64,000 bases of DNA, taken from Deminuibacter soli. GTDB taxonomy: Bacteria > Bacteroidota > Bacteroidia > Chitinophagales > Chitinophagaceae. The notes under the pieces are model-generated. The model saw nothing but the letters and a program-made list of their open reading frames with translations. It made no database searches and was not told the origin of the DNA. The stretch's first letter is position 1; the number at the start of each line of letters is the position of its first letter. The position numbers were made by a program, and so were the translations under genes. Where the stretch lies: assembly GCF_003412455.1 (NCBI RefSeq), contig NZ_QTJU01000001.1:248001-312000 (forward strand), read 5' to 3'. Below are positions 1-64,000 of this stretch, in pieces.

Positions 1-117
1 AAAAAACCAAAAGGAAACGGAATAAAAGATGGCTTTGTGTGGAGGGTCTTGTGTTTATGCCGTAGTCTTTTGGTTTTTTTAGTCGGGTCAGTGCGGTGGC
101 TGCCGCAGCTAACTTTG
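1..117 (+). repeat. Palindromic repeat, copy 1 (left edge cut by window)
   Basis: Bases 1-26 and 54-79 form an imperfect hairpin of about 26 bp. The apical loop contains GCTTTGTGTG at 32-41. The same layout recurs at 614-735 and 7393-7535. The stem base is AACC/GGTT here but AGCC/GGCT in the 7.4-kb copy, so the change is compensatory. The right flank ends in TAACTTTG (110-117), which matches the Bacteroidota -7 promoter box, although no plus-strand gene starts directly after it. Function is unknown. Confidence 0.7.
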
Positions 118-206
118 CTTAATAAAAAACATATCCGCAAAAGCATTGTCGTTGTACAGTTGTTGTAGTTAGGTAAAAAGCAGCCGTTACCGACTGCTTT
201 CATTAT

Positions 207-557
207 TTAGTACTCCTTCGGCAGCATCAGGCAGCCATCAACTAACCAAATAGTGGCAAGGTCATATGGAAAATCGCTAAAGGATATTTCCTGGCTTGTA
301 ACCTTGTTGTGGTTTCCATCGGTACAAAGAATTGAAAATTTGTTATCCTGCTCCCGTTTCAGATCCCATACTTGGAAAGGTTCTTTCTTTACTCTGTCAT
401 TTACCTGATGGCTAATAATTAAATCAATCAACCAGTAAGCTTCGCAATCTTCAGCCATTTGCTTTACTCCATCTGTGTAAACAGTTTTAGCAATGTTGTG
501 ACGGTAGAAATTTTCTGAACCGTTGCTGCATCCGAAGTAGTGATTTGCATTTTTCAT
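207..557 (-). CDS. DUF6876-like small protein
   Basis: This 116-residue soluble protein resembles the DUF6876 family from memory. Family-like features are the early FYRH element (residues 17-20), a YTDGVK segment (27-32), AYWLIDLI near 40-47, the FQVWDL block near 61-66, and a C-terminal SFSDFPYDL...LVDGCLMLP region. Such proteins are common on Bacteroidota plasmids and conjugative elements, and their biochemical role is unknown. There are no membrane segments or catalytic motifs. The gene stands alone between two palindromic repeats, like a single-gene cassette. The start is the ATG at 557. Family assignment is moderately sure; function is open. Confidence 0.6.
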   Translation of the reverse strand: MKNANHYFGCSNGSENFYRHNIAKTVYTDGVKQMAEDCEAYWLIDLIISHQVNDRVKKEPFQVWDLKREQDNKFSILCTDGNHNKVTSQEISFSDFPYDLATIWLVDGCLMLPKEY

Positions 558-613
558 TGTAATAAAATTTAATTTTTAAAAGAAAAAAGAGAAAAAAAGA
601 AAGCATCTACATC

Positions 614-735
614 AGGCGGCGTGGCTGGCTGCAAAGAAGCAACGCAATAAAAGATGGCTTTGTGCGGTGGGCTTTGTGTTTATGGCGGAATTTCTTTGCA
701 GACAGAAGGCGAGGCTGCGGTAGCCGCCTAACTTG
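614..735 (+). repeat. Palindromic repeat, copy 2
   Basis: The outer stem is AGGCGGC (614-620) against GCCGCCT (723-729). The inner stem is 629-651 against 679-701, with 10 outer and 5 inner paired bases around an internal bubble. The loop holds GCTTTGTGCG at 657-666, one base off the family motif. The stem sequence is unrelated to copies 1 and 3 while the loop is conserved, so the fold rather than the stem sequence is being kept. The right end, CTAACTTGC, resembles the ends of the other copies. Confidence 0.7.
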
Positions 736-814
736 CTGCGCTTTTTTTCAAAAAAATTCCAGCTTTTTGATCTTTTTCGGATTTCTTCAATATTTATAAT
801 AAAAAGAATATACA

Positions 815-1030
815 ATGATTAAAACGTACAAAAAACATCAAATCATGGAACCACTAATAAGTGGCTATCCACACATTTTTGAAGAATTAAAAAATCAAAT
901 GATTACAGACATCGAACAAGGATACCAGATTAAGATTGTTACGCAATTGGAAGGATTTCCAATCGAAGATGTAGCTATGCTTAATACAGCCGAAGAAGTT
1001 GAAAATTGGTTTGAGCCGCATTTAAGTTGA
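815..1030 (+). CDS. Small hypothetical protein
   Basis: This is an unrecognised 71-residue acidic protein with no signal peptide or membrane segment. The ATG at 815 is used; a second in-frame ATG at 845 would give a 61-residue product. The composition is protein-like (amphipathic stretches EELKNQMITDIEQGYQ and DVAMLNTAEEVENWF), and the reading frame stays open while the DNA after the stop changes to stop-poor, repeat-rich sequence. It lies between palindromic repeats in accessory DNA. No function can be offered, and it could still be a chance ORF. Confidence 0.45.
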   Translation: MIKTYKKHQIMEPLISGYPHIFEELKNQMITDIEQGYQIKIVTQLEGFPIEDVAMLNTAEEVENWFEPHLS

Positions 1031-1240
1031 AATGTATTCCCTGTGCGTTGGCAAGAAAGGTAAAAGCGCCTGCGGCTAAAAAGAAGCGTAGCTGTGTGGC
1101 ACACTTGTCCACACTGTAGCCAGGGGGCGTGCCGCCATAAGCCAATGGAGAGAGGTACGAACGGAATTGGCTGCGTGCGCCTGCCACAGTGCTGACTAAA
1201 AAGCCGTGCAACGGCGATAGGCAGCAACAGTGAGACGCAA

Positions 1241-1306
1241 GGGTTTGGCGTGTGTTTTTGTATCCTATTAAGCTTTGTGTGTAAGGACAAAAACCATGAC
1301 AAACCC
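1241..1306 (+). repeat. Palindromic repeat, copy 4
   Basis: The left arm (1241-1265) contains GGGTTTG and GTTTTTGT. These pair with ACAAAAAC (1287-1294) and CAAACCC (1300-1306). The loop carries GCTTTGTGTG at 1272-1281, identical to copies 1, 3 and 5. Confidence 0.6.
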
Positions 1307-1433
1307 GTAGCTGTGGCAGGCAGCAAGGCACGCCAAATTATGGGCAGCGGGTGGACTGAATGCGACTGAAGTGAATGGAGGACGTAGTGTAGCGGAATGG
1401 AACCCAGTGAGTATTGTAGCGATGGCTTGCGAA

Positions 1434-1488
1434 AAGGCATGTGCATCACTTGTGCTTTGCTTTGTGTGTTGATGGTGTGCCATGCCTT
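1434..1488 (+). repeat. Palindromic repeat, copy 5
   Basis: AAGGCATG (1434-1441) pairs with CATGCCTT (1481-1488). The loop includes GCTTTGTGTG at 1459-1468. It has a shorter stem than copies 1-4 but the same loop motif. Confidence 0.55.
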
Positions 1489-1831
1489 GCAGCAAATAGC
1501 CAGGCTGCGAACGTGGTGTAATGTAGCGGAACGAAGGACAAAATGAACGAAGTGGCATGAAGGACACAGTAGCTGCCGTGAGGAATGAGGAGGAACTGCA
1601 AGTAGTGTGACAAACTGCGAAGCGTAGCGAAGCACCTGAAAGGCATTGCCAGCTTTGCCAATACCATAAAAGTATATAAACAGATTTATTGGCAATGCTG
1701 CAATGGTTTGGCACATCTGCCTGCTGACGACGAAATGACGAACACCTATTTACCTTGCAGCGTGGGTCAAGTTGATGTGAGAATTATTGGTGTTGGGATT
1801 TATCCAGAAGCTGAACTGAAGCCGAGCAGAA

Positions 1832-1864
1832 AGCAAATGCCATAAGGAACGAATGGCTTTTGCT
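1832..1864 (+). repeat. Hairpin without the loop motif
   Basis: AGCAAATGCCAT (1832-1843) and ATGGCTTTTGCT (1853-1864) pair at 11 of 12 positions around a 9-base loop. The GCTTTGTGTG loop is absent, so this may be a terminator-like hairpin or a decayed repeat relative. Confidence 0.45.
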
Positions 1865-2018
1865 GTGGGAAGCCGAAGGTGGCTAATGGGTTGCCTTGGT
1901 TGTTGACTTAGCTACCGTAGGCGGGGCTAAATCTGCTCAATAGAATTGCTGGAAGTACAAGTGAGTGACACAACAGAAGCTGAATAAAGAGCAGAAGCTG
2001 ATAACAAAAATCACAAAT

Positions 2019-2681
2019 TTACTTTGATGCCTTATCTGCTAAAATCTTGATGTCGCTTACTTCTACTACTTTTTTTTCGTAACCGTTTTGTGCGGCATAA
2101 ATCATTGCTTGTCCTAACTGCCTCACCGTGTTAGCGGTATTTGGAAATACCGTATTGAATGCAGGATAAAGCCATGAAAGGAATTTGTTCATTTTGGAAA
2201 GGTTCTTTTGACCCTCCGTGTATTTCATAGCACCTGGACGAAAAGCAAATACTTGCTTGAATGGCAGTTTCATTAGATCATTTTCTGTCTTGCCTTTTAC
2301 CCGTGCCCACATCAGTCTTCCTTTTTCACTGCTGTCTGTACCTGCTCCACTGATATAAGCAAAAGTCATTTGGGACTTAGGATTTAAGGCTTTGGCAAAG
2401 GCTAAGGTTGTGTCATAAGTAATCCTTGCGTATTCTGATTCTTTCATTCCTACGCTGCTAACTCCTGCACAAAAAAAACAGGCATCGTAACCTGTAAGGT
2501 TCTCATCGTTTTCCTTTAGCGAAAGAAAATCTGGTACAATGTATTCTTTCAGCTTTGGATGTTTAATGCCTATGAGTTTGCGGCTTACACTTAATACTTC
2601 CGTTATTTGTTGATTGGCTAAACATTCTAACAAAACTCCTTCGCCTACCATACCTGTTGTTCCTGTGATAATGACTTTCAT
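2019..2681 (-). CDS. Atypical short-chain dehydrogenase / NAD(P)-binding protein
   Basis: This 220-residue Rossmann-fold protein begins with a dinucleotide-binding GTTGMVGEG near residues 7-15. It continues with CFFCAGVSS, the usual beta4 region of extended/atypical SDRs related to nucleoside-diphosphate-sugar epimerases and human HTATIP2, and a later AFRPGAM segment. The canonical YxxxK pair is not obvious, so it may be a sensor-type or NADPH-binding member and not an active dehydrogenase. It is the last gene of a minus-strand operon, 16 bp after the aldo/keto reductase. The ATG at 2681 is preferred over the upstream TTG at 2687. Confidence 0.8.
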   Translation of the reverse strand: MKVIITGTTGMVGEGVLLECLANQQITEVLSVSRKLIGIKHPKLKEYIVPDFLSLKENDENLTGYDACFFCAGVSSVGMKESEYARITYDTTLAFAKALNPKSQMTFAYISGAGTDSSEKGRLMWARVKGKTENDLMKLPFKQVFAFRPGAMKYTEGQKNLSKMNKFLSWLYPAFNTVFPNTANTVRQLGQAMIYAAQNGYEKKVVEVSDIKILADKASK

Positions 2682-2697
2682 ATACAACTATTCAACT

Positions 2698-3564
2698 TTA
2701 ATTTCGTTTTCCTGCATATACTGGAAACCTGCTATGCTCTCCATAATCTCCAATCTGCTTCATGTTTTTCAATAATTCCATGTCTTCTTCAGAGATATTA
2801 AAATCCACTTCTGCATTTGTTTTCATGTGTTGTGGATTAGCCGTCTTGGGTAATGGAAGCAAGTCAAGTTGCAAACAGTAGCGAATAGCCAATTGCGAAA
2901 GGGAAACATTGTATTTATATGCTATCGCTTTTATTTCCTGGTTCTTGAAAAGTTCTCCGTGCCCAAATGGTGAATATGCTTCTACAAGAATGCCTTTATC
3001 CTGACAGTATTTAATCAATTCTTTCGGCGTATTACTTATGTGTGCTAATATTTGGTTTACCATTGGTTTTACAGAACATGAACTAAGGAGGTTGTCTATA
3101 TCCCTTTCTTCAAAGTTTGATACACCAATAGAACGAAGTTTGCCAGCTTTATAGGCTTCTTCCAAAGCTCTCCATGCTTCACGGTTACCTTCAAAGTAAC
3201 GTTCACTTTCAAGAAATTTTGCCCAGGGTTTGGGACTGTGAATAATCATTAAGTCAATGTAGTCAAGTCCCAACTTTTTTAGAGAACTTTCTATCGATGC
3301 AACAGCTTCTTTATACGACTTCACTTCGGCGGCAAGCTTTGTGGTCACAAACAGTTCATCTCTTTTTAAACCACATGCTTTAATTCCTTCACCCACGCCA
3401 TGTTCATTTCCGTATGCCTGTGCTGTATCAATATGGCGATAACCAATTCTTGTCGCCGCCTCCACTGCTTCTACAACATCTTTATCATTTATAAACCAGG
3501 TTCCAAGACCAAGTTTTGGAATTTCAACGCCATTGGATAGCGTAAACTTTTCTTCTAAAATCAT
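2698..3564 (-). CDS. Aldo/keto reductase
   Basis: This 288-residue (alpha/beta)8-barrel oxidoreductase would reduce aldehydes or ketones with NADPH in the cytosol. The catalytic tetrad is complete: D46, Y51, K76 and H109. Family signatures GYRHIDTAQAYGNE and a GVSNF motif are present. The length fits the 2,5-diketo-gluconate reductase type. It lies 25 bp downstream of the lipoprotein gene at 3590-4048 in the AraC-led operon, beside an SDR-like gene and a cupin, which suggests a redox detoxification set. The true substrate cannot be read from sequence. Confidence 0.9.
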   Translation of the reverse strand: MILEEKFTLSNGVEIPKLGLGTWFINDKDVVEAVEAATRIGYRHIDTAQAYGNEHGVGEGIKACGLKRDELFVTTKLAAEVKSYKEAVASIESSLKKLGLDYIDLMIIHSPKPWAKFLESERYFEGNREAWRALEEAYKAGKLRSIGVSNFEERDIDNLLSSCSVKPMVNQILAHISNTPKELIKYCQDKGILVEAYSPFGHGELFKNQEIKAIAYKYNVSLSQLAIRYCLQLDLLPLPKTANPQHMKTNAEVDFNISEEDMELLKNMKQIGDYGEHSRFPVYAGKRN

Positions 3565-3589
3565 ATTTCAATATTTTATGCTTTTTCAG

Positions 3590-4048
3590 TTATTCTAATT
3601 CAAACGAGACGTTTACATTACCTGCTCCAAGGGCAGCAACAAGCCCTTTAACGTCATCAATGCGACCGAGGTTTGTATAACTGTAAGCCGTAGAAAATGT
3701 TTTGTAAAACAGCACTAACGTTGAAGAACCGTATAACATTAAGTCTCCATTTTGAATGGTTCCCGGATTGGATGCATTAGTAGGTAGATTGCGGGACAAA
3801 TCAACATACTTTTCATTGCCGTTTAACTCAATCATGCTTACGGTTAACGGCAAGAGAGATTTGAACGCTGTTGCTGTTGCGTTGTTATACAGTGTTGCTG
3901 TAAAAGTGCTGTTCCCGATTTTGATTTTCATTTTACTACCTGTTGGATTTGTGTTGTTGTTGCTTTCTGATGTGACGGTATTTTTAGTACAGGATGCACA
4001 GCTACCAAGCAATACTGCCATAAAAACAAGAAAGAGTAGTCGTTTCAT
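3590..4048 (-). CDS. Cyclophilin-like fold lipoprotein
   Basis: This 152-residue precursor has a lipoprotein signal peptide ending LLGSC (C17 lipidated), so the mature protein is anchored in the envelope. The rest resembles the cyclophilin_like2 family: it opens with MKIKIGNSTFTATLYNNATA and ends in a GRIDDVKGL...VNVSFELE strand pair. Homologues commonly accompany AKR, cupin and AraC genes in Bacteroidota and Proteobacteria. Peptidyl-prolyl isomerase activity is not expected from the sequence. Confidence in the fold is moderate and in function low. Confidence 0.7.
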   Translation of the reverse strand: MKRLLFLVFMAVLLGSCASCTKNTVTSESNNNTNPTGSKMKIKIGNSTFTATLYNNATATAFKSLLPLTVSMIELNGNEKYVDLSRNLPTNASNPGTIQNGDLMLYGSSTLVLFYKTFSTAYSYTNLGRIDDVKGLVAALGAGNVNVSFELE

Positions 4049-4100
4049 TCTTTACAATTTGATGTAATAGTGCTGCTAAATTTCGTTCTTTGATAAAATA

Positions 4101-4586
4101 CTACTTGCTGTTGTACTCGTCATCCGTTACAGGTTTCAACCAATTCACCACGCCCTTTTCTGTATTTACATTGATGGCAATATGCGTAAAGCTGCTTGTA
4201 GGCGAAGCACCATGCCAATGCTCTATACCCGGCTGTATTTTAACTACATCACCTGCATGAAGTGTTTGAATAGGCTTTCCCTTTTCCTGGTAATATCCTA
4301 CCCCATCTGTGCAAATCAGAATTTGACCGGCAGGATGCGTATGCCAATAGTTTCTTGCACCAGGCTCAAACACAACATCGCTAATGATGGTTGTTAAAGT
4401 ATCATCGTTTGCGACAAGTGTTTTTACCCATGCAGTGCCTGTAAAGTTTTGGGTTGCTTTTTCTCCTTTTGGAAAAATGCCTGATGTATTTTGATTTTCT
4501 TTCGTGTTCATTGGTTGAGCTTTTAATGTGATTTGAAATAGAAATGCAAATAAAACTGCTGCAATTCTTAGTCCTGTTTTTTTCAT
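4101..4586 (-). CDS. Secreted cupin-domain protein, mandelonitrile-lyase-like
   Basis: A cleavable signal peptide (about residues 1-23, ending LKAQ) precedes one cupin barrel. Probable metal ligands are H82, H84 and Q88 in the HTHPAGQ motif, with H123/H125 in EHWHGA. The layout matches small cupins annotated as (R)-mandelonitrile lyase-like or carboxymuconolactone-decarboxylase-associated. Export implies a periplasmic role. It sits 5 bp after the alpha/beta hydrolase gene in the same operon. Metal and substrate are unknown. Confidence 0.8.
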   Translation of the reverse strand: MKKTGLRIAAVLFAFLFQITLKAQPMNTKENQNTSGIFPKGEKATQNFTGTAWVKTLVANDDTLTTIISDVVFEPGARNYWHTHPAGQILICTDGVGYYQEKGKPIQTLHAGDVVKIQPGIEHWHGASPTSSFTHIAINVNTEKGVVNWLKPVTDDEYNSK

Positions 4587-4590
4587 ATTC

Positions 4591-5649
4591 TTATTTTAAG
4601 TTCTTTGTAAAGAAGTCTACCAATTTGCCAAACGGAATAATATCTACTTTGTCGTATAAATCCGTATGCACTGCATTTGGAATAATAATTAACTCCCTGG
4701 GCTCCGCTGCTGCTTTATAAGCATCTTCGCTGAAATACCGGGAGTGTGCTTTTTCACCGGCTATAAGAAGTATAGGTCTTGGAGATATTTCTTTAATGTA
4801 GGTGAGTATTGGCATATTCATAAGGGACAGTGAACTGGTCATTGTCCATGCACCATTGGAATTAATAGATCTTGGGTGAAATCCTCTTGGTGTTTTATAA
4901 TAATCAAAATAGTTTTTTACAAATTGTGGTTCATTACCCTGTAGTTTATCTGGTAAATTATTGGTAGACAGGGCAGGTATCTGCTGCTGTGCATCCTGCC
5001 AACGTTGTACCGATAATTGCTCTAAAGCTTTAGTTCGTTGTTCGGTTGTTACCACATCATCATAACCCTTTGATGTAACACGGCACATGTCATACATACT
5101 TGTAGTAGCAACGGCTTTTACCCGTTTATCAACCGCTGTTGCATTTAACGCAAAGCCAGCAAAACCACAAATGCCAATGATGCCAATTCTGTTTCTGTCA
5201 ACATTCTTTTGCACGCCCAAAAAATCTACCGCTGCACTAAAATCTTCTGTATTGATCTCGGGTGAAGCTATATTTCTTGGTTCGCCACCGCTTTCACCGG
5301 TGTAAGATGGATCGAAAGCAATGGCAATAAAGCCCCGTTCTGCCATCTGGTTTGCATAGAGCCCTGAAGATTGTTCTTTTACTGCACCAAAAGGACCACT
5401 GATAGCAAGGGCTGGCAATTGATTATTACTGCTATTCTTTGGAGTGTACAAATCACCTGTTAATTTAATGCCATAACGGTTTTTAAATATTACTTTTTGC
5501 CTTGTTACTTTATCACTTAATTGAAAAGTATAATGGTCTGTTGTATCTACTTTGTTCATCTTATTTGTGTTTACACTTTTTGAAGTTTGTGAGTAAACTT
5601 GTCCTATCATCAATAGAGAGAAAACAAATCCCAATGCTATGTTTTTCAT
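4591..5649 (-). CDS. Exported alpha/beta hydrolase, dienelactone-hydrolase-like
   Basis: This is a 352-residue hydrolase with an N-terminal signal peptide (residues 1-20, ...GQVYS). The alpha/beta fold is shown by the strand-turn GIIGICGFAG, which places cysteine C161 where most members carry serine; Cys nucleophiles occur in dienelactone hydrolases and in COG1073-type enzymes. A late histidine in NAVHTDLYD completes the likely triad. Homologues of this arrangement are often induced with AKR and AraC genes. It lies 8 bp downstream of the acetyltransferase gene. Substrate unknown. Confidence 0.8.
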   Translation of the reverse strand: MKNIALGFVFSLLMIGQVYSQTSKSVNTNKMNKVDTTDHYTFQLSDKVTRQKVIFKNRYGIKLTGDLYTPKNSSNNQLPALAISGPFGAVKEQSSGLYANQMAERGFIAIAFDPSYTGESGGEPRNIASPEINTEDFSAAVDFLGVQKNVDRNRIGIIGICGFAGFALNATAVDKRVKAVATTSMYDMCRVTSKGYDDVVTTEQRTKALEQLSVQRWQDAQQQIPALSTNNLPDKLQGNEPQFVKNYFDYYKTPRGFHPRSINSNGAWTMTSSLSLMNMPILTYIKEISPRPILLIAGEKAHSRYFSEDAYKAAAEPRELIIIPNAVHTDLYDKVDIIPFGKLVDFFTKNLK

Positions 5650-5657
5650 ATATCTGG

Positions 5658-6233
5658 TTATTTAATTTCTTTAATAATTTTTGCCGGTATTCCTCCAACA
5701 ATTGTATCCGCCGGAACATCTTTTGAAACCACCGCACCTGCCGCAACAACAGCGTTTTCACCAATAGTTACCCCTGGCAATATTGTTGCACCTGCACCAA
5801 TCCATGCATTTTTTTTGATGTGAACGTGACCGGGAACAAGAGAATGTCTGTCGCCTGGGGAAACCGGATGCCCTTCTGATAACAGGCTGACTTTTGGGGC
5901 AATCAACACATTGTCTTCAATAGTAATGCCGCCTAAGTCAAGGAAAACACAATCAAAGTTTATAAATACATTTTTGCCGATTTTGGTATGCTTACCATAA
6001 TTAATATACAAAGGGGTAAATACGGCAACGCTTTCGTCAATTTCAGAACCTGTTACCTGGCTCAATAATTCTCTGATTTCTGCCGGATCATCAGCATTAT
6101 TCATTTTAACCAATAACTTTTTTGTTGCATAAGAAGCATCCCGCATTTTAAAAGCTTCCGGATCGTTGGATAGAATGGTTTCGCCGTTCAATAACCGTTC
6201 AAAAATGTCTTTGGTATGGTGATCTGATTGCAT
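5658..6233 (-). CDS. Sugar O-acetyltransferase, maltose acetyltransferase family
   Basis: This 191-residue left-handed beta-helix (hexapeptide repeat) acetyltransferase would move an acetyl group from acetyl-CoA to a sugar in the cytosol. The N-terminal maltose-acetyltransferase cap (residues 1-65) is followed by about five hexapeptide coils and the catalytic loop [13 protein letters not shown] with H122. Length and motifs match Maa/LacA proteins. It is the second gene of the operon, 63 bp after the AraC regulator. Acceptor specificity is not predictable. Confidence 0.9.
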
Positions 6234-6296
6234 ACCACAAAGGTCTTACATTAAATATTCCGGGAATAAAGATTATCAAACCGATAATTAAGAATT

Positions 6297-7175
6297 TCAA
6301 ACTTCCTGCAATCTTAACGATTTCGGGTTAGTACCGGTAATTCTTTTGAAGAAGTTATTAAAGTAGGTAGGATATTCAAAACCAAGTGCATAAGCTATTT
6401 CGGCAATATTCCAGCCGGTGTGGTGGAGCAAAGCTTTTGCCTCAGTTACTACTCTTTCGGTGATATGTGTGGTTGTGGATTTGCCCGTAACTTCTTTTAC
6501 GGCACGATTAAGATAATTAACATGAACGTTCAGATTATTTGCATAATCCTGTGCTGTTTTTAATTGCAAAGGTTTATCAGCACTCTCCACCGGAAATTGC
6601 CTTTCGAGCAATTCAAGAAATACGGAAGTAAGGCGTGAAGCTGCATTTTTGTTCTGCTCATATTGTTCTGAAGGCTGCAGCTTTAATGCTTCATGAATAA
6701 TGAGGTTGATATAGTTGCGTATAAGATCATCTTTGTATGCATAATCTGAACTTTGCTCTTCTATCATCTTTATAAAGATACTATTCAGGAAATGCCGCTG
6801 CTGTTCAGTTATCTTTAAAATAGGTGTACCACCGATTTTAAATAAAGGAGAATGTTGCAGGCTTTCACTACGATCGGAGGCTTTAAAAAAATCTTCGGAA
6901 AACAGGCAGGTATATCCTACATAAGTGGTTGAAATAGTTTCCCAGGAATAAGGGATGTGAGGGTTGCCAAAAAACAAAATTGTTCCTTCCTGTTCAAAAC
7001 TTCTGTCCGCATAATGGATTTTACTTTTTCCTGTAGTTAAACATATTTTGTAGAAGTCCTTCCGGCTGTATGTCTTTGTAGCATTGCCATCAGCTTCTAT
7101 TTGAAACACATTAAAGCCCTTCAACTTTAGTTCATTGTTGAACTCTGACACTGAACGCATTATTTTGTTTTCCAT
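6297..7175 (-). CDS. AraC-family transcriptional regulator
   Basis: This is a 292-residue regulator with an N-terminal cupin-like sensing half and a C-terminal double helix-turn-helix (about 195-290), ending with the AraC signature GFEYPTYFNNFFKRITGTNPKSLR. It heads the operon of acetyltransferase, hydrolase, cupin, lipoprotein, AKR and SDR-like genes and is the probable activator of them. A TAACTTTG box lies only 4 bp upstream of the first ATG (7175), so a leaderless message or use of the second ATG (7160, MRSVSEF) is likely. Confidence 0.9.
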   Translation of the reverse strand: MENKIMRSVSEFNNELKLKGFNVFQIEADGNATKTYSRKDFYKICLTTGKSKIHYADRSFEQEGTILFFGNPHIPYSWETISTTYVGYTCLFSEDFFKASDRSESLQHSPLFKIGGTPILKITEQQRHFLNSIFIKMIEEQSSDYAYKDDLIRNYINLIIHEALKLQPSEQYEQNKNAASRLTSVFLELLERQFPVESADKPLQLKTAQDYANNLNVHVNYLNRAVKEVTGKSTTTHITERVVTEAKALLHHTGWNIAEIAYALGFEYPTYFNNFFKRITGTNPKSLRLQEV

Positions 7176-7179
7176 AAGG

Positions 7180-7187
7180 CAAAGTTA
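7180..7187 (-). promoter_or_regulatory. Possible -7 box of the AraC operon
   Basis: On the minus strand the sequence is TAACTTTG, an exact match to the Bacteroidota -7 consensus TAnnTTTG, ending 4 bp before the ATG at 7175. No good TTTG was seen at -33, so this is tentative. Confidence 0.4.
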
Positions 7188-7392
7188 AGAAAATCAAATA
7201 ATATTGATAAAAGCCCCTACCAAGGGGGCTCACATGAGGAAGTGAAAGAATAGCCTAACTGCGATGAAAATACAAATACACCGGGTGAAACAAACCAGCA
7301 GGAAACCCAAATGCTACCTACAAGCCAACGCTGAACAAGAACTGACATAACGATACATTTAATAATGAAAAAATAAAATGACGCTATGCCGC
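7188..7392. other. Intergenic, no gene seen
   Basis: AT-rich spacer upstream of the AraC gene. It contains one small hairpin (GCCCCT acca AGGGGGC, about 7211-7227) and no supportable ORF. The palindromic repeat copy 3 follows directly. Confidence 0.5.
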
Positions 7393-7535
7393 AATTGCCG
7401 CCGTTCCCAAGCCAAAAGGAAACGGAATAAATGATGGCTTTGTGTGTTGGGATTGTGTTTATGCCGTAGTCTTTTGGCTGCCGGGCTTTAGAATAGCCGG
7501 GCTTTGTAGTGATGCCGGGGCGGCAATTAACTTTG
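7393..7535 (+). repeat. Palindromic repeat, copy 3 (complete)
   Basis: This is the best-preserved copy. The outer stem AATTGCCGCC (7393-7402) pairs perfectly with GGCGGCAATT (7519-7528). The inner stem 7411-7431 pairs with 7458-7478 at 17 of 21 positions. The loop contains GCTTTGTGTG (7437-7446). The inter-stem segment carries GCCGGGCTTT twice. The right end is TAACTTTG (7528-7535), as in copy 1. It lies at the 3' end of the Argonaute operon and could also stop transcription. Confidence 0.75.
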
Positions 7536-7551
7536 CGGACAATTTTGTTTG

Positions 7552-8217
7552 CTATCTCCTGAAACGACTTCTTCTTTTATATTGACCGAACAAAGATTTT
7601 CGAAATAGAAATATTGAACCAAGAAAAATTAATCCAGCGATCAGCCAATTGTGATTATCTGAATTAGAAACTTCCTCGATGTAAACTTTATCTTCATTCC
7701 ATTGAATAAAGCTTTTGTTTTCTTTGTCTTGTAGCACTGCGTATTTGATTTGATCAGGTTGTGCAGACAACAATAAAGGGTCGCTTAAATCTATCCTTAT
7801 ACAGTTTATTTTGTTGGAGCGATAATGAAGTTTTTTATCAGTGGTTAAATCGTGATGTACAACAATTTCAAAATGCAGTTCTTCATTATTGTATGTTGCA
7901 CTTACATCTGAACGGTATTTATCAATAACAGTTTCTAAAACTGGTTCTGTGTAATTTATTGTCTTCTTCTTTGAATTGACATATCTGTTTTGATACAAAA
8001 GGAACTTTGCAAACTGATGCAAGGCTGTTTCGTTATTACCGATACAAGTTGATTTATCAGAGTGCCGAAAATACCAATCCCTTTGTCCCTGCACTGCTTC
8101 CAATTTCTGTTCACACTGATAGCAAATACAATTACAAGCCAAACCATTCTTTGCATTTCGTACATGTAATGGTAAACCTGTTTCGTTACTCTTGCCTATA
8201 ATAAAAACTGCACTCAC
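7552..8217 (-). CDS. CoiA-like nuclease-fold protein with C-terminal membrane anchor
   Basis: This is a protein of about 221 residues whose N-terminal half resembles the competence protein CoiA: a cysteine cluster (C28, C30, C32, C35), a WYFRH segment with H52, then C58 and the ETALHQFAKFLL element (E63, H67, K71). That zinc-knuckle-plus-PD-(D/E)XK-like layout is typical of CoiA-like domains. A hydrophobic helix near residues 187-206 followed by a basic tail suggests a membrane anchor. The GTG start at 8217 overlaps the upstream TGA by 4 bp and is preferred to the TTG at 8232. It is the last gene of the Argonaute operon and a possible effector or DNA-entry component. Confidence 0.6.
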   Translation of the reverse strand: MSAVFIIGKSNETGLPLHVRNAKNGLACNCICYQCEQKLEAVQGQRDWYFRHSDKSTCIGNNETALHQFAKFLLYQNRYVNSKKKTINYTEPVLETVIDKYRSDVSATYNNEELHFEIVVHHDLTTDKKLHYRSNKINCIRIDLSDPLLLSAQPDQIKYAVLQDKENKSFIQWNEDKVYIEEVSNSDNHNWLIAGLIFLGSIFLFRKSLFGQYKRRSRFRR

Positions 8218-8957
8218 TTGATTACATCCCAATTGTTCAGGTAATATTTCATTTCATGATTACGGTTCCCTAAATAAATTTTATCGTCACGTATATCTAT
8301 TTTAACCCGATACTTTTTGTATGACTGTACATAGATGATTGCTTTTTCTGCAACCTTCTTTTCCATTTCGTGCAATGGTATAATCAGGAATTGTGTTTGC
8401 GTTTTTCCCTTCAGGATAAAGACGTAAAACGTGTTTCCTGCATAATCTTTTTCAAAGGATATTTTACGAACATCAAAATTGTAGGTTTCGTAGGTATTTG
8501 CGTTGGCTGTTTTTACCTGTATCGAAAACAATTTATTGTTTTTGGTTGCTATAATATCCATACCCGAATCAACACTCATAATGCTTGCATTGTAACCTCT
8601 AAATAACAACTCTGAACAAACCAAATGTTCGCCTGCCTTGCCTGTAAAACCTGTTTCCAAAATAATCTTTTCTTCTTCTTCAGCTTCCTCTTCCAATACT
8701 TTCTTTTGCTTCTTTGGCTCCAATACTTTCTTATTGGGATTTATGCCAAAAGTGGATGGTGCGGTTTTTATAAAATCTGAACCTTCACCTTTTTTATTAA
8801 TGTCAGTAATGAGCTGTGCATTCATGCTTGCATCGGGTGTAGCACCTTCTGTTTCTAAAATGCCTTTATCCAAAGCAAGCTTTGTGATTTCTTTGTAATG
8901 AAGAGGCTTGCCAACTTCCGTTAATATTTGAATTGCAGCAGTTCTGAATTTATTCAT
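8214..8957 (-). CDS. HARE-HTH domain protein with PD-(D/E)XK nuclease domain
   Basis: This is a two-domain, 247-residue protein. Residues 1-75 form a HARE-type winged helix (FRTAAIQILTEVGKPLHYKEI...), a DNA-binding module found in RpoE delta, ASXL and many restriction proteins. An acidic/basic linker (80-100) leads to a restriction-endonuclease fold with GE110, D134 and Q147-V-K149, the QxK variant seen in Mrr-like enzymes. It probably cleaves DNA in the cytosol. It lies 5 bp after a HEPN gene and downstream of a catalytically dead Argonaute, so it is the best candidate nuclease effector of the operon. Role inferred from context. Confidence 0.75.
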   Translation of the reverse strand: MNKFRTAAIQILTEVGKPLHYKEITKLALDKGILETEGATPDASMNAQLITDINKKGEGSDFIKTAPSTFGINPNKKVLEPKKQKKVLEEEAEEEEKIILETGFTGKAGEHLVCSELLFRGYNASIMSVDSGMDIIATKNNKLFSIQVKTANANTYETYNFDVRKISFEKDYAGNTFYVFILKGKTQTQFLIIPLHEMEKKVAEKAIIYVQSYKKYRVKIDIRDDKIYLGNRNHEMKYYLNNWDVIK

Positions 8958-8962
8958 GTTGA

Positions 8963-9517
8963 TTATTTGGAAAGTGCTGAATAAAGCTGTGTGATAAGAG
9001 TTCTTAATAAGTTTGTCAATGGCTCTAAAAGCAATCGTTGATACTCCTGATAATCTTTACTTCCATGAACCAAATTACATCTCACTAAATAGATAACTTG
9101 CAATATTGCTTTGGCTTTTATATCTGCATTTGCAGATCGCACGTTTTGCAGGATTTCCAAATCAGCGTTTCTATCCCGCTGTCCGTTTCGTATTTTAATG
9201 TAAAACACTTCCTGATCTATTAACCTGTCAATAGCTTCAATATCGTTATCTAAATTATTAGCATGATAGTTAGCCAAGATATTTACACCACCTAAATATT
9301 GAACAACAATTTCTGTTGCTCCGTTACTATCATTTATTTTTCCTTTATAAGGATTACCTTTTGCAATCAAAGCATCTGGAACCTGATTGTATAATTTATT
9401 GTACACTGTAAATAAATCTCTATATCTCTCATAAACATCTGAAAGATTATCTCCTTTATTTGCTTCAATCTTTGCATTCCAGTTTTGGCAAAACTCAATT
9501 ATTTCCTGATCTAACAT
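8963..9517 (-). CDS. HEPN-like protein (RxxxxH motif)
   Basis: This is a 184-residue all-helical protein of no certain family. Near residues 146-151 it has RCNLVH, which fits the HEPN RNase motif R-x4-H, placed after a long helix and followed by GS, as in many MAE_28990/Apea-type HEPN proteins. A HEPN fold would suggest RNA cleavage or toxin activity in phage defence. It lies 16 bp after the Argonaute gene and 5 bp before the nuclease gene, clearly in one operon. Fold is moderately supported; activity is inference. Confidence 0.55.
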   Translation of the reverse strand: MLDQEIIEFCQNWNAKIEANKGDNLSDVYERYRDLFTVYNKLYNQVPDALIAKGNPYKGKINDSNGATEIVVQYLGGVNILANYHANNLDNDIEAIDRLIDQEVFYIKIRNGQRDRNADLEILQNVRSANADIKAKAILQVIYLVRCNLVHGSKDYQEYQRLLLEPLTNLLRTLITQLYSALSK

Positions 9518-9533
9518 TTGTAGTCAATTTTAT

Positions 9534-11606
9534 TTATAAAAACCAAAGACTATTTATTGAATTATCCGGCAAATCTGCATGTTCCATGTATGGCGCTATT
9601 TCAGCAATGATCTCCGGGTATTTTACTGTTACGGGTAAATTCTGTTGTGCAAGACTTTTGAAATACATCCTGCTGAATTGGTACACCTGTTCAATTATTT
9701 CCCTGATGGTTTGTGCATTTTCCAAGTGCTTTTCCATATTGCAATTAATGGAAAGTTTTATCGGAAAGGGATAGCCATCGTTAATGCTAAATGTTTCATT
9801 TGGGTAACGGCTGTTATTGAATAGCAAATATTTGTTCTTGCCGATATTGATGAATGTGCCGCTGTAAGGCATCCATTTGCCAGCCCAGGCAGCATCATAA
9901 GCAATGATGTCTTTTGCTTCTGTTTTATTTACGTGAACAACAAATACAGGTATTGGATTCTGTAGCTGCAGTTGTGCCAATGCAGCTTCAACCGGTGCTA
10001 TTTCTTCGTTGGTCATTTTCTCTTTGTAAAAGTGTATTACCAACCTTTCAGGATTGCCATATTTAGCTGCAAACTCTTTTACTTTTACTGCAATGCTGCC
10101 TGCCATTACATCCGTTTCGTGGCGAAGGAAATAAGCAAACTCATTGAAGTGACCTGTATTGTCAAAACAAAAGGCACTGCTTAAATACTGCACACCATCG
10201 GGATGGCGAAATGCACCAATGCCTATCACCAAAGATTCTTTTGCAGTAGTAACCAATTGCCAGGGAACACCTCCCAGCTTTGCCAGTATTGCCACTGACA
10301 TATTAGTGAGACTCCATTTAAAACCATCATTGGGAGCCTGTACTGTTTCGGGTTCTACAAACTGGCAAGCAATGTTTCTGCGAAGCAACATTTCCTTTAC
10401 CCGTACATAAATTCTTACCTCCTGCCTCCGTGTTTCTTCTCTTGTGAATGGTGTAACATAAATAGCCAGGTATTTGATTGCAGGGTTATTGAATGCTGTT
10501 TTATTAAAAAAGTTTTGAATCTCCGGCAAAGGATTGTTCCTTTCTTTGAAGCAAATATTCATTGCTGTATCAGGGTGAAACAAGATGCCTGCATACTGTG
10601 TTAATCCTTTGTAATGCCCCAAGCCTTTATCGAGGTAAGTCTTCAGCATATCTTTTACCGGCTGATCATCTTCATGGTAAATAAAAAACAAATGCACATT
10701 GTTGTGCGGACATGGTAAAAATGCTCTTTTGTATGGAAATTCCTTTTTGGGTGTACGACCTTTATTTGGCTTGCTAAATGCCAACTCATTACTTGCATCA
10801 TTTACATGGTCTATTAAATGATCGGCTACCTGCAAGAAGCCGCTTTCATGCAAAGGGATGTATTGCTTAAATTCTTCCTTGTTTAAAAAGTAATCGTAAA
10901 AAATATCCAATACTTCTTTGTAGGTTTTGTATTTGTTTTCCTTAATGATTTCAGGGACCGGGAGGTTTAATGCTTTGCCTAAATCAAAATTCAGTACCGG
11001 ATATGTTTTTCTATACTCAGGATGTTCATGCTGTGTTAACTCCTCATAAAAGTATAGTTCGTTGTGCTTAATTACCTTTTTGAAATTTGCCGGTGCTACT
11101 GTTCTTATTAATTCAGCTACACTGGTATTGTAAAGCCTTGACTTGCCATTGTAGGACAATAATAACTCCGGATGATTGCTTACTTCCTGAAACTGTATTT
11201 TTAAAGAGAACTTGTGATAAACAGTAATTTGTTTTGTTGATAGTTTTGTAGCCTTTACCCAAACCTGATTTTGCCCAATGAAACCTGTGCGTACCAGTTG
11301 TTCTTTTTCCTTACGGAAATAATATCTTATCTGCCGGTTATAGTATTTGCGAAGTAAATCCTGGTTCTCTGTTTTAAAATCTATACTTAAAGCGGTAAAA
11401 CCTTCTTTGGCATAATCAAATGTGGTGTAAATAAATTCTGTGTTATCGGAAAGAATGCCGGGGAATATGGTTTCAATATCATTGGGGAATAAGGTACGGT
11501 GCAGCCTGTTAGATTTCTTTGTTTCTTCCAAACTAAAATAAAAGGTTTTTTCCTCCGCAGGAAGATCAAAAGGGATGATATTGAAGTATAGGGTTTGGTT
11601 AGCCAT
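9534..11606 (-). CDS. Catalytically degenerate long prokaryotic Argonaute
   Basis: This 690-residue protein is recognisable as a prokaryotic Argonaute from its MID-PIWI half. Residues consistent with guide 5'-phosphate binding in the MID domain are retained (Y400, K404, Q415, K443, spaced as in Archaeoglobus Piwi), with the hallmark LAKLGGVPWQL at 441-451. The PIWI domain keeps the fold (IGIGAF at 461-466, VIHFYKE at 523-529, FNNSRYPNETFS, VYQFSRMY) but lacks acidic residues at the DEDX positions: GIGA replaces GxD, YKE replaces RDG, and KYPEIIAEI replaces the final D/H segment. It should therefore bind guide and target without slicing. Inactive long Argonautes are known to recruit separate effectors. 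The gene lies 4 bp after a HEPN gene. Confidence 0.9.
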   Translation of the reverse strand: MANQTLYFNIIPFDLPAEEKTFYFSLEETKKSNRLHRTLFPNDIETIFPGILSDNTEFIYTTFDYAKEGFTALSIDFKTENQDLLRKYYNRQIRYYFRKEKEQLVRTGFIGQNQVWVKATKLSTKQITVYHKFSLKIQFQEVSNHPELLLSYNGKSRLYNTSVAELIRTVAPANFKKVIKHNELYFYEELTQHEHPEYRKTYPVLNFDLGKALNLPVPEIIKENKYKTYKEVLDIFYDYFLNKEEFKQYIPLHESGFLQVADHLIDHVNDASNELAFSKPNKGRTPKKEFPYKRAFLPCPHNNVHLFFIYHEDDQPVKDMLKTYLDKGLGHYKGLTQYAGILFHPDTAMNICFKERNNPLPEIQNFFNKTAFNNPAIKYLAIYVTPFTREETRRQEVRIYVRVKEMLLRRNIACQFVEPETVQAPNDGFKWSLTNMSVAILAKLGGVPWQLVTTAKESLVIGIGAFRHPDGVQYLSSAFCFDNTGHFNEFAYFLRHETDVMAGSIAVKVKEFAAKYGNPERLVIHFYKEKMTNEEIAPVEAALAQLQLQNPIPVFVVHVNKTEAKDIIAYDAAWAGKWMPYSGTFINIGKNKYLLFNNSRYPNETFSINDGYPFPIKLSINCNMEKHLENAQTIREIIEQVYQFSRMYFKSLAQQNLPVTVKYPEIIAEIAPYMEHADLPDNSINSLWFL

Positions 11607-11610
11607 AAGG

Positions 11611-12750
11611 TTATATCCAGTTTAATATTATAAGCCCTTTTGCAAATCTATTAAGCACTTTATCAACTACATTCTCATTATTATACATAGCTTCAAGCTG
11701 TTCTCTATTACCGGCAGCATCAAAAGCTGCATCTGATATTTCTCTCGCTTTTACCAGTAAGTATTGCCGTAAATCTTCTAAGGAATTAAATCTGTATTCA
11801 GGATTGCCAGCTTGCCAATGATCATGAATAACAACTTCGTTATTATATTCGTTAAACTCCCCCGCTGAAAGCAAATCGTCTAAATTGTCATAAGCAAATA
11901 TTTCAGCATCGTTTACATCATTTAGCAGCGATACTTCCTGTATTTCCCTTGCCCAAAACTCCTGAATGAAACGAAGCAACTCTGTTCTTGCTCTTGTATA
12001 ATTAGCATCTGTCCGGTTTGGTATTTGCCTGTTGTGAGCAATGCAATTGCGAACGCTTTCTATTGGATCGAGTGTTGCCCTTACTGCTTGCAGGAAATCT
12101 ACATGATGCTCAACTGTGATACCTCTCGAATTAAGATGTGCCCTCAATTCTTCGTATTGCTCTTTTGTTTGTATTAACGGTATTAATTCTTTTATCAATA
12201 CATCTTTTGGCTTCTCAAATTTTAAGTAACCGCTAAAAGTCAAATAGAAAAATTTATTTTCTAAGCGTTTGTCTAATTCATCGGGTTTGGGTTCCTCAAC
12301 TCCTGCGGTTTTAGCATCAAACTCTTCAAACAAATCATTTCCAGTAACGCTGTATTTATTATAGAAAATATATGAAAACACCTCCCTCATCTTCATCTCC
12401 ATTTCTGCCAATTCAAGATAATATTTTACATATTGATCTGCCCTTATTTCATCTACATATTTTAGCAACTTATGAAAACCATCAGTTGCTTTTAAACGGT
12501 TCTTAAGCCCTTCTAAAAAATCATCGTACTTGCTGAAATCATATTGATCTGTATCTACATCAATTTCAAAACTGGTAAAGTTTACACCTGTTTGCAATGG
12601 CTTATTCAGGGTAAGTGAAATAAAATCCATTGCAGAACGCAGGTCAATTTGCATAAGCAAATCATCCTGCATGGTAAGATGCAAAGCATTACCGATAATC
12701 TTTAAAGGATTGTCCTGGTAGTTGTGCAATATTTGAAAACTTACTTTCAT
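11611..12750 (-). CDS. HEPN-like protein with RNCIAH motif
   Basis: This 379-residue protein, mostly helical and acidic, is not assigned to a named family. The motif RNCIAH (R234 to H239, followed by NR) in a helical context fits the HEPN R-x4-H active site; an N at the second position is usual in HEPN ribonucleases and toxins. The C-terminal part (300-379) contains DHWQAGNPEYRF and a helix-rich tail of unknown role. The start is 1 bp from the hsdS stop and the end is 4 bp before the Argonaute ATG, indicating translational coupling. It could be an RNase effector or an adaptor between the R-M and Argonaute parts. Confidence 0.6.
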   Translation of the reverse strand: MKVSFQILHNYQDNPLKIIGNALHLTMQDDLLMQIDLRSAMDFISLTLNKPLQTGVNFTSFEIDVDTDQYDFSKYDDFLEGLKNRLKATDGFHKLLKYVDEIRADQYVKYYLELAEMEMKMREVFSYIFYNKYSVTGNDLFEEFDAKTAGVEEPKPDELDKRLENKFFYLTFSGYLKFEKPKDVLIKELIPLIQTKEQYEELRAHLNSRGITVEHHVDFLQAVRATLDPIESVRNCIAHNRQIPNRTDANYTRARTELLRFIQEFWAREIQEVSLLNDVNDAEIFAYDNLDDLLSAGEFNEYNNEVVIHDHWQAGNPEYRFNSLEDLRQYLLVKAREISDAAFDAAGNREQLEAMYNNENVVDKVLNRFAKGLIILNWI

Positions 12751-12751
12751 A

Positions 12752-14098
12752 TTAACTTAAAATAAGAGCTTCTATCTCTTGTTTTGCTTTTTCCAAATCT
12801 TGTTTCGCTTCTGCCTTTAATGCTTCTGCCTTATCAATAAAGGCTTTTATATCAACTACGATTTGCTGTTGTACTTCAGGGCTTGGAATAGGAATAAATA
12901 TTTTCTTCAGTTCTTCTGTTGTAATAGCAGGATAGCTGCCACCACTTGAACGTTGCAACATTTGCTGTAAGCAAATTTGTGTACGCAAAATGTAAAACAG
13001 GTATTCTTTGCTAATATCTGCTCTCAACAATTTTCGTAATACTGCAAAGCCAGTTGAAGCAATAAAACCATTCTGTTGCTCATTAATAAAAGCAATTGCT
13101 CCTCGGTGTGGTCTTGTAGAGGAAACAATAATGTCATTAGTTCTTATCACCATTCGTGCCCTACTTGGGGCTTCGCTAATGGGAATGTAACTGATATTTT
13201 GAATTTTGCCACTAGTAAGGTCTATTTCGCTTATTTCTATGTAAGGAAACTCATTTTCAAAACCATCTTTCTGGTTCCATGTTTCATTTGAAAACTCTAC
13301 TACATCGCCTAACTGAGCATGATTGATTTGGCGGATATTATCAATTAAATCCTTGAAGCCAGGTAAATAGAAATGTGGGTCAATACGGTTTTCAAGCTCT
13401 GATATCTTAGTAACAAATGTTTTCTTATCAACTATTTCCGGAAACTCAAAGCCTATCAATTTAGCTATTGTAAAATCCACTTTGTGGATCATTGTTGCTG
13501 CTTCCGAAAGTTTACCATTATACTGAGTAGTTGCTGCAAAAATGTCTGCCTGAATTTTGGATTGAGTTTCAGTTGACAGTATTGGTAAAACTATTGCATC
13601 AATATTTTCCCTGCTAATGACTGGTTTTCCAGAGCCTTTTAAGCCTTTAAAGAAAAGGTTTCTGCCGATGTAAGTGCTTAGATATGTGGCAACATAATAT
13701 GGATTGATACCTGGCTTTAGTTTTATCCTAATTACATTATCACTAAAAGCACTATTGGCTTCATTTTCACTAATAACACAACAATCTCCAACACCAACAC
13801 CAACTCTTACGAATAATAAGTCACCATTTTGTGTCTTTTTTATGTTAGTTGTATCAGCTACATAGGAAACATCTTCAAGTGTTGGAAATATCATTCTTAC
13901 ATTTTGAGTTCTCAGGTATGGAATACCCTCATCCGTTTGAGGTAAGTTCTTCCCGGTATCAAATGAAATAATGTAATTGGATAGATAATCTAGTTGACTT
14001 GATGCTTGTTTTAATTTTTCCTCTAACTGTTTATATAAAGGATGGTGAAAAATTGGATCCAATCTACCTTCAATTTCGCCCCGGTTGGTGATAAACAC
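12752..14098 (-). CDS. hsdS: Type I-like restriction-modification specificity subunit HsdS
   Basis: This 448-residue protein has two target-recognition halves (about 1-200 and 225-410) joined by conserved helices. Each half has an entry of the type RLDP/RIDPHFY, a central GxPYLRTQNV-like or FPYIEISEI segment, and a C-terminal LPIPSPEVQQQI helix. Two such domains imply recognition of a bipartite DNA site. It would direct the fused nuclease-methyltransferase encoded 20 bp upstream. The start is GTG at 14098, preceded on the minus strand by a purine-rich GGAAGG. It is followed after 1 bp by a HEPN gene. Confidence 0.93.
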   Translation of the reverse strand: MFITNRGEIEGRLDPIFHHPLYKQLEEKLKQASSQLDYLSNYIISFDTGKNLPQTDEGIPYLRTQNVRMIFPTLEDVSYVADTTNIKKTQNGDLLFVRVGVGVGDCCVISENEANSAFSDNVIRIKLKPGINPYYVATYLSTYIGRNLFFKGLKGSGKPVISRENIDAIVLPILSTETQSKIQADIFAATTQYNGKLSEAATMIHKVDFTIAKLIGFEFPEIVDKKTFVTKISELENRIDPHFYLPGFKDLIDNIRQINHAQLGDVVEFSNETWNQKDGFENEFPYIEISEIDLTSGKIQNISYIPISEAPSRARMVIRTNDIIVSSTRPHRGAIAFINEQQNGFIASTGFAVLRKLLRADISKEYLFYILRTQICLQQMLQRSSGGSYPAITTEELKKIFIPIPSPEVQQQIVVDIKAFIDKAEALKAEAKQDLEKAKQEIEALILS

Positions 14099-14118
14099 TT
14101 TATCCTTCCAATCGGGGC

Positions 14119-15933
14119 TTATACGAAAAAATCAGGTGCAGCTTGAAATTGTCTGTACTGCTCTAAAATATCGGGTAGTTCGTTAGCATCATCTCTACCG
14201 GTAGCATCATAACCAATTTTCTCTGCCATTGCCATAAAGATGGGATAGTCTTCTACTACTTCATCTTTTGCTTTTTTACGGGCAAACACCAAACTGCTTT
14301 TTACACCTGCACCAAAATGGCTGAATGCAAATTGTGGTAATGAAATGATAGCAGTAATAACGCAGCGTTCCAGCAAAACTTCTCTCACATACTGCAATGA
14401 TGAATTGGTTAAAATGCCATCGGGCAATACCAAACCCATTCTCCCCTCGCCAGGCTTTAAGAAATCAATACACCTTTCAATAAAAAGTATTTCAGTTTTT
14501 TGGTTTTGTCTGCCTTCGCCTAACTTGTATTGGTCTAAATATTTTTTTTCTTTTTCTGCACTTTTTACAACTGCACCAAATGGGGGATTTGCTAACAACA
14601 AAGAGAACCTGTCTTTAGTAAAACCTTTATGAAGTTCTTTTATATCTTTTAAGAAAGTAAGGCTGTCTGTGCTAATTACATTTGTATGCCCATCATCATG
14701 AATAATCATATTCATTTTGCAGATACGAGCAATCTGGTCGTTAATCTCAATTCCATATAAATTCTTCTTGGCAAAGTTGTGCCAGATATCGTAGGCTTCC
14801 TGTTCATCATAATCCTTTTCTGCGTCGTGCCTTACTGTATCTAACACCGAAAGCAAGAAACCACCGCTGCCGCATGATGGGTCTATTACTAAATCATCAT
14901 GCATTGGCTGCAATAACTTTACTGCAAAATCAATGATGGGTCTTGGTGTAAAAAACTGTCCCATTTTCCCTTTGAAATAATCTACCATGAACTTTTCAAA
15001 GGCTACACCTTTTGTGTCAAGGTCAGTCTTATTCAATGCTAATCCCTGCAAGTGTTCGACTACGCTATAAATAACTTTTGGTTCTAAGCGTATATCTTCT
15101 TTAAACACTTCTTCGTCCTGCTTCTTTGCCTCCTGGTATATTTCATCAATGCGTTCTGCTACTTCGGATGCTGTTTCGTGTGTACCACACTGGAAGCGAT
15201 AGGGCTGCCCTTTTTTGGTTCCATCTTTTTCATCCTTCATTTTACAGAAAAGCAGTTTTGAAACTTCATCAAAAGCTGTTGTTGGCGCTAACTTACCGCC
15301 TTGCCAAACGGTATCGTGACATTTTTCCAATGCACTAATTAAATCATCACGAGAAACTGTTTTAAGGTCCTTAGCTTTATCACCTTTGATAAATTTATAT
15401 TTTGGAGCTTTACCATACTTGACAGGAATATCTGCAATTACATTACGTTCTCGTTCGCTTGGCTTAAAACCTGCTGCATCGAAAGCTGTTCGTGTATTAC
15501 CGGCAACAACAGCTGCGTATTTAGCCCGCATACTATTTGCGTTGCCAAAGGTTTGTTCTATCGCCTGCTTGTACTCAGCATCAGTAATACCTTCTTTTTT
15601 GCATTCTACAACGAGATATGAACTAAGGCATTCATCATCTTCGTAAACAATAATATCTGCCCTATCTTCCGGTGTTCTTCTCGGTACAGTTACTTCAAGA
15701 TTTATTCTTTTTACCGGATACTGATATGTAAGTACCAACTCGGAAAAGTAAGATGCCCTTACTTTTTCTTCCGGGTTTTTAAATGAAGTGCTATAATCTC
15801 TAAAGCAGTGATAAGTAATCTTGCTTTGGTCTGTATTGAGAGAGATTATACCAGCAGCCAACCCTTTGTTGATATTTTGTATCAATTCAGATTTTTTGCT
15901 ATCCGCAGATGTATTAATTTCTTTTAATGCCAT
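14119..15933 (-). CDS. Fused PD-(D/E)XK nuclease and N6-adenine DNA methyltransferase (BcgI-like)
   Basis: This 604-residue protein has an HsdR-N-type endonuclease domain at residues 1-180, with D93 in RADIIVY and E110-C-K112 in VVECKKEG. A helical N12-class region and an HsdM methyltransferase core follow, with motif I DPSCGSGGF (351-359) and catalytic motif IV NPPF (449-452). It should methylate adenine and possibly cleave the same DNA when unmodified. With the separate S subunit this matches BcgI-type IIB systems, which explains why no helicase-type HsdR gene is present. It lies 16 bp after the Fic gene. Annotators will usually label it hsdM. Confidence 0.88.
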   Translation of the reverse strand: MALKEINTSADSKKSELIQNINKGLAAGIISLNTDQSKITYHCFRDYSTSFKNPEEKVRASYFSELVLTYQYPVKRINLEVTVPRRTPEDRADIIVYEDDECLSSYLVVECKKEGITDAEYKQAIEQTFGNANSMRAKYAAVVAGNTRTAFDAAGFKPSERERNVIADIPVKYGKAPKYKFIKGDKAKDLKTVSRDDLISALEKCHDTVWQGGKLAPTTAFDEVSKLLFCKMKDEKDGTKKGQPYRFQCGTHETASEVAERIDEIYQEAKKQDEEVFKEDIRLEPKVIYSVVEHLQGLALNKTDLDTKGVAFEKFMVDYFKGKMGQFFTPRPIIDFAVKLLQPMHDDLVIDPSCGSGGFLLSVLDTVRHDAEKDYDEQEAYDIWHNFAKKNLYGIEINDQIARICKMNMIIHDDGHTNVISTDSLTFLKDIKELHKGFTKDRFSLLLANPPFGAVVKSAEKEKKYLDQYKLGEGRQNQKTEILFIERCIDFLKPGEGRMGLVLPDGILTNSSLQYVREVLLERCVITAIISLPQFAFSHFGAGVKSSLVFARKKAKDEVVEDYPIFMAMAEKIGYDATGRDDANELPDILEQYRQFQAAPDFFV

Positions 15934-15949
15934 GAGTACAATTATTTAG

Positions 15950-16546
15950 TTATGATCTTGCAAAAGTTATTAAAGGTTTTATATCTCCGGCATCAGCAGC
16001 CCTGATAGCTGTTAGATAAGCTTTTCTTGTATCTCCCTGCTTTACCAGGTTTGCTGCACCCCATGTAAATACCGGTTGTTTAAAAATCTTTTCAATAATA
16101 ATATCTGCCATCAAGCGGCTGTGCCTACCGTTTCCGTTTGCAAAGCAATGAATACTTACAATGCGGTGTTTAAACCGCACTGCCATTTCATCTGCACTGT
16201 AAGTAGTATTATCCAACCAGTATTTTGCATCATCCAACAAGCTTCTTAGTTCTATTGGTATCTGCCATTTATCAACCCCAATGTTTTTATTGGTTGTTCT
16301 AAAGTCGCCTGCCCATTGCCAAACATCGCTATACATTTTTTTGTGTACATCCCTTATAAATTCTTCCGTTAAAATTGTCTCAGCTTTGAATGAACGCCTT
16401 AATGTCCATGCAATAGCCTGTTCAATATTCTGCTGTTCAAATTCATCCAGTTCGCCACGGGTGGCAATTGCTTTTATGAGCAAACCTTCTTTCTCGTCTT
16501 CATCCAGCGGCGTTTGCCCGTCAAGATATTCCAGGTTTAATCCCAT
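15950..16546 (-). CDS. Mobile mystery protein B (Fic domain)
   Basis: This 198-residue Fic/DOC-fold protein contains HCFANGNGR (residues 133-141), matching the catalytic H-x-F-x2-GNGR core that transfers AMP from ATP to a hydroxyl side chain. N-terminal LNLEYLDGQTPLDEDEKEGL and the inhibitory-helix region fit the mobile mystery B family (TIGR02613). These genes almost always follow mobile mystery A, as here with a 10-bp overlap, and occur in mobile regions. Whether it acts as toxin, regulator or defence component is unknown. Confidence 0.9.
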   Translation of the reverse strand: MGLNLEYLDGQTPLDEDEKEGLLIKAIATRGELDEFEQQNIEQAIAWTLRRSFKAETILTEEFIRDVHKKMYSDVWQWAGDFRTTNKNIGVDKWQIPIELRSLLDDAKYWLDNTTYSADEMAVRFKHRIVSIHCFANGNGRHSRLMADIIIEKIFKQPVFTWGAANLVKQGDTRKAYLTAIRAADAGDIKPLITFARS

Positions 16547-17019
16547 AGAGATTTTGGCATTTCATTTTTTATGGTAACGGCTCTTTCCTCAATGGCTTTT
16601 TCAATACGCTGTTTTGAATTTTCCTGGTCTTCCAGCTTCATTGTATTGGAGGTACGCAATACAATCTGCTTTGCCAGTTCTTTTGCCTTCCTGTCTATCA
16701 ATGCCTCCAATGTACCATCATTCGGGATAAAGCCATAGACCAACTGCATGTCCATAGCTTTTGCCGTTTCTTTTAATGCTTTCAGTGTTATTGAGCCGTC
16801 CTGCTCCCTTTTTTCCATATCCTGCACACTCTGCTTGGTTATAGAAAGCCGGTTGCCTAACTGGAGCATGGACATGCCCAAGGCTGTACGGATGGCTTTA
16901 ATCCAGCCGATAGGCGGGACTGCCACTTTCTGTAAACTACTGTATGCCAGTATTTTACTGTCAATTTGTTGTATTTGTAAGGACTTTTTAGCCACTTTAG
17001 TAAAGTTATATTCTGACAA
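16537..17019 (-). CDS. Mobile mystery protein A (XRE-type HTH)
   Basis: This 160-residue DNA-binding protein has an N-terminal helix pair, a lambda-repressor-like HTH at about residues 43-73 (...MSMLQLGNRLSITKQSVQDMEK) and a C-terminal helical region. It matches the mobile mystery A family (TIGR02612). It is the first gene of the nine-gene operon, and three similar 18-bp palindromes lie at and upstream of its start, so autoregulation is likely. The start is TTG at 17019; no in-frame ATG gives a full HTH protein of the usual length. Confidence 0.88.
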   Translation of the reverse strand: MSEYNFTKVAKKSLQIQQIDSKILAYSSLQKVAVPPIGWIKAIRTALGMSMLQLGNRLSITKQSVQDMEKREQDGSITLKALKETAKAMDMQLVYGFIPNDGTLEALIDRKAKELAKQIVLRTSNTMKLEDQENSKQRIEKAIEERAVTIKNEMPKSLWD

Positions 17020-17083
17020 ATGATAAATAAAAGTAAAGATATAATCTTACAAAAACAAGAAAAAAGTAAGACTTTATCTTGAC
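17000..17083. promoter_or_regulatory. Three 18-bp operator-like palindromes spaced exactly 33 bp
   Basis: Sites at 17000-17017 (GTAAAGTTATATTCTGAC), 17033-17050 (GTAAAGATATAATCTTAC) and 17066-17083 (GTAAGACTTTATCTTGAC) all approach the palindrome GTAAGAT-n-ATCTTAC. Their starts are 33 bp apart, about three helical turns, so a bound repressor would lie on one DNA face. The first site covers the TTG start of the HTH gene. They are probable binding sites of mobile mystery protein A controlling the Argonaute operon. Confidence 0.6.
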
Positions 17084-17151
17084 CGATTGCCGAAAAAAGA
17101 AATACTATAGCCTGACTAATTGCAGGATTGCAAAGTTTGCAAACAAGCAAA

Positions 17152-19389
17152 CTAAAGCTTTTGATAATAGCCGGGCTTGGGTTTGGCAAGCAGGTTTGGG
17201 ACGGCATGGTGTAACATGTCGTCAACAGAACGGGCAGCCAGTTTGTATTGTTTGCCTAACTGCACGGCTTCTGCTCTTGTAAATTCTTTTGGCAATGCTT
17301 CAAAGAATTTACGTTTGTGATCGGCAGCCTGGAAAGTGGTGTTGTCCTGTTGCTTTGGCAGGTTGTTAAACATTAAGATGCTGTGCTGGAGATAAATTTC
17401 TGCCAGTTGCAGGGCTGTATTAAAATCAATGTCTGTGCATTCAATCAGTTCTGCTACTTCTGCGTTTTCGAATTTTCTTACACTGGAAAAAAGCATTGCT
17501 ATACGGTAAAGGATAAGCCCGAGCCGTTTTACAATACTGGCTGCATCTTTACCGGTGAACGTAGTAATATCCTGCAACCAGTTTGCACATTTATGATTGA
17601 GTTGCTGCCACTGGGTTTTTGAAAGCGTTATATTGGTTTCACCCATTTTCAAAAACTTTACCATCCTGTACACCTGCAAGGAAAGATTGCTAAAATGATC
17701 TGTGAGGTTTACCTGTGAGCCGTAAGGCGAAACATCTTTCCAGATTTGTTCTACTTCAAAAGCATAAAACAAGAAGCGGCTGAACAAGCCATCTTCGGCA
17801 GATGCAATCAACCCTGTTACCTGGCTCGGCGTGCCTGATAACGCAATGGATAAAGAAGGATTATTGACTTCTATAAATTCATTGTTTGTTTTTCGTGAAC
17901 TGGATAAGCGTTCGTGATGAAAGGATTTGCGAAGCATATCTGAATAGCTCCCCCATTCCTGTTTGAATACATTGCCCAATGTGTCTGCCTCGGTTTCGCA
18001 AATGATGCCTGTTCCTTCGTTCTGCTCAAGGTGAGAAAGAATTTTTGCATAGCTGGTATTAGCCGGAATGAAAACCACTTTGAATTTTGGTTTTACGGGT
18101 GGTTCTTCATTCATGGTTTCACCTTTTTTGAGGGTACGAAAATTCTGCTTGTAGGCTGCATCCTGTTGCTGAAATTGTATATCCGCTTCCTTGCTTGCAT
18201 TTAATACCTGTGTATGGTACTCGTCGGCTAATTGCTTTGCAAACTTCAATGCTCCTTTGCCACTTGCCGCCGGTGCAATGGCGAATGTGAAAAGATTAGG
18301 GTATACTTCCTGCTGTGCATAGATACCTTTTACATTTGGCAGGCAGCCGCTGAGAATACCCAAGGCTCCCGTAAGGAAAACATCTCTTTCCCTGGCATCG
18401 GTAAAAGCTAAAGCACCCTGCTTAATAATATCAGGCATCTGGTGATACAATTCTTCAGGAATTGCCGGAGTGTTTTTCAGATAATCTTCTGCGTTGTGTT
18501 CGGTGCTTTGTTGCAGGTTTGCAATGTTTGCAACGGTTGCAAACTCGTGTACATGATGGTTATAAGCACTGTTTACGGCTGCTGTTACTTCTTTAGCATT
18601 AAGATCATAATGCTGTAAACATAGCTCCAAAGTGTTTTGCAATGGAATACCGGCACGGTTGCAGTTAGATGCCAGCAGGTAAATGTAATTATTACGATTG
18701 TTGGGTTCATACTGTGATTTTTGATTGGTGAAATTGATTTGCATTTCGAAGGCTAAGGCATATTCATTTGGTTCTTCAGTTTGAGTTTGCAAATGTTTTG
18801 TAGGTTGAGGCAGTATGCTTTCTTTTTGAATTATGCCGTTAGTAATTACTGGAAATTTTTCATTGCTGATGTTGCGGTATGTTTCAGGATCATAAGAAAT
18901 AAAGCAAAGCCTTGTGATGTCCTTTCCTGAACGGTCAACGGGCAAGCATAAGTGCTGTTGGTAGTAATCTGCTACCTGATTGTAAGCCTGCTCATGATGT
19001 TCCTGTGTGCTGGTTACTTCAACCAATATTTTTAAACCGTTACCACCCGGGCTGCGAAAGCAGCAAAAAGTGTAAGGGATTGCGGCGGCTTTGTTAAAAG
19101 CCGCCTGCAATTCTTCTTCTTTTAATTTGTCGAGGTCGAGAATGATGAACTGGCTGTATTGTTGTAAGAATTCCAGTTTGCGACCTCCGGCAAATGTTGC
19201 TGATGGTGTAAAAGCCAGCAGTTGTTTTTTAAGTTTGTCCGCTTCTTCTTTTTTATCCTGCCGTATTAATGCCCTTACGTCTTCAACATCCTGTTTGTAT
19301 TTACCTTCTTTGATGTGATTGGTAAGAATGATCAGTGATATATTTTCTATAGGATTATTGAACCCTTTAAAGATTGTAGCTGTTGCCAT
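17152..19389 (-). CDS. VirE N-terminal / DUF3987 primase-helicase-like protein
   Basis: This 745-residue protein is typical of Bacteroidota mobile elements. Residues 1-180 match the BT4734/VirE N-terminal domain, an archaeo-eukaryotic primase fold, with DLD (85-87), SPGGNGLK (113-120) and DITRL (157-161). Residues about 320-640 match DUF3987, with a P-loop-like APAASGKGA near 372-380. It probably serves replication or maintenance of the island. It lies 38 bp after a small HTH gene and its product is encoded apart from the defence operon downstream. Confidence 0.85.
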   Translation of the reverse strand: MATATIFKGFNNPIENISLIILTNHIKEGKYKQDVEDVRALIRQDKKEEADKLKKQLLAFTPSATFAGGRKLEFLQQYSQFIILDLDKLKEEELQAAFNKAAAIPYTFCCFRSPGGNGLKILVEVTSTQEHHEQAYNQVADYYQQHLCLPVDRSGKDITRLCFISYDPETYRNISNEKFPVITNGIIQKESILPQPTKHLQTQTEEPNEYALAFEMQINFTNQKSQYEPNNRNNYIYLLASNCNRAGIPLQNTLELCLQHYDLNAKEVTAAVNSAYNHHVHEFATVANIANLQQSTEHNAEDYLKNTPAIPEELYHQMPDIIKQGALAFTDARERDVFLTGALGILSGCLPNVKGIYAQQEVYPNLFTFAIAPAASGKGALKFAKQLADEYHTQVLNASKEADIQFQQQDAAYKQNFRTLKKGETMNEEPPVKPKFKVVFIPANTSYAKILSHLEQNEGTGIICETEADTLGNVFKQEWGSYSDMLRKSFHHERLSSSRKTNNEFIEVNNPSLSIALSGTPSQVTGLIASAEDGLFSRFLFYAFEVEQIWKDVSPYGSQVNLTDHFSNLSLQVYRMVKFLKMGETNITLSKTQWQQLNHKCANWLQDITTFTGKDAASIVKRLGLILYRIAMLFSSVRKFENAEVAELIECTDIDFNTALQLAEIYLQHSILMFNNLPKQQDNTTFQAADHKRKFFEALPKEFTRAEAVQLGKQYKLAARSVDDMLHHAVPNLLAKPKPGYYQKL

Positions 19390-19427
19390 TTCCTAAGCGT
19401 TGAAATTGTGACCAAAAATTGTTTGTG

Positions 19428-19703
19428 TTACTTCCCGGGTTCAATGCGGTTCTTTTGTAAGAGCAGCATGATGTCGCCCATTTTGTAGTAGATTTTATTC
19501 CCTACCTGTGAGAATGCAATCAGCTTTTGGTCCCGCCATGCCTGGGCTGTACGTTTGCTGATATTCATTACCTGCAAGAACTCCTGGTTATCTACAAATA
19601 CATCATCGGGATTTGCCTGCTTCATTTTGAGCATTGCTTCCATCCTCGTAAGGCGTTGGAGTATTTCCTGAAAATCTTCTTCTGAAAAAATGATGTGTGC
19701 CAT
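19428..19703 (-). CDS. Small helix-turn-helix protein, MerR/excisionase-like
   Basis: This 91-residue protein has an N-terminal coiled segment (EDFQEILQRLTRMEAMLKM) followed by an HTH_17-type winged helix with ISKRTAQAWRDQKLIAFSQVGNKIYY and DIMLLLQKN. This layout is standard for paired HTH genes next to Bacteroidota integrative-element replication genes. It may act as a recombination directionality factor or as a regulator of the downstream primase gene. The ATG at 19703 is 2 bp after the stop of the sister HTH gene. Confidence 0.8.
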   Translation of the reverse strand: MAHIIFSEEDFQEILQRLTRMEAMLKMKQANPDDVFVDNQEFLQVMNISKRTAQAWRDQKLIAFSQVGNKIYYKMGDIMLLLQKNRIEPGK

Positions 19704-19705
19704 GA

Positions 19706-19999
19706 TTAAGCCCTCCCTTTTTTGATGATGTAATTGGTTGCCTGCTTTTCTATTTCATCGGTAGTCGTTTGCCGGTTGCGTTGCAACCATGCATCCAGCT
19801 CATGCCGGTTGAAATAAAGTTTCTTCCCTTGTGGACAGAAATGAGGGATCTGCCTTGTACTGGTTAATTTGTACAAATGGGATTGCGATAGCTCCAGATA
19901 GATACATGCTTCATTGAAATTGAGCACATCTTTCTGTACAATGTTCTGGCTTTCTATGAGCCTTTCGAGTTTGTCGAGACGTTTTAATATTTCGTCCAT
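19706..19999 (-). CDS. Helix-turn-helix protein, excisionase-like
   Basis: This 97-residue sister of the gene below it has an N-terminal coiled coil (ILKRLDKLERLIESQ) and an HTH_17 domain, FNEACIYLELSQSHLYKLTSTR, with a wing ending KLYFNRHELDAWLQRNR. Proteins of this type are called excisionase or DNA-binding domain proteins in conjugative and integrative elements. It heads a three-gene run with the second HTH and the DUF3987 gene. An 18-bp near-palindrome lies 30 bp upstream. Confidence 0.82.
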   Translation of the reverse strand: MDEILKRLDKLERLIESQNIVQKDVLNFNEACIYLELSQSHLYKLTSTRQIPHFCPQGKKLYFNRHELDAWLQRNRQTTTDEIEKQATNYIIKKGRA

Positions 20000-20028
20000 T
20001 TTTAAACGATTGAAAAAGTTATAAAATG

Positions 20029-20046
20029 GACTTCAGCGCTAAAGTC
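20029..20046. promoter_or_regulatory. 18-bp near-palindrome upstream of the HTH pair
   Basis: GACTTCAGCGCTAAAGTC differs from its reverse complement at only two positions. It is placed 29 bp upstream of the HTH gene that starts at 19999, which suggests an operator for one of the HTH proteins. Confidence 0.4.
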
Positions 20047-20126
20047 AACTCCGATTACCGAAGCTGAGTGCAAGTTTGTAAGAAGTGGCTGGTAGTGGGA
20101 TTTTGGTATTTTATACAAAGACAAAA

Positions 20127-20149
20127 CCCTTGCAGTGCAAGGGTTTCAT
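20127..20149 (-). terminator. Intrinsic terminator after the integrase operon
   Basis: An 11-bp perfect stem, AAACCCTTGCA/TGCAAGGGTTT around a single G, is followed on the minus strand by TTTTGTCTTTG. It lies 51 bp after the stop of the 335-residue gene. GGTATTTT repeats flank it at 20105-20112 and 20159-20166, with an inverted copy at 20186-20193. Confidence 0.65.
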
Positions 20150-20199
20150 TATTTTTTTGGTATTTTGATTTGGTATAATCGGGTGAAAATACCAGCATT

Positions 20200-21207
20200 T
20201 TAAGACGGTATTAAAAGGGCAAGTGTAGCGTTATTGTCAAGATAGGTTTGTAATGCTTCTTTCTTTTTGAAATTCCTGAACTCTTTATCAATGTTTGCTG
20301 CGTAACGGCTGTTAAGGAACTTGCGAATGTGCAGGTCGGTTATTTTTTTCTTTCCTCCTTTGAATGGAAAAGGATTGAAATGCTTCTTTTGTATAATGAT
20401 GTGATATACAGCCGCCATCTTTTCAACGTTGCCATGCTTTTTGATGAAACCATATTGGCTATCTATTAAGCCGGTGTTGAATAATTCTTCTTCCACTAAA
20501 GCAAAGCGATCAGACTTTGCAATTATTTCGGTGTAAGGCAATATGTTTTTTTGTTCGCCCCGGATGTCAGCTTTTATTGCATTGAATTTGGGCTCCTGGT
20601 CTTTTACTGCAATTGCTGTGGCAGGTTTTGGAAGATTAAGCGGTGTTGCTTCAATAATAAAAGATGTTTGCGGCGGAGCTTCGCTAAAATATAATGAGTG
20701 TATATCTTCTTCAGTTAGCAAGTCTTCTTTTACAAAAGCTGAAAAGCTGTTTTGAATTTCGAGGTATAACCTGATTAGCTGATATTTTAAATACTGGATT
20801 GTGTAAGCATCATCAGCCTGTTTCTTATCACTGTTCTTGTCAGCAACAATAGCCAATTGAAAATTGTTATTGCTGATTACCGTTTCTGTTTGATTCAGTT
20901 TGTCTTTGAGCTTCTTTGTTAACGTATCGTGTATCCAGAATTTTTTCTCATCATCACCTGCCTGATTCATCAGGGTGTGCAGATTATTGATGTACCTGTT
21001 TGCTTCGTTCGCAAAAAGCAAATGGTAATATTTTCGTTTTGCTGTCAGTGGTTTTGGAAAAGCTAATTCATATAAAGGTTGCTGAACCAGATTTTCCTTT
21101 GGAAGCTCATGCAACATTTGATGAAACTTTTGTTCAGTGGTGGTATTATCCAGCCAAGGTTGCTGCACCAGCAAAATATTGTGATAAAGTTCTAAGGTGT
21201 TATTCAT
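20200..21207 (-). CDS. Integrase-companion protein of unknown function
   Basis: This 335-residue soluble protein is largely helical and rich in lysine and glutamine. It has no recognised catalytic motif; a DUF6617-like affiliation is possible but I cannot confirm it. The C-terminal part (GGKKKITDLHIRKFLNSRYAANIDKEFRNF) looks like an RteC-type nucleic-acid-binding tail. The start codon overlaps the recombinase stop by 4 bp (ATGA), so it is co-translated with the recombinase. Such companions are common on Bacteroidota integrative elements. Confidence 0.65.
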   Translation of the reverse strand: MNNTLELYHNILLVQQPWLDNTTTEQKFHQMLHELPKENLVQQPLYELAFPKPLTAKRKYYHLLFANEANRYINNLHTLMNQAGDDEKKFWIHDTLTKKLKDKLNQTETVISNNNFQLAIVADKNSDKKQADDAYTIQYLKYQLIRLYLEIQNSFSAFVKEDLLTEEDIHSLYFSEAPPQTSFIIEATPLNLPKPATAIAVKDQEPKFNAIKADIRGEQKNILPYTEIIAKSDRFALVEEELFNTGLIDSQYGFIKKHGNVEKMAAVYHIIIQKKHFNPFPFKGGKKKITDLHIRKFLNSRYAANIDKEFRNFKKKEALQTYLDNNATLALLIPS

Positions 21208-22307
21208 AGTTCTAATTGAATGCGATTTGCAGCTTCCTTTTTTTTCTTATCAATCACCTTTGCATAAACCTCGGTTGTTTTCAAATGACGATGCCCCAGC
21301 ATTTTTGAAACTGTATAAATATCGGTTCCTAAATTTAATTGTAATGTAGCATAAGTATGCCTGGCACAATGGAAAGTGATGTGCTTTGTGATACCGGCTT
21401 TCATTACCCACTCTCTTAGTTTTAAGTTATTCCAGGCACTGTACTTTAAATCTTCAAAAATTGCCTGCTCCGGTTTGCCTCTTTCGCCTAATAAATCGAA
21501 CGCCTGCTTTGATATAGGTAACGTTTCTGAACCCTTCGTTTTCTTCTGCCGGAACCGGATGTAATAATCATTGCCTGAACTCTGTATTTCAGACCAAACA
21601 AGTTTTTTAATATCAGACCATCTTAGCCCGGTTAATGCAGAAAAAATAAAAGCCTGCTTTAGTATTGGTAAATCACATTCTTCTTTTGCTGCCGCCTGCA
21701 ATTCTTCGAAAGTTAAAAACTCTCTGCTTGCATCATCAGGTTTTATACAATCAACCTGATTTGCCGGGTTGGTTAAAATGATGCCTGCTTTTACGGCTTC
21801 CTTTAAAGCTGCGGTTACTTTACTGTAATACGATGCCTGGGAGTTTTGAAGCAATGACTTTTTGTTTTTGGTTTTTGCGGTGTGCTTCAAATAGTATTTG
21901 AAATCTTCGAGCCAGGCTTTATCAATCTCTTTGAAAGTAATATCAAACTTTGCAAACTCCTGCAAGTGCTTTAACGTACTGTTCCAGTTGCCCCAATTGC
22001 CATCACTATCTTTTCTTTTTTCTGTAAGCATTTCAAAGTATGCAAGGAAGCTGCCTTTAGTTTTCTCCGTATCTCTAAAACCAAATTCTTCATTCTTGAT
22101 TTGCAGATGCCGCTTTGATTTGATGGCTTCTGCTAAAGCCAACGTTTCATCATTGTGTTTCTTCTGCTCCTTGGTAAGCTTACCTTTTTCCGGTGTTGGG
22201 AACAGGTACATTTTTAAATATTCATACTTACGTTTGCCATCTTCGTAGTAGTCTAAATAAAGGCTGACCTTATCGCCTTTCTGACGTTGTCTAAGCGTTA
22301 CATTCAT
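21204..22307 (-). CDS. Tyrosine site-specific recombinase (integrase)
   Basis: This 367-residue Bacteroidota-type integrase has an arm-DNA-binding domain (about 1-75), a SAM-like core-binding domain (85-185) and a catalytic domain. The catalytic residues are present: R229 (GLRW), H313-x2-R316, H339 (LGHRH) and nucleophile Y348. It is expected to integrate and excise the island between attP and the chromosomal site, here the 3' end of mnmE 581 bp away. The upstream excisionase-like gene overlaps its start and the companion gene overlaps its end. Confidence 0.95.
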   Translation of the reverse strand: MNVTLRQRQKGDKVSLYLDYYEDGKRKYEYLKMYLFPTPEKGKLTKEQKKHNDETLALAEAIKSKRHLQIKNEEFGFRDTEKTKGSFLAYFEMLTEKRKDSDGNWGNWNSTLKHLQEFAKFDITFKEIDKAWLEDFKYYLKHTAKTKNKKSLLQNSQASYYSKVTAALKEAVKAGIILTNPANQVDCIKPDDASREFLTFEELQAAAKEECDLPILKQAFIFSALTGLRWSDIKKLVWSEIQSSGNDYYIRFRQKKTKGSETLPISKQAFDLLGERGKPEQAIFEDLKYSAWNNLKLREWVMKAGITKHITFHCARHTYATLQLNLGTDIYTVSKMLGHRHLKTTEVYAKVIDKKKKEAANRIQLEL

Positions 22308-22669
22308 ACGACTGAAGTATTAAAGATGTTATCAATTGCTTTTCGTGAAATGATAGTGCGACTGCCTAACTTACCTGCTGTTAATTGTCCTTTTTCAATG
22401 AGCCTGTAAATGGTCCATCTACTTGTACCCAGCAACTGGCAGGTTTCATCTACACTCAGGAAATCTTTTTGAACCACAACCGGATTGAATGCAGTAACAA
22501 TTTTTTGCTTTTCTTCCTGGATAGCTGTTTCAATCTTCGCTGCTCTCTTGCGTTGTTTATACGCTTACTTAGCACAGCTATCGGAGCAAAACTGTGTAAC
22601 AGTTGTTTTAGCGGTGAAGCGTTTACCGCAGCAATTGCAGGTTTTTTCTAAGCGAATGTTACTACTCAT
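22304..22669 (-). pseudogene. Excisionase-like zinc-finger/HTH gene with in-frame TAA
   Basis: Reading the minus strand from the ATG at 22669 gives 34 codons with a zinc-binding pattern (CNCCGKRF...FCSDSCAK). A TAA at 22565-22567 follows, and then the same frame continues for 86 codons (AYKQRKRAAK...) with an HTH_17 domain (DFLSVDETCQLLGTSRWTIYRL...) to a TGA overlapping the integrase ATG. Both halves look intact, so a single change such as AAA to TAA explains the break. The gene may be dead, recoded or restarted from an internal GTG. If dead, island excision may be impaired. Confidence 0.75.
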
Positions 22670-22673
22670 ATTT

Positions 22674-22820
22674 GTTGCCTTGTGTAGCTAAGTGTAGCTG
22701 CTTGTTGCTGTGTGTAGCACAATTTCTCCCTTATCGATTTTTTGATGCCGGGCAACAAATAATACTACTTTGGGCAACATTCAGGCAACTAATATACAAC
22801 AAAAAGGGCAGACTGGCAAC
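22674..22820. repeat. Iterated GGCAAC motifs, possible integrase arm sites
   Basis: GGCAAC occurs at 22751-22756, 22773-22778, 22784-22789 and 22815-22820, with an inverted GTTGCC at 22674-22679, all between the excisionase-like gene and the mnmE stop. Clustered short direct repeats beside an integration site are typical arm-type binding sites of tyrosine recombinases. No gene is seen in 22670-22887. Confidence 0.45.
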
Positions 22821-22887
22821 AAAAAAGAGAAAGATATTTCTATATAATAGTTGAAAAACAGATGTATAATTAATAAAAGAAGGATAG

Positions 22888-22914
22888 TTACTTTCCAATA
22901 CAAAACTTACTGAA
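22888..22914 (-). other. Probable island attachment site in the mnmE 3' end
   Basis: The last codons of mnmE read TTTTGTATTGGAAAGTAA on the minus strand. This differs at two positions from the known 18-bp attachment site of Salmonella genomic island 1 in the same gene, because the terminal FCIGK codons are conserved. The recombinase and GGCAAC repeats lie immediately beyond. I could not find the matching second copy elsewhere in the window, so the far boundary is not located. Confidence 0.5.
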
Positions 22915-24264
22915 TATATAATCCAGCTGATCTTCATTTGTCACTTCACCGGTTATTTCACCCAGGAAGTGCAGGCAACGGCGGATGTCGATGGCGAGCA
23001 GGTCGCCGGGAATATTGTTGTCAAGCGCATCGCGGATATCCTGCAGCGCGGTGTACACTTCCTGTAAAGCGGCCACATGGCGCGCATTGGTTACCAGGGT
23101 TTGATCCGTTTGCAGGTTTTCGCTTACGGCAAGTTTAAATAGCTGCTGCTTCAGGTCTTCGATACCCTGTTCATTTTTAGCAGAGATGGTAACGAGCTTG
23201 CCGTTACCGGCAGGAGAATAGGTATTGGGCAATTGATCAGCCTTGTTGGCCACCAGCAGGTATTGCAGGTGTTCTGCAGCAAACTGTGCTTCCATAGCCT
23301 GCAGCTCGGCGGCTGTGGTTTGTGTAATATCGTAGAGGTACAATACAATGTCTGCCTCACGCATTTTGGCCATGCTTTTTTCTACGCCAATAGTTTCAAT
23401 CACATCGCTGGTATGTTCGCGTATGCCGGCTGTATCAATCAGGCGGAACAACACACCGTTAATGTTCAGCACTTCTTCAATGGTATCACGCGTAGTGCCG
23501 GCGATATCGCTTACAATGGCGCGTTCTTCATTCAGCAGGGTGTTGAGCAGGGTTGATTTGCCTGCGTTCGGTTTGCCAATGATGGCTACCTGCACACCAT
23601 TTTTGATCACATTACCCAGCTTGAATGATTGAAGCAGTTTGTTTACCTGTACCAGCGCTTCATCCAGTAAGCGGAATAACTGCGGCCTGTCTGCAAAGGT
23701 TACATCCTCCTGCGAAAAATCAAGTTCCAATTCTATGAGTGCGGAAAAGGAAATCAGCTGATCACGCAATTGTTTCAGGGTATGCGAAAAGCCGCCGCGG
23801 ATATTTTGCAGTGCGTTTCTTTTGCTGGCTTCGGTATTGCTGGCAATGATGTCAGCTACTGCTTCGGCCTGGGTTAAATCCATTTTACCGTTGATGAATG
23901 CACGTTGTGTAAACTCACCCGGTTTCGCAATACGGGCGCCCTGTTTTACCAGCTGGGCCAGTACCTGCTCCTGTATATAATGCGAGCCATGGCAGGATAT
24001 CTCTACCACGTTTTCACCTGTAAACGATTTGGGTGCTTTAAACAATGCCACTACCACTTCATCGAGCAGTACCTCACCGCTTTTCAGAAAACCGACATGC
24101 AGGGTATGCGATGGCTGGGCAGTAAGGTCTTTCGAGGGAAACAACTCATTCACTATATCGATCGCTGCTGTTCCGCTCACGCGTATAACGCCGATAGCGC
24201 CTATTCCCTGAGGTGTTGCCAATGCGGTGATGGTATCGTTCCAACCGGCCAGTTTTCCGTGCAT
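22888..24264 (-). CDS. mnmE: tRNA modification GTPase MnmE
   Basis: This protein of about 458 residues, with MnmG, adds the carboxymethylaminomethyl group to U34 of certain tRNAs. It has an N-terminal folate-binding domain (ITALATPQGIGAIGVIRVSG), a helical domain with an inserted G domain showing P-loop GKPNAGKST, DIAGTTRDT (switch), DTAGIRE and NKAD, and a C-terminal FCIGK whose cysteine is catalytic. The ATG at 24264 is chosen because the upstream in-frame ATG (24327) falls next to a terminator hairpin and adds a non-conserved tail. Its 3' end hosts the island junction. Confidence 0.96.
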   Translation of the reverse strand: MHGKLAGWNDTITALATPQGIGAIGVIRVSGTAAIDIVNELFPSKDLTAQPSHTLHVGFLKSGEVLLDEVVVALFKAPKSFTGENVVEISCHGSHYIQEQVLAQLVKQGARIAKPGEFTQRAFINGKMDLTQAEAVADIIASNTEASKRNALQNIRGGFSHTLKQLRDQLISFSALIELELDFSQEDVTFADRPQLFRLLDEALVQVNKLLQSFKLGNVIKNGVQVAIIGKPNAGKSTLLNTLLNEERAIVSDIAGTTRDTIEEVLNINGVLFRLIDTAGIREHTSDVIETIGVEKSMAKMREADIVLYLYDITQTTAAELQAMEAQFAAEHLQYLLVANKADQLPNTYSPAGNGKLVTISAKNEQGIEDLKQQLFKLAVSENLQTDQTLVTNARHVAALQEVYTALQDIRDALDNNIPGDLLAIDIRRCLHFLGEITGEVTNEDQLDYIFSKFCIGK

Positions 24265-24290
24265 GCTGTTTAATTGTGCGGCAAAATTAA

Positions 24291-24322
24291 AGTAAAAAAA
24301 AATCCCGCCGGAATTGGCGGGA
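24291..24322 (-). terminator. Terminator after the second tonB gene
   Basis: On the minus strand ATCCCGCC-AATTCC-GGCGGGAT is followed by nine T residues. It lies 34 bp after the tonB stop and just upstream of mnmE. Confidence 0.8.
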
Positions 24323-24355
24323 TCCACTGTATACCGGAACCTGAGACCACTTGCT

Positions 24356-25189
24356 TTATTCTTCCTCTACCTTGAAAATCACTACCTGCCGCTGCCGGTA
24401 GTTTACATTGCGGCCGTTTTGTACGGCGGGCGTCCATTTAGGACCGCGCTGTATCACTTTCACTGCTTCGGCTGCTGTGCCGTACCCGGGGTCGTTTTCA
24501 GCCACCACTTCAGAAACACTGCCGTCCATCCTGTTTACCACGAAAGAAACCACCACTTTCAGCGTACTGCCCGACGCTGCGCCATTTTCAGCAGGTATGG
24601 CTGCATTTAAATTGCGCTCCAGGTATTTTCTCCAGGCGTCGATACCACCGGGAAATTTGGCTTCTATCTGCACAATAGCCACAATATCATCCACATCATT
24701 TTTGGGTTTCAGCTCAGTAGCTACGCCGGTGCCTTTTACTTCTGATGGTGGTGCAACAATACCGTTGTCGTCAATGCCGTTGGGGTTGTTGATATTGCCA
24801 ATTTTAGCATGGTCCAGCTCATCCACTTCTTTCATTTCATCTTCAGGTTTCACGTTGTTATCGGGCACCACTACAGGCGGTGTTAATTTGATGGTTTTAA
24901 CCGGCTCAACTGGTTTGGCAACAGGCGGTGTAACCACAGGGTCAGGCTTTTTTAAATCAACCGTTGTAAGTGTTACCACCTGCTCTATCGCTGGCCCCGG
25001 CGCTGGCTTTTTAGCACCTGCCAGCAAGCTGCCTGCGAAGAATAAACCGCTAACGCCAACCATAATACCAATGGCAGTGAGCAGGCGTTTGTTGTACGTT
25101 TTGCGTAATTGATAAGCACCGTAGTCTTTGTTTTTATGCTCGAATAATATATCCAGCATGTCGGCTTGCAGTATGTTATTGGCTTGCAT
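24356..25189 (-). CDS. Energy transducer TonB, paralogue 2
   Basis: This 277-residue inner-membrane protein carries proton-motive energy from ExbB/ExbD to outer-membrane receptors. Its N-terminal cytoplasmic stretch (MQANNILQADMLDILFEHKNKDYGAY) is shared with the neighbouring paralogue, followed by one membrane helix (about 41-60), a proline/valine-rich periplasmic spacer and a TonB C-terminal domain (FPGGIDAWRKYLERNL...GYGTAAEAVKVIQRGPKW). The ATG at 25189 aligns with the paralogue start; the longer frame to 25258 does not. A strong terminator separates it from paralogue 1, so it has its own promoter. Confidence 0.9.
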   Translation of the reverse strand: MQANNILQADMLDILFEHKNKDYGAYQLRKTYNKRLLTAIGIMVGVSGLFFAGSLLAGAKKPAPGPAIEQVVTLTTVDLKKPDPVVTPPVAKPVEPVKTIKLTPPVVVPDNNVKPEDEMKEVDELDHAKIGNINNPNGIDDNGIVAPPSEVKGTGVATELKPKNDVDDIVAIVQIEAKFPGGIDAWRKYLERNLNAAIPAENGAASGSTLKVVVSFVVNRMDGSVSEVVAENDPGYGTAAEAVKVIQRGPKWTPAVQNGRNVNYRQRQVVIFKVEEE

Positions 25190-25465
25190 AATGGTGTGTT
25201 TGTTAATGAGATGCTCAGCAAAAAACTTTCCATACAAGTACAATAAAAGTTTATTCAAAATCGCTGAAACAGCTGCTGGTAAAGGGTTCCAGCCGGCAAT
25301 TAAAAAGCAGGAACTGTATCGTTCAATTACGCAACCATGCGACTGCTATAAAAAAAGGCCATTACAATTATTAATACAATTGCACAATCAATAAGAAATA
25401 ATTATAATTAAAAACAGCTGCTACCGCACCAGAACAATGCGCAGTAACAGCTGTTGCAAAAAACA
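25190..25465. other. Promoter spacer between the tonB paralogues
   Basis: AT-rich intergenic DNA between the terminator of paralogue 1 and the start of paralogue 2. No ORF or clear -7/-33 pair was recognised, although a promoter must lie here. Confidence 0.4.
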
Positions 25466-25499
25466 AAAAGGGCTGCTGTATTGCTACAGCAGCCCTTTT
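25466..25499 (-). terminator. Strong terminator after tonB paralogue 1
   Basis: A perfect 15-bp stem, AAAAGGGCTGCTGTA with TACAGCAGCCCTTTT, encloses a 4-base loop. The T-rich side serves both strands. It lies 32 bp after the stop of paralogue 1. Confidence 0.85.
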
Positions 25500-25530
25500 A
25501 TAATGTGTGTGGTTTTTATTGTAAAACCTG

Positions 25531-26358
25531 CTATTCTTCAGCAACCTGGAAGGTGATGCTTTGTTTCTGACGGTAAATTACGTTTCTACCGTTTTGAACA
25601 GCTGGTGTCCAGTTAGGACCTTTTTTGATAACGCGAACAGCTTCATCAGATGTTCCGTAACCTGGGTTGTTCTCGGCTTTTACTTCAGAGATATGGCCGT
25701 CTTTATCCACGAGGAATGAAACGACTACAGTGTAATTGCCGGGAGGAGCACCGTTTTCTACAGGTAAATCACGGTTCAGGTTTCTTTCCAGGTACTTTCT
25801 CCATTCGCCGTCACCACCGGGGAATTTGGCCTGGATCTGTACTGTTTTAAATTCCTTATCGTAATCTTCTGTTGGTTTCGGAGCTTCCACCACACCAGTA
25901 CCTTTTTCTTCTACTGGCGGAGCAACAATGTTCGGGTCTTTAATACCCTCCTGGTTGATGGTACCGATTTTGGTATCTTCCAGTTTTTCCTGCTCCGGAG
26001 GTGGTTCTTTTACTTCCTCGTCTTTTACAATTTTGGGAGGCGTAAATTTAGTGATCTCCACTTTAGGCGGCTCCTGTTTAGGGGGCGGCGGTGGCGGAGG
26101 TTCAGGCTTCTTCTCCTCCTGCTTTTTAATATCTTCCAAGCTTACATCCTGAACGATGATTTCAGTCTTGGCTTTCTTTTTTGTATTGGCCAGGATACCT
26201 GCAACGAACAGCAGTAAACAAACCAACGCCATCACAATGATCGAAGTGACCAGGCGCTTTCTGTAAGTTTTACGCAGTTCGTAAGCACCGTATTCCTTAT
26301 TTCTGCCCTCGAAAATGATATCGAGCACATCGGCACTTAAAATTTTGTTTGCTTCCAT
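25531..26358 (-). CDS. Energy transducer TonB, paralogue 1
   Basis: This 275-residue TonB has the same layout as its neighbour: a 35-residue cytoplasmic N-terminus (ADVLDIIFEGRNKEYGAYEL), a membrane helix at about 38-58, a spacer with a long proline run (EPPPPPPPKQEPP) and acidic/lysine repeats, and a C-terminal TonB domain (FPGGDGEWRKYLERNL...PNWTPAVQNGRN). It follows exbB-exbD-exbD closely and is presumably their dedicated transducer for TonB-dependent uptake. A terminator closes the operon after it. Confidence 0.93.
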   Translation of the reverse strand: MEANKILSADVLDIIFEGRNKEYGAYELRKTYRKRLVTSIIVMALVCLLLFVAGILANTKKKAKTEIIVQDVSLEDIKKQEEKKPEPPPPPPPKQEPPKVEITKFTPPKIVKDEEVKEPPPEQEKLEDTKIGTINQEGIKDPNIVAPPVEEKGTGVVEAPKPTEDYDKEFKTVQIQAKFPGGDGEWRKYLERNLNRDLPVENGAPPGNYTVVVSFLVDKDGHISEVKAENNPGYGTSDEAVRVIKKGPNWTPAVQNGRNVIYRQKQSITFQVAEE

Positions 26359-26409
26359 TGCGTCACAATGTTTTTAATAAGATTCATAAACCCGGACAAT
26401 TCCACAGAA

Positions 26410-26961
26410 TTATTTTCCGGCAGGAGCTGCTGCGCCGCCTTCTGATAATTTAACCACCTGCTCTTCAACAGGGGAAATTTCAACAAGGGCGTAACGTTTT
26501 ACCACGTTTATCAGCATTTCATCCAACATGTCAGTGACGTTCTTGTAAGAAGATTCATCCGTAGGTTTAATTACCACCACAAAATCCTTTTCATCGGTTC
26601 TGTGTTTTTTATCGGCAATTACATCACGGATCTCCTTAGAATTGGCCGATTTCAGGTTGGAAGCAGTTGCATCCAGGATACCCTCGTAGTAGAAGATATG
26701 GTTATCTCTACCCAACAGTATGGTTAATGCACCTGATTCTTTTGCCTTGGTCTGCTCTTCCGGTTTATCTGTGTCCTTCGGCAGGTTCAGCTTCATGGCT
26801 GTAGCCTGGCTCATGGTAGTGGTGAAAATGAAAAACGTGATCAGCAGGAAGCCCAGATCCACCATTGGAGTAAGGTCTACCCTGGTTGACAGTTTCTTAC
26901 CTTTTTTGACGCCGGGCCCTTTCTTATGTCCGCCACCCGACGAGGTGTCCATTTCTGCCAT
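26410..26961 (-). CDS. exbD: Biopolymer transporter ExbD, second copy
   Basis: This 183-residue protein has a short cytoplasmic lead rich in glycine and lysine, one membrane helix containing the functional aspartate (VDLTPMVDLGFLLITFF) and a periplasmic domain. It forms the proton-driven motor with ExbB. Length and topology are usual for Bacteroidota ExbD. It lies 55 bp after the other exbD and 51 bp before tonB. Tandem exbD copies are common in this phylum and may form mixed dimers. Confidence 0.92.
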   Translation of the reverse strand: MAEMDTSSGGGHKKGPGVKKGKKLSTRVDLTPMVDLGFLLITFFIFTTTMSQATAMKLNLPKDTDKPEEQTKAKESGALTILLGRDNHIFYYEGILDATASNLKSANSKEIRDVIADKKHRTDEKDFVVVIKPTDESSYKNVTDMLDEMLINVVKRYALVEISPVEEQVVKLSEGGAAAPAGK

Positions 26962-27016
26962 AGCGCAATCAGATTTATTTTGTTTAAAATATTGTTATCC
27001 CTAACCCTTTCAACCC

Positions 27017-27679
27017 TTATTCAACCGGTGCACCACCTTTGGTAATCTGGTTTGCTTTGTACAAATCAGTACCGGTTGGTACGCCCTGGGGATTGGTTAC
27101 CAGCTGGAATTTCAGGAGGTCATTCTTCGTAAGTGCCTGTTTTACAGCTTTGAAAGCAGGGTACTTAGATTCATTGTCACCTTTAATCAGCAGGTTCATA
27201 GAACCGCCTGAATAAGTGCTTACCGCAGCACGCATCCAGTCGTTCATTTCGTTATTAGCAGTATCCTTCACAGAGATGCCTGGTAAGGTTTTGTCCGTCT
27301 GTTGATCTTTCGGCAAAGTCAGCTGCTGTTTTAAACCGGCAATTGACATACCCCAGAAATCCAGTTTGGCCAATGCGTTAATATCTGCTTCACTCCAGCC
27401 CGCGCTGCGGATCTGGTTGAGAGAATTTAACAGCGATTGTTTTTTACTTACATCATCCATTGAGAGAAATACCTTGCCATCTTTTGTGATGGATATGAGT
27501 ACCACATCTTTTTCAGGAGCCACTTTCGATGCTACTGAGCTGGGTGTGGTAACGGCTACCGCTTCGGAGGGCTTGAATTTTGTTGTCAGGATGAAAAACG
27601 ACAACAACAGAAAAGCCACATCACACATCGCCGTCATATCTACACTCGTACTCTTTCGTGGTATTTTCGGTCTGGCCAT
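27017..27679 (-). CDS. exbD: Biopolymer transporter ExbD, first copy
   Basis: This 220-residue ExbD has the membrane helix SVDMTAMCDVAFLLLSFFIL near its N-terminus, which includes the conserved aspartate, and a longer periplasmic part than its neighbour. It carries an insertion (residues about 85-165) with LAKLDFWGMSIAGLKQQL and a C-terminal FQLVTNPQGVP segment. It is 78 bp downstream of exbB. The insert is the main difference from classical 140-residue ExbD proteins. Confidence 0.9.
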   Translation of the reverse strand: MARPKIPRKSTSVDMTAMCDVAFLLLSFFILTTKFKPSEAVAVTTPSSVASKVAPEKDVVLISITKDGKVFLSMDDVSKKQSLLNSLNQIRSAGWSEADINALAKLDFWGMSIAGLKQQLTLPKDQQTDKTLPGISVKDTANNEMNDWMRAAVSTYSGGSMNLLIKGDNESKYPAFKAVKQALTKNDLLKFQLVTNPQGVPTGTDLYKANQITKGGAPVE

Positions 27680-27757
27680 TGTTAATTTTTTTTATCTTCT
27701 CTAATAAAGATGCGATCATGCATCATTTCCACAAATACACTGTAGGTTTTTTACAGA

Positions 27758-28624
27758 TTATTTGTAGTTGGCAGCGAAGCTCTGGGTTAAAGTGAAACCA
27801 GATTCGTCGATACCGTAAGTGATGGCGTCGATTCTTGTAGTGAAGACGTTGTACATGATGATTGACAGCGCAGATGTACCGATACCCAGGGCTGTGTTAT
27901 ACAGGGCCTCAGAGATACCTTGTGACAGTTTCTGTGCAGCTTCACCACCACCGCTGTCACCAAGCGCAGCGAATGAACGGATCATACCCATTACCGTACC
28001 GAGCAGACCGAACAGGGTTGCTACTGATGCGATAGTTGACAGGAATACCAGGTTTTTTTCCAGCATAGGCAGTTCAAGCGCAGTTGCTTCTTCTACTTCT
28101 TTCTGGATGTTCAGCACTTTCTGCTCAGTGTCCAGCTCAGAATTGCTGATCATTTCTTTGTACTTGCGCAGACCTGCTTTCATTACATTACCCACAGAAC
28201 CTTTCTGTTTGTCGCACTCAGCAATAGCTTTGTCAACATCTTTATTAGCCAGGTGGAACTGTACTTTGCGGATGAATTCAGAAATGTTACCGGCACCTTT
28301 GGCTTTGGTAACAGTCAGTAAACGCTCAATTACGAAAGTGATAACGGTTAACAGGAAACCAATCAGGATTGGTACGATGATACCACCCTGGTACATACGG
28401 GCGAGGTTGCTCTTAGGACCTTCGTGTGACGGCCAGAATCCGCCGGCTTTGTCAGGGTTAGTGAAATTAGCGTCCGCGCCAATCATAAAACGCCAGATAA
28501 CATAACCCAGGATAATACAAACCAATGGAGCTATCCATGAAATTGCATTACTAGTTTTCTTCGGTTGTACAGAACTGATGCTCTTTGTTGCTGCTGCTGT
28601 TGCAGTTGGTTTAGTTTCAGCCAT
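27758..28624 (-). CDS. exbB: MotA/TolQ/ExbB proton channel protein
   Basis: This 288-residue inner-membrane protein has an extra N-terminal helix (about 28-46) and the three-helix TolQ/ExbB core. The signature ELPMLEKNLVFLSTIAS...FGLLGTVMGMIRSFAAL forms helices 2-3, and a final helix carries GISEALYNTALGIGTSALSI. With the two ExbD proteins it energises TonB. It is the first gene of the cluster, with a 352-bp divergent region upstream that contains a possible -7 box at 28763-28770. Confidence 0.93.
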   Translation of the reverse strand: MAETKPTATAAATKSISSVQPKKTSNAISWIAPLVCIILGYVIWRFMIGADANFTNPDKAGGFWPSHEGPKSNLARMYQGGIIVPILIGFLLTVITFVIERLLTVTKAKGAGNISEFIRKVQFHLANKDVDKAIAECDKQKGSVGNVMKAGLRKYKEMISNSELDTEQKVLNIQKEVEEATALELPMLEKNLVFLSTIASVATLFGLLGTVMGMIRSFAALGDSGGGEAAQKLSQGISEALYNTALGIGTSALSIIMYNVFTTRIDAITYGIDESGFTLTQSFAANYK

Positions 28625-28976
28625 GATGCAATTGATTTTTTAGGTTTAAACTAATTATTCAAAATTTGAGTTCGCAATTCTAACGAAAAATCGTTTTAAA
28701 ACACAAGTATTCCTAAGAAATTAATTTAGGGTTGCACAAATTATAAAAATTTAAGCGCCTTACAAATATACCCGCCGCATTTTTTTTAGCTTTTAAAGCT
28801 CCCTTTATTAGGCCAAACAACAGTTTTTTTAAGCCACTGGTTCAATATGGTTTAAAAAAGGTATAAGATGCCGTAACCAAATCAAATCCACAATTTTTAT
28901 CGGATATTCGCCACAGCCTGCCTGCTGTGTTTTGTGCTTAAAAACTCTTCTGTAAATTGTAAATTTTCCCGTGTAT
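28625..28976. promoter_or_regulatory. Divergent promoter region between exbB and the metalloprotease
   Basis: AT-rich spacer. On the minus strand TATATTTG (28763-28770) fits the -7 consensus for exbB. On the plus strand TTTG at 28931-28934 and TAAATTGT at 28953-28960, 18 bp apart, roughly fit a promoter for the metalloprotease. No gene is seen. Confidence 0.4.
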
Positions 28977-31520
28977 ATGAAACATGTTGTGCTTTCCTGT
29001 GCACTGGCTGCCACAGTCTTTTCTTCGTTGCATGCCCAGCGCCACAAACCCGTAAACCCCGCACCGGCAAAAGATACCACGCATTTGCCTCCTGTACCGG
29101 CACCCAGGCAAGGACCTAAACCCTATAAAGATGTCGTTACTGCCAAAGCTGTTACACATAAAGGTTTGTTTACTGTTCACCAGGTTGACGACAAATGGTA
29201 TTTTGAACTGCCCGATTCAATGTTTAACCGCGATATTATGGCCATTACCCGTTACAGTAAAACGCCTGGCGGAGGCGGCGTTTACGGCGGCGAACTGGTA
29301 AACCAGCAAACCATTGAATGGGAAAAAGGACCGGCCAACACGGTTTTCATGCGTGTGATAACGCTGGTAAACATGGCCGACAGTACCAGCAGTATTTATA
29401 AGGCTGTTACCAATTCTAACCTTAATCCCATTGCCGCCGCATTCGACATTAAAGCTGTAAGTGCCGATTCTGCGGGCGTTGTAATCGATGTAACCGATTT
29501 TTTTAAGGGCGATAACCAAGCCGTTAGCCTTAGCCCCAATGCCAAACGCAGGCTGAATGTATCGGCTTTATCATCTGACCGGTCTTATATCGATTACATA
29601 CATACCTATCCCATTAACACAGAAGTAAAAACGGTGAAAACCTTTAGTGCCACTGCATCCGCTGGTTTCAGCCTGTTTGGCCCTTCGCAGCCGCCGCTGC
29701 CCGCCGCCAGTGCCATCGGGGCCATTACCATGGAGCTCAACACTTCGTTTATACTGCTGCCGAAACAGCCCATGCAACGCCGTTTTGCCGATGCCCGTGT
29801 AGGCTTTTTTGCCGATGATTATACCGTTTACGGTGATGACCAGCAGAAAGTGCAGAACCAGGTTTTTATTGTACGCTGGCGACTGGAGCCCAAACCCGAA
29901 GATGTAGCCAGGTGGGAAAAAGGCGAACTCGTTGAGCCGCAAAAACCCATTGTGTACTACATAGACCCCGCCACACCCAAACAATGGCGCAAATACCTGG
30001 TACAGGGCGTTAACGACTGGCAGCAGGCTTTTGAAAAGGCCGGTTTCAAAAACGCTGTTATGGCGAAGGAATGGCCCGATTCGGCCGGTATGAGCACAGA
30101 AGATGCCCGCTTTTCTATGATCCGCTATTTTGCATCGGATATTGAAAATGCCTATGGCCCCAATGTGCACGATCCGCGCAGCGGCGAAATCATTGAAAGC
30201 CACATTGGCTGGTACCACAACGTAATGAAGCTGGTACACGACTGGTATATGATACAGGCCGCGGCTGTTGACCCGGCTGCCCGTAAAATGAAATTTGATG
30301 ATGAACTGATGGGGCAACTCATCCGCTTTGTTTCATCGCACGAAATAGGCCACACGCTTGGCCTGCGCCACAACTGGGGCTCAAGCAGCACCATACCGGT
30401 TGAAATGCTGCGTAACAAGGCATGGCTCGATGTACATGGGCATACCCCCTCCATCATGGACTATGCAAGGTTTAACTATGTGGCGCAGCCGGAAGACCAT
30501 ATTCCGCAGGCAGATTTATTCCCCCATATCGGCGAATACGACCGCTGGGCTATTCAATGGGGCTACACCAGCACCCACACTGCCACACCTGAAGCCGACC
30601 GAAAAATTGTAAACAGGTGGATTGTCGATAGCCTGGCAGCCAATCCCCGCCTGTGGTTTGGCGCAGAAACACACCCAACCGATGCACGTTCGCAAAATGA
30701 AGACCTTGGCGATGATGCCATGAAAGCCAGTGCATACGGTATTAAAAATTTACAGCGTATACTGGCACAATTACCCGTGTGGACCAGCGAAGAAGCCGAT
30801 ACCTACACCAACCTAAAGGATATGTACACCCAGCTTACCGGCCAGTTTTCCCGCTACATGGGCCATGTGCTGAAAAACGTGGGCGGTATTAATGAAACAC
30901 CGAAGTCGGTTGAACAGGGCGGCAATGTATACGAGCCAACACCCAAAGCCAAACAAAAAGAAGCCGTAGCGTTTTTAAACAAGCAGTTGTTCGAAACGCC
31001 TTTCTGGCTGCTCGATAAAAATGTGCTCAACAAATTCAGTAACCCTGCCGATGCGGAAAGAGTGGCTGCCATACAGACCAACACGCTGAAAGGCCTGCTG
31101 AGCGCAGCACGTATCAACAGCATGTTAACTGGCAGCGAACGTTTTGGCGTAGCTCAAACCTACACCGCAGCTGAAATGCTGGACGATGCAAAAAAGGGCG
31201 TGTGGAGCGAATTAAGCAGCAAAAAGCCGGTTGAAATGTATCGCCGCAACTTGCAGAAAGCCTATATAGCAGCCCTGGTTGAACTGGCCAAAACTGATGC
31301 AGACAACAGTGATTTCGTGATTGTTTTAGGCCGTAGCGGCGCTGCCGGCAGCAATACTAACGCCGCCTCATCCGATGCTTCTTCACTCGCAAGGGCACAA
31401 CTGGCAGCGCTGCGCACCGAAATTAATGCAGCTATGCCGGGTTTTACCGATAAAATGACACGTTACCACCTGCAGGATATAGCAGACCGCATAAAAAAAG
31501 CGCTCGATCCCTCACATTAG
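28977..31520 (+). CDS. Secreted zinc-dependent metalloprotease (DUF5117/DUF4953 type)
   Basis: This protein of about 847 residues has a signal peptide (ends ...SSLHAQ), a DUF5118/DUF5117-like N-terminal half (GLFTVHQVDDKWYFELPDS, then the GAITMELNTSFILLP region) and a metzincin zinc site HEIGHTLGLRH at about 455-465, inside a DUF4953 domain. It should be a periplasmic or surface peptidase; substrate unknown. The ATG at 28977 is preferred over the GTG at 28971. It is transcribed away from exbB and ends before a strong terminator. Confidence 0.92.
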   Translation: MKHVVLSCALAATVFSSLHAQRHKPVNPAPAKDTTHLPPVPAPRQGPKPYKDVVTAKAVTHKGLFTVHQVDDKWYFELPDSMFNRDIMAITRYSKTPGGGGVYGGELVNQQTIEWEKGPANTVFMRVITLVNMADSTSSIYKAVTNSNLNPIAAAFDIKAVSADSAGVVIDVTDFFKGDNQAVSLSPNAKRRLNVSALSSDRSYIDYIHTYPINTEVKTVKTFSATASAGFSLFGPSQPPLPAASAIGAITMELNTSFILLPKQPMQRRFADARVGFFADDYTVYGDDQQKVQNQVFIVRWRLEPKPEDVARWEKGELVEPQKPIVYYIDPATPKQWRKYLVQGVNDWQQAFEKAGFKNAVMAKEWPDSAGMSTEDARFSMIRYFASDIENAYGPNVHDPRSGEIIESHIGWYHNVMKLVHDWYMIQAAAVDPAARKMKFDDELMGQLIRFVSSHEIGHTLGLRHNWGSSSTIPVEMLRNKAWLDVHGHTPSIMDYARFNYVAQPEDHIPQADLFPHIGEYDRWAIQWGYTSTHTATPEADRKIVNRWIVDSLAANPRLWFGAETHPTDARSQNEDLGDDAMKASAYGIKNLQRILAQLPVWTSEEADTYTNLKDMYTQLTGQFSRYMGHVLKNVGGINETPKSVEQGGNVYEPTPKAKQKEAVAFLNKQLFETPFWLLDKNVLNKFSNPADAERVAAIQTNTLKGLLSAARINSMLTGSERFGVAQTYTAAEMLDDAKKGVWSELSSKKPVEMYRRNLQKAYIAALVELAKTDADNSDFVIVLGRSGAAGSNTNAASSDASSLARAQLAALRTEINAAMPGFTDKMTRYHLQDIADRIKKALDPSH

Positions 31521-31542
31521 CTTTTTTCGCCAGTAATGGCTG

Positions 31543-31565
31543 AAGCCCGCGCTATGCGCGGGCTT
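31543..31565 (+). terminator. Terminator after the metalloprotease
   Basis: AAGCCCGCGC-TAT-GCGCGGGCTT followed by TTTTA, 22 bp after the stop codon. Confidence 0.85.
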
Positions 31566-31638
31566 TTTTATTTTCTGTAAACAAAATACCTGCGCAGAAT
31601 GTAGGACAATGGATTTCTTTACAAAACCTATTTTGCGT

Positions 31639-32145
31639 ATGAAAAAGCACACATTAACCGCCTTTGTTGCCGTATTACTGTTTACTTCCTTCACCTTGTT
31701 CTCGTGTAAATCAAAACCTTCCGATGCTGACATACAGGCTGCTATTGCCACAGCCGTATCTACCATTCCCGGTGCATCTGCCGCCAGTGCTGCTGTGAAA
31801 GACGGCGTGGTAACCATTACCGGCCAGTTTACCGATGATGCAGCTAAAAGCCAGTACGAGACTGCCGTTAAAAATGTAAAGGGTGTAAAATCTGTACAGG
31901 ATAATGCCAACGTACAGCCGCAGGTACAGGCGCCTGTTACCGCTCCTGTTGAAATTTCCGCCGATGATGCATTAAACAAGGGATTATCTGATGCCGTAAA
32001 AGATTTCAATGGCGTACAGGCTTCTGTAAAAGATGGCGTTGTAACGCTTACCGGTGAAATCAAACGCTCCGATCTGCCCAAACTCATGCAGTCAGTCAGC
32101 AGCCTTCGACCCAAAAAAATCGATAACAAATTGGTCATTAAATAA
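31639..32145 (+). CDS. BON-domain lipoprotein
   Basis: This 168-residue precursor has a lipoprotein signal ending TLFSC, then two BON-like domains (AAIATAVSTIPGASAASAAV.. and DALNKGLSDAVKDFNGVQAS..), each with the repeated phrase VKDGVVTLTG or a close variant. BON domains bind phospholipid or cell-envelope surfaces, as in OsmY. The ATG at 31639 is used because it starts the signal peptide directly; an upstream ATG at 31609 adds ten unlikely residues. It is followed after 20 bp by a related small gene. Confidence 0.85.
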   Translation: MKKHTLTAFVAVLLFTSFTLFSCKSKPSDADIQAAIATAVSTIPGASAASAAVKDGVVTITGQFTDDAAKSQYETAVKNVKGVKSVQDNANVQPQVQAPVTAPVEISADDALNKGLSDAVKDFNGVQASVKDGVVTLTGEIKRSDLPKLMQSVSSLRPKKIDNKLVIK

Positions 32146-32165
32146 CACAGAGGAGGAAACGAACT

Positions 32166-32585
32166 ATGTCTTTACAGGATAAATACAAACCACTCACAGA
32201 TGCCGCTACAGCAGCCGGCGTAAGCGATTTGCAGGTAAGAGAGCAGGATGGCATTCTGTACATTGACGGCACTGCCACTGACGGCAAAACAAAAGACCAG
32301 CTTTGGGATGTGTATAACCAGGTAGATCCTGATTACCGCTCCGGCGACCTGGTTCTCAACATCAACGTAACACCGGCTGCGGCAGGTTCAAAAGCCACGG
32401 TTGTAACGGACGAATCGAACCTGAACATCCGCAAAGGCCCCGGCACAGACCAGCCCATTGTAGGCAAGGCCGCGCATGGCGCAAGTGTTACACTGCTTAA
32501 CCAAACCAACGACCAATGGTGGCTGGTAAAAACGGAAAGCGGTGAAGAAGGTTATGCCTATGCACGTTATTTGAAAGCTGAATAA
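32166..32585 (+). CDS. BON-like and SH3b-domain protein
   Basis: This 139-residue protein has no evident signal peptide. Residues 1-70 look like a BON/LysM-associated segment (REQDGILYIDGTATDGKTKDQ). Residues about 80-137 form a bacterial SH3 domain (NLNIRKGPGTDQPIVGKA...WWLVKTESGEEGYAYARYL). SH3b domains commonly bind peptidoglycan or proteins. Unusually for this phylum, a strong Shine-Dalgarno-like GAGGAGG lies 8 bp before the ATG, consistent with coupled expression after the BON lipoprotein. Confidence 0.82.
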   Translation: MSLQDKYKPLTDAATAAGVSDLQVREQDGILYIDGTATDGKTKDQLWDVYNQVDPDYRSGDLVLNINVTPAAAGSKATVVTDESNLNIRKGPGTDQPIVGKAAHGASVTLLNQTNDQWWLVKTESGEEGYAYARYLKAE

Positions 32586-32617
32586 TAGCCGCGTTGTAAC
32601 GGGCGTGCCTGGCCCTG

Positions 32618-33883
32618 CTATTCGTAACGTAATGCCACAATGGGATTTAACCTGGATGCCTTGATCGCCGGCCACAGGCCTGCTCCCAGCCCTACCATGG
32701 AGCAGATAAGTATACCGATGATCACCCACATCCAGGGCACTACAAAGCCAACTCCCAGGAACACGGAAAACAGGTTGCCAACCAGCACGCCCAGCACAAT
32801 GCCGAAGAAGGCGCCCAGCAGGCTGATAATAGTAGATTCGAAGAGGAACTGCTGCCGTATGTTTTTGCGTTTGCCGCCAAGGGCTTTAATCAGCCCCACT
32901 TCTTTGGTGCGTTCGTTCACGGCAACCAGCATAATATTCATTAAACCAATGGCTGCGCCTATCAGGGTAATTAACCCGATAGCGCCTGCAGCGCCCTGTA
33001 TACTGCCCAGCAGGCCGATAAAGGTTTCAGCGAGCTTGTCGCTTTTTTCAATTACAAAATTATCTTCATCGGCAGGGTGCAGTTTGCGGATACCGCGAAA
33101 CAATGCCGTGCTTTCTTCTACTGCGCCATTCAGGAGCTGCACATCATCGGTTAACACGCCAATGGTGTACGAGGGTGATGTATTGCCTGTTCTGCGTACA
33201 TTGCTGTAGGTGGTAATGACGATATTGTCTGCACGCATCATGGCGCTGGCACCTTTTGTTTTCAGCACACCGATAACACGGTAGGGGTAACTGCCTACGG
33301 TGATCATTTTATCGATCGCTTTCTCCGGGTTTACCGGGAACAGCTTTGCTGCCACATCACTGCCCAGCATACATACGTTGCGGCCTGTTTCTATATCAAG
33401 ATGGTTAAAATTACGGCCAACAGCCAGCGTAAAACCATTTACCTGCAGGTAGTTCTCATCTCCCCCGCGCATGTTTACGTTGGGGTTTGTTTTGCGTTCC
33501 TGGTAATGCACTTCATTACCACCCGGACCATTCAATGCAATACTTACCAGGCCGGGATAATGAAAGGCCGTTTTAAACTGTTCCGCTTCCGTAACCTGGA
33601 TGGGTTTATCGAGGTTTGATTTCTTCTGCTTTTTTCCCTTCGTCACTTTTACCGTTGAGTTGTTGTTCCCGAAACGGATACGTTCTTTATACGAAATGGT
33701 AAAACCGTTGGCGCCCATGGTAGAAAAGCTTTCTTTCAGGCTTTTATCCATGGCATCGATCGCGGTGATAATACCTATCAGCGCCATAATACCAAATGCA
33801 ATAATGGCCACGGTAATGCCCGTACGAAGGCGGTTGCTGCGCACTGTTTTAAAAGCCAGGTCGAAGGAGTCTTTAAGCGTCAT
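32618..33883 (-). CDS. MacB/FtsX-type ABC transporter permease
   Basis: This 421-residue inner-membrane protein has one N-terminal helix (NRLRTGITVAIIAFGIMALIG), a large periplasmic MacB-like core domain (about 45-290) and three C-terminal helices of the FtsX family, with NERTKEVGLIKALGG between them. These permeases work with a separate ATPase in mechanotransmission, lipoprotein release or efflux; no ATPase gene is adjacent. The ATG at 33883 gives a normal cytoplasmic start; the longer frame to 34000 adds a non-homologous tail. Confidence 0.9.
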   Translation of the reverse strand: MTLKDSFDLAFKTVRSNRLRTGITVAIIAFGIMALIGIITAIDAMDKSLKESFSTMGANGFTISYKERIRFGNNNSTVKVTKGKKQKKSNLDKPIQVTEAEQFKTAFHYPGLVSIALNGPGGNEVHYQERKTNPNVNMRGGDENYLQVNGFTLAVGRNFNHLDIETGRNVCMLGSDVAAKLFPVNPEKAIDKMITVGSYPYRVIGVLKTKGASAMMRADNIVITTYSNVRRTGNTSPSYTIGVLTDDVQLLNGAVEESTALFRGIRKLHPADEDNFVIEKSDKLAETFIGLLGSIQGAAGAIGLITLIGAAIGLMNIMLVAVNERTKEVGLIKALGGKRKNIRQQFLFESTIISLLGAFFGIVLGVLVGNLFSVFLGVGFVVPWMWVIIGILICSMVGLGAGLWPAIKASRLNPIVALRYE

Positions 33884-34003
33884 ACGCTGGTAAGCACAGG
33901 CTATTGGTTTCCCTGTTGCTATAAAGATACAGCAAGCGGTATTTAAACGATAATTTTTTAGAGGGAAGGATTTGAGGCCGGAAGAACGGCTTTCTGCCAA
34001 TTA

Positions 34004-34035
34004 AAAAGGTTTCAGCCGTTCAGCTGAAACCTTTT
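34004..34035 (-). terminator. Terminator of the nuo operon
   Basis: A 13-bp stem, AAAAGGTTTCAGC with GCTGAAACCTTTT around a 6-base loop, lies 28 bp after the nuoN stop. It continues into TTTTTAA on the minus strand. Confidence 0.85.
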
Positions 34036-34062
34036 GTTATACACAACGCCGGTAACGGCATG

Positions 34063-35451
34063 TTAGAAATAGAACCAGTTAAGTATGGTTTGCGGCAGTA
34101 TACCCACAATAACAATGATCGCAGCAACTATCACCATTCCTGCTTTAAAACCAGGGGTAATGGTATCCGTTTGTGCCTCACCGTTTTTGAAGTACATGGC
34201 CTGTATTACACGGAAATAATAGTACGCACTCACCGCAGCAAACAGTACGGCAAAAATTACCAGCCAGGTATAAGAACCTGTTTTGATAACCGATGCCAGC
34301 ATATAGTATTTTGCAAAGAAACCGGCTGTAAGCGGGATGCCTGCCAGCGATAACAGGAAAATAGTATTGGTGGCAGCCAGCAGTGGCTGTGTTTTTGCCA
34401 GCCCGTTGTATCCCTCAAAGCTTACATCTTTCATTTTGATGAGAATGGCGAAAATACCAATGGTAGCCAGGCTGTAGGCTGCTGCATATAACAGTAAACC
34501 TTCTTTGGCCATATCGTTCAGGCTGAATAAGGCAAACAGCATAAAACCTGCCTGCGCAATACTGGAGTAAGCCAGCATGCGTTTTACACTCTGCTGGAAA
34601 ACCGCGGTGATATTGCCAATGAGCAGGGTTGATATGATAAGGATAGAGAACAGCATTTTCCAGTCAACCGCAGCAGATGTTTCTGTAACCCTTGCATCGA
34701 ACAGGCGGATAAAGGCAACGAAAGCCGCCGCTTTTACAACGGTTGCCATAAAGGAAGTGAATACGCTGGGGGCACCATCGTACACATCGGGTGTCCAGAA
34801 ATGGAAAGGAGCAGCGGATACTTTAAAGGCCATGGCCACCAGTAAAAACAGTAGACCGGCAATTTCCAGGAACGATACGCCTTTGTAGGAAGCGAACACG
34901 CTGCGTACTACTTCCAGCTGAAAAGAGCCTGTACCGCCGTAAATCAGTGCAATACCCATGAGCATAATACCGGTTGAGAAGGAGCCCATCAGGAAATATT
35001 TGATGGCAGCTTCATTGCTTTTCAGGTTGCGTTTGTCGCTTCCTGTTAAAATGTACAGCGGTATAGACAGGATTTCGATACCGATAAACAGCATCAGCAG
35101 GTTGCCGAAGCTGGTAAGCAGGGTTAAACCGCACAGTACAAAAAAGATCAGCGCGAAATATTCAGCTACATAGTTGCCGCTTTTTTCAATATCGCGGCCG
35201 CTGAGTACCACATAAATAAGCGTGGCGCCAATACCGATGGTATTAAAGAACAGGCCGAACTTGTCGAAGCGCAGCATGTTGTGCAGGTCAATTTTAAACA
35301 GGGAACATCCATAGGTATCTGCAATGTTCGCTATCAGCAAAACAAGCAAACCTGCCGCAGCTATGTGTTTCAGCGCGCTTTTATTTTTCACGAAAACGCT
35401 GCTAAACATCATTACAACACCTAAAACAGCCGAGAGTATGATTGCGTTCAT
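34063..35451 (-). CDS. nuoN: NADH-quinone oxidoreductase subunit N
   Basis: This is a 462-residue antiporter-like membrane subunit of complex I with about 14 helices. The proton_antipo_M signature appears around SNEAAIKYFLMGSFSTGIML and the discontinuous-helix region KMLAYSSIAQAGFML. It contributes one proton path. It is the last gene of the run, 17 bp after nuoM, and closes with a terminator. Confidence 0.95.
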   Translation of the reverse strand: MNAIILSAVLGVVMMFSSVFVKNKSALKHIAAAGLLVLLIANIADTYGCSLFKIDLHNMLRFDKFGLFFNTIGIGATLIYVVLSGRDIEKSGNYVAEYFALIFFVLCGLTLLTSFGNLLMLFIGIEILSIPLYILTGSDKRNLKSNEAAIKYFLMGSFSTGIMLMGIALIYGGTGSFQLEVVRSVFASYKGVSFLEIAGLLFLLVAMAFKVSAAPFHFWTPDVYDGAPSVFTSFMATVVKAAAFVAFIRLFDARVTETSAAVDWKMLFSILIISTLLIGNITAVFQQSVKRMLAYSSIAQAGFMLFALFSLNDMAKEGLLLYAAAYSLATIGIFAILIKMKDVSFEGYNGLAKTQPLLAATNTIFLLSLAGIPLTAGFFAKYYMLASVIKTGSYTWLVIFAVLFAAVSAYYYFRVIQAMYFKNGEAQTDTITPGFKAGMVIVAAIIVIVGILPQTILNWFYF

Positions 35452-35468
35452 ATTACCTGCAATGCTTT

Positions 35469-36911
35469 TTAAAACGAATGAATTTTAGTTAATACAGAGT
35501 GCACGGTATCGTTGGTGAGTTGCAGCATGGGCTGTGGATACACGCCCAGTACAACAATTACCACTACCAGTATGGCCAGCATCAGCTTAACACTGAAATC
35601 GCTGTCAACCGCATTTTCTGTTGCAGCAACCGTGTTGCCGTAAAATATTTTCTGCACCATACCCAGTGTATACACCGCGGCAAGTATAATGCTGATGCCT
35701 GCAATACCTGCCATCCAGCCATTGTAGCGGAACAGGCCGTTAAACATCATAAACTCACCTACAAAGGCATTGGTCAGCGGCAGCGCAATATTGGCAAAGG
35801 CCATAATCACAAACAGTATGGCCAGTCCGGGCGCTTTCTGCGCCAGTCCGCCCAGTTCGCTGAACTTGCGTGTGCCCTGGTTTTGTTCAATGGCATCAAC
35901 CACAATCCACAAACCAATTACGTTTACACCGTGGTTGAACATCTGTACCATTACACCCTGCATGCCTACCTGCTGGCTCGAGAAAATAGCAGCGCACATT
36001 AACCCGATGTGGGCAATGGATGAATAGGCAACCAGGCGTTTAATATCGTCTTGTTTAATTGCAATCAGTGAAGCGTACAGTATACCAATTACGCAAAGGA
36101 TAATCACAATGTGGTCAAAGCGCACTACCGCAGCAGGGAACACAGGCAGAATCCAGCGTATTACACCGTACAAGCCCATTTTTACCATTACACCGCTCAG
36201 CAGCATGGTTACTGCTGTGGGCGATTGCTCGTAAGTATCAGGCTGCCAGGTATGGAAAGGGAATACCGGCATTTTGATGGCAAAAGCAATAAAGAACAAC
36301 CAGAAACCAAAGCTTTGTTCTGCCGGTGTAAGGTTGAGTTTATAAAAAGAAGCGATTGCAAATGAATGATCAGGTGTTTTAAAATACAGGAACAGTATAC
36401 CCACCAGCATCAGCAGTGAACCGAGGAAGGTGTATACAAAGAATTTGAAGGTAACTGGTATTCTTTTTTCGCCGCCCCAGCCAGAACACAGGAAGTAAGC
36501 AGGAATCAGCGCCAGCTCCCAGAAGAAGTAAAACAACAGGCAGTCTGCAGATACAAACACACCCATTAAACCAGCCTGCAGCCACAACAGCAGACCGTAA
36601 AAATTACCGGCGTTCCTGTAATCGTTTTTAATGGTAGATACCACCACCAGCGGCATGGAGATACCGGTAAGCAGGGTGAGCATTTTTGCCATACCATCAA
36701 GGTGCAGGGTAAAACGGCTGCCCAGTGTAGGCAACCATGCAGCATCTGCATGCAATGCAGCCGCATTTTGTTCGTAAACACCTGCCAGCGATACAGCCAG
36801 CGTTACCAGCGATGCAATAACAGACCAGCCTTTGGCTGCTTTTTCATTTTTCAGAAAAAAGCTGACCAGTCCGGCCACAATGGGTATTAATATCAATAGA
36901 ACAGGAATCAT
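35469..36911 (-). CDS. nuoM: NADH-quinone oxidoreductase subunit M
   Basis: This 480-residue antiporter-like subunit shows the conserved SADCLLFYFFWELALIP region with the key glutamate of helix 5, KMPVFPFHTWQPDTYEQSPTAVTMLLSG, and KRLVAYSSIAHIG. It is a proton-translocating membrane subunit of complex I. Spacing to nuoL and nuoN is 24 and 17 bp. Length is close to the bacterial norm of 480-510 residues. Confidence 0.96.
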   Translation of the reverse strand: MIPVLLILIPIVAGLVSFFLKNEKAAKGWSVIASLVTLAVSLAGVYEQNAAALHADAAWLPTLGSRFTLHLDGMAKMLTLLTGISMPLVVVSTIKNDYRNAGNFYGLLLWLQAGLMGVFVSADCLLFYFFWELALIPAYFLCSGWGGEKRIPVTFKFFVYTFLGSLLMLVGILFLYFKTPDHSFAIASFYKLNLTPAEQSFGFWLFFIAFAIKMPVFPFHTWQPDTYEQSPTAVTMLLSGVMVKMGLYGVIRWILPVFPAAVVRFDHIVIILCVIGILYASLIAIKQDDIKRLVAYSSIAHIGLMCAAIFSSQQVGMQGVMVQMFNHGVNVIGLWIVVDAIEQNQGTRKFSELGGLAQKAPGLAILFVIMAFANIALPLTNAFVGEFMMFNGLFRYNGWMAGIAGISIILAAVYTLGMVQKIFYGNTVAATENAVDSDFSVKLMLAILVVVIVVLGVYPQPMLQLTNDTVHSVLTKIHSF

Positions 36912-36935
36912 ATCAGTAGTTTTCCTTCGGCCTGT

Positions 36936-38864
36936 TTAAAATATTTTCTTTAAAAATTCAGAGATGATGGTTTCGTTCCAGAATACCAGGAACAGCACCA
37001 CCAGGCTCAATACCATGAACAGGATGTAGTTGCCCACCTGCCCGCTCTGCAGCAAACGCAGCTGGCGCGCGCTGTAACCAACAAACCTGCCTACGCCGTT
37101 TACAATACCGTCGATACCCGATTTTTCCACCACGTTTTTCAGGAAACCGGCCAGTTTCAGCAACGGGTTTACAATAACGGCATCGTATATTTCATCAACA
37201 TACCATTTGTTTTCCAGCACTTTGCCCAGGCCTGTTTCTTCAGCATCACTGTACTGGTATTTGCTGAATTTGCGCCATGCCGCAACGATTACACCAATGA
37301 TGATCACAGTTACCACACCCATCAGCATCAGCTCGGTGCTGTGTGATACAGTATGTGCTTCGTGTACATACCTGGTAGATTGTTCAAATACCGGCTCCAG
37401 GAATGCTTCCAGTTTGTGTGCATTCGGCAGAATGGCTTCGGGAATACCGATTAAACCACCAACGGCAGCCAGTATCGCCAGCACAATCAGCGGTATGGTC
37501 ATTGCAGCCGGACTTTCATGCAGGTGATGCTCCTGCTCATGTGTTCCCCTGAACTGGCCAAGGAAGGTCATGGCGTATAACCGAAACATATAAAATGCAG
37601 TCATCAATGCACCGGCTACGCCGATATAATACAGCAGGCTGTTTTTTTCAAACGCAGCTGCCAGAATTTCGTCTTTGGAAAAGAAGCCCGACAATGGCGG
37701 CACACCTGCAATGGCAAAACAGGCTACCAGGAATGTCCAGTTGGTCTGCGGCATTTTTTTAGCCAGGCCACCCATTTTGCGGATATCCTGTTCGCCGCCC
37801 ATGGCATGAATTACCGATCCTGCGCCCAGGAACAACAGGGCTTTGAAGAATGCGTGCGTCATAACATGAAACACGGCACCGGTATAGGCACCCACGCCCA
37901 AACCCAGGAACATATAACCCAGCTGACTTACGGTTGAATAAGCCAGTACTTTTTTAATATCGTTTTGTTTTAAAGCAATCGTTGCAGCAAACACCGCGGT
38001 AGCCAGGCCAATTACCGCGATGATAACCTGTGTTACAGGCGCCATCGTGTATAAAATATTGCTGCGGGCAATCATGTAAATACCTGCGGTAACCATGGTT
38101 GCAGCATGAATCAGTGCAGATACAGGTGTTGGACCCGCCATCGCATCAGGCAACCAGGTATACAAAGGAATCTGCGCGCTTTTACCCGTAGCACCAATAA
38201 ACAGCAATATGGTGATGCCAAAGATATCGGCATTGCTGAGTTTGGCAGTTTGTGCAAATACTTCGTAGTATTCTACCGTGCCCAGTTTGGCCAGTATCCA
38301 GAACACAGCCAGCAAAAAGCCGAGATCACCGATACGGTTCATCACGAAAGCCTTTTTGGCGGCGTAGTTATAATTGTTGTTTTTAAACCAGAAGCCGATG
38401 AGCAGGTAAGAACAAAGTCCCACACCTTCCCAGCCGATAAACATAATAACATAGTTGGCGCCCAGCACCAGCAGCAGCATCGAAAACACGAACAGGTTCA
38501 GGTAAGCGAAGTACCGGCCAAAATGTTCGGCAGGCTCATCGTGCATGTACGAAGTGGAGTACAGGTGAATGAGAAAGCCGATACCGGTAATGATGAGCAG
38601 GAACAGGGAAGATAACTGGTCTACCTGGAAAGCAAACGCAATTTTAAACGATTCCACGTCAATGAACGAGAACAGTGGCTGCACGGGTAATGCGCCATTG
38701 CTTTTCACCTGGAAAAACAGTAACAGGCTCACAACGAAAGAAGCGAGAATTGAACCGCTGCCTATAATGCCGATCAGGGGTTTATTCAACGATTTGCGGA
38801 ACAAACCATTGATTAAAAAACCAAGCAACGGAAAGAACGGTATTAAGTAAACTAAGTTATTCAT
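36936..38864 (-). CDS. nuoL: NADH-quinone oxidoreductase subunit L
   Basis: This 642-residue distal antiporter-like subunit has the Proton_antipo_N block (VDQLSSLFLLIITGIGFLIHLYS), the core GATGKSAQIPLYTWLPDAMAGPTPVSALIHAATMV, KKVLAYSTVSQLGYM, and a long C-terminal extension corresponding to the lateral helix that braces the membrane arm. It sits 64 bp after nuoK and 24 bp before nuoM. Length is normal. Confidence 0.96.
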   Translation of the reverse strand: MNNLVYLIPFFPLLGFLINGLFRKSLNKPLIGIIGSGSILASFVVSLLLFFQVKSNGALPVQPLFSFIDVESFKIAFAFQVDQLSSLFLLIITGIGFLIHLYSTSYMHDEPAEHFGRYFAYLNLFVFSMLLLVLGANYVIMFIGWEGVGLCSYLLIGFWFKNNNYNYAAKKAFVMNRIGDLGFLLAVFWILAKLGTVEYYEVFAQTAKLSNADIFGITILLFIGATGKSAQIPLYTWLPDAMAGPTPVSALIHAATMVTAGIYMIARSNILYTMAPVTQVIIAVIGLATAVFAATIALKQNDIKKVLAYSTVSQLGYMFLGLGVGAYTGAVFHVMTHAFFKALLFLGAGSVIHAMGGEQDIRKMGGLAKKMPQTNWTFLVACFAIAGVPPLSGFFSKDEILAAAFEKNSLLYYIGVAGALMTAFYMFRLYAMTFLGQFRGTHEQEHHLHESPAAMTIPLIVLAILAAVGGLIGIPEAILPNAHKLEAFLEPVFEQSTRYVHEAHTVSHSTELMLMGVVTVIIIGVIVAAWRKFSKYQYSDAEETGLGKVLENKWYVDEIYDAVIVNPLLKLAGFLKNVVEKSGIDGIVNGVGRFVGYSARQLRLLQSGQVGNYILFMVLSLVVLFLVFWNETIISEFLKKIF

Positions 38865-38928
38865 GCACCGATACCCGAAAGGGCTTTTAAAATTTTATAA
38901 TGAACTGCTGTTGCCGGAATTAGCCCGG

Positions 38929-39264
38929 TTAGTTTTTTAACCTGTTCAGGAAGTTAATGTCAACCGAGTGAACGTTCCTGTACATCATTACAATAATAGC
39001 CAGGCCCACACTTACTTCGGCTGCTGCTACCACCATAATGAAGAATACGAACAGTTGCCCGTCTATGCCTGCTGTGCTGGTTGCATCAGCTGCAAAGGCA
39101 GGTCCATGATACATTTTGGAGAATGCCACCAGCAACAGGTTGGTTGCATTCAGCATCAGTTCAATGCACATAAAAATGATGATGGCATTGCGGCGCGTAA
39201 GCACACCGATAATACCAATGCAGAACAAACAGGCCGCTAACGCGATATAATATTGAATGGGCAT
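38929..39264 (-). CDS. nuoK: NADH-quinone oxidoreductase subunit K
   Basis: This is an approximately 111-residue three-helix membrane subunit. The conserved glutamate of helix 2 is in the motif [23 protein letters not shown]. The ATG at 39264 (MPIQYY) matches the usual NuoK start better than the GTG at 39273. It follows nuoJ by about 49 bp. Confidence 0.94.
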
Positions 39265-39313
39265 ATGTTGCACCCCTGAACGGGCTATTTATGTTTATAA
39301 AATTCTGTTCCTA

Positions 39314-39817
39314 CTAATTCTTTTTACCGATTACCACGGCACCAACCATGGCACTCAGGAAAAGCACACTGCTTATTTCAAACGGAATAACATAATCGCT
39401 GAACAATACTTTACCCAGCGTATTGATTAAACCGATATTACCCTCTTTCAGCTGTGCGGTTCTGTTAACCATATCAGCAGAAGAACGGATCACGGAAATA
39501 AGAATGGTGAATAAAATACCGCCGGAGATAACACCGGCCAGTTTCATCCAGATATTTTTCTGCGGTTCCGTATGGCTGTTCAGGTTCATGAGCATAATCA
39601 CAAACAGGAACAATACCATGATGGCCCCTGCATATACAATCAGGTTCACAATGGCCAGGAACTGCGCATTTAACAGAATATAATGCCCTGAAATGGCAAA
39701 GAATACAGCAATAAGCCACAGGATGCTGTGTATGGGGTTTTTGCTTGCCAGCACCATAATGGCGCTCAGAAGTGCCAGTGCACTTAAAAACCAGAATAAA
39801 ATTGTTGTTATACCCAT
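39314..39817 (-). CDS. nuoJ: NADH-quinone oxidoreductase subunit J
   Basis: This 167-residue membrane subunit has five helices. The conserved helix-3 region is LAIVNLIVYAGAIMVLFLFVIMLMNL, the element that undergoes conformational change during coupling. The C-terminal part, ISSVLFLSAMVGAVVIGKK, is typical. It lies 40 bp after nuoI. Confidence 0.94.
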   Translation of the reverse strand: MGITTILFWFLSALALLSAIMVLASKNPIHSILWLIAVFFAISGHYILLNAQFLAIVNLIVYAGAIMVLFLFVIMLMNLNSHTEPQKNIWMKLAGVISGGILFTILISVIRSSADMVNRTAQLKEGNIGLINTLGKVLFSDYVIPFEISSVLFLSAMVGAVVIGKKN

Positions 39818-39857
39818 TGTTTAAAACAGTGTGTGATTACGTATTGTGCGTCTGTTA

Positions 39858-40391
39858 TTATTCCTGACCTTTTGCAGCAGCCAGGTCAGATGCCTGTGTT
39901 TTGGGATCAGGGATGAGCAGATCTTCCTTGCCGTATATAAATCCTTTGCGCGCATAGTTCGATGGCGCAAATGTTTCACTCAGGTAAATAGCGTCTTTCG
40001 GACAAGCTTCTTCACACAATCCGCAGAAGATACAACGCAGCATGTTTATTTCATAACGTGCAGCATATTTTTCTTCACGGTACAGGTTCTCTTCACCGGC
40101 TTTACGCTCTGCCGCTTCCATGGTAATGGCTTCTGCAGGGCAGGCAACTGCACACAATCCGCACGCTGTGCAACGCTCACGGCCTTCCTCATCACGGTTC
40201 AGTACATGCAATCCCCTGAACACCGGGCTGAATGGCCTGGTTTCTTCAGGATATCGGATGGTAGGCACTTTCTTGAACATATGACCGAAGGTGATAGACA
40301 TACCTTTTGCAACAGAAGGAATGTACATTTTCTCCCATAAGCTCAACGGCCTGCGGTCAACGTCTTTTGATCTATGAGTTAAATTTTGCAT
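39858..40391 (-). CDS. nuoI: NADH-quinone oxidoreductase subunit I
   Basis: This 177-residue peripheral-arm subunit binds clusters N6a and N6b. Its two ferredoxin motifs are complete: CTACGLCAVACP and CIFCGLCEEACP. It passes electrons toward N2 in NuoB. The N-terminus (GMSITFGHMFKKVPTIRYPE) is the membrane-proximal helix. It starts 27 bp after the nuoH stop. Confidence 0.95.
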   Translation of the reverse strand: MQNLTHRSKDVDRRPLSLWEKMYIPSVAKGMSITFGHMFKKVPTIRYPEETRPFSPVFRGLHVLNRDEEGRERCTACGLCAVACPAEAITMEAAERKAGEENLYREEKYAARYEINMLRCIFCGLCEEACPKDAIYLSETFAPSNYARKGFIYGKEDLLIPDPKTQASDLAAAKGQE

Positions 40392-40418
40392 GATAATTCT
40401 TTTATTAAATCCGCAGTA

Positions 40419-41459
40419 TTAGCCTCTCAGCAATATCACCACGGCAGTAACCAACATATTTGCCAGCGCCAGCGGAATCAATGCCTTCCAGCCAAGGTTC
40501 ATCAGCTGGTCGTAACGGAAACGGGGCAAGGTCCACCTGATCCACATGAATACAAATATGAAAATGAAAATTTTAACCAGGAAAGCCACCACACCAATGA
40601 TCGCCAGCAGGTTGGGCGCCAGGTGCGCGTGTCCCAGGAATGGCACATCATAACCGCCAAAATACAGGCTGGCCATAATGGCACTGCTGATAAACATGTT
40701 GATGTACTCGGAGAACAGGTAAAAACCCAGTTTCATGGATGAGTACTCCTGGTGGTATCCCATGTTCAGCTCGCTCTCTGCCTCGGGCAAATCGAATGGT
40801 GCGCGGTTACATTCTGCCATCGCACACACAAAGAATATCAGGAAGCCCACCGGCTGGTAAACAATGTTCCATACATGACCTACCTGCTGCTCAACGATGG
40901 TTTTGATGCTCAGCGAACCGGTCAGCATCAGCAGGGCAATCAGTGAAATACCCATGGCCAGCTCATAGCTGATTACCTGCGATGCACCACGCAAGGCAGC
41001 CATCAGCGAGAACTTATTATTACTGGCCCAGCCACCGATCATGATACCGTAAACACCCAGGCTCACCACACCAAATACATACAGGATTCCAATGTTGATA
41101 TCGGCAATCTGCAACTGAATGGTACGGCCGGCTATTTCTACCGAACTGCCCCAGGGTACTACGGCACAGGTCATCATGGCGGTTAACATCGCCAAACAGG
41201 GACCTAAAATAAACAGGAACCTGTTAGAGCTGTCGGGGATAATTTCTTCCTTGAAAAACAGTTTGAGACCATCTGCCAGGGGTTGCAGCAAACCAAACGG
41301 ACCGGCCCTGTTGGGACCAATACGGTCTTGCATTACCGCGGCCACCTTACGCTCGGCATAGGTAGCGTACATCGCAATCACCAGCGAAGCGGTAATTACA
41401 ATCGCAATCAGTATCAGTTTCTCTATCAGTAAAAACCAGTCAAGTGCTAGTAATGTCAT
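40419..41459 (-). CDS. nuoH: NADH-quinone oxidoreductase subunit H
   Basis: This 346-residue, eight-helix subunit forms the quinone chamber with NuoB and NuoD. Conserved parts are the AERKVAAVMQDRIGPNRAGPFGLLQPLADGLK region, GASQVISYELAMG, and FDLPEAESELNMGYHQEYSSMKLG with the glutamates needed for activity. Spacing to nuoG is 43 bp. Length is close to normal. Confidence 0.96.
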   Translation of the reverse strand: MTLLALDWFLLIEKLILIAIVITASLVIAMYATYAERKVAAVMQDRIGPNRAGPFGLLQPLADGLKLFFKEEIIPDSSNRFLFILGPCLAMLTAMMTCAVVPWGSSVEIAGRTIQLQIADINIGILYVFGVVSLGVYGIMIGGWASNNKFSLMAALRGASQVISYELAMGISLIALLMLTGSLSIKTIVEQQVGHVWNIVYQPVGFLIFFVCAMAECNRAPFDLPEAESELNMGYHQEYSSMKLGFYLFSEYINMFISSAIMASLYFGGYDVPFLGHAHLAPNLLAIIGVVAFLVKIFIFIFVFMWIRWTLPRFRYDQLMNLGWKALIPLALANMLVTAVVILLRG

Positions 41460-41502
41460 ACAAATAATCCCGTGGCGGGACTTTTATCGTCAATAAATAG
41501 GC

Positions 41503-42621
41503 TTAGTCTTTCTTAGGCAAGGCCGGATTAAAGTCATCTGAATGAGCCGGACCTTCAATCTGGCTCAGGTCTATGTTCGGCTGGTTCACCTGGCTAACGC
41601 TGTGAATATCCATCATTAACCTTGGCTTGCGGCCGTGTAATACCTTTTCAATGGTTTCTTCCGGTTTGTGCATGCCCACATAATGGCCCTGCGAAATAAC
41701 GGAATGACGGCTGATTTTCCTCGGGCCTTCAATAACCCAGTCGCCGGTATGTTTTTTATCAAACCGGCAGGTATTGCAAATCCAGGCAGTTGTACCGTCT
41801 GGCAGGCTTTCCACTTCACCCCACTCATCTTTGCGGGCGGTAACGCGGAACACCTCATCGCCGCGGTACCACAGGGTAACCTGGCCACTGCAGGTTGGGC
41901 AGTCGCGGTGTGCGTCAACCGGTTTCAGAAACCATACGCGGTTTTTGAAACGGAAAGTTCTGTCAGTCAAAGCACCTACCGGGCAAACATCAATTACGTT
42001 ACCGATAAAATCATTATCCAGTGATTTTTCGATGTAGGTAGCAATTTCTGCATGATCGCCGCGGCTCAGTATACCGTGCTCGCGTTTGTTGGTAAGCTGA
42101 TCGGCTGTAAATACGCAACGGTAGCAAAGAATACAGCGTGTCATGTGCAGCTGTATATATTCACCCAGGTCGTGCTTTTCAAAAGTGCGGCGTTGAAATT
42201 CGTAGCGGGTGCCTTCCCTGCCATGCTCATAGCTCAGATCCTGCAGGTGGCATTCGCCGGCCTGGTCGCAAATGGGGCAATCGAGCGGGTGGTTAATCAG
42301 CAGCATTTCCACTACACCGGCGCGTGCGTCAACCACACGTTCGCTGGTAATATTTTTCACTTCCATACCATCCATTACAGTGGTGCGGCAGCTGGCTACC
42401 AGCTTGGGCATGGGGCGAGGATCTTTTTCAGAACCTTTGCTCACCTCCACCAGGCAGGTACGGCATTTACCGCCGCTGCCTTTCAGTTTGCTGTAAAAGC
42501 ACATGGCCGGAGGCGCCACATCTCCACCAATTTTACGTGCAGCTTCCAGGATACTCGTTCCCGGCGCCACCTCAATGGTGATGTTATCGATGGTTACTTT
42601 AAACAATTGTTGCTCTGACAT
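41503..42621 (-). CDS. nuoG: NADH-quinone oxidoreductase subunit G, short form
   Basis: This 372-residue protein covers only the Fe-S part of NuoG: an N-terminal [2Fe-2S] domain (CRTCLVEV and the CR pair), the NuoG C3-H ligand region, two [4Fe-4S] motifs (CPICDQAGECHLQD and CILCYRCV) and a cysteine-rich tail (DCPTCSG, CNTCRFDKKH). The large molybdopterin-like domain of the E. coli protein is missing, as is usual in Bacteroidota. The ATG at 42621 (MSEQQLFKV) is chosen over 42666. The gene before it is a foreign GxxExxY insertion. Confidence 0.93.
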   Translation of the reverse strand: MSEQQLFKVTIDNITIEVAPGTSILEAARKIGGDVAPPAMCFYSKLKGSGGKCRTCLVEVSKGSEKDPRPMPKLVASCRTTVMDGMEVKNITSERVVDARAGVVEMLLINHPLDCPICDQAGECHLQDLSYEHGREGTRYEFQRRTFEKHDLGEYIQLHMTRCILCYRCVFTADQLTNKREHGILSRGDHAEIATYIEKSLDNDFIGNVIDVCPVGALTDRTFRFKNRVWFLKPVDAHRDCPTCSGQVTLWYRGDEVFRVTARKDEWGEVESLPDGTTAWICNTCRFDKKHTGDWVIEGPRKISRHSVISQGHYVGMHKPEETIEKVLHGRKPRLMMDIHSVSQVNQPNIDLSQIEGPAHSDDFNPALPKKD

Positions 42622-42631
42622 AAATATTTCG

Positions 42632-43097
42632 TTTCTCGCAAAGCCCGCAAAGCAGCAAGGCCGCAAAGAATTTTATAAATTGTTAGCAATACGGTGAATG
42701 CCATCCTTCATAAGAGGCACATTGAAATTAATCAACATCCCTAATTTAAGGTTGGTGAGTTTCAGATAGGTTAGTAATTGCTTGTGATGCAAATCAGCTA
42801 AAGCCTCAATTGATTTTAACTCCAGTATCACTTTATTTTCAACAACAACATCAGCCCTGAATCCAATCTCCATCTTAATGTCTTCATGTATCAGGGGTAC
42901 TGCCTGTTGCCGGCTAAAATCAATGCCCGTTTTAATCAACTCAAAACACAGCACTTCTTCATATACACTTTCAAATAAACCAGGCCCATAACGCTTATGA
43001 ATCTTCAAACACAAATCAAAAACTACTCTTGATATTTCGTTTTCAGTCATAGTTCTTCGTCCTTGCGCCTTTGCCCCTTAGCGCTCCTTGCGTGAAA
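42632..43097. mobile_element. GxxExxY cassette with imperfect terminal inverted repeats
   Basis: 42632-42668 and the complement of 43058-43097 align as TTTC-w-CGCAA-r-G...CGC-w-AAG...GCAA...CGCAA-r-G, about 26 matching positions of 36 with two single-base gaps. They bracket the GxxExxY gene between nuoF and nuoG. This looks like a small inserted unit; no transposase is present, so movement would depend on another source. The repeats may instead be degenerate GCAAAGGCGC tandem units that form a hairpin. Confidence 0.5.
42673..43050 (-). CDS. GxxExxY protein (PD-(D/E)XK-like)
   Basis: This 125-residue protein carries the family motif GLFESVY (G24, E27, Y30) and a nuclease-like core FRADVVV...ILELKS with D67 and E77-x-K79, matching the TIGR04256/PDDEXK_3 family. 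Function is unknown; members are scattered, often multi-copy, in Bacteroidota and cyanobacteria. Here it interrupts complex I between nuoF and nuoG and must be co-transcribed with them. The flanking repeats suggest insertion. Confidence 0.9.
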   Translation of the reverse strand: MTENEISRVVFDLCLKIHKRYGPGLFESVYEEVLCFELIKTGIDFSRQQAVPLIHEDIKMEIGFRADVVVENKVILELKSIEALADLHHKQLLTYLKLTNLKLGMLINFNVPLMKDGIHRIANNL

Positions 43098-43101
43098 CCT
43101 T

Positions 43102-44454
43102 TTACGCCACCACTTCCCTCGCATCTGCATAATGCGCCAAACCGTAATTGCGGCGCTGGCTTTCTTCAGGGTTCAGTACATGCCATTCAAACTCATCCCT
43201 GAAATGGCGGATGGCAGCAGCTACAGGCCATGCAGCAGCATCACCGAGCGGACAAATGGTATTGCCCTCAATGCGGCGCTGGATATCCCATAACAGGTCT
43301 ATATCGCTCATTTTACCTTTACCGGTATCAATTGCTTTCAATATTTTCTCCATCCAGCCGGTTCCTTCACGGCAGGGCGAGCACTGGCCGCAGCTTTCAT
43401 GACGGTAAAAACGCGCCAGTGTATAAGTGTTGCGCACCACGCACTGGTCTTCGTCCAGCACAATAAAACCGCCGCTACCCATCATAGATCCTGTTGCAAA
43501 ACCACCGTCGCTCAAACTTTCGTAGTTCATATAACGGGTTTCGCCTTTGGCTGTTTTCAGCAGCAGGTTGGCTGGCAGAATGGGAACAGATGATCCGCCC
43601 GGGATACAGGCTTTCAGGCGTTTCCCGTTAGGGATACCGCCACAATATTCGTCTGAATAAATAAACTCCTCTACAGAAATCGTCATGTCAATTTCATACA
43701 CGCCGGGTTTGTTGATATTACCGCATGCAGAAATCAACTTGGTACCGGTTGATTTACCTACGCCGATCTTGGCATATTCTTCACCGCCCATGTTAATGAT
43801 CGGCACTACGGCAGCCAGGGTTTCTACGTTGTTTACCACTGTTGGCCTGTCCCATGCACCTTTAATAGCCGGGAACGGCGGTTTAATACGTGGGTTACCA
43901 CGTTTGCCTTCCAGGCTTTCAATCAGCGCAGTTTCTTCACCGCAGATATATGCGCCGGCACCCCGGTGTACATATATTTCACAATCGAACCCTGTACCCA
44001 GGATGTTTTTACCAAGGAAGCCATTGGCCCTTGCTTCTTCAATGGCCTGTTCCAGGATATCGGGTATCCATGCGTACTCGCCACGGATATAAATATATGT
44101 TGCGTTTGAGCCTAATGCAAAAGAAGATACAATCAGCCCCTCAATCAGCAGGTGAGGCAAAAACTCCATCAGGTACCTGTCTTTAAATGTACCCGGCTCG
44201 CTTTCGTCGGCATTACATACCAGGTGACGGGGAACACCTTCCGGTTTGGCAATAAAACTCCATTTCATACCGGTAGGGAAACCGGCGCCGCCACGGCCAC
44301 GCAGGCCGCTTTTCTTCACCTCTTCCACAATGGTATCGGGCGTCATTTCTTTCAGTGCTTTTTCAACACTGCGGTAGCCGCCTTCGCGACGGTACACATC
44401 AAAATAACGGATACCTTCAACATGTGCTTTATCTAACAAAAGTTTTACTCCCAT
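43102..44454 (-). CDS. nuoF: NADH-quinone oxidoreductase subunit F
   Basis: This 450-residue subunit binds NADH, FMN and cluster N3. The sequence shows the GRGGAGFPTGMKW nucleotide loop, the EPGTFKDRYLME segment, and the cluster ligands ESCGQCSPCREG plus a late cysteine (NTICPLGDAAAWP). It is the electron entry point of complex I. Neighbours are the VOC gene upstream (107 bp gap) and the GxxExxY cassette downstream. Confidence 0.96.
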   Translation of the reverse strand: MGVKLLLDKAHVEGIRYFDVYRREGGYRSVEKALKEMTPDTIVEEVKKSGLRGRGGAGFPTGMKWSFIAKPEGVPRHLVCNADESEPGTFKDRYLMEFLPHLLIEGLIVSSFALGSNATYIYIRGEYAWIPDILEQAIEEARANGFLGKNILGTGFDCEIYVHRGAGAYICGEETALIESLEGKRGNPRIKPPFPAIKGAWDRPTVVNNVETLAAVVPIINMGGEEYAKIGVGKSTGTKLISACGNINKPGVYEIDMTISVEEFIYSDEYCGGIPNGKRLKACIPGGSSVPILPANLLLKTAKGETRYMNYESLSDGGFATGSMMGSGGFIVLDEDQCVVRNTYTLARFYRHESCGQCSPCREGTGWMEKILKAIDTGKGKMSDIDLLWDIQRRIEGNTICPLGDAAAWPVAAAIRHFRDEFEWHVLNPEESQRRNYGLAHYADAREVVA

Positions 44455-44561
44455 ATCATCTGAGCTTTATAGGCTGCAGTATTTAACTGCCTGCCTTATT
44501 TGAAGTTATTACCCGCAGGTAACAACAGCCTGGTGTATTGTTCGCAGCGGTTTTACCGCAT

Positions 44562-44966
44562 TTATTTTTGTTCACAGTTAAACATCCAGCTTACCCCGAA
44601 TGGGTCTTGCAGCATCCCGAAATACGCGCCCCAGAACTGATCCTGCAAAGGCATTACTACTTTGCCGCCTGCCGCCATTTTAGTAAAAACGGTTTCCATC
44701 TGGTTGCGGTCGGGCACTTCTACGGATAGCTGGATATTACCTTCAGTTGAAACCGGCTGACCTTTAAACACATCCGATACCATGATCATGTTATCACCGA
44801 ATGTGAGCCTTGCATGTATTACTTTCTGCTTGTAATCCTCATCCACAGGCATGGGAGAATCGCCGTAACGCTGTAAGGCAATGATCTCGCCACCCAGCGC
44901 CTCTTTATAAAAGTTCAGCGCTTCTTCGGCATTGCCGGCAAAATGCAGATAAGGAGTAAGTTTCAT
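44562..44966 (-). CDS. VOC-family (glyoxalase/PhnB-like) protein
   Basis: This 134-residue protein has the paired beta-alpha-beta-beta-beta modules of the vicinal oxygen chelate fold. It starts MKLTPYLHFAGNAEEALNFYKEALGGEI and ends DQFWGAYFGMLQDPFGVSWMFN, which is characteristic of PhnB/3-demethylubiquinone-like VOC proteins. Metal ligands cannot be assigned with certainty. Its place between nuoE and nuoF (15 bp after nuoE) is unusual and probably not functional coupling to complex I. The ATG at 44966 is used. Confidence 0.88.
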   Translation of the reverse strand: MKLTPYLHFAGNAEEALNFYKEALGGEIIALQRYGDSPMPVDEDYKQKVIHARLTFGDNMIMVSDVFKGQPVSTEGNIQLSVEVPDRNQMETVFTKMAAGGKVVMPLQDQFWGAYFGMLQDPFGVSWMFNCEQK

Positions 44967-44981
44967 ATACAGCAACAATTT

Positions 44982-45482
44982 TTAGTTGTTCTGCGCAGCT
45001 TTGCTTCTGCACTCTTCAATCAGCTGGTCAACCTTCTCTTTCGTCAGGTGCTCCCTGAAATGTTTGCCCAGCTGCATCATAGGTGCATAACCGCAGGCGC
45101 CCAGGCACTCTACCGTTTTCAGCGTAAACATACCATCAGCCGTGGTTTCACCGGGTTTAATACCCAGCTTGGTACCAATGTAAGCAATGATATCATCGCT
45201 GCCGCGCAACATACACGGACCAGTCTGGCAAACCTCGAACATATATTTACCAACCGGTTTCAGGTTGTACATGCTGTAAAATGTGGCCACCTCGTACACT
45301 TCAATCGGCGTTATCTGTAACAGCTCTGCCACATAATCCATCACAGGCACATCTAACCAGTTACCAAATTCTTCCTGGGCCAGGTGCAGCAAAGGCAACA
45401 AAGCACTTTTCTGCTTCCCTTCCGGGTAGCGGGCAATGATTTCGTTTACCTTGTTGATTTTATCGTCTGAAAACTTCACCAT
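44982..45482 (-). CDS. nuoE: NADH-quinone oxidoreductase subunit E
   Basis: This 166-residue thioredoxin-fold subunit binds the [2Fe-2S] cluster N1a through CQTGPC and CLGAC, all four cysteines present. It partners NuoF in the NADH module. The upstream gap to nuoD is 223 bp, larger than elsewhere in the operon, and holds decayed repeat sequence. Confidence 0.94.
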   Translation of the reverse strand: MVKFSDDKINKVNEIIARYPEGKQKSALLPLLHLAQEEFGNWLDVPVMDYVAELLQITPIEVYEVATFYSMYNLKPVGKYMFEVCQTGPCMLRGSDDIIAYIGTKLGIKPGETTADGMFTLKTVECLGACGYAPMMQLGKHFREHLTKEKVDQLIEECRSKAAQNN

Positions 45483-45705
45483 ATAATTTGAAAATTTGGG
45501 AATTTGAAAATGTGTAAATAGAAAACCCAGACCCTTATTTACTTATTTTCAAATTGCATTTGCTCTTCCTTATATCCTGGTATTATGAAAACCCGAAAAC
45601 TTCGCTAAATCCTCTGTGCCCTCAGTGTCTGCCTCCTCCGTGTCCTTTGTGTTTAAAACCTACGCTCCGGCAGCTAATTTTCAAATCTTCAAATTACCAC
45701 ATTAA
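45483..45705. other. Gap between nuoD and nuoE with degenerate short repeats
   Basis: No gene is seen. The part at 45611-45654 reads on the minus strand as imperfect tandem units of ACACAAAGGACACGGAGG type. Such purine-rich 10-12-mers resemble the flanks of the GxxExxY cassette and may mark a lost insertion. Confidence 0.4.
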
Positions 45706-46935
45706 CTAAGCGTCCATTTCACCTGCAATCAGGTTCAGGCTGCTCAGTACCAGCACCGCATCAGCCAGCATTGAATCTTTTACCAGCTCGGGATAAGCCT
45801 GGTAATAGATAAAGCAGGGGCGTCTGAAATGCAAACGGTAAGGCGAACGGCCGCCGTCACTAATCATATAAAAGCCCAGCTCACCATTGCCGCCTTCTAC
45901 TGAATGATATACCTCACCCGCCGGGATAGCCGTTTCACCCATAATGATTTTAAAGTGCCATATCAGCGCTTCCATTTTGGTGTACACATCTTGCTTTTTA
46001 GGCAGGTAATATTCGGGAACATTGGCGTGAAACACTTCAGCTTCCTCACCTTTGAATTGTTGTATTTTCTCGTACGCCTGGCGCACAATGCTCAGCGATT
46101 CCCATATTTCTTCGTTGCGCACCAGCCAGCGGTCGTATACATCACCGGTAGTACCAACGGGAATTTTGAAGTCGAAATCTTCATAGCTGCTGTAGGGCGT
46201 ATGCACACGCACATCATAATCTACACCGGCAGCACGCAGGTTAGGACCAGTAAAGCCGTAGTTCAATGCCCTTTCAGCACTGATAGGACCCGCACCCACA
46301 CAACGCTCTACGAAAATGCGGTTGCGTTTCAGCAGGTTTTCAAATTCTTTCATCACTTTGGGAAACTCATCGAGGAACGATTCGAGTTTGCTCCAGGCAG
46401 CAGGTGTAAAGTTTCTTTCAAAACCACCGATTCTGCCAATATTGGTTGTTAAACGTGAGCCGCAGATCTCTTCATAAATTTCATAGATGCGTTCACGGTA
46501 TTGCATCACATACAAAAACACCGACAATGCGCCGGCATCCACGCCAATTACCGAGTTACAGATCACGTGATCCGCAATACGCGCCAGCTCCATGATAATC
46601 ACACGCATGTAGTCAACCCTTTTAGGCGTAACCACACCCAGTAATTTCTCACAGGTCATATGCCAGCCCATGTTGTTGATGGGGCTTGAACAATAGTTGA
46701 GACGGTCGGTAAGCGGGGTAATCTGGTAAAGCGGTCTTCTTTCGGCCAGTTTTTCAAAAGCGCGGTGAATGTAACCTACGGTTGATTCAGCAGACACGAC
46801 CCTTTCACCATCCATTTCCAGGATATTCTGGAATACACCGTGTGTAGCAGGGTGCGTAGGCCCGAGATTGAGGGTTGTGGTTTGCCTTTCGATAGATCCA
46901 TCAGGCAACTTGATATTATGTTGATGCTCTTGCAT
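45706..46935 (-). CDS. nuoD: NADH-quinone oxidoreductase subunit D
   Basis: This 409-residue hydrogenase-like subunit lines the quinone site. Conserved elements are LNLGPTHPATHGVF, GYIHRAFEKLAE and the C-terminal PYRLHFRRPCFIYYQ...ADAVLVLSSLNLIAGEMDA. It is separate from NuoC, unlike in E. coli. Start at the ATG at 46935, 63 bp after the nuoC stop. Confidence 0.96.
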   Translation of the reverse strand: MQEHQHNIKLPDGSIERQTTTLNLGPTHPATHGVFQNILEMDGERVVSAESTVGYIHRAFEKLAERRPLYQITPLTDRLNYCSSPINNMGWHMTCEKLLGVVTPKRVDYMRVIIMELARIADHVICNSVIGVDAGALSVFLYVMQYRERIYEIYEEICGSRLTTNIGRIGGFERNFTPAAWSKLESFLDEFPKVMKEFENLLKRNRIFVERCVGAGPISAERALNYGFTGPNLRAAGVDYDVRVHTPYSSYEDFDFKIPVGTTGDVYDRWLVRNEEIWESLSIVRQAYEKIQQFKGEEAEVFHANVPEYYLPKKQDVYTKMEALIWHFKIIMGETAIPAGEVYHSVEGGNGELGFYMISDGGRSPYRLHFRRPCFIYYQAYPELVKDSMLADAVLVLSSLNLIAGEMDA

Positions 46936-46998
46936 GTTACTTTGAAATAGGCTAATATGAGAATGGGCAATGTATTTACAGGCTGTTGCAGCACATCA

Positions 46999-47517
46999 CT
47001 AGTTGATGTGACCGCCGCGGCCAAACATGTCATCGTCTTTATCTATACGTGTCTGATCTTCGAGCGGAAACTCCTTGCGCATCGGGAAATAATCCATTTC
47101 ATCCACATTTAATATGCGCTTCAGGTTAGGATGCCCAACGAAGTTTACACCATAAAAATCATAGGTTTCACGCTCCATCCAGTTAGCACTCTGGTACAGT
47201 GCCGTAGCAGTGTACACGTCGGGCTCGGTTACAGCAGTGAATACTTTTAAACGGATACGCACATTTTCTGCGAGGTTATGCAGATGGTACACTACAGCCA
47301 GTTCGCGGCCCGGCGCATCAGGATAATGCACAGCCGTTAAATCAGTTAAAAAGCGAAAACCCAGTGCTTCATCGTCGTGCAGAAACTGCATCACTTTCAG
47401 GTTATGCGATTTGGGCACTTCAAAAGTAAACATGCCGTAAGGCTGTTCAACACCTGTAACCAGTTCTCCGAATTTTTCCTGTAACCGTTGCTGTATGTAT
47501 TCGTTTGTTAAGGCCAT
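46999..47517 (-). CDS. nuoC: NADH-quinone oxidoreductase subunit C
   Basis: This 172-residue 30-kDa-type subunit of the peripheral arm shows the signature ERETYDFYGVNFVGHPNLKRIL and a terminal EFPLEDQTR. It contacts NuoD and NuoI. It lies 14 bp after the nuoB stop. Confidence 0.94.
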   Translation of the reverse strand: MALTNEYIQQRLQEKFGELVTGVEQPYGMFTFEVPKSHNLKVMQFLHDDEALGFRFLTDLTAVHYPDAPGRELAVVYHLHNLAENVRIRLKVFTAVTEPDVYTATALYQSANWMERETYDFYGVNFVGHPNLKRILNVDEMDYFPMRKEFPLEDQTRIDKDDDMFGRGGHIN

Positions 47518-47531
47518 GAGTTTATTTCCGT

Positions 47532-48122
47532 TTATTGAATACCGTAGGTACCCAACAGGTTTTTATAATGTTCGCTGTTTCTGCGGCGCAGGCTTTCGTT
47601 GTGCACCAGCTCCTGTATTTTAATTACACCATCCAAAATGGCTTCAGGGCGTGGAGGGCAGCCGGGCACATACACGTCAACCGGTATAATCTGGTCAATT
47701 CCCTGTAATACAGAATAAGTATCGAATATACCACCTGAAGAGGCGCAGGCGCCAACAGCCAGTACCCAGCGCGGCTCAGCCATCTGCAGGTATACCTGGC
47801 GCAGTACCGGTGCCATTTTCTTGGCAATGGTACCCATTACCATCAGCAAATCACACTGGCGCGGGGTAAAGCCCATACGTTCTGAACCAAAACGGGCCAG
47901 ATCGTAATGCGAACCCATGGTCGCCATAAATTCAATACCACAGCATGAGGTAGCGAATGGCAGCGGCCAAATGGAGTTTTTACGTGCTAAACCAACAACT
48001 TTTTCCAGTGATGTGGCGAAATATCCTTCCCCCTGTAAGCCGGCAGGCATGTCGGCAATAGCGATATTGTCATGAATATCAGCTTGCTTGGGGTGTATGT
48101 TGAATCGGACCGGACGGGGCAT
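47532..48122 (-). CDS. nuoB: NADH-quinone oxidoreductase subunit B
   Basis: This 196-residue subunit carries the terminal cluster N2. The ligands are in SCCGIEFM (tandem cysteines), GACASSGG and VPGCPPRPEAI. It donates electrons to quinone with NuoD. The ATG at 48122 is chosen over the TTG at 48149. A -7/-33 promoter pair lies upstream, so nuoB starts a transcript separate from nuoA. Confidence 0.95.
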   Translation of the reverse strand: MPRPVRFNIHPKQADIHDNIAIADMPAGLQGEGYFATSLEKVVGLARKNSIWPLPFATSCCGIEFMATMGSHYDLARFGSERMGFTPRQCDLLMVMGTIAKKMAPVLRQVYLQMAEPRWVLAVGACASSGGIFDTYSVLQGIDQIIPVDVYVPGCPPRPEAILDGVIKIQELVHNESLRRRNSEHYKNLLGTYGIQ

Positions 48123-48209
48123 AATGTTCACTTTTTCTATATGAAACAAACTGCAGGAAACCGAAGTTTGTACCGGGTTAAATTTAGTATGCCTTTACCA
48201 AAAGGCAGA

Positions 48210-48243
48210 CAAAAATATGACACTACTACCAATTTCAATCAAA
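48210..48243 (-). promoter_or_regulatory. Putative promoter of nuoBCDEFGHIJKLMN
   Basis: On the minus strand TTTG (48240-48243) and TATTTTTG (48210-48217) fit the Bacteroidota -33/-7 pattern with a 22-bp spacer, slightly longer than the usual 19-21. The predicted 5' leader of nuoB is about 80 bases. Confidence 0.45.
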
Positions 48244-48303
48244 TGTTTTAACAACTTTCAAAACATTTTGAAAATGTTTATACCGTTTGCACACAATAAA
48301 AAA

Positions 48304-48323
48304 GCAGCGGTAACAACCGCTGC
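48304..48323 (-). terminator. Terminator between nuoA and nuoB
   Basis: GCAGCGGT-n4-ACCGCTGC is followed on the minus strand by TTTTTTATT. It lies 65 bp after the nuoA stop. Confidence 0.75.
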
Positions 48324-48388
48324 CTTCCATTATTTCAAAATCAACTGAAGCCGTGTTACATACGGCCTTGTGACAGCATAGTGATCCA

Positions 48389-48790
48389 TTAATCTTCCCA
48401 AACCAGGGCACCTTTCTTAATAATATAGAAAAAGCCCACGATAAAGAAACCTACAAACATCAGTACTGAGTAAAAACCGCTCCAGCCCAATGCCCTGAAG
48501 TTAACCGCATAGGGATAGAAGAAAATTACCTCCACATCAAACAGCACAAACAGGATAGCCACCAGGAAGTATTTAATCGCCATCGGCGTACGCGCATTAC
48601 CATGCGTTTCAATACCGCTGGTAAAGGTGGCGAGCTTGTCGGCCGTTTTACGTTTGGGACCCAGCAAATGCGTTACAATCATCATCGTAGCCACAAAACC
48701 CAGCGCAAAAAGCAACTGAAGGGCAATGGGCAGGTAATTGGCTGCGGTATTGGCCTGGGGCGCATCGAGTAACAAACCTGTGATATGCAT
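48389..48790 (-). CDS. nuoA: NADH-quinone oxidoreductase subunit A
   Basis: This is an approximately 133-residue, three-helix membrane subunit with the conserved KYFLVAILFVLFDVEVIFFYPYA signature. The ATG at 48790 is favoured: the upstream ATG at 48853 lies in the loop of a terminator, whereas a TATTTTTG box (48811-48818) sits 20 bp before 48790, and the shorter product has the family's length. nuoA is separated from nuoB by 266 bp and a terminator. Confidence 0.9.
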   Translation of the reverse strand: MHITGLLLDAPQANTAANYLPIALQLLFALGFVATMMIVTHLLGPKRKTADKLATFTSGIETHGNARTPMAIKYFLVAILFVLFDVEVIFFYPYAVNFRALGWSGFYSVLMFVGFFIVGFFYIIKKGALVWED

Positions 48791-48838
48791 GTAGTGGATT
48801 GTTTGAGTGGCAAAAATAAGCGCTAATGTATATAAAAG

Positions 48839-48869
48839 AAAAACTCCCTGCATAAATCAGGGAGTTTTT
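48839..48869 (-). terminator. Terminator after the TPR gene
   Basis: AAAAACTCCCTG-n7-CAGGGAGTTTTT forms a 12-bp stem, followed by TTTTC on the minus strand. It is 70 bp after the TPR gene stop. Confidence 0.85.
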
Positions 48870-48939
48870 CTTTATCAGGTGTTGTTTACAGTTGCTTTGC
48901 TCTTAGATAGAATACTGTAAACTGTAGTGTTATTGGTAA

Positions 48940-50661
48940 TTACTTACTCGACTTACCGCCGCCGGCTTTACTTCCGCCGTTTGAACCTTTGCTGCCGCCG
49001 CCGTTTGAACCGCCTTTAGGCGCGTTGGCTTTCTGCTTGAATTTCTGCAGCTGTGCCAGGTAAGCAGGGTACTGTGTATTGGTAGGATCCATTGCTACTG
49101 CTTTCTCAAACTCAGCAATCGCCTGGTCTACATCTTTCGCAGTATTCGCATAGTAACCGCCCAGAATGGCATGGTAGTAACCAATGATCTGTTTGTTTTT
49201 AACGGTGTCTTTGCTCAGGAAAGTGATGTAATCATTGATAGGACCAACTGCTTTGGCACCGGTTGTGTCAGCAGCCTGTGCACTTTTCACTGCCAGTGAA
49301 TAACCCAGCGCCTGGTCAGGATATTTTTCACGGTAAATAGCAAACATGCTGTCAGCTACGGTATAGTCTTTTGCATCCATCGCTGCAGTACCCAGGTTAA
49401 AGATGTCAGCGTTAGACATTTTAGGATTTATTGCTGCACTTTTTTTCAGGTAATCGTAACGTTCAGCAGGCATGTTCATGGCTTTGTACGCGCTGGCAAT
49501 GCTGTCGTAGTAGCTCATCTGGTTAGCTTTTACGGTATCCAGTGCCTGTGCTTTCAACAGGTAAGTAATCGCGTTCTGCTCGCTGCCCTTTACATGTTTC
49601 AGGAAGTTACCGGCACCTTTATAGGCATCCAAGGGAATTTTAGCTGAATCTTCAGATGTCAGGTATTTATCCCAGTAGGTTTTAGCCTGGGCAGTATCAC
49701 CAACACGGCCATAGTCCATCGCGTAAACCAATGAAATAGGTTTGTAGTCCTTACAAGCACCTGCTTCCATTTCTTTCGCTTTGTTGATTGATTCCTGGTA
49801 TTTACCGGCACGGAACAGGTAATCGGCCATGTAGAAATCAGTAGCACAATCTTTATCAGCGTTGGCAATATATTTATCCAAAAACTCTTTTGCTGCGTTT
49901 ACGTCTTTATCAGAGTAGTAGTTAAAGTAAGCAAGGTAAACAGGAGCGTAAGTTGCATCAGCAGTTACGGCATCTCCAAACCATTTGTCCATTGCTTCTT
50001 TGTTGTTCTGGCTCTGGTAAATTAAACCGGTGCGGTAGTATGCTTTTGCATATTTGGGATCACGCACGGTTGCTTCGCGGTAAGCTTCTACAGCGTCACC
50101 GCCTTTTTCACCACCTTGTTTCAGGTACAGGATACCCATGTTAATGAAGATATCCGGGTTTTTAGGATCAAGTTCAGCTGCTTTTTTCAGCTTCTCGATA
50201 CCGTATGCAGGATCACCCTGTTTGCCGCTGCCCGCTGCATTGGCACGGCCAATGGCATTCAGGATAGCAGGGTCAGGCTGACCTTTGGTTTTACCTTTCG
50301 TTGCAGTTGTTGCAGTAATTGCCTGCTCAAATTTCTGTTTGGCAGAATTGATATCACCACCGGTGAGCAATTCCACTTCACCAGAACCCACCCATATCCA
50401 CGGATCATTTACACCATCGGTAAGGGCTTTCTGGTACAATGCCTTGGCAGCATTGTAATCTTTATCCTGGATAAATGCCTGCCCCAGCCAGTAAATGGCA
50501 TATGCATCTTTGGGTTTGTCGTTCACCAGTTTCTGCAGCACTTCCTTTGCACTCTTGTTTTTTTCATAGTACAGGAATTTTATACCATCATCAACAGACT
50601 GCGCAAACGCAATCGCAGAGGTAAATGCTAACGCCAGCAATGTTAAAGCTGTTTTCTTCAT
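48940..50661 (-). CDS. Exported tetratricopeptide-repeat protein
   Basis: This 573-residue protein has a signal peptide (ends AIAFAQS) and at least eight TPR-like helical pairs, e.g. AYAIYWLGQAFIQDKDYNAAKALYQKAL and YAKAYYRTGLIYQSQNNKEAMDKWF. The tail is low-complexity glycine/serine/lysine. TPR arrays are protein-interaction scaffolds; it is probably periplasmic. It lies 59 bp after a PstS-like lipoprotein gene, and the pairing suggests a shared envelope role. Confidence 0.88.
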   Translation of the reverse strand: MKKTALTLLALAFTSAIAFAQSVDDGIKFLYYEKNKSAKEVLQKLVNDKPKDAYAIYWLGQAFIQDKDYNAAKALYQKALTDGVNDPWIWVGSGEVELLTGGDINSAKQKFEQAITATTATKGKTKGQPDPAILNAIGRANAAGSGKQGDPAYGIEKLKKAAELDPKNPDIFINMGILYLKQGGEKGGDAVEAYREATVRDPKYAKAYYRTGLIYQSQNNKEAMDKWFGDAVTADATYAPVYLAYFNYYSDKDVNAAKEFLDKYIANADKDCATDFYMADYLFRAGKYQESINKAKEMEAGACKDYKPISLVYAMDYGRVGDTAQAKTYWDKYLTSEDSAKIPLDAYKGAGNFLKHVKGSEQNAITYLLKAQALDTVKANQMSYYDSIASAYKAMNMPAERYDYLKKSAAINPKMSNADIFNLGTAAMDAKDYTVADSMFAIYREKYPDQALGYSLAVKSAQAADTTGAKAVGPINDYITFLSKDTVKNKQIIGYYHAILGGYYANTAKDVDQAIAEFEKAVAMDPTNTQYPAYLAQLQKFKQKANAPKGGSNGGGSKGSNGGSKAGGGKSSK

Positions 50662-50720
50662 GGTCTTCAGTTTACAGTTTTTACAGTTGATTTATTCGGT
50701 ATTATACGTCGTGTTTTGTT

Positions 50721-51647
50721 TTACCTGTTGTCTACCTTGCGAACGTTGAAATTCATCTTGCCGGGTACCAGGTAGGCTCTTCTAAATACCAACTGGCCCC
50801 GTTCCAGGCTCATGAAATTCACAAACCCGTTTCCAAGACCAGTAAAATTTTCTTTAAGCACGTAATACAAAGGCCGTACCAAAGGATACATGTTCCATGA
50901 AATGGTAGCCTGTGACGGCTTTGCAAAAGTGTCGCTTACACAAGTGGTGCATTGCAGTAATGCATAACGCACTTTTTGCATATAAGCCTGCTGGCCGGGG
51001 TCTTCCTGGTCGCCAACCCAGCTCAAACCAACAAAGCCAATGGCATTTTTATTGGCTGCAACATAATCCAGTACTGCTTTGCTTCCTGCTGCGGCCATTA
51101 CATTTTTGCCAAACGTACCGCCCTTTAATACTGAATCTGATAAATACCGCACCGTACTGGTAGCATTGTTTCCGTCCACCACCACCGGGTGTGGAGCACC
51201 TTCACCAGCCAGCAGCAAGTCTTTCAGCTGCTTCATGGTAAACAGGCTGTCTGTTGCACCTGCATTAATTACCGCGCTTACCGCATCATAGGCCAGTATA
51301 TCCCATGTGGGCTTGAATGATAACTTGCTTTCGTAATAATCAGATTCCGCTTTTGTTAATCCTTTCGCTACAATAATCATACGCGTACTGTCACTCTGCA
51401 GATCGCGGAAACAATCAGCCTCAGACTTGTAAGATGCGATAATTTTTGTATCGGGATAAGTATTCTGGTATACATGAATCAGTTGCTCAACTACCGGCTT
51501 AAAGGTTTCATCCACGCTGATATGGATAGAGCCGCTTTTTGGAGTGTCACTTACTGCCTTTACAGGTTTATTATTGCAGGCCGTCATTAGTAAAACCAGC
51601 AAAACAAAACCACATATCCAACAAAAAATACGTCCTGGTTGCTTCAT
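50721..51647 (-). CDS. PstS-like substrate-binding lipoprotein
   Basis: This 308-residue precursor has a lipoprotein signal ending LMTAC (C24). The mature part matches the PBP-like_2 phosphate-binding type: GSIHISVDETFKPVVEQLIHVYQNTYP, a central ATSTVRYLSDSVLKGG anion-loop region and IGFVGLSWVGDQ. No pst transporter genes are near, so it may act as a sensor or adaptor instead of a permease component. It is 2 bp after a small membrane protein gene. Confidence 0.85.
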   Translation of the reverse strand: MKQPGRIFCWICGFVLLVLLMTACNNKPVKAVSDTPKSGSIHISVDETFKPVVEQLIHVYQNTYPDTKIIASYKSEADCFRDLQSDSTRMIIVAKGLTKAESDYYESKLSFKPTWDILAYDAVSAVINAGATDSLFTMKQLKDLLLAGEGAPHPVVVDGNNATSTVRYLSDSVLKGGTFGKNVMAAAGSKAVLDYVAANKNAIGFVGLSWVGDQEDPGQQAYMQKVRYALLQCTTCVSDTFAKPSQATISWNMYPLVRPLYYVLKENFTGLGNGFVNFMSLERGQLVFRRAYLVPGKMNFNVRKVDNR

Positions 51648-51649
51648 AA

Positions 51650-51880
51650 TTAATATTGTCTCTTTATGCCTCTATATAACCTGAAGCCGCCATACAATAC
51701 AAACATACCACCCAGCATATTGCGCATCAAAGGGTCAAGCGCAGCGATCTGGGGAATCTTTTTACTGCCAAAAAACAACACTATTCCCATGCCCAGAATC
51801 AGTAAACCCATTCCGGCATCGTAAATAGTGCGCATCAAAGTATAACTTTTTCGCTGCTTCTCTTTGTAATCCTGTTCCAT
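51650..51880 (-). CDS. Small membrane protein, two helices
   Basis: This 76-residue protein has a basic start (MEQDYKEKQRKSYTLMR) and two hydrophobic stretches: IYDAGMGLLILGMGIVLFFGSK, and MLGGMFVLYGGFRLY ending in RGIKRQY. Function unknown. Position directly before the PstS-like lipoprotein and TPR genes suggests one operon. Confidence 0.75.
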   Translation of the reverse strand: MEQDYKEKQRKSYTLMRTIYDAGMGLLILGMGIVLFFGSKKIPQIAALDPLMRNMLGGMFVLYGGFRLYRGIKRQY

Positions 51881-52217
51881 TTAACAAAAAATTGAAGTTG
51901 GAAGATGGGCAATTTAGGTAAAAATCGTTTCAGATGCCGATATATTAGGGCAGAACAACAAAATTTGCCGCGATTGAATTCATCGTACACCAATTACTAT
52001 TATTCTTCATGTTAAACACCTTTTACCCGCTATCACCCTGTCTGCTAATCAGATGCAGCCCCTCCCCTTTTTCCACATGAAACGTTGCCGTTTTAACAGA
52101 AGCGAAACCAGGCTCAATGTTCTATTGTTTCATTGTTCAATGGCCATTTCCAGTCAAACTATCTGTCTTTGAAACCATTGAACCATCAAGCCATCAGGCA
52201 ATCCAACCATTGAACTA
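51881..52217. repeat. Intergenic region with degenerate CCATTGAA repeats
   Basis: No gene is seen. From 52171 to about 52242 the sequence is built of imperfect units such as GAACCATT, GAACCATCAAG, CAACCATTGAACTATTTGAACTATT, a pattern frequent between Bacteroidota genes and without known function. Confidence 0.5.
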
Positions 52218-52250
52218 TTTGAACTATTGAACCATTTGAACCTATCTTTG
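52218..52250 (+). promoter_or_regulatory. Promoter of the tyrosine phosphatase gene
   Basis: TTTG at 52218-52221 and TATCTTTG at 52243-52250 are 21 bp apart, an exact match to the Bacteroidota -33/-7 pattern. The ATG follows 24 bp after the -7 box. Confidence 0.7.
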
Positions 52251-52273
52251 CAGCGTTTTTTAAAGAGGTTTTG

Positions 52274-52735
52274 ATGAAAATATTAATGGTTTGTTTGGGT
52301 AATATCTGCCGCAGCCCGCTCGCAGAAGGCATTTTGCAAAGCAAGGCAGATGCGGCTAACCTGGGCTGGACAGTGCACAGCGCCGGTACGGCCGGGTATC
52401 ATACCGGCGAACCGCCGCACCACTTATCGCAAAAAGTAGCCAAACTCAACGGTATCAATATCAGCAGCCACGAAGGCCGCAGGTTTACCGCAGCGGATAT
52501 GGATACGTACGATTTGATTTATGTAATGGATGCCCAAAATTACCAGGACGTAAAAAAAATAGCCCGCGACAAATGGGCCGAACACAAAACAAACCTTATC
52601 CTGAATGAACTGCACCCCGGCGAAAACCGCGGCGTGCCCGATCCCTGGTACGGCACCGAAGAAGGCTATCACCAGGTGTACGATATGCTTAGCAAGGCAA
52701 GCGATCTGATTATTGAAAAATACGGCAGGCGCTAA
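52274..52735 (+). CDS. Low-molecular-weight protein tyrosine phosphatase
   Basis: This 153-residue phosphatase has the active-site loop CLGNICRS (C7-x5-R13) at its N-terminus and the general acid D123 in the DPWYG motif, so it should be active. Such enzymes act on phosphotyrosine proteins, often of polysaccharide export; no exopolysaccharide genes are adjacent. The ATG at 52274 is used instead of the overlapping TTG at 52271. It lies 48 bp before hisS. Confidence 0.94.
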   Translation: MKILMVCLGNICRSPLAEGILQSKADAANLGWTVHSAGTAGYHTGEPPHHLSQKVAKLNGINISSHEGRRFTAADMDTYDLIYVMDAQNYQDVKKIARDKWAEHKTNLILNELHPGENRGVPDPWYGTEEGYHQVYDMLSKASDLIIEKYGRR

Positions 52736-52783
52736 CACCACACCCGTTACAAACATTTACACATCTTTCATTCTGTATACAAA

Positions 52784-54154
52784 ATGAGCAAACCCAGTTT
52801 ACCGCAAGGCACACGCGATTTTGGCGCAACCGTAGTAAGAAAACGCAACTTCATTTTCAATACCATCCGCAGTGTGTTTGAACTGTACGGCTTTCAGCCC
52901 CTCGAAACACCGGCCATGGAAAACATGGAAACATTAATGGGCAAATACGGGGAAGAAGGCGATAAGCTCATTTTTAAAATACTCAACAACGGGCTCGATA
53001 ACCAGGATAAACTGGAAAAAACAAAAGCCGGGTTCGATAAAATCATGGAAGGAAAAAACAGCACTGCCATTACCGAAAAGGCCCTGCGTTATGATTTAAC
53101 CATCCCCTTCGCCCGCTATGTAGCCATGAACCATGGCCAGCTCACGTTTCCCTTTAAACGCTACCAGGTACAGCCTGTATGGCGTGCAGACCGACCGCAG
53201 CGCGGCCGCTACCGGGAGTTTTATCAATGCGATGCCGATGTGGTAGGCAGTAAATCACTCATCAATGAAGTAGAATTAACCAATATATACAGCACGGTTT
53301 TCAGCAAGCTGAACATACCGGTAGAAATACATCTCAACAACCGCAAAGTACTGGCAGCACTGGCCGAAGTGTGCGGCGGCACGGATAAACTGGTAGATAT
53401 CACGATCGCTATTGACAAGCTGGATAAAATAGGCATCGACAAGGTAAAAGAAGAACTGATTCAACGTGGTTTAACGGAAACCCAGGTTAACCAGATTGCC
53501 GCTTACCTCAATATCAGCGGCTCCAATACCGAACGACTGCAACAGGTAAATGCCCTGGTTGGCAACACCGAAAACGGCCGTAAAGGTGTGGAAGAACTGC
53601 AGTTCATTGTAGACTATATTGCCGCGCAACCCGGCGTACAACCCAATATAGTACTCGATTTCACCCTTGCACGCGGATTGAATTATTACACCGGCACCAT
53701 CTACGAAATAAAAGCACTGAATGTGCAGATGGGCAGCATTGGTGGTGGCGGCCGGTACGATGACTTAACCGGTTTGTTTGGCGTACCCAACCTGCCAGGT
53801 GTAGGCATCAGCTTTGGCGTTGACCGTATTTATGATGTAATGGAAGAACTGCAGCTGTTTCCCGAAGAAGTGCAAACAGGTACACAGGTATTGTTCTTCA
53901 ACCTTGGTGAAGCAGAAAGCAAAAAAGCATTTGAACTGATGCAGCAACTGCGCAGCAATGGCATCCGCTGCGAACTGTTTCACGAGCAAACCAAGTTCGA
54001 CAAGCAGTTTAAATATGCTGAAAAGAAAAATATCCCGTATGCCATCATCCTCGGCAGCACCGAATTGCAGCAGCAAACCTGTGTGGTACGCAACCTGGTA
54101 AGTGGTGAGCAAACAACCATTCAGCAAACAGAGTTACTGCAACAACAGTTTTAA
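52784..54154 (+). CDS. hisS: Histidyl-tRNA synthetase
   Basis: This 456-residue class II synthetase shows motif 1 (QPLETPAMEN), motif 2 (VWRADRPQRGRYREFYQCDADV), the histidine-A site ARGLNYYTGTIYE, motif 3 (GVGISFGVDRI) and a C-terminal anticodon-binding domain (VLFFNLGEAESKKAFELMQQL). It charges tRNA-His. Start ATG at 52784. Length is in the usual range for the Bacteroidota form. Confidence 0.97.
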   Translation: MSKPSLPQGTRDFGATVVRKRNFIFNTIRSVFELYGFQPLETPAMENMETLMGKYGEEGDKLIFKILNNGLDNQDKLEKTKAGFDKIMEGKNSTAITEKALRYDLTIPFARYVAMNHGQLTFPFKRYQVQPVWRADRPQRGRYREFYQCDADVVGSKSLINEVELTNIYSTVFSKLNIPVEIHLNNRKVLAALAEVCGGTDKLVDITIAIDKLDKIGIDKVKEELIQRGLTETQVNQIAAYLNISGSNTERLQQVNALVGNTENGRKGVEELQFIVDYIAAQPGVQPNIVLDFTLARGLNYYTGTIYEIKALNVQMGSIGGGGRYDDLTGLFGVPNLPGVGISFGVDRIYDVMEELQLFPEEVQTGTQVLFFNLGEAESKKAFELMQQLRSNGIRCELFHEQTKFDKQFKYAEKKNIPYAIILGSTELQQQTCVVRNLVSGEQTTIQQTELLQQQF

Positions 54155-54204
54155 ATACAATTTGGCATAGTATTCGGAATATCTTCTCGTTCAATTTTAA
54201 TACA

Positions 54205-54693
54205 ATGAGAAGATATTTTGTTTTTAGCCTGGCCCTGTTGGCTGTACTGGCATTATCGTGCAGCAAAAAAACCGTACCTGCAAAGAATGTAAACGCCGCA
54301 ATTGTTTACCCTGATAAAAACGGTAACACCACGGCAACACCGGCTCCGGGCACACCCGCAGCACCCGGCACCACAACGCCTGCCGCGCCTGTTACCAACG
54401 AGCGCATACTGGTAATACTCGATAAAGGCGGCCGCCTCGCAGCATCACAGTCATCACTGCCGCCTTATGTAGCAGCCAACACCAAACAGTTGCCGCAAAG
54501 CACACCGCTTACAGCAGAGCAACGCAATAACCTGCTGGCACGTCAAAAAACCTTGCTGCCACTGGCCCTGTATGTTCCCGATGCATATGCAGGCAAATCG
54601 CCACGCGGCCAGTTTTACAAATACAAAAGCAAGTTCTGGTACTGGAAAAAAGCAGACGGCTTTTACTACCTCGATGAGATTTATTATAAATAG
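54205..54693 (+). CDS. Hypothetical lipoprotein
   Basis: This 162-residue precursor has a signal peptide and lipobox LALSC, then a threonine/alanine/proline-rich linker and a C-terminal domain ending in aromatic, tyrosine-rich sequence (YKSKFWYWKKADGFYYLDEIYYK). It is not assigned to a family. It is probably anchored to a membrane and periplasmic or surface exposed. It lies 50 bp after hisS and is followed by a bidirectional terminator. Confidence 0.75.
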   Translation: MRRYFVFSLALLAVLALSCSKKTVPAKNVNAAIVYPDKNGNTTATPAPGTPAAPGTTTPAAPVTNERILVILDKGGRLAASQSSLPPYVAANTKQLPQSTPLTAEQRNNLLARQKTLLPLALYVPDAYAGKSPRGQFYKYKSKFWYWKKADGFYYLDEIYYK

Positions 54694-54721
54694 GGAATAG
54701 CTCTTAGCCTTTACAAATAGC

Positions 54722-54760
54722 AAAGAGGCCATCGCATACACCAGATGCGATGGCCTCTTT
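54722..54760. terminator. Bidirectional terminator
   Basis: A perfect 16-bp stem, AAAGAGGCCATCGCAT with ATGCGATGGCCTCTTT around a 7-base loop, lies between the convergent lipoprotein and thiolase genes. Confidence 0.9.
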
Positions 54761-54810
54761 ATGTTCTTCCTATACGCTCCAACTTTAAACTTCAAACATT
54801 CAACTTTAAA

Positions 54811-56004
54811 CTACACCCCCTCATATATCACCGCAGCACCCTGCCCCACACCCACACACATTGTAGCCAGCCCGTATTTCCCTTGCTGCCTGCGAAGCTC
54901 GTGCAGTAACGTAGCCGAAATACGTGCACCACTGCAACCCAGCGGATGACCGATAGCAATGGCCCCGCCATTTACGTTCACGATAGCAGGGTTAATGTTT
55001 AAATCCTGCATACAGGCCAGGCTTTGGGCAGCGAATGCCTCATTCAGCTCTGCAAGCGACAGGTCGTTGATACCGATACCCGCACGCTGTAATGCCTTTG
55101 TAGTGGCAGGCACCGGGCCAATACCCATAATCGCAGGATCAACCCCGGCAACAGCCATCGATACCACGCGTGCCAGCGGTTGCAGGTTAAACAGCTTTAC
55201 CGCTTCTTCACTGGCCAGCAGCAAGGCAGCAGCCCCATCATTAATACCCGATGAATTGCCCGCAGTAACAGATCCGTCTTTTGCAAACGCAGGTTTCAGT
55301 GCAGCCAGCTTCTCCAGCGATGTCTCGCGTGGATGTTCATCCTGGTTTACCACCGATGGTTCCCGGTTATTGGTAATCTCTACCGGCACCAGTTCGGCAG
55401 TCCATTTGCCTGCAGCCAGCGCAGCGGCATATTTCTGTTGCGAAGCCAGCGCAAATGCATCCTGGCGCTCCCGGCTGATGTTCCATTGTTTGGCTACATT
55501 CTCTGCTGTTTCGCCCATGCTGTAGGGATAATACAGGTCAGTGAGCTTTTTATTGGGGAAACGCCAGCCAATGGTGGTATCATACAAGCTGGTATCGCGG
55601 CTCCACGCACCATCTGCCTTCGGCATTACCAGCGGGGCGCGGGTCATGCTTTCTACGCCGCCGGCAATATACAGCAGCCCCTCGTTACATTGAATGGCCC
55701 GCGCAGCATCCATAACTGCCTGTAAGCCAGACGCACAAAGCCGGTTCACCGTATTACCCGCCACCGAAACAGGTAAACCGGCCAGTAATGCGGCCATACG
55801 GGCTACATTACGGTTGTCTTCCCCGGCCTGGTTGGCATCGCCGGCTATCACATCTTCAATAGCAGCAGGGTCAATACCCGGGTTTCTTTTCAGTAAGGCT
55901 TTGATTACAAGAGCCAGTAAATCATCCGGGCGTACGGAGGAGAGTTTACCGCCATAGCGGCCAATGGGTGTGCGAACGGCGTCTATTACATAAGCTGTCT
56001 TCAT
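54811..56004 (-). CDS. Acetyl-CoA acetyltransferase (thiolase)
   Basis: This 397-residue thiolase has all catalytic residues: C90 in NRLCASG, H353 in GHPLGCSGAR and C383 near the C-terminus (CVGVGQG). The enzyme class interconverts acyl-CoA plus acetyl-CoA and 3-ketoacyl-CoA. The PcaF/FadA-like length and the VESMTRAPLVMPK segment suggest beta-oxidation or oxoadipate use instead of biosynthesis. No partner dehydrogenase gene is nearby, so the substrate is open. Confidence 0.94.
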   Translation of the reverse strand: MKTAYVIDAVRTPIGRYGGKLSSVRPDDLLALVIKALLKRNPGIDPAAIEDVIAGDANQAGEDNRNVARMAALLAGLPVSVAGNTVNRLCASGLQAVMDAARAIQCNEGLLYIAGGVESMTRAPLVMPKADGAWSRDTSLYDTTIGWRFPNKKLTDLYYPYSMGETAENVAKQWNISRERQDAFALASQQKYAAALAAGKWTAELVPVEITNNREPSVVNQDEHPRETSLEKLAALKPAFAKDGSVTAGNSSGINDGAAALLLASEEAVKLFNLQPLARVVSMAVAGVDPAIMGIGPVPATTKALQRAGIGINDLSLAELNEAFAAQSLACMQDLNINPAIVNVNGGAIAIGHPLGCSGARISATLLHELRRQQGKYGLATMCVGVGQGAAVIYEGV

Positions 56005-56200
56005 TCAATGGAGCTTTCGTTTTGTACGGGTCTACCCTGCTCAATGCCAGCCAGTTAACCTTTTTTCGGGCCATAGCGGCGGGAAATTGGTGTACAGCGC
56101 AACGGCATTGGGTCTGTCACCCGGTTGTCAATTATGCTGCGCAAAGGAACAGAAAACCTTATAATCTGTGAAATACACCTGAAATGCTTTTAACTATGAT

Positions 56201-56208
56201 TACCTTTG
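56201..56208 (+). promoter_or_regulatory. -7 box abutting the rlmN start
   Basis: TACCTTTG matches TAnnTTTG and ends 4 bp before the ATG at 56213. Transcription would begin at or very near the start codon. The -33 element is weak. Confidence 0.45.
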
Positions 56209-56212
56209 CACG

Positions 56213-57283
56213 ATGATCGCCGCGCAGTTACAAAATATCCGCCACCTCGAGTTGCCTGAACTGGAGAAGTTTTTCACAGAAATGGGTGAGCAGAAATTCA
56301 GGGCAAAACAGGTGTACGAATGGCTTTGGCAAAAACACGCCCACACGTTTGCCGATATGACCAACCTGAGCAAGGAACTGCGCCAGAAACTGGGCGACCG
56401 CTTTACCCTTCCTGCCTTAACCGTTGATGCTACCCAATACAGCGAAGACGGTACCGTTAAAAGCCGCTTCAGAACACACGACGGACACCTGGTAGAAGGT
56501 GTGCTGATCCCCACAGACAGCCGCCAGACAGCCTGCGTATCTTCCCAGATCGGTTGCAGCCTCAGCTGTAAATTCTGCGCCACCGGCTATATGGACCGCA
56601 AGCGCAACCTCAATTACGATGAAATTTACGACGAGGTGGTGCTCATTAACGAGCAGGCAGAAAAAGTATACAACAAAAAGCTTTCTAACATCGTGTTCAT
56701 GGGTATGGGCGAACCCCTGCTCAACTACAGCAATGTAATGAAGGCCATCGAAAAAATATCTTCTCCCGAAGGGTTGGGCATGAGCCCCAGGCGCATCACG
56801 GTATCTACTGCCGGTGTGGCCAAGATGATCAGGAAAATGGGGGATGACAAGGTTCGTTTCAAACTCGCACTCTCCCTGCACGCGGCCAATGATGCCAAGC
56901 GCAATGAGATCATGCCCATCAACGAAACCAATAACATCAAGGTGCTGATAGAAGCGCTGAACTATTTTTACAGGCAAACCAAGAACGAAATCACGTTTGA
57001 ATATATCCTGTTTAAAGATCTTAACGATTCACAAAAAGATGCGGACGAACTGGTAAAGATTTACCGCCAGGTGCCTGCAGACCTCGTGAACATTATCGAG
57101 TACAACCCGATTGATGCGTTCCAATTCTCTAAACCTGATGAAGAAAGGGTACAGCATTTTATGCAATACCTCGAAGCCAACAAGGTAAACGCACACCTGC
57201 GCAGAAGCCGTGGCAAAGACATTGACGCCGCCTGCGGACAGCTGGCCAACAAAGGCGATAACCAGGCCCTACAGCCCGCTTAA
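56213..57283 (+). CDS. rlmN: 23S rRNA (A2503-C2)/tRNA (A37-C2) methyltransferase RlmN
   Basis: This 356-residue radical-SAM enzyme has the cluster motif C115-x3-C119-x2-C122 (CSLSCKFC) and C341 near the C-terminus, the residue methylated during catalysis. GMGEPLLNY and SLHAANDAKRNEIMP are further family marks. It methylates the peptidyl-transferase adenosine. The first possible start after the -7 box is the ATG at 56213, leaving almost no 5' leader. Confidence 0.96.
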   Translation: MIAAQLQNIRHLELPELEKFFTEMGEQKFRAKQVYEWLWQKHAHTFADMTNLSKELRQKLGDRFTLPALTVDATQYSEDGTVKSRFRTHDGHLVEGVLIPTDSRQTACVSSQIGCSLSCKFCATGYMDRKRNLNYDEIYDEVVLINEQAEKVYNKKLSNIVFMGMGEPLLNYSNVMKAIEKISSPEGLGMSPRRITVSTAGVAKMIRKMGDDKVRFKLALSLHAANDAKRNEIMPINETNNIKVLIEALNYFYRQTKNEITFEYILFKDLNDSQKDADELVKIYRQVPADLVNIIEYNPIDAFQFSKPDEERVQHFMQYLEANKVNAHLRRSRGKDIDAACGQLANKGDNQALQPA

Positions 57284-57360
57284 CCCGTCGCAAACACATA
57301 CACAAGCCGTATCACTACGGCATTTTTATACCTGTTGTAAAACAGCAAAACACACTCACC

Positions 57361-58506
57361 ATGAGTAACAAACAGTTCGAGAAGTTCATTAACAAAAACA
57401 CGGGCGCTCACAAAAAAGAAGCCATCCGCCAGGAGAAAAGGCAGGTAAAAGCTGAGCTGCGCGCACAAGGCGAAGAAGCCCGCAAACGCAACGAAGACAA
57501 ATACCGCGAGGTTACGCCCAGAAACAAGCCATCCGCTTCACCCAAACCATCCACTCCATTATTTAACGGCAAACCCCTTGAGCAGCCGCTGAAACCGGCA
57601 CGGGTAAAAAAAGAAGCACCCAAAAAACAAGGTGGCGCCGCCTTCAGGGAATTTCCTGCAGCATCGGCCAGCATCAGCAAAGCCGCTGCCAGTGTGCAGA
57701 AAAAGGAGAAACCCGAAGCACCTGCACCACAGGCGCCTGCCATCAAATCAACCGCTGTTGAAGGCGAAATGCCCCTCAACAAGTACATTGCCCATGCAGG
57801 CATCTGCGGCCGCCGCGAAGCTGCCGATCTGGTGAAAGAAGGCAAGGTTACCGTAAACGGCGACAAGATATTTGAACCGGGTTTTAAAGTAACCGAGAAA
57901 GACAAGGTTACCGTAAAGGGCAAACAGGTGTTCCTGCAAAAGAATGCCGTGTATATCCTCATCAACAAACCCAAGGACTATATTACCACTGCCAAAGATC
58001 CTGAAGGCCGTAAAACCGTGCTGGATCTGCTGAAAGGCGCCACACAGGAACGCATTTACCCCGTAGGCAGGCTCGACCGCAACACTACCGGCGTATTAAT
58101 CATGACCAACGATGGAGAGTTGGCGCAAAAGCTTACCCACCCATCGTACGAGATCAAAAAGGTATACGAGGTAAGATTGGATAAACCAGTTACCAAAAAA
58201 GACATGGATGCCATCGTAAACGGTATCACGCTCGAAGATGGTTTTATCACTGCCGATTCAGTTGGTTATGCAGATGCGAAGGATAAAAGCGTGGTGGGTA
58301 TAGAAATTCATAGCGGCCGCAACCGCATTGTACGCCGTATTTTTGAACACCTCGGGTATACGGTAAAAAACCTTGACCGCGTCATGTTCGCCAACCTTAC
58401 CAAGAAAAATGTAGACCGCGGTAAATGGCGTTACCTCAATGAAAAAGAAGTGCGTTTGCTTAAATACATGAATCAATCATTCGTTCGTAAAAAAGGAGAA
58501 GCATAG
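57361..58506 (+). CDS. RsuA/RluB-family pseudouridine synthase with basic N-terminal extension
   Basis: This 381-residue protein has residues 1-130 as a lysine/alanine/proline-rich disordered extension. An S4 RNA-binding domain (MPLNKYIAHAGICGRREAADLVKEGKVTVNG) follows, and a catalytic domain with the aspartate in VGRLDRNTTGVLIMTNDGEL. It is probably the RluB-type enzyme modifying 23S rRNA. The extension is commonly found in Bacteroidota members. It is followed after 2 bp by a second pseudouridine synthase. Confidence 0.92.
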   Translation: MSNKQFEKFINKNTGAHKKEAIRQEKRQVKAELRAQGEEARKRNEDKYREVTPRNKPSASPKPSTPLFNGKPLEQPLKPARVKKEAPKKQGGAAFREFPAASASISKAAASVQKKEKPEAPAPQAPAIKSTAVEGEMPLNKYIAHAGICGRREAADLVKEGKVTVNGDKIFEPGFKVTEKDKVTVKGKQVFLQKNAVYILINKPKDYITTAKDPEGRKTVLDLLKGATQERIYPVGRLDRNTTGVLIMTNDGELAQKLTHPSYEIKKVYEVRLDKPVTKKDMDAIVNGITLEDGFITADSVGYADAKDKSVVGIEIHSGRNRIVRRIFEHLGYTVKNLDRVMFANLTKKNVDRGKWRYLNEKEVRLLKYMNQSFVRKKGEA

Positions 58507-58508
58507 TT

Positions 58509-59234
58509 ATGATAAAAACAGGTGTAGAAGTACTTGTTGAAAATGATTGCTTCATCGCTATCAACAAACCCGCCAGGTTACTGAGCATACCCGACAGGGA
58601 AGGAAAAGACATATCGCTGAAGAAAATACTGGAAGAGCAATATGGCAAAGGAAATATTTTCACCGTGCACAGGCTCGACCGCGATACCAGCGGTGTAATT
58701 GTATTTGCCAAAGACGAAGCCACACACAAACAGCTCTCCGCCTTGTTTGAAGGCAGGGACGTAGAGAAATATTATGTTGGTCTTGTACAGGGCACGCCTT
58801 TCAGCGACAAAGGCAGCATAGAAGAACCCATTATGGAACACCCCGGCAAAATCACTAAAATGATGACGCACCAGAAGGGTAAACCATCGCACACCGAATA
58901 TGAAGTGCTCGAAAAGTTCCGCCGCTATACGCTGATGCGCTTTCAGATTCATACCGGCCGTACGCACCAGATTCGTGTGCACATGCAGCACATGGGCAAT
59001 TCTATTGTGTGTGATGAGCTGTATGGTTCTGCTGAGCCCATCTTTATTTCTGCGCTCAAAAACAATTATCATTTGTCTAAGAAAGAAGATGCGGAACGCC
59101 CTATTCTTTCGCGCCTGGCCTTGCACTCACAACAACTGAAGTTTACCTTCAATGATGTTGAGTACAATATTGAAGCCCCGCTACCGAAAGACTTAAGAGC
59201 CTTGCTGCAGCAAATGCGCAAACTGAAAGCCTAG
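58509..59234 (+). CDS. RluA-family pseudouridine synthase
   Basis: This 241-residue enzyme lacks an S4 domain. The catalytic aspartate is in VHRLDRDTSGVIVFAK and the RluA signature HTGRTHQIRVHMQHMG is intact. It isomerises uridine in rRNA or tRNA; size and lack of S4 suggest a RluA/TruC-like tRNA or rRNA role. It is translationally coupled to the preceding gene (2-bp gap) and closed by a terminator. Confidence 0.94.
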   Translation: MIKTGVEVLVENDCFIAINKPARLLSIPDREGKDISLKKILEEQYGKGNIFTVHRLDRDTSGVIVFAKDEATHKQLSALFEGRDVEKYYVGLVQGTPFSDKGSIEEPIMEHPGKITKMMTHQKGKPSHTEYEVLEKFRRYTLMRFQIHTGRTHQIRVHMQHMGNSIVCDELYGSAEPIFISALKNNYHLSKKEDAERPILSRLALHSQQLKFTFNDVEYNIEAPLPKDLRALLQQMRKLKA

Positions 59235-59257
59235 GCAATCGGCACAATTAATTTACA

Positions 59258-59290
59258 AACCGGTGTACCACAAGTGCACCGGTTTTTTTT
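59258..59290 (+). terminator. Terminator after the pseudouridine synthase pair
   Basis: AACCGGTG...CACCGGTT with an 11-base loop is followed by eight or more T residues. Confidence 0.85.
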
Positions 59291-59307
59291 TGCGCAACGC
59301 TCTGCTC

Positions 59308-60009
59308 TTACCGCTTCTGCGCTTGCTGCTGAACATTGCCCGGTTTATATTTATTAGGATTAGGGCAGGTAGAACGCAGCCCGTCAATATGCTCAAACAA
59401 ATGCTTGTCTATGTGATTCCACATAGGATCCAGTATAAAATCAACGCCTTCCCTCCGCGCCAGTTTGGATGCAGGCACAAAATCGGAATCGCCGGAGATA
59501 AGAACAATCTGGCGCACAAAACGCTTCAACGAAAGTGATGCAATGTCTACCCCGATCTTCATATCAATCCCTTTCTGCCGCATTTCATAAACAACATCTG
59601 TATCTTTCAGATCCTCAATTTTCAATGTTCCATTCAACAGTTGTTTGGTTATATCCGGTTTAATCACCCAGTTAGAAGTATCCTTGATAGCCCCCAGCCT
59701 CAGTGCAACTTTCCGCTTCTTTTTTAATTCTTCAAACAGCTGAAGCCGGTAACTTGCCTGTGGTGTTTTGGAGAAATCAACCGCCTTCTTTGTAACCGGA
59801 TTGTGTGCTTTTTTTAACAGCGGCTCACTGTCGTAGTAAAAAATCCGGTATAAATGTTCGTTAGCGCCAATATGCCTGTGCGCAATGGTGTACAGATTTT
59901 TTGCAACCTGCCCGGGTGAATGTTGCCAGCCGTTGTAATATACCTTGGCGTATTGTTTTAAGAAGAATGCACCATCTATCAGAATAGCAGTGGAGTGATT
60001 ATGTGTCAT
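59308..60009 (-). CDS. NYN-domain (LabA/DUF88-like) protein
   Basis: This 233-residue PIN-like protein has the acidic pocket of NYN nucleases: D12 in AILIDGAFF, D155 in GVDIAS, and D174/D176 in SGDSDFVP. It is predicted to cut RNA. The C-terminal tail is basic (NPNKYKPGNVQQQAQKR). It is convergent with the pseudouridine synthase genes; target unknown. Confidence 0.9.
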   Translation of the reverse strand: MTHNHSTAILIDGAFFLKQYAKVYYNGWQHSPGQVAKNLYTIAHRHIGANEHLYRIFYYDSEPLLKKAHNPVTKKAVDFSKTPQASYRLQLFEELKKKRKVALRLGAIKDTSNWVIKPDITKQLLNGTLKIEDLKDTDVVYEMRQKGIDMKIGVDIASLSLKRFVRQIVLISGDSDFVPASKLARREGVDFILDPMWNHIDKHLFEHIDGLRSTCPNPNKYKPGNVQQQAQKR

Positions 60010-60271
60010 AGGTTAAGCATAAAAAAGCCTTTGGGTTGGCATTCTCGCTATAAATACAAAAAAACCAAATAGAGAATACGTGGCCAAAGGCGTTATTAAT
60101 ATTGCTAAACTACATATCCTTTTTAAAATTCAAAATTAAAATTTATAGTGTCTGTGTCTCAGGCATATAATAATAAAAAAAGTCCCGCTAGACAACGGGA
60201 CCGTAAACGAGTACAAAGAAAAATAAACCATTATGTAAATCTTTCACCGGGCATTAACCGGCTCAAGGCAG
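60010..60271. other. Intergenic with two hairpins
   Basis: A long imperfect hairpin lies at 60028-60091 (GCCTTTGG with CCAAAGGC; ATTCTC with GAGAAT). A terminator, GTCCCG (60182-60187) with CGGGAC (60196-60201), is followed on the minus strand by seven T residues and belongs to the peroxiredoxin gene. No ORF is seen. Confidence 0.55.
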
Positions 60272-60907
60272 TTATTTATTTGGTTGCGGCGTATAACGCA
60301 GGTAAGGTTTTACCACTTCAATTCCTTTAGGGAATTTTTTAATGGCATCTTCAGTGCTTACGGCTGGTACCACAATCACCTGTTCACCTTCCTGCCAGTT
60401 GGCGGGTGTGGCTACACTGTAGTTAGCCGTTAGTTGCAGTGAATCTATCACACGCAATACTTCATTGAAGTTGCGGCCTGTAGAGGCAGGATAGGTAATG
60501 GTTAATTTTACTTTTTTATCAGGACCGATCACAAACAGTGAGCGAACGGTAAATGTTTCTGAAGCATTGGGGTGAATCATGCCGTATTGGTTGGCAACGC
60601 TCTTGTCTTCGTCGGCAATAATGGGGAAACCAACAGTCACATTTTGTGTTTCGTTAATATCACCAATCCAGCCCAGGTGTTTATCCAGTGAATCTACGCT
60701 CAGTGCCAGCACCTTTACATTGCGTTTGGCAAATTCCTCCTGCAGCAGCGCGGTTTTACCCAGTTCAGTAGTGCATACCGGGGTGTAATCAGCAGGGTGT
60801 GAAAACAATACTCCCCAGCCGGTACCCAGGTACTCGTAAAAATCAAGGTCGCCTGCAGTTGTCTTTGCCTGGAAATTTGGTGCAATATCACCTAAACGTA
60901 AGCTCAT
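60272..60907 (-). CDS. 1-Cys peroxiredoxin (Prx6 type)
   Basis: This 211-residue peroxidase reduces H2O2 and alkyl hydroperoxides through peroxidatic C45 in HPADYTPVCTTELG. No resolving cysteine is visible, and the length and C-terminal extension (WQEGEQVIVVPAVSTEDAIKKFP) are typical of Prx6 enzymes. It is transcribed alone, with a terminator in the following intergenic region. Confidence 0.95.
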   Translation of the reverse strand: MSLRLGDIAPNFQAKTTAGDLDFYEYLGTGWGVLFSHPADYTPVCTTELGKTALLQEEFAKRNVKVLALSVDSLDKHLGWIGDINETQNVTVGFPIIADEDKSVANQYGMIHPNASETFTVRSLFVIGPDKKVKLTITYPASTGRNFNEVLRVIDSLQLTANYSVATPANWQEGEQVIVVPAVSTEDAIKKFPKGIEVVKPYLRYTPQPNK

Positions 60908-61120
60908 GGTTATTTTTATTTAGATGCCGAAGATATTAATTCCCTACTAAAATGGTAGAGAATGAAGCTATTTTTTTTGAAGAATTTCCTTCAGGCGGTA
61001 ATAACCAACCATTAAGCTTACAATAAGCAGGTTAAAATGTATATGCGTAACCTGTTTTAACGGGTACCAGCATGGTATGCATGGGTTCCCTTGCAATACC
61101 ACAAATGAATTCTTTTTGCG

Positions 61121-62308
61121 TTAAGGCTCTTTCTCCTCTTTGTCTTCCTTATCACTGCCGCGGATGGTACGGGCCTTGTTTAAGGCATAGTTGCCGTACT
61201 TGTTTTTAACTGCATCGATGGCTTTGTACAGGTTGTTTTTTTTCTCCGCATCATCAAACAGGCTGCCTTGCATGGCATGGTTGGTTAAATCGCTCAGCCG
61301 CACCCCCATCAGGCGTATTTTATTGCCTTTGCGGTATAGCTTATGGTATAAATCTTTTGCAACAGGTATCAGTTCATCGTCACGGAAAGTATAATCGATA
61401 GATACCTGGCGCGAGGTAGTTTCAAAATTGGGATAGCGCAGTTTAACGGTAATGCAGCCGGCAAGTTTTTCATCCTGCCTGAGTTCGTAGGCTACTTTCT
61501 CTGTCATACGCACCAGCTCGCTTAACAGGAAGGCTTCATCATCGGTGTTTTCATGAAAGGTATTCTCGGTGGAAATTGATTTGGCTTCATGATAAGGCTG
61601 AACAATACCCTCATGTTTGCCGTGGGCTTTATGCCATAATTCGGCACCGTAATTACCCAGTACTGCTTCCATTTGCTCAACGGTACGCTGCGCAATATCG
61701 CGTATGTAAAAGATGCCTGCATTTTTAAGCGTTTCTTCCGTATGCTTGCCTACACCCGGTATTTTACCCACTTTTAAGGGACCCAGGAAGTCCTTTTCCA
61801 TACCAGGTTGTACGAATATATAGCCATTGGGTTTGGCCTCGTCTGTGGCAATTTTCGCGATCATTTTATTGGATGCAAGCGCAAAAGAAATGGGGAGTTT
61901 GGTTCGTTCAATGATCGACTGCCTGAGTTCGATTGTCCACTGGTAAGGATTGAAGAATTTATCCATCCCGGTAAGATCAAGGTAAAATTCATCGATGGAA
62001 GCCTTTTCAAACAGTGGTGCCTTTGCAGCAATAATTTCAGTCACCATACGCGAGTAACGACTGTATTCACCACGTGTACCGCGTACCAGCACTGCCTGCG
62101 GACAAAGCTGCAATGCTTTCTTCATCGGCATGGCGCTGTGCACACCAAATTTGCGTGCCTCGTAACTGCAGGCAGCCACCACGCCTCTTTCGCGCGAGCC
62201 GCCAACAAGCACTGGAAGCCCCTTGAGCGCAGGGTTGTTCAGTACTTCCACACTCACAAAAAACGAATCCAGGTCAAAATGGGCAATATAGCGCTGCTGC
62301 GGTTGCAT
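61121..62308 (-). CDS. dinB: DNA polymerase IV
   Basis: This 395-residue Y-family polymerase performs translesion synthesis. Metal-binding acidic residues are visible: D12 in FDLDSFFVSVE and D106-E107 in SIDEFYLDLTG. The helix-hairpin-helix KIPGVGKHTEETLKNAG and a little-finger domain follow. The C-terminus carries a lysine/glutamate tail but no clear beta-clamp motif was recognised beyond QGSLFDD (about 352-358), which resembles QxxLF. Confidence 0.95.
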   Translation of the reverse strand: MQPQQRYIAHFDLDSFFVSVEVLNNPALKGLPVLVGGSRERGVVAACSYEARKFGVHSAMPMKKALQLCPQAVLVRGTRGEYSRYSRMVTEIIAAKAPLFEKASIDEFYLDLTGMDKFFNPYQWTIELRQSIIERTKLPISFALASNKMIAKIATDEAKPNGYIFVQPGMEKDFLGPLKVGKIPGVGKHTEETLKNAGIFYIRDIAQRTVEQMEAVLGNYGAELWHKAHGKHEGIVQPYHEAKSISTENTFHENTDDEAFLLSELVRMTEKVAYELRQDEKLAGCITVKLRYPNFETTSRQVSIDYTFRDDELIPVAKDLYHKLYRKGNKIRLMGVRLSDLTNHAMQGSLFDDAEKKNNLYKAIDAVKNKYGNYALNKARTIRGSDKEDKEEKEP

Positions 62309-62367
62309 CAGCTGCTAAGTTAGTTAGCAAAGCGCAAACAGCATGCAAATTCCGGGGAAAATGAAAG

Positions 62368-62886
62368 CTACCCTTCCCTGTAAATATCCAGCAAACCTTC
62401 CGGCAGGTTCAGGAACACTTCAAACTTATCGCGGTCAATGCGGTCGAGGGTTTCATCGTGCAGGGGAAGCAGGGCTTCCTTGCCGTTCAGGTTTACCTGC
62501 AGCAGGGTTTGATGGGGTTGTTCAATTACTTCGTTTACTTTGCCCACAGGCTCACCTTCGTTGTACACCAGGTAGCCCAGCAGGGAAATGGGAGAATTTT
62601 TGTTTACTACCTTGGCAAAATCGGCCTGCAGCAGCCATACATTTTTGGCCAGCAGCTTGTGTGCAGCTTCTTTGGAGGTAATACCATCCAGCATAAACAA
62701 CAGTTCTTCAGTGCCTTTGGGTTTTACGGCGGTAATAAAGTAAGGGAGATAACTGCCCTTTTTTTCTTCTATAAACAGGGCCTCCACATCTTTAAACTGG
62801 GTGCGGCCAAGGGCGTGTACAACAATCACTTCACCGGCAACGCCAAAAGTGGCTACCAGCTTGCCTATATGAACATATTCCGTCAT
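62368..62886 (-). CDS. rimM: Ribosome maturation factor RimM
   Basis: This 172-residue protein has an N-terminal RimM domain (IGKLVATFGVAGEVIVVHALG) and a C-terminal PRC-barrel (LLGYLVYNEGEPVGKVNEVIE...KEALLPLHDE). It assists assembly of the 30S head. The ATG at 62886 is chosen; the frame open to 62943 lacks homology. It follows rpsP, with a hairpin between them. Confidence 0.94.
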   Translation of the reverse strand: MTEYVHIGKLVATFGVAGEVIVVHALGRTQFKDVEALFIEEKKGSYLPYFITAVKPKGTEELLFMLDGITSKEAAHKLLAKNVWLLQADFAKVVNKNSPISLLGYLVYNEGEPVGKVNEVIEQPHQTLLQVNLNGKEALLPLHDETLDRIDRDKFEVFLNLPEGLLDIYREG

Positions 62887-62969
62887 AATAATACGATGGT
62901 TAGATAGAACGATGATTGAATGGTTAAACAAACCATTGAGCAATAAAACAATAGAGACAGGTATAAAAT

Positions 62970-63003
62970 AAAAGTCCCAAACAAAACTTTGTATGGGACT
63001 TTT
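62970..63003 (-). terminator. Hairpin between rpsP and rimM
   Basis: AAAAGTCCCA (62970-62979) with TGGGACTTTT (62994-63003) is followed by TATTTTAT on the minus strand. It is 25 bp after the rpsP stop and may terminate or attenuate before rimM. Confidence 0.65.
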
Positions 63004-63027
63004 ACTATGGTATTCTGTTGATTACGA

Positions 63028-63483
63028 TTAAGCTTCAGCAGAACCAGAACCTTCAGCAGGCTGATCGCGCTGAACTCTCTTTACAGGAGCCTGCGGACGA
63101 CGTGCACGCTGAGTCTTTCTGTGATCATCGTGGCGCTGCTTTAATTTAGTCTCATGTTCTTCGTGCCACTTAGCGAATTTCGCCATAGCAGCAGCTTCAT
63201 CAAACAATCCCAGTTTCACACCTCTTAAAAGGTGTTTCAGGTACAATACGCCTTTGAAAGAAAGGATCCTGCGTACAGTATCGGTAGGCTGTGCACCTTT
63301 GTGCAGCCATTCCAATGCTTTCTGACGATCTAAACTGATAGATGCAGGTACTGTAAGCGGATTGTACGTACCGATTTTCTGGATGAATTTACCATCGCGG
63401 GGTGCACGGGCGTCGGCTACTACTATAAAGTAGAAAGGCCTCTTTTTGCTGCCGTGTCTCTGAAGTCTCATTTTTACTGCCAT
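63028..63483 (-). CDS. rpsP: 30S ribosomal protein S16
   Basis: This 151-residue S16 has the conserved N-terminus [36 protein letters not shown]. It is longer than the approximately 80-residue E. coli protein because of a C-terminal lysine/arginine/glutamate-rich extension, as usual in Bacteroidota. It binds 16S rRNA early in assembly. It is followed by rimM, the common order. Confidence 0.96.
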
Positions 63484-63639
63484 GTAAATAGAAATTTAAA
63501 GGCTGAACAAATTAGGTTAACAAAATAGTGGACGGCGAAGGTAATAGAACTATTCAAAAATTCCAAGTTTCACAACCCAACTTTAATGATTTATTCATCA
63601 AAATTTATGAAAGGTACAAGGTGTAACCCTTGCTGCCAT

Positions 63640-64000
63640 TTATTTACGTCCCATTAGTCCCTGCATGCGGCCCATCGGCATCTTATTCATCATTTTCATC
63701 ATCTGTCGCATCTGGTCAAACTGTTTCATAAATGCGTTCACTTCGCTCATTTCCTTACCTGCGCCTTTGGCAATACGCTGGCGGCGGCTTGGATTGATGC
63801 TGTCGGGGTTGGCACGTTCAAACGGGGTCATGGAATTGATAATGGCTTCAATTCCCTTAAACGCATCGTCGCTGATATCAATATCCTTAATGGCCTTGCC
63901 CACACCGGGAATCATGCCCATCAGGTCTTTGATATTACCCATTTTTTTGATCTGTTGCAGCTGATCAAGAAAATCCTGGAAATCGAACTGGTTTTTGCGG
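63640..64000 (-). CDS. ffh: Signal recognition particle protein Ffh, C-terminal part (cut by window)
   Basis: Only the M domain is inside the window, about 119 codons. The frame continues beyond the internal ATG at 63942 to the window edge (NQFDFQDFLDQLQQIKKMG), so that ATG is not the start. The methionine-rich signal-sequence groove and SRP-RNA binding part are visible: INPSRRQRIAKGAG and MRQMMKMMNKMPMGRMQGLMGRK. It targets membrane proteins to the translocon. The order ffh-rpsP-rimM is common. Confidence 0.95.
   Translation of the reverse strand, partial: RKNQFDFQDFLDQLQQIKKMGNIKDLMGMIPGVGKAIKDIDISDDAFKGIEAIINSMTPFERANPDSINPSRRQRIAKGAGKEMSEVNAFMKQFDQMRQMMKMMNKMPMGRMQGLMGRK

Follow-up and report, generated by a model that had tools for sequence, protein, structure and literature searches.

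The stretch at positions 1031–2018 of the window (the whole 64,000-nucleotide stretch of Deminuibacter soli DNA that was analyzed) raises the question of what about 1 kb of strand-biased, hairpin-rich DNA without an evident gene could specify. From the sequence alone, an earlier note had proposed that its size and structure would suit a large, ornate non-coding RNA carried by a mobile element. Here, we show that 1058–1766 is non-coding, that its structure is kept by compensatory change, and that it is one of the backbone parts of an integrative element. The suggestion is thereby supported, in the absence of expression data. Our preferred reading, to which we give a probability of about 50%, is that 1058–1766 encodes a structured RNA of ~700 nt (hereafter, the RNA) that belongs to the backbone of Bacteroidota integrative elements and has a role in trans in their life cycle; its transcription, strand, and function are inferred.

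Sequence composition and absence of a coding gene

The purine bias described for the plus strand was reproduced in 500-base windows across 1001–2000, where GC skew was +0.23 to +0.25 and AT skew was positive; both skews dropped beyond 2000. The reiterated motifs were likewise found by direct reading, GTAGCGGAA at 1389 and 1523 and GAAGGAC at 1533 and 1559. A related pattern, GNANNGNANNGNA, occurred five times on the plus strand and once on the minus strand of 1055–1768, and 500 base shuffles of this interval gave a mean of 0.4 and a maximum of 4. As for the stable folding ascribed to the region, the fold energy of 1055–1768 gave z = −3.76 on the plus strand compared with dinucleotide shuffles, and z = −1.75 on the minus strand.

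No convincing gene had been recognized on either strand, and a comparison of 25 homologues agreed with this. Variability by codon position was 0.236, 0.228, and 0.250, showing no three-base rhythm, and only 44 of 464 indels were multiples of three. The best stop-free runs in these homologues ranged from 80 to 246 codons on the minus strand and reached up to 107 codons on the plus strand. Because the minus-strand runs shift with the indels, they were taken as a by-product of composition. Thus, coding on either strand was ruled out by the absent codon rhythm and the indel lengths. A small ORF of 71 aa (815–1030, plus strand) lies in a variable stretch directly 5′ of the RNA and had no Pfam match. 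The gene at 207–557 (minus strand) encodes a DUF6876 protein (Pfam, 9.9e-41), and such a gene often stands beside the RNA (7 of 21 loci).

Homologues of the conserved sequence

The idea that many copies of the sequence exist in its own genome was rejected, as only a single copy is present. By DNA similarity at E ≤ 0.01, matches were obtained in 122 of 294 Chitinophagaceae genomes; among the matches listed, most spanned only the last ~80 bases, the site of a short dispersed repeat. This intergenic repeat of ~50 bp (1934–1985, plus strand; core GTACAAGTGAGTGACACAAC) is dispersed in many Chitinophagaceae genomes, and its own genome holds one copy (≤3 mismatches to the 27-base core). Matches below 1e-20 to the part 5′ of the repeat were found in 18 genomes besides its own. 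A sequence profile of the RNA (nhmmer) matched 31 of 142 loci, and a copy in Ilyomonas limi (L053) represents the same place as L041.

A covariance model, R1, was based on a 3′ multi-branch domain of the RNA (1591–1730, plus strand). With this model, L151 and, with less certainty, L160 were added as loci that have the domain; L090, L123, L124, L150, and L172, which were known from the profile, were also recovered. Weak R1 matches in L056, L084, L085, L102, L141, L142, and L153 were rejected as hairpin repeats with a common CCCGAAGGG branch, not the full domain, and weak opposite-strand matches in L148 and L163 were rejected as located on a palindromic stem. Two further loci (L057 and L133) scored like the weak hairpin-repeat matches; their alignments were not read, and they were not counted as RNA homologues.

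Conserved secondary structure

Covariation was analyzed in an alignment of 25 loci with E < 1e-60, from which L053 was left out as a duplicate of L041; it had 776 columns and a mean identity of 0.655. Under two tree-preserving nulls, 7 and 11 column pairs were significant at E ≤ 0.05. Pairing was kept in 80–100% of sequences for nine of the 11, and the remaining two, 656–692 (an out-of-register neighbor) and 243–253, fell short of this. A split test was also employed, in which a structure folded from 15 sequences was counted on 10 held-out ones, and in reverse. In the 10 held-out homologues, 80.1% of 1570 cells paired, compared with 33–43% when partners were slid by 1–3 columns, and a two-sided change was observed in 94 of 184 pairs, compared with 37–49 for slid partners. 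The reverse test showed 89.5% paired cells (29–47% slid) and a two-sided change in 55 of 143 pairs (14–21 slid). The comparative folding that had been proposed as a check thus came out in favor of a kept structure, and the outcome that would have refuted the suggestion, homologues decaying at random with no compensatory change, was not observed. Covariation of this kind could be equally compatible with a folded single-stranded DNA. Counts of G-U versus A-C, compared as a strand test, were 122 to 42 and 79 to 33, with the ratios in slid controls spread from 0.24 to 5.27; given this spread, the counts were not used as evidence for the folded strand.

The extent of the molecule was set by a closing helix, P1, in which the 5′ arm AGGTAAA (1058–1064, plus strand) pairs with the 3′ arm TTTACCT (1749–1755, plus strand). 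In P1, 93% of 148 cells were paired and 12 showed double changes, compared with 26–58% and 1–2 for slid partners. The 5′ arm is missing in L046, L047, and L048, unclear in L050 and L128, and imperfectly paired in L043. The conserved molecule was therefore placed at about 1058–1766 on the plus strand, and this candidate full molecule rests on the nhmmer family (31 loci), the split covariation, and the closing helix. It lies inside the interval 1031–2018 that had been pointed out and fills only part of it; 1769–2010 (plus strand) is a separate 3′ module. This module was found in four relatives (L033, L034, L035, and L148), its two halves being 1.1 kb apart in L035, and its single-sequence fold on the plus strand was no better than those of shuffles (z = −0.83). 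By eye, a short palindrome like GGAAACGTTTCC stands directly before the conserved 5′ end in L037, L049, L050, and L051; elsewhere, other short palindromes apparently replace it, and these may be an operator or a small hairpin.

Within the molecule, the 140-nt domain at 1591–1730 showed at least one two-sided compensation in 24 of 35 pairs (22 sequences), in addition to the matches of its model. Another part is a rod, the GNA/GNA ladder, having four internal loops with two standard pairs between loops. Its 5′ side (1384–1401, plus strand) has loops at 1384–1386, 1389–1391, 1394–1396, and 1399–1401, and its 3′ side (1518–1535, plus strand) at 1518–1520, 1523–1525, 1528–1530, and 1533–1535. The GTAGCGGAA and GAAGGAC motifs sit on opposite sides of this rod. 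The G and A were conserved on both sides in 17, 22, 20, and 20 of 25 homologues for the four loops, and the middle base varied. GNA/GNA loops are of a kind that forms sheared G-A pairs, which may hold here by analogy, and such zipper loops are stable in DNA too. By its size (698 nt between the outer P1 ends) and non-coding nature, and by an extensive covarying fold seen with the tree-aware nulls, the split test, 1591–1730, and P1, the sequence resembles the large ornate non-coding RNAs, of which an abundant discrete transcript and a homo-oligomer or nanocage would be further marks.

No known RNA family was matched in Rfam, strict or lax. The window gave no match at gathering score, and a lax search detected no GOLLD, ROOL, OLE, HEARO, or group I or II intron at E ≤ 5 in window positions 1–2100 and none of these at E ≤ 2 in 11 homologue loci.

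The MAKQTG protein and its neighbors

An SNase gene and the gene of a 268-aa protein, MAKQTG (plus strand, window −1252 to −449), are located upstream of the window. The MAKQTG protein is encoded at no fewer than 580 loci, and the 80 listed belong to Bacteroidota or an unclassified viral-type contig; at E ≤ 1e-10, it was found in 120 of 394 Chitinophagaceae genomes. Searches of Pfam with 48 members gave a best E of 0.015, and the top match in the PDB (E 0.62) was a designed protein; no convincing relative came from these two databases, nor from PHROGs or NCBIfam. In the viral collections searched, the MAKQTG protein occurred in one contig only.

The RNA and the MAKQTG gene occurred together in 26 of 31 RNA loci (two of these, L041 and L053, being an identical place), and the RNA was downstream of the gene on the same strand in all 26. 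Conversely, the profile detected the RNA in only 26 of 137 MAKQTG loci. Three loci (L043, L046, and L047) have the RNA and no MAKQTG gene within the 17–20 kb examined, and two more without the gene (L048 and L050) are truncated where their contigs stop. The RNA copies of L043 (9923–10644) and L046 (11069–11742) are flanked on one side by an SSB-like gene and on the other by a gene of >1400 codons that appears RHS-like by eye.

Gene order near MAKQTG was conserved in 81 loci, with SNase-like genes in 66, DUF5675 in 37, and DUF6943 in 46; these clusters were named as families from one or two members. Guessing by eye, we regard DUF5675 as a lysis enzyme and two small neighbors as holins. A DUF5675 protein has been named in a Vibrio phage, with no function given in the part of that article available to us (PMC10671443).

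In Kaistella and Chryseobacterium (9 loci), the same position holds another conserved non-coding sequence, for which the split test gave 0.81 and 0.78 paired, compared with 0.40–0.51 when slid. A set of 27 loci from Flavobacterium and some others, two of which are common to both sets, showed a weaker signal (0.67–0.69 versus 0.45–0.50 slid). These structured regions make it likely that the islands generally carry a large RNA, which is shown only in part.

The integrative element and its backbone

Direct att repeats at mnmE delimited the element at window positions of about −1950 to 22905, that is, about 24.9 kb. The insertion site is the 3′ end of mnmE, a gene whose product has FCIGK as its last residues. 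The attR (CCAATACAAAA, 22895–22905) lies in the 3′ end of mnmE, and attL is about 1950 bases before window position 1. Conserved blocks on the minus strand carry a tyrosine recombinase (integrase; 21204–22307; Pfam Phage_integrase, 2.2e-19, with matches to Phage_int_SAM_5 and Arm-DNA-bind_5) and a BT4734-like N/DUF3987 protein (17152–19389; Pfam scan). With an integrase at one end and direct att repeats at both ends, which are only 11 bp in its own case, this is a tyrosine-recombinase integrative element. GGCAAC repeats in 100 kb clustered only at both element ends (5 and 4 per 200 bases), and elsewhere, among the windows listed, reached at most 2 per 200 bases. None of the 20 ORFs of the element scanned with Pfam matched a relaxase or conjugation family.

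We compared 17 islands. In 10 of them, a relative of the window integrase was encoded on the minus strand, at +18 to +27 kb; G082 had matches only on the left, and six had no match. The RNA was detected in 11 of the 17, eight of which have the downstream integrase, and the DUF3987 gene was found in seven. Att direct repeats joining both ends were observed in 9 of 10 islands tested. They were at tRNA genes in seven islands (43, 44, 19, 50, 17, 19, and 18 bp; the 17-bp case is G244, in which no RNA was detected) and at the mnmE 3′ end in G140 (18 bp) and our element (11 bp); in G304, no att repeat was found beyond short arm-type repeats. In one set, 18 of 60 loci had a tRNA gene, and in another, 8 of 47 did, with at least two places in both sets. 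The tRNA gene was 0.2–0.8 kb upstream of the MAKQTG gene on the same strand in 25 of the 26 tRNA-bearing loci, and 1.2 kb upstream in L168.

Our element and G140 have in common the left end, the RNA with the 3′ module (1028–2024, 84%), the hairpin module hp3, the DUF3987 block, and the integrase block. Further matches were 78 bases of an Argonaute gene and hairpin cross-matches, and the remainder had no blastn match. As the RNA is kept in both while the rest differs, it is part of the backbone and not cargo. The cargo of our element includes a prokaryotic Argonaute (Piwi; 9534–11606, minus strand; Pfam 2.5e-9, PADLOC pAgo 6.2e-232), type I restriction-modification specificity and methyltransferase genes (12752–15933, minus strand; PADLOC), and a Fic protein. 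Near the Argonaute, the cargo gene at 8214–8957 has a HARE-HTH domain and a PD-(D/E)XK match just under the Pfam cut-off. A 690-aa Argonaute was found as cargo ≤10 kb from the RNA in 3 of 21 loci; elsewhere, it is located at 16538–18616 in L033 and at about 16600–18690 in L039.

The RNA was absent from 50,697 phage records, and two exact motifs of it were not found in viral contigs; homologues that would mark a phage sequence were thus not seen in these collections. A plasmid or phage origin was rejected on the basis of DNA similarity, which gave no match.

Hairpin modules

Three hairpin modules were identified on the plus strand. The first, hp1 (1–79), has arms at 1–26 and 54–79 that are 85% complementary, and its core occurred three times in the window, compared with 0.03 expected. 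In hp2 (600–750), the arms at 625–651 and 679–705 are 78% complementary and homologues were found; the whole 151-nt stretch was no more stable than shuffles on the plus strand (z = +0.24). The third, hp3 (7344–7550), lies between two cargo slots and is 87% identical to its counterpart in G140, the flanking genes on both sides being different in the two elements; its plus-strand fold was no better than those of shuffles (z = −1.37). In loci with detected RNA, 23 of 23 hairpin-core matches, two of them doubtful, were on the RNA’s strand. In hp1–hp3, all three of which share the RNA’s strand, a conserved core is combined with complementary arms whose sequence differs; in other genomes, outer arms of this type enclose the CCCGAAGGG branch, which is also present in the large RNA.

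Discussion

The compensatory changes leave the nature of the folded molecule to be weighed. The fold may work as single-stranded DNA, forming an attC-like site of recombination, replication, or transfer for cargo exchange. The RNA and hp3 stand at the borders of variable cargo slots, all 23 hairpin-core matches (two doubtful) share the RNA’s strand, the L043 and L046 copies are near an SSB-like gene (by eye), and DNA, too, supports stable zipper loops of the GNA/GNA kind. No promoter-like box was enriched upstream either; the Bacteroidota −7 box was found just upstream of the RNA in 2 of 24, compared with 2.2 expected. However, att repeats of the ordinary kind mark the element ends, at tRNA genes or mnmE, and 700 nt with many domains far exceeds single-stranded DNA sites, all of those known to us being far smaller. 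We regard such a site as possible and rather unlikely. A structured untranslated or antisense region regulating its neighbors would be a very large cis element, and we consider it improbable. Of the 27 copies that have a gene downstream, 20 have it on the minus strand, convergent with the RNA (28 copies were examined, three having been left out as duplicate or cut); nevertheless, the genes on both sides are exchanged freely, which is hard to reconcile with a cis regulator tied to one particular gene.

Size, ornate fold, and mobile-element home would also suit a divergent member of GOLLD, ROOL, OLE, HEARO, or the group I or II introns, yet the strict and lax Rfam searches detected none of these within the limits given above, making this quite improbable. 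That the region is a decayed gene or a composition artefact without function, as its long minus-strand open frames and strong skew might suggest, is hardly credible in view of the absent codon rhythm and the compensatory changes in held-out homologues.

We thus return to the ~700-nt RNA as the preferred reading. Such an RNA would be transcribed from the plus strand, as inferred without expression data, and may act in trans in the life cycle of the element, in excision, replication, release, or transfer. Its working form might be several RNA copies assembled together, or a ribonucleoprotein that includes MAKQTG, with no physical link between RNA and protein at hand; hp1–hp3 would be its small companions. 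A parallel may be drawn by analogy with GOLLD and ROOL, which may serve phages. A more far-reaching proposal, which we hold doubtful, is that a phylum-wide class of Bacteroidota islands is centered on a dedicated pair, MAKQTG and a structured RNA of very large size, the RNA sequence being clade-specific and its place fixed. The two would assemble into a ribonucleoprotein or a particle for exit or spread of the island by neither conjugation nor an ordinary phage; in many members, a putative lysis cassette (DUF5675 and two small proteins) would take part as well.

Few bacterial RNA classes of this size are known, and most are without a settled function. The RNA marks a widespread island family, some members of which carry defence genes. 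Because its setting is fixed, with a conserved neighbor protein, an integrase, and defined ends, its function is testable by deletion and transfer assays. No description of the RNA or the element was found in the literature searched, which comprised mostly the starts of abstracts and left most subscription journals outside; the accessible part of one article (PMC8040213) held nothing on the RNA.

Comparison with known systems

Like integron attC arrays, the structured modules here have one orientation and border exchangeable genes. Unlike in integrons, the att repeats in the island of this recombinase are of the ordinary kind and lie at tRNA genes or mnmE, and we know of no integron counterpart of a 700-nt module. 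SGI1 is an example of a genomic island at tRNA genes or mnmE/trmE. Our element resembles such islands in its tyrosine recombinase, its att repeats, and its site at the 3′ end of a tRNA gene or mnmE; it differs from them in that MAKQTG and a structured RNA of large size are part of the backbone. OLE is a large ornate bacterial RNA that works with proteins. The RNA here is also large and ornate; however, it had no Rfam match, and to our knowledge, OLE has no host or gene neighborhood comparable to that of the RNA.

GOLLD RNAs, many of which exceed 800 nt, have an elaborate covarying fold, are encoded by mobile elements, and are described as of unknown function in the available part of a recent article (PMC12286853). 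The RNA here is similarly large, with an elaborate covarying fold and a mobile-element home. In contrast to GOLLD, it had no Rfam match and resides in a Bacteroidota integrative element instead of a phage, and the tRNA genes serve as sites of integration and do not form tRNA islands. ROOL has 659 nt in one example, according to the same part of that article (PMC12286853). The RNA shares with it a similar length, a complex fold, and a mobile-element home, and differs in having no Rfam match and no occurrence in the 50,697 phage records or, for two exact motifs, in viral contigs. Of all these systems, GOLLD and ROOL come closest in kind to the RNA here.
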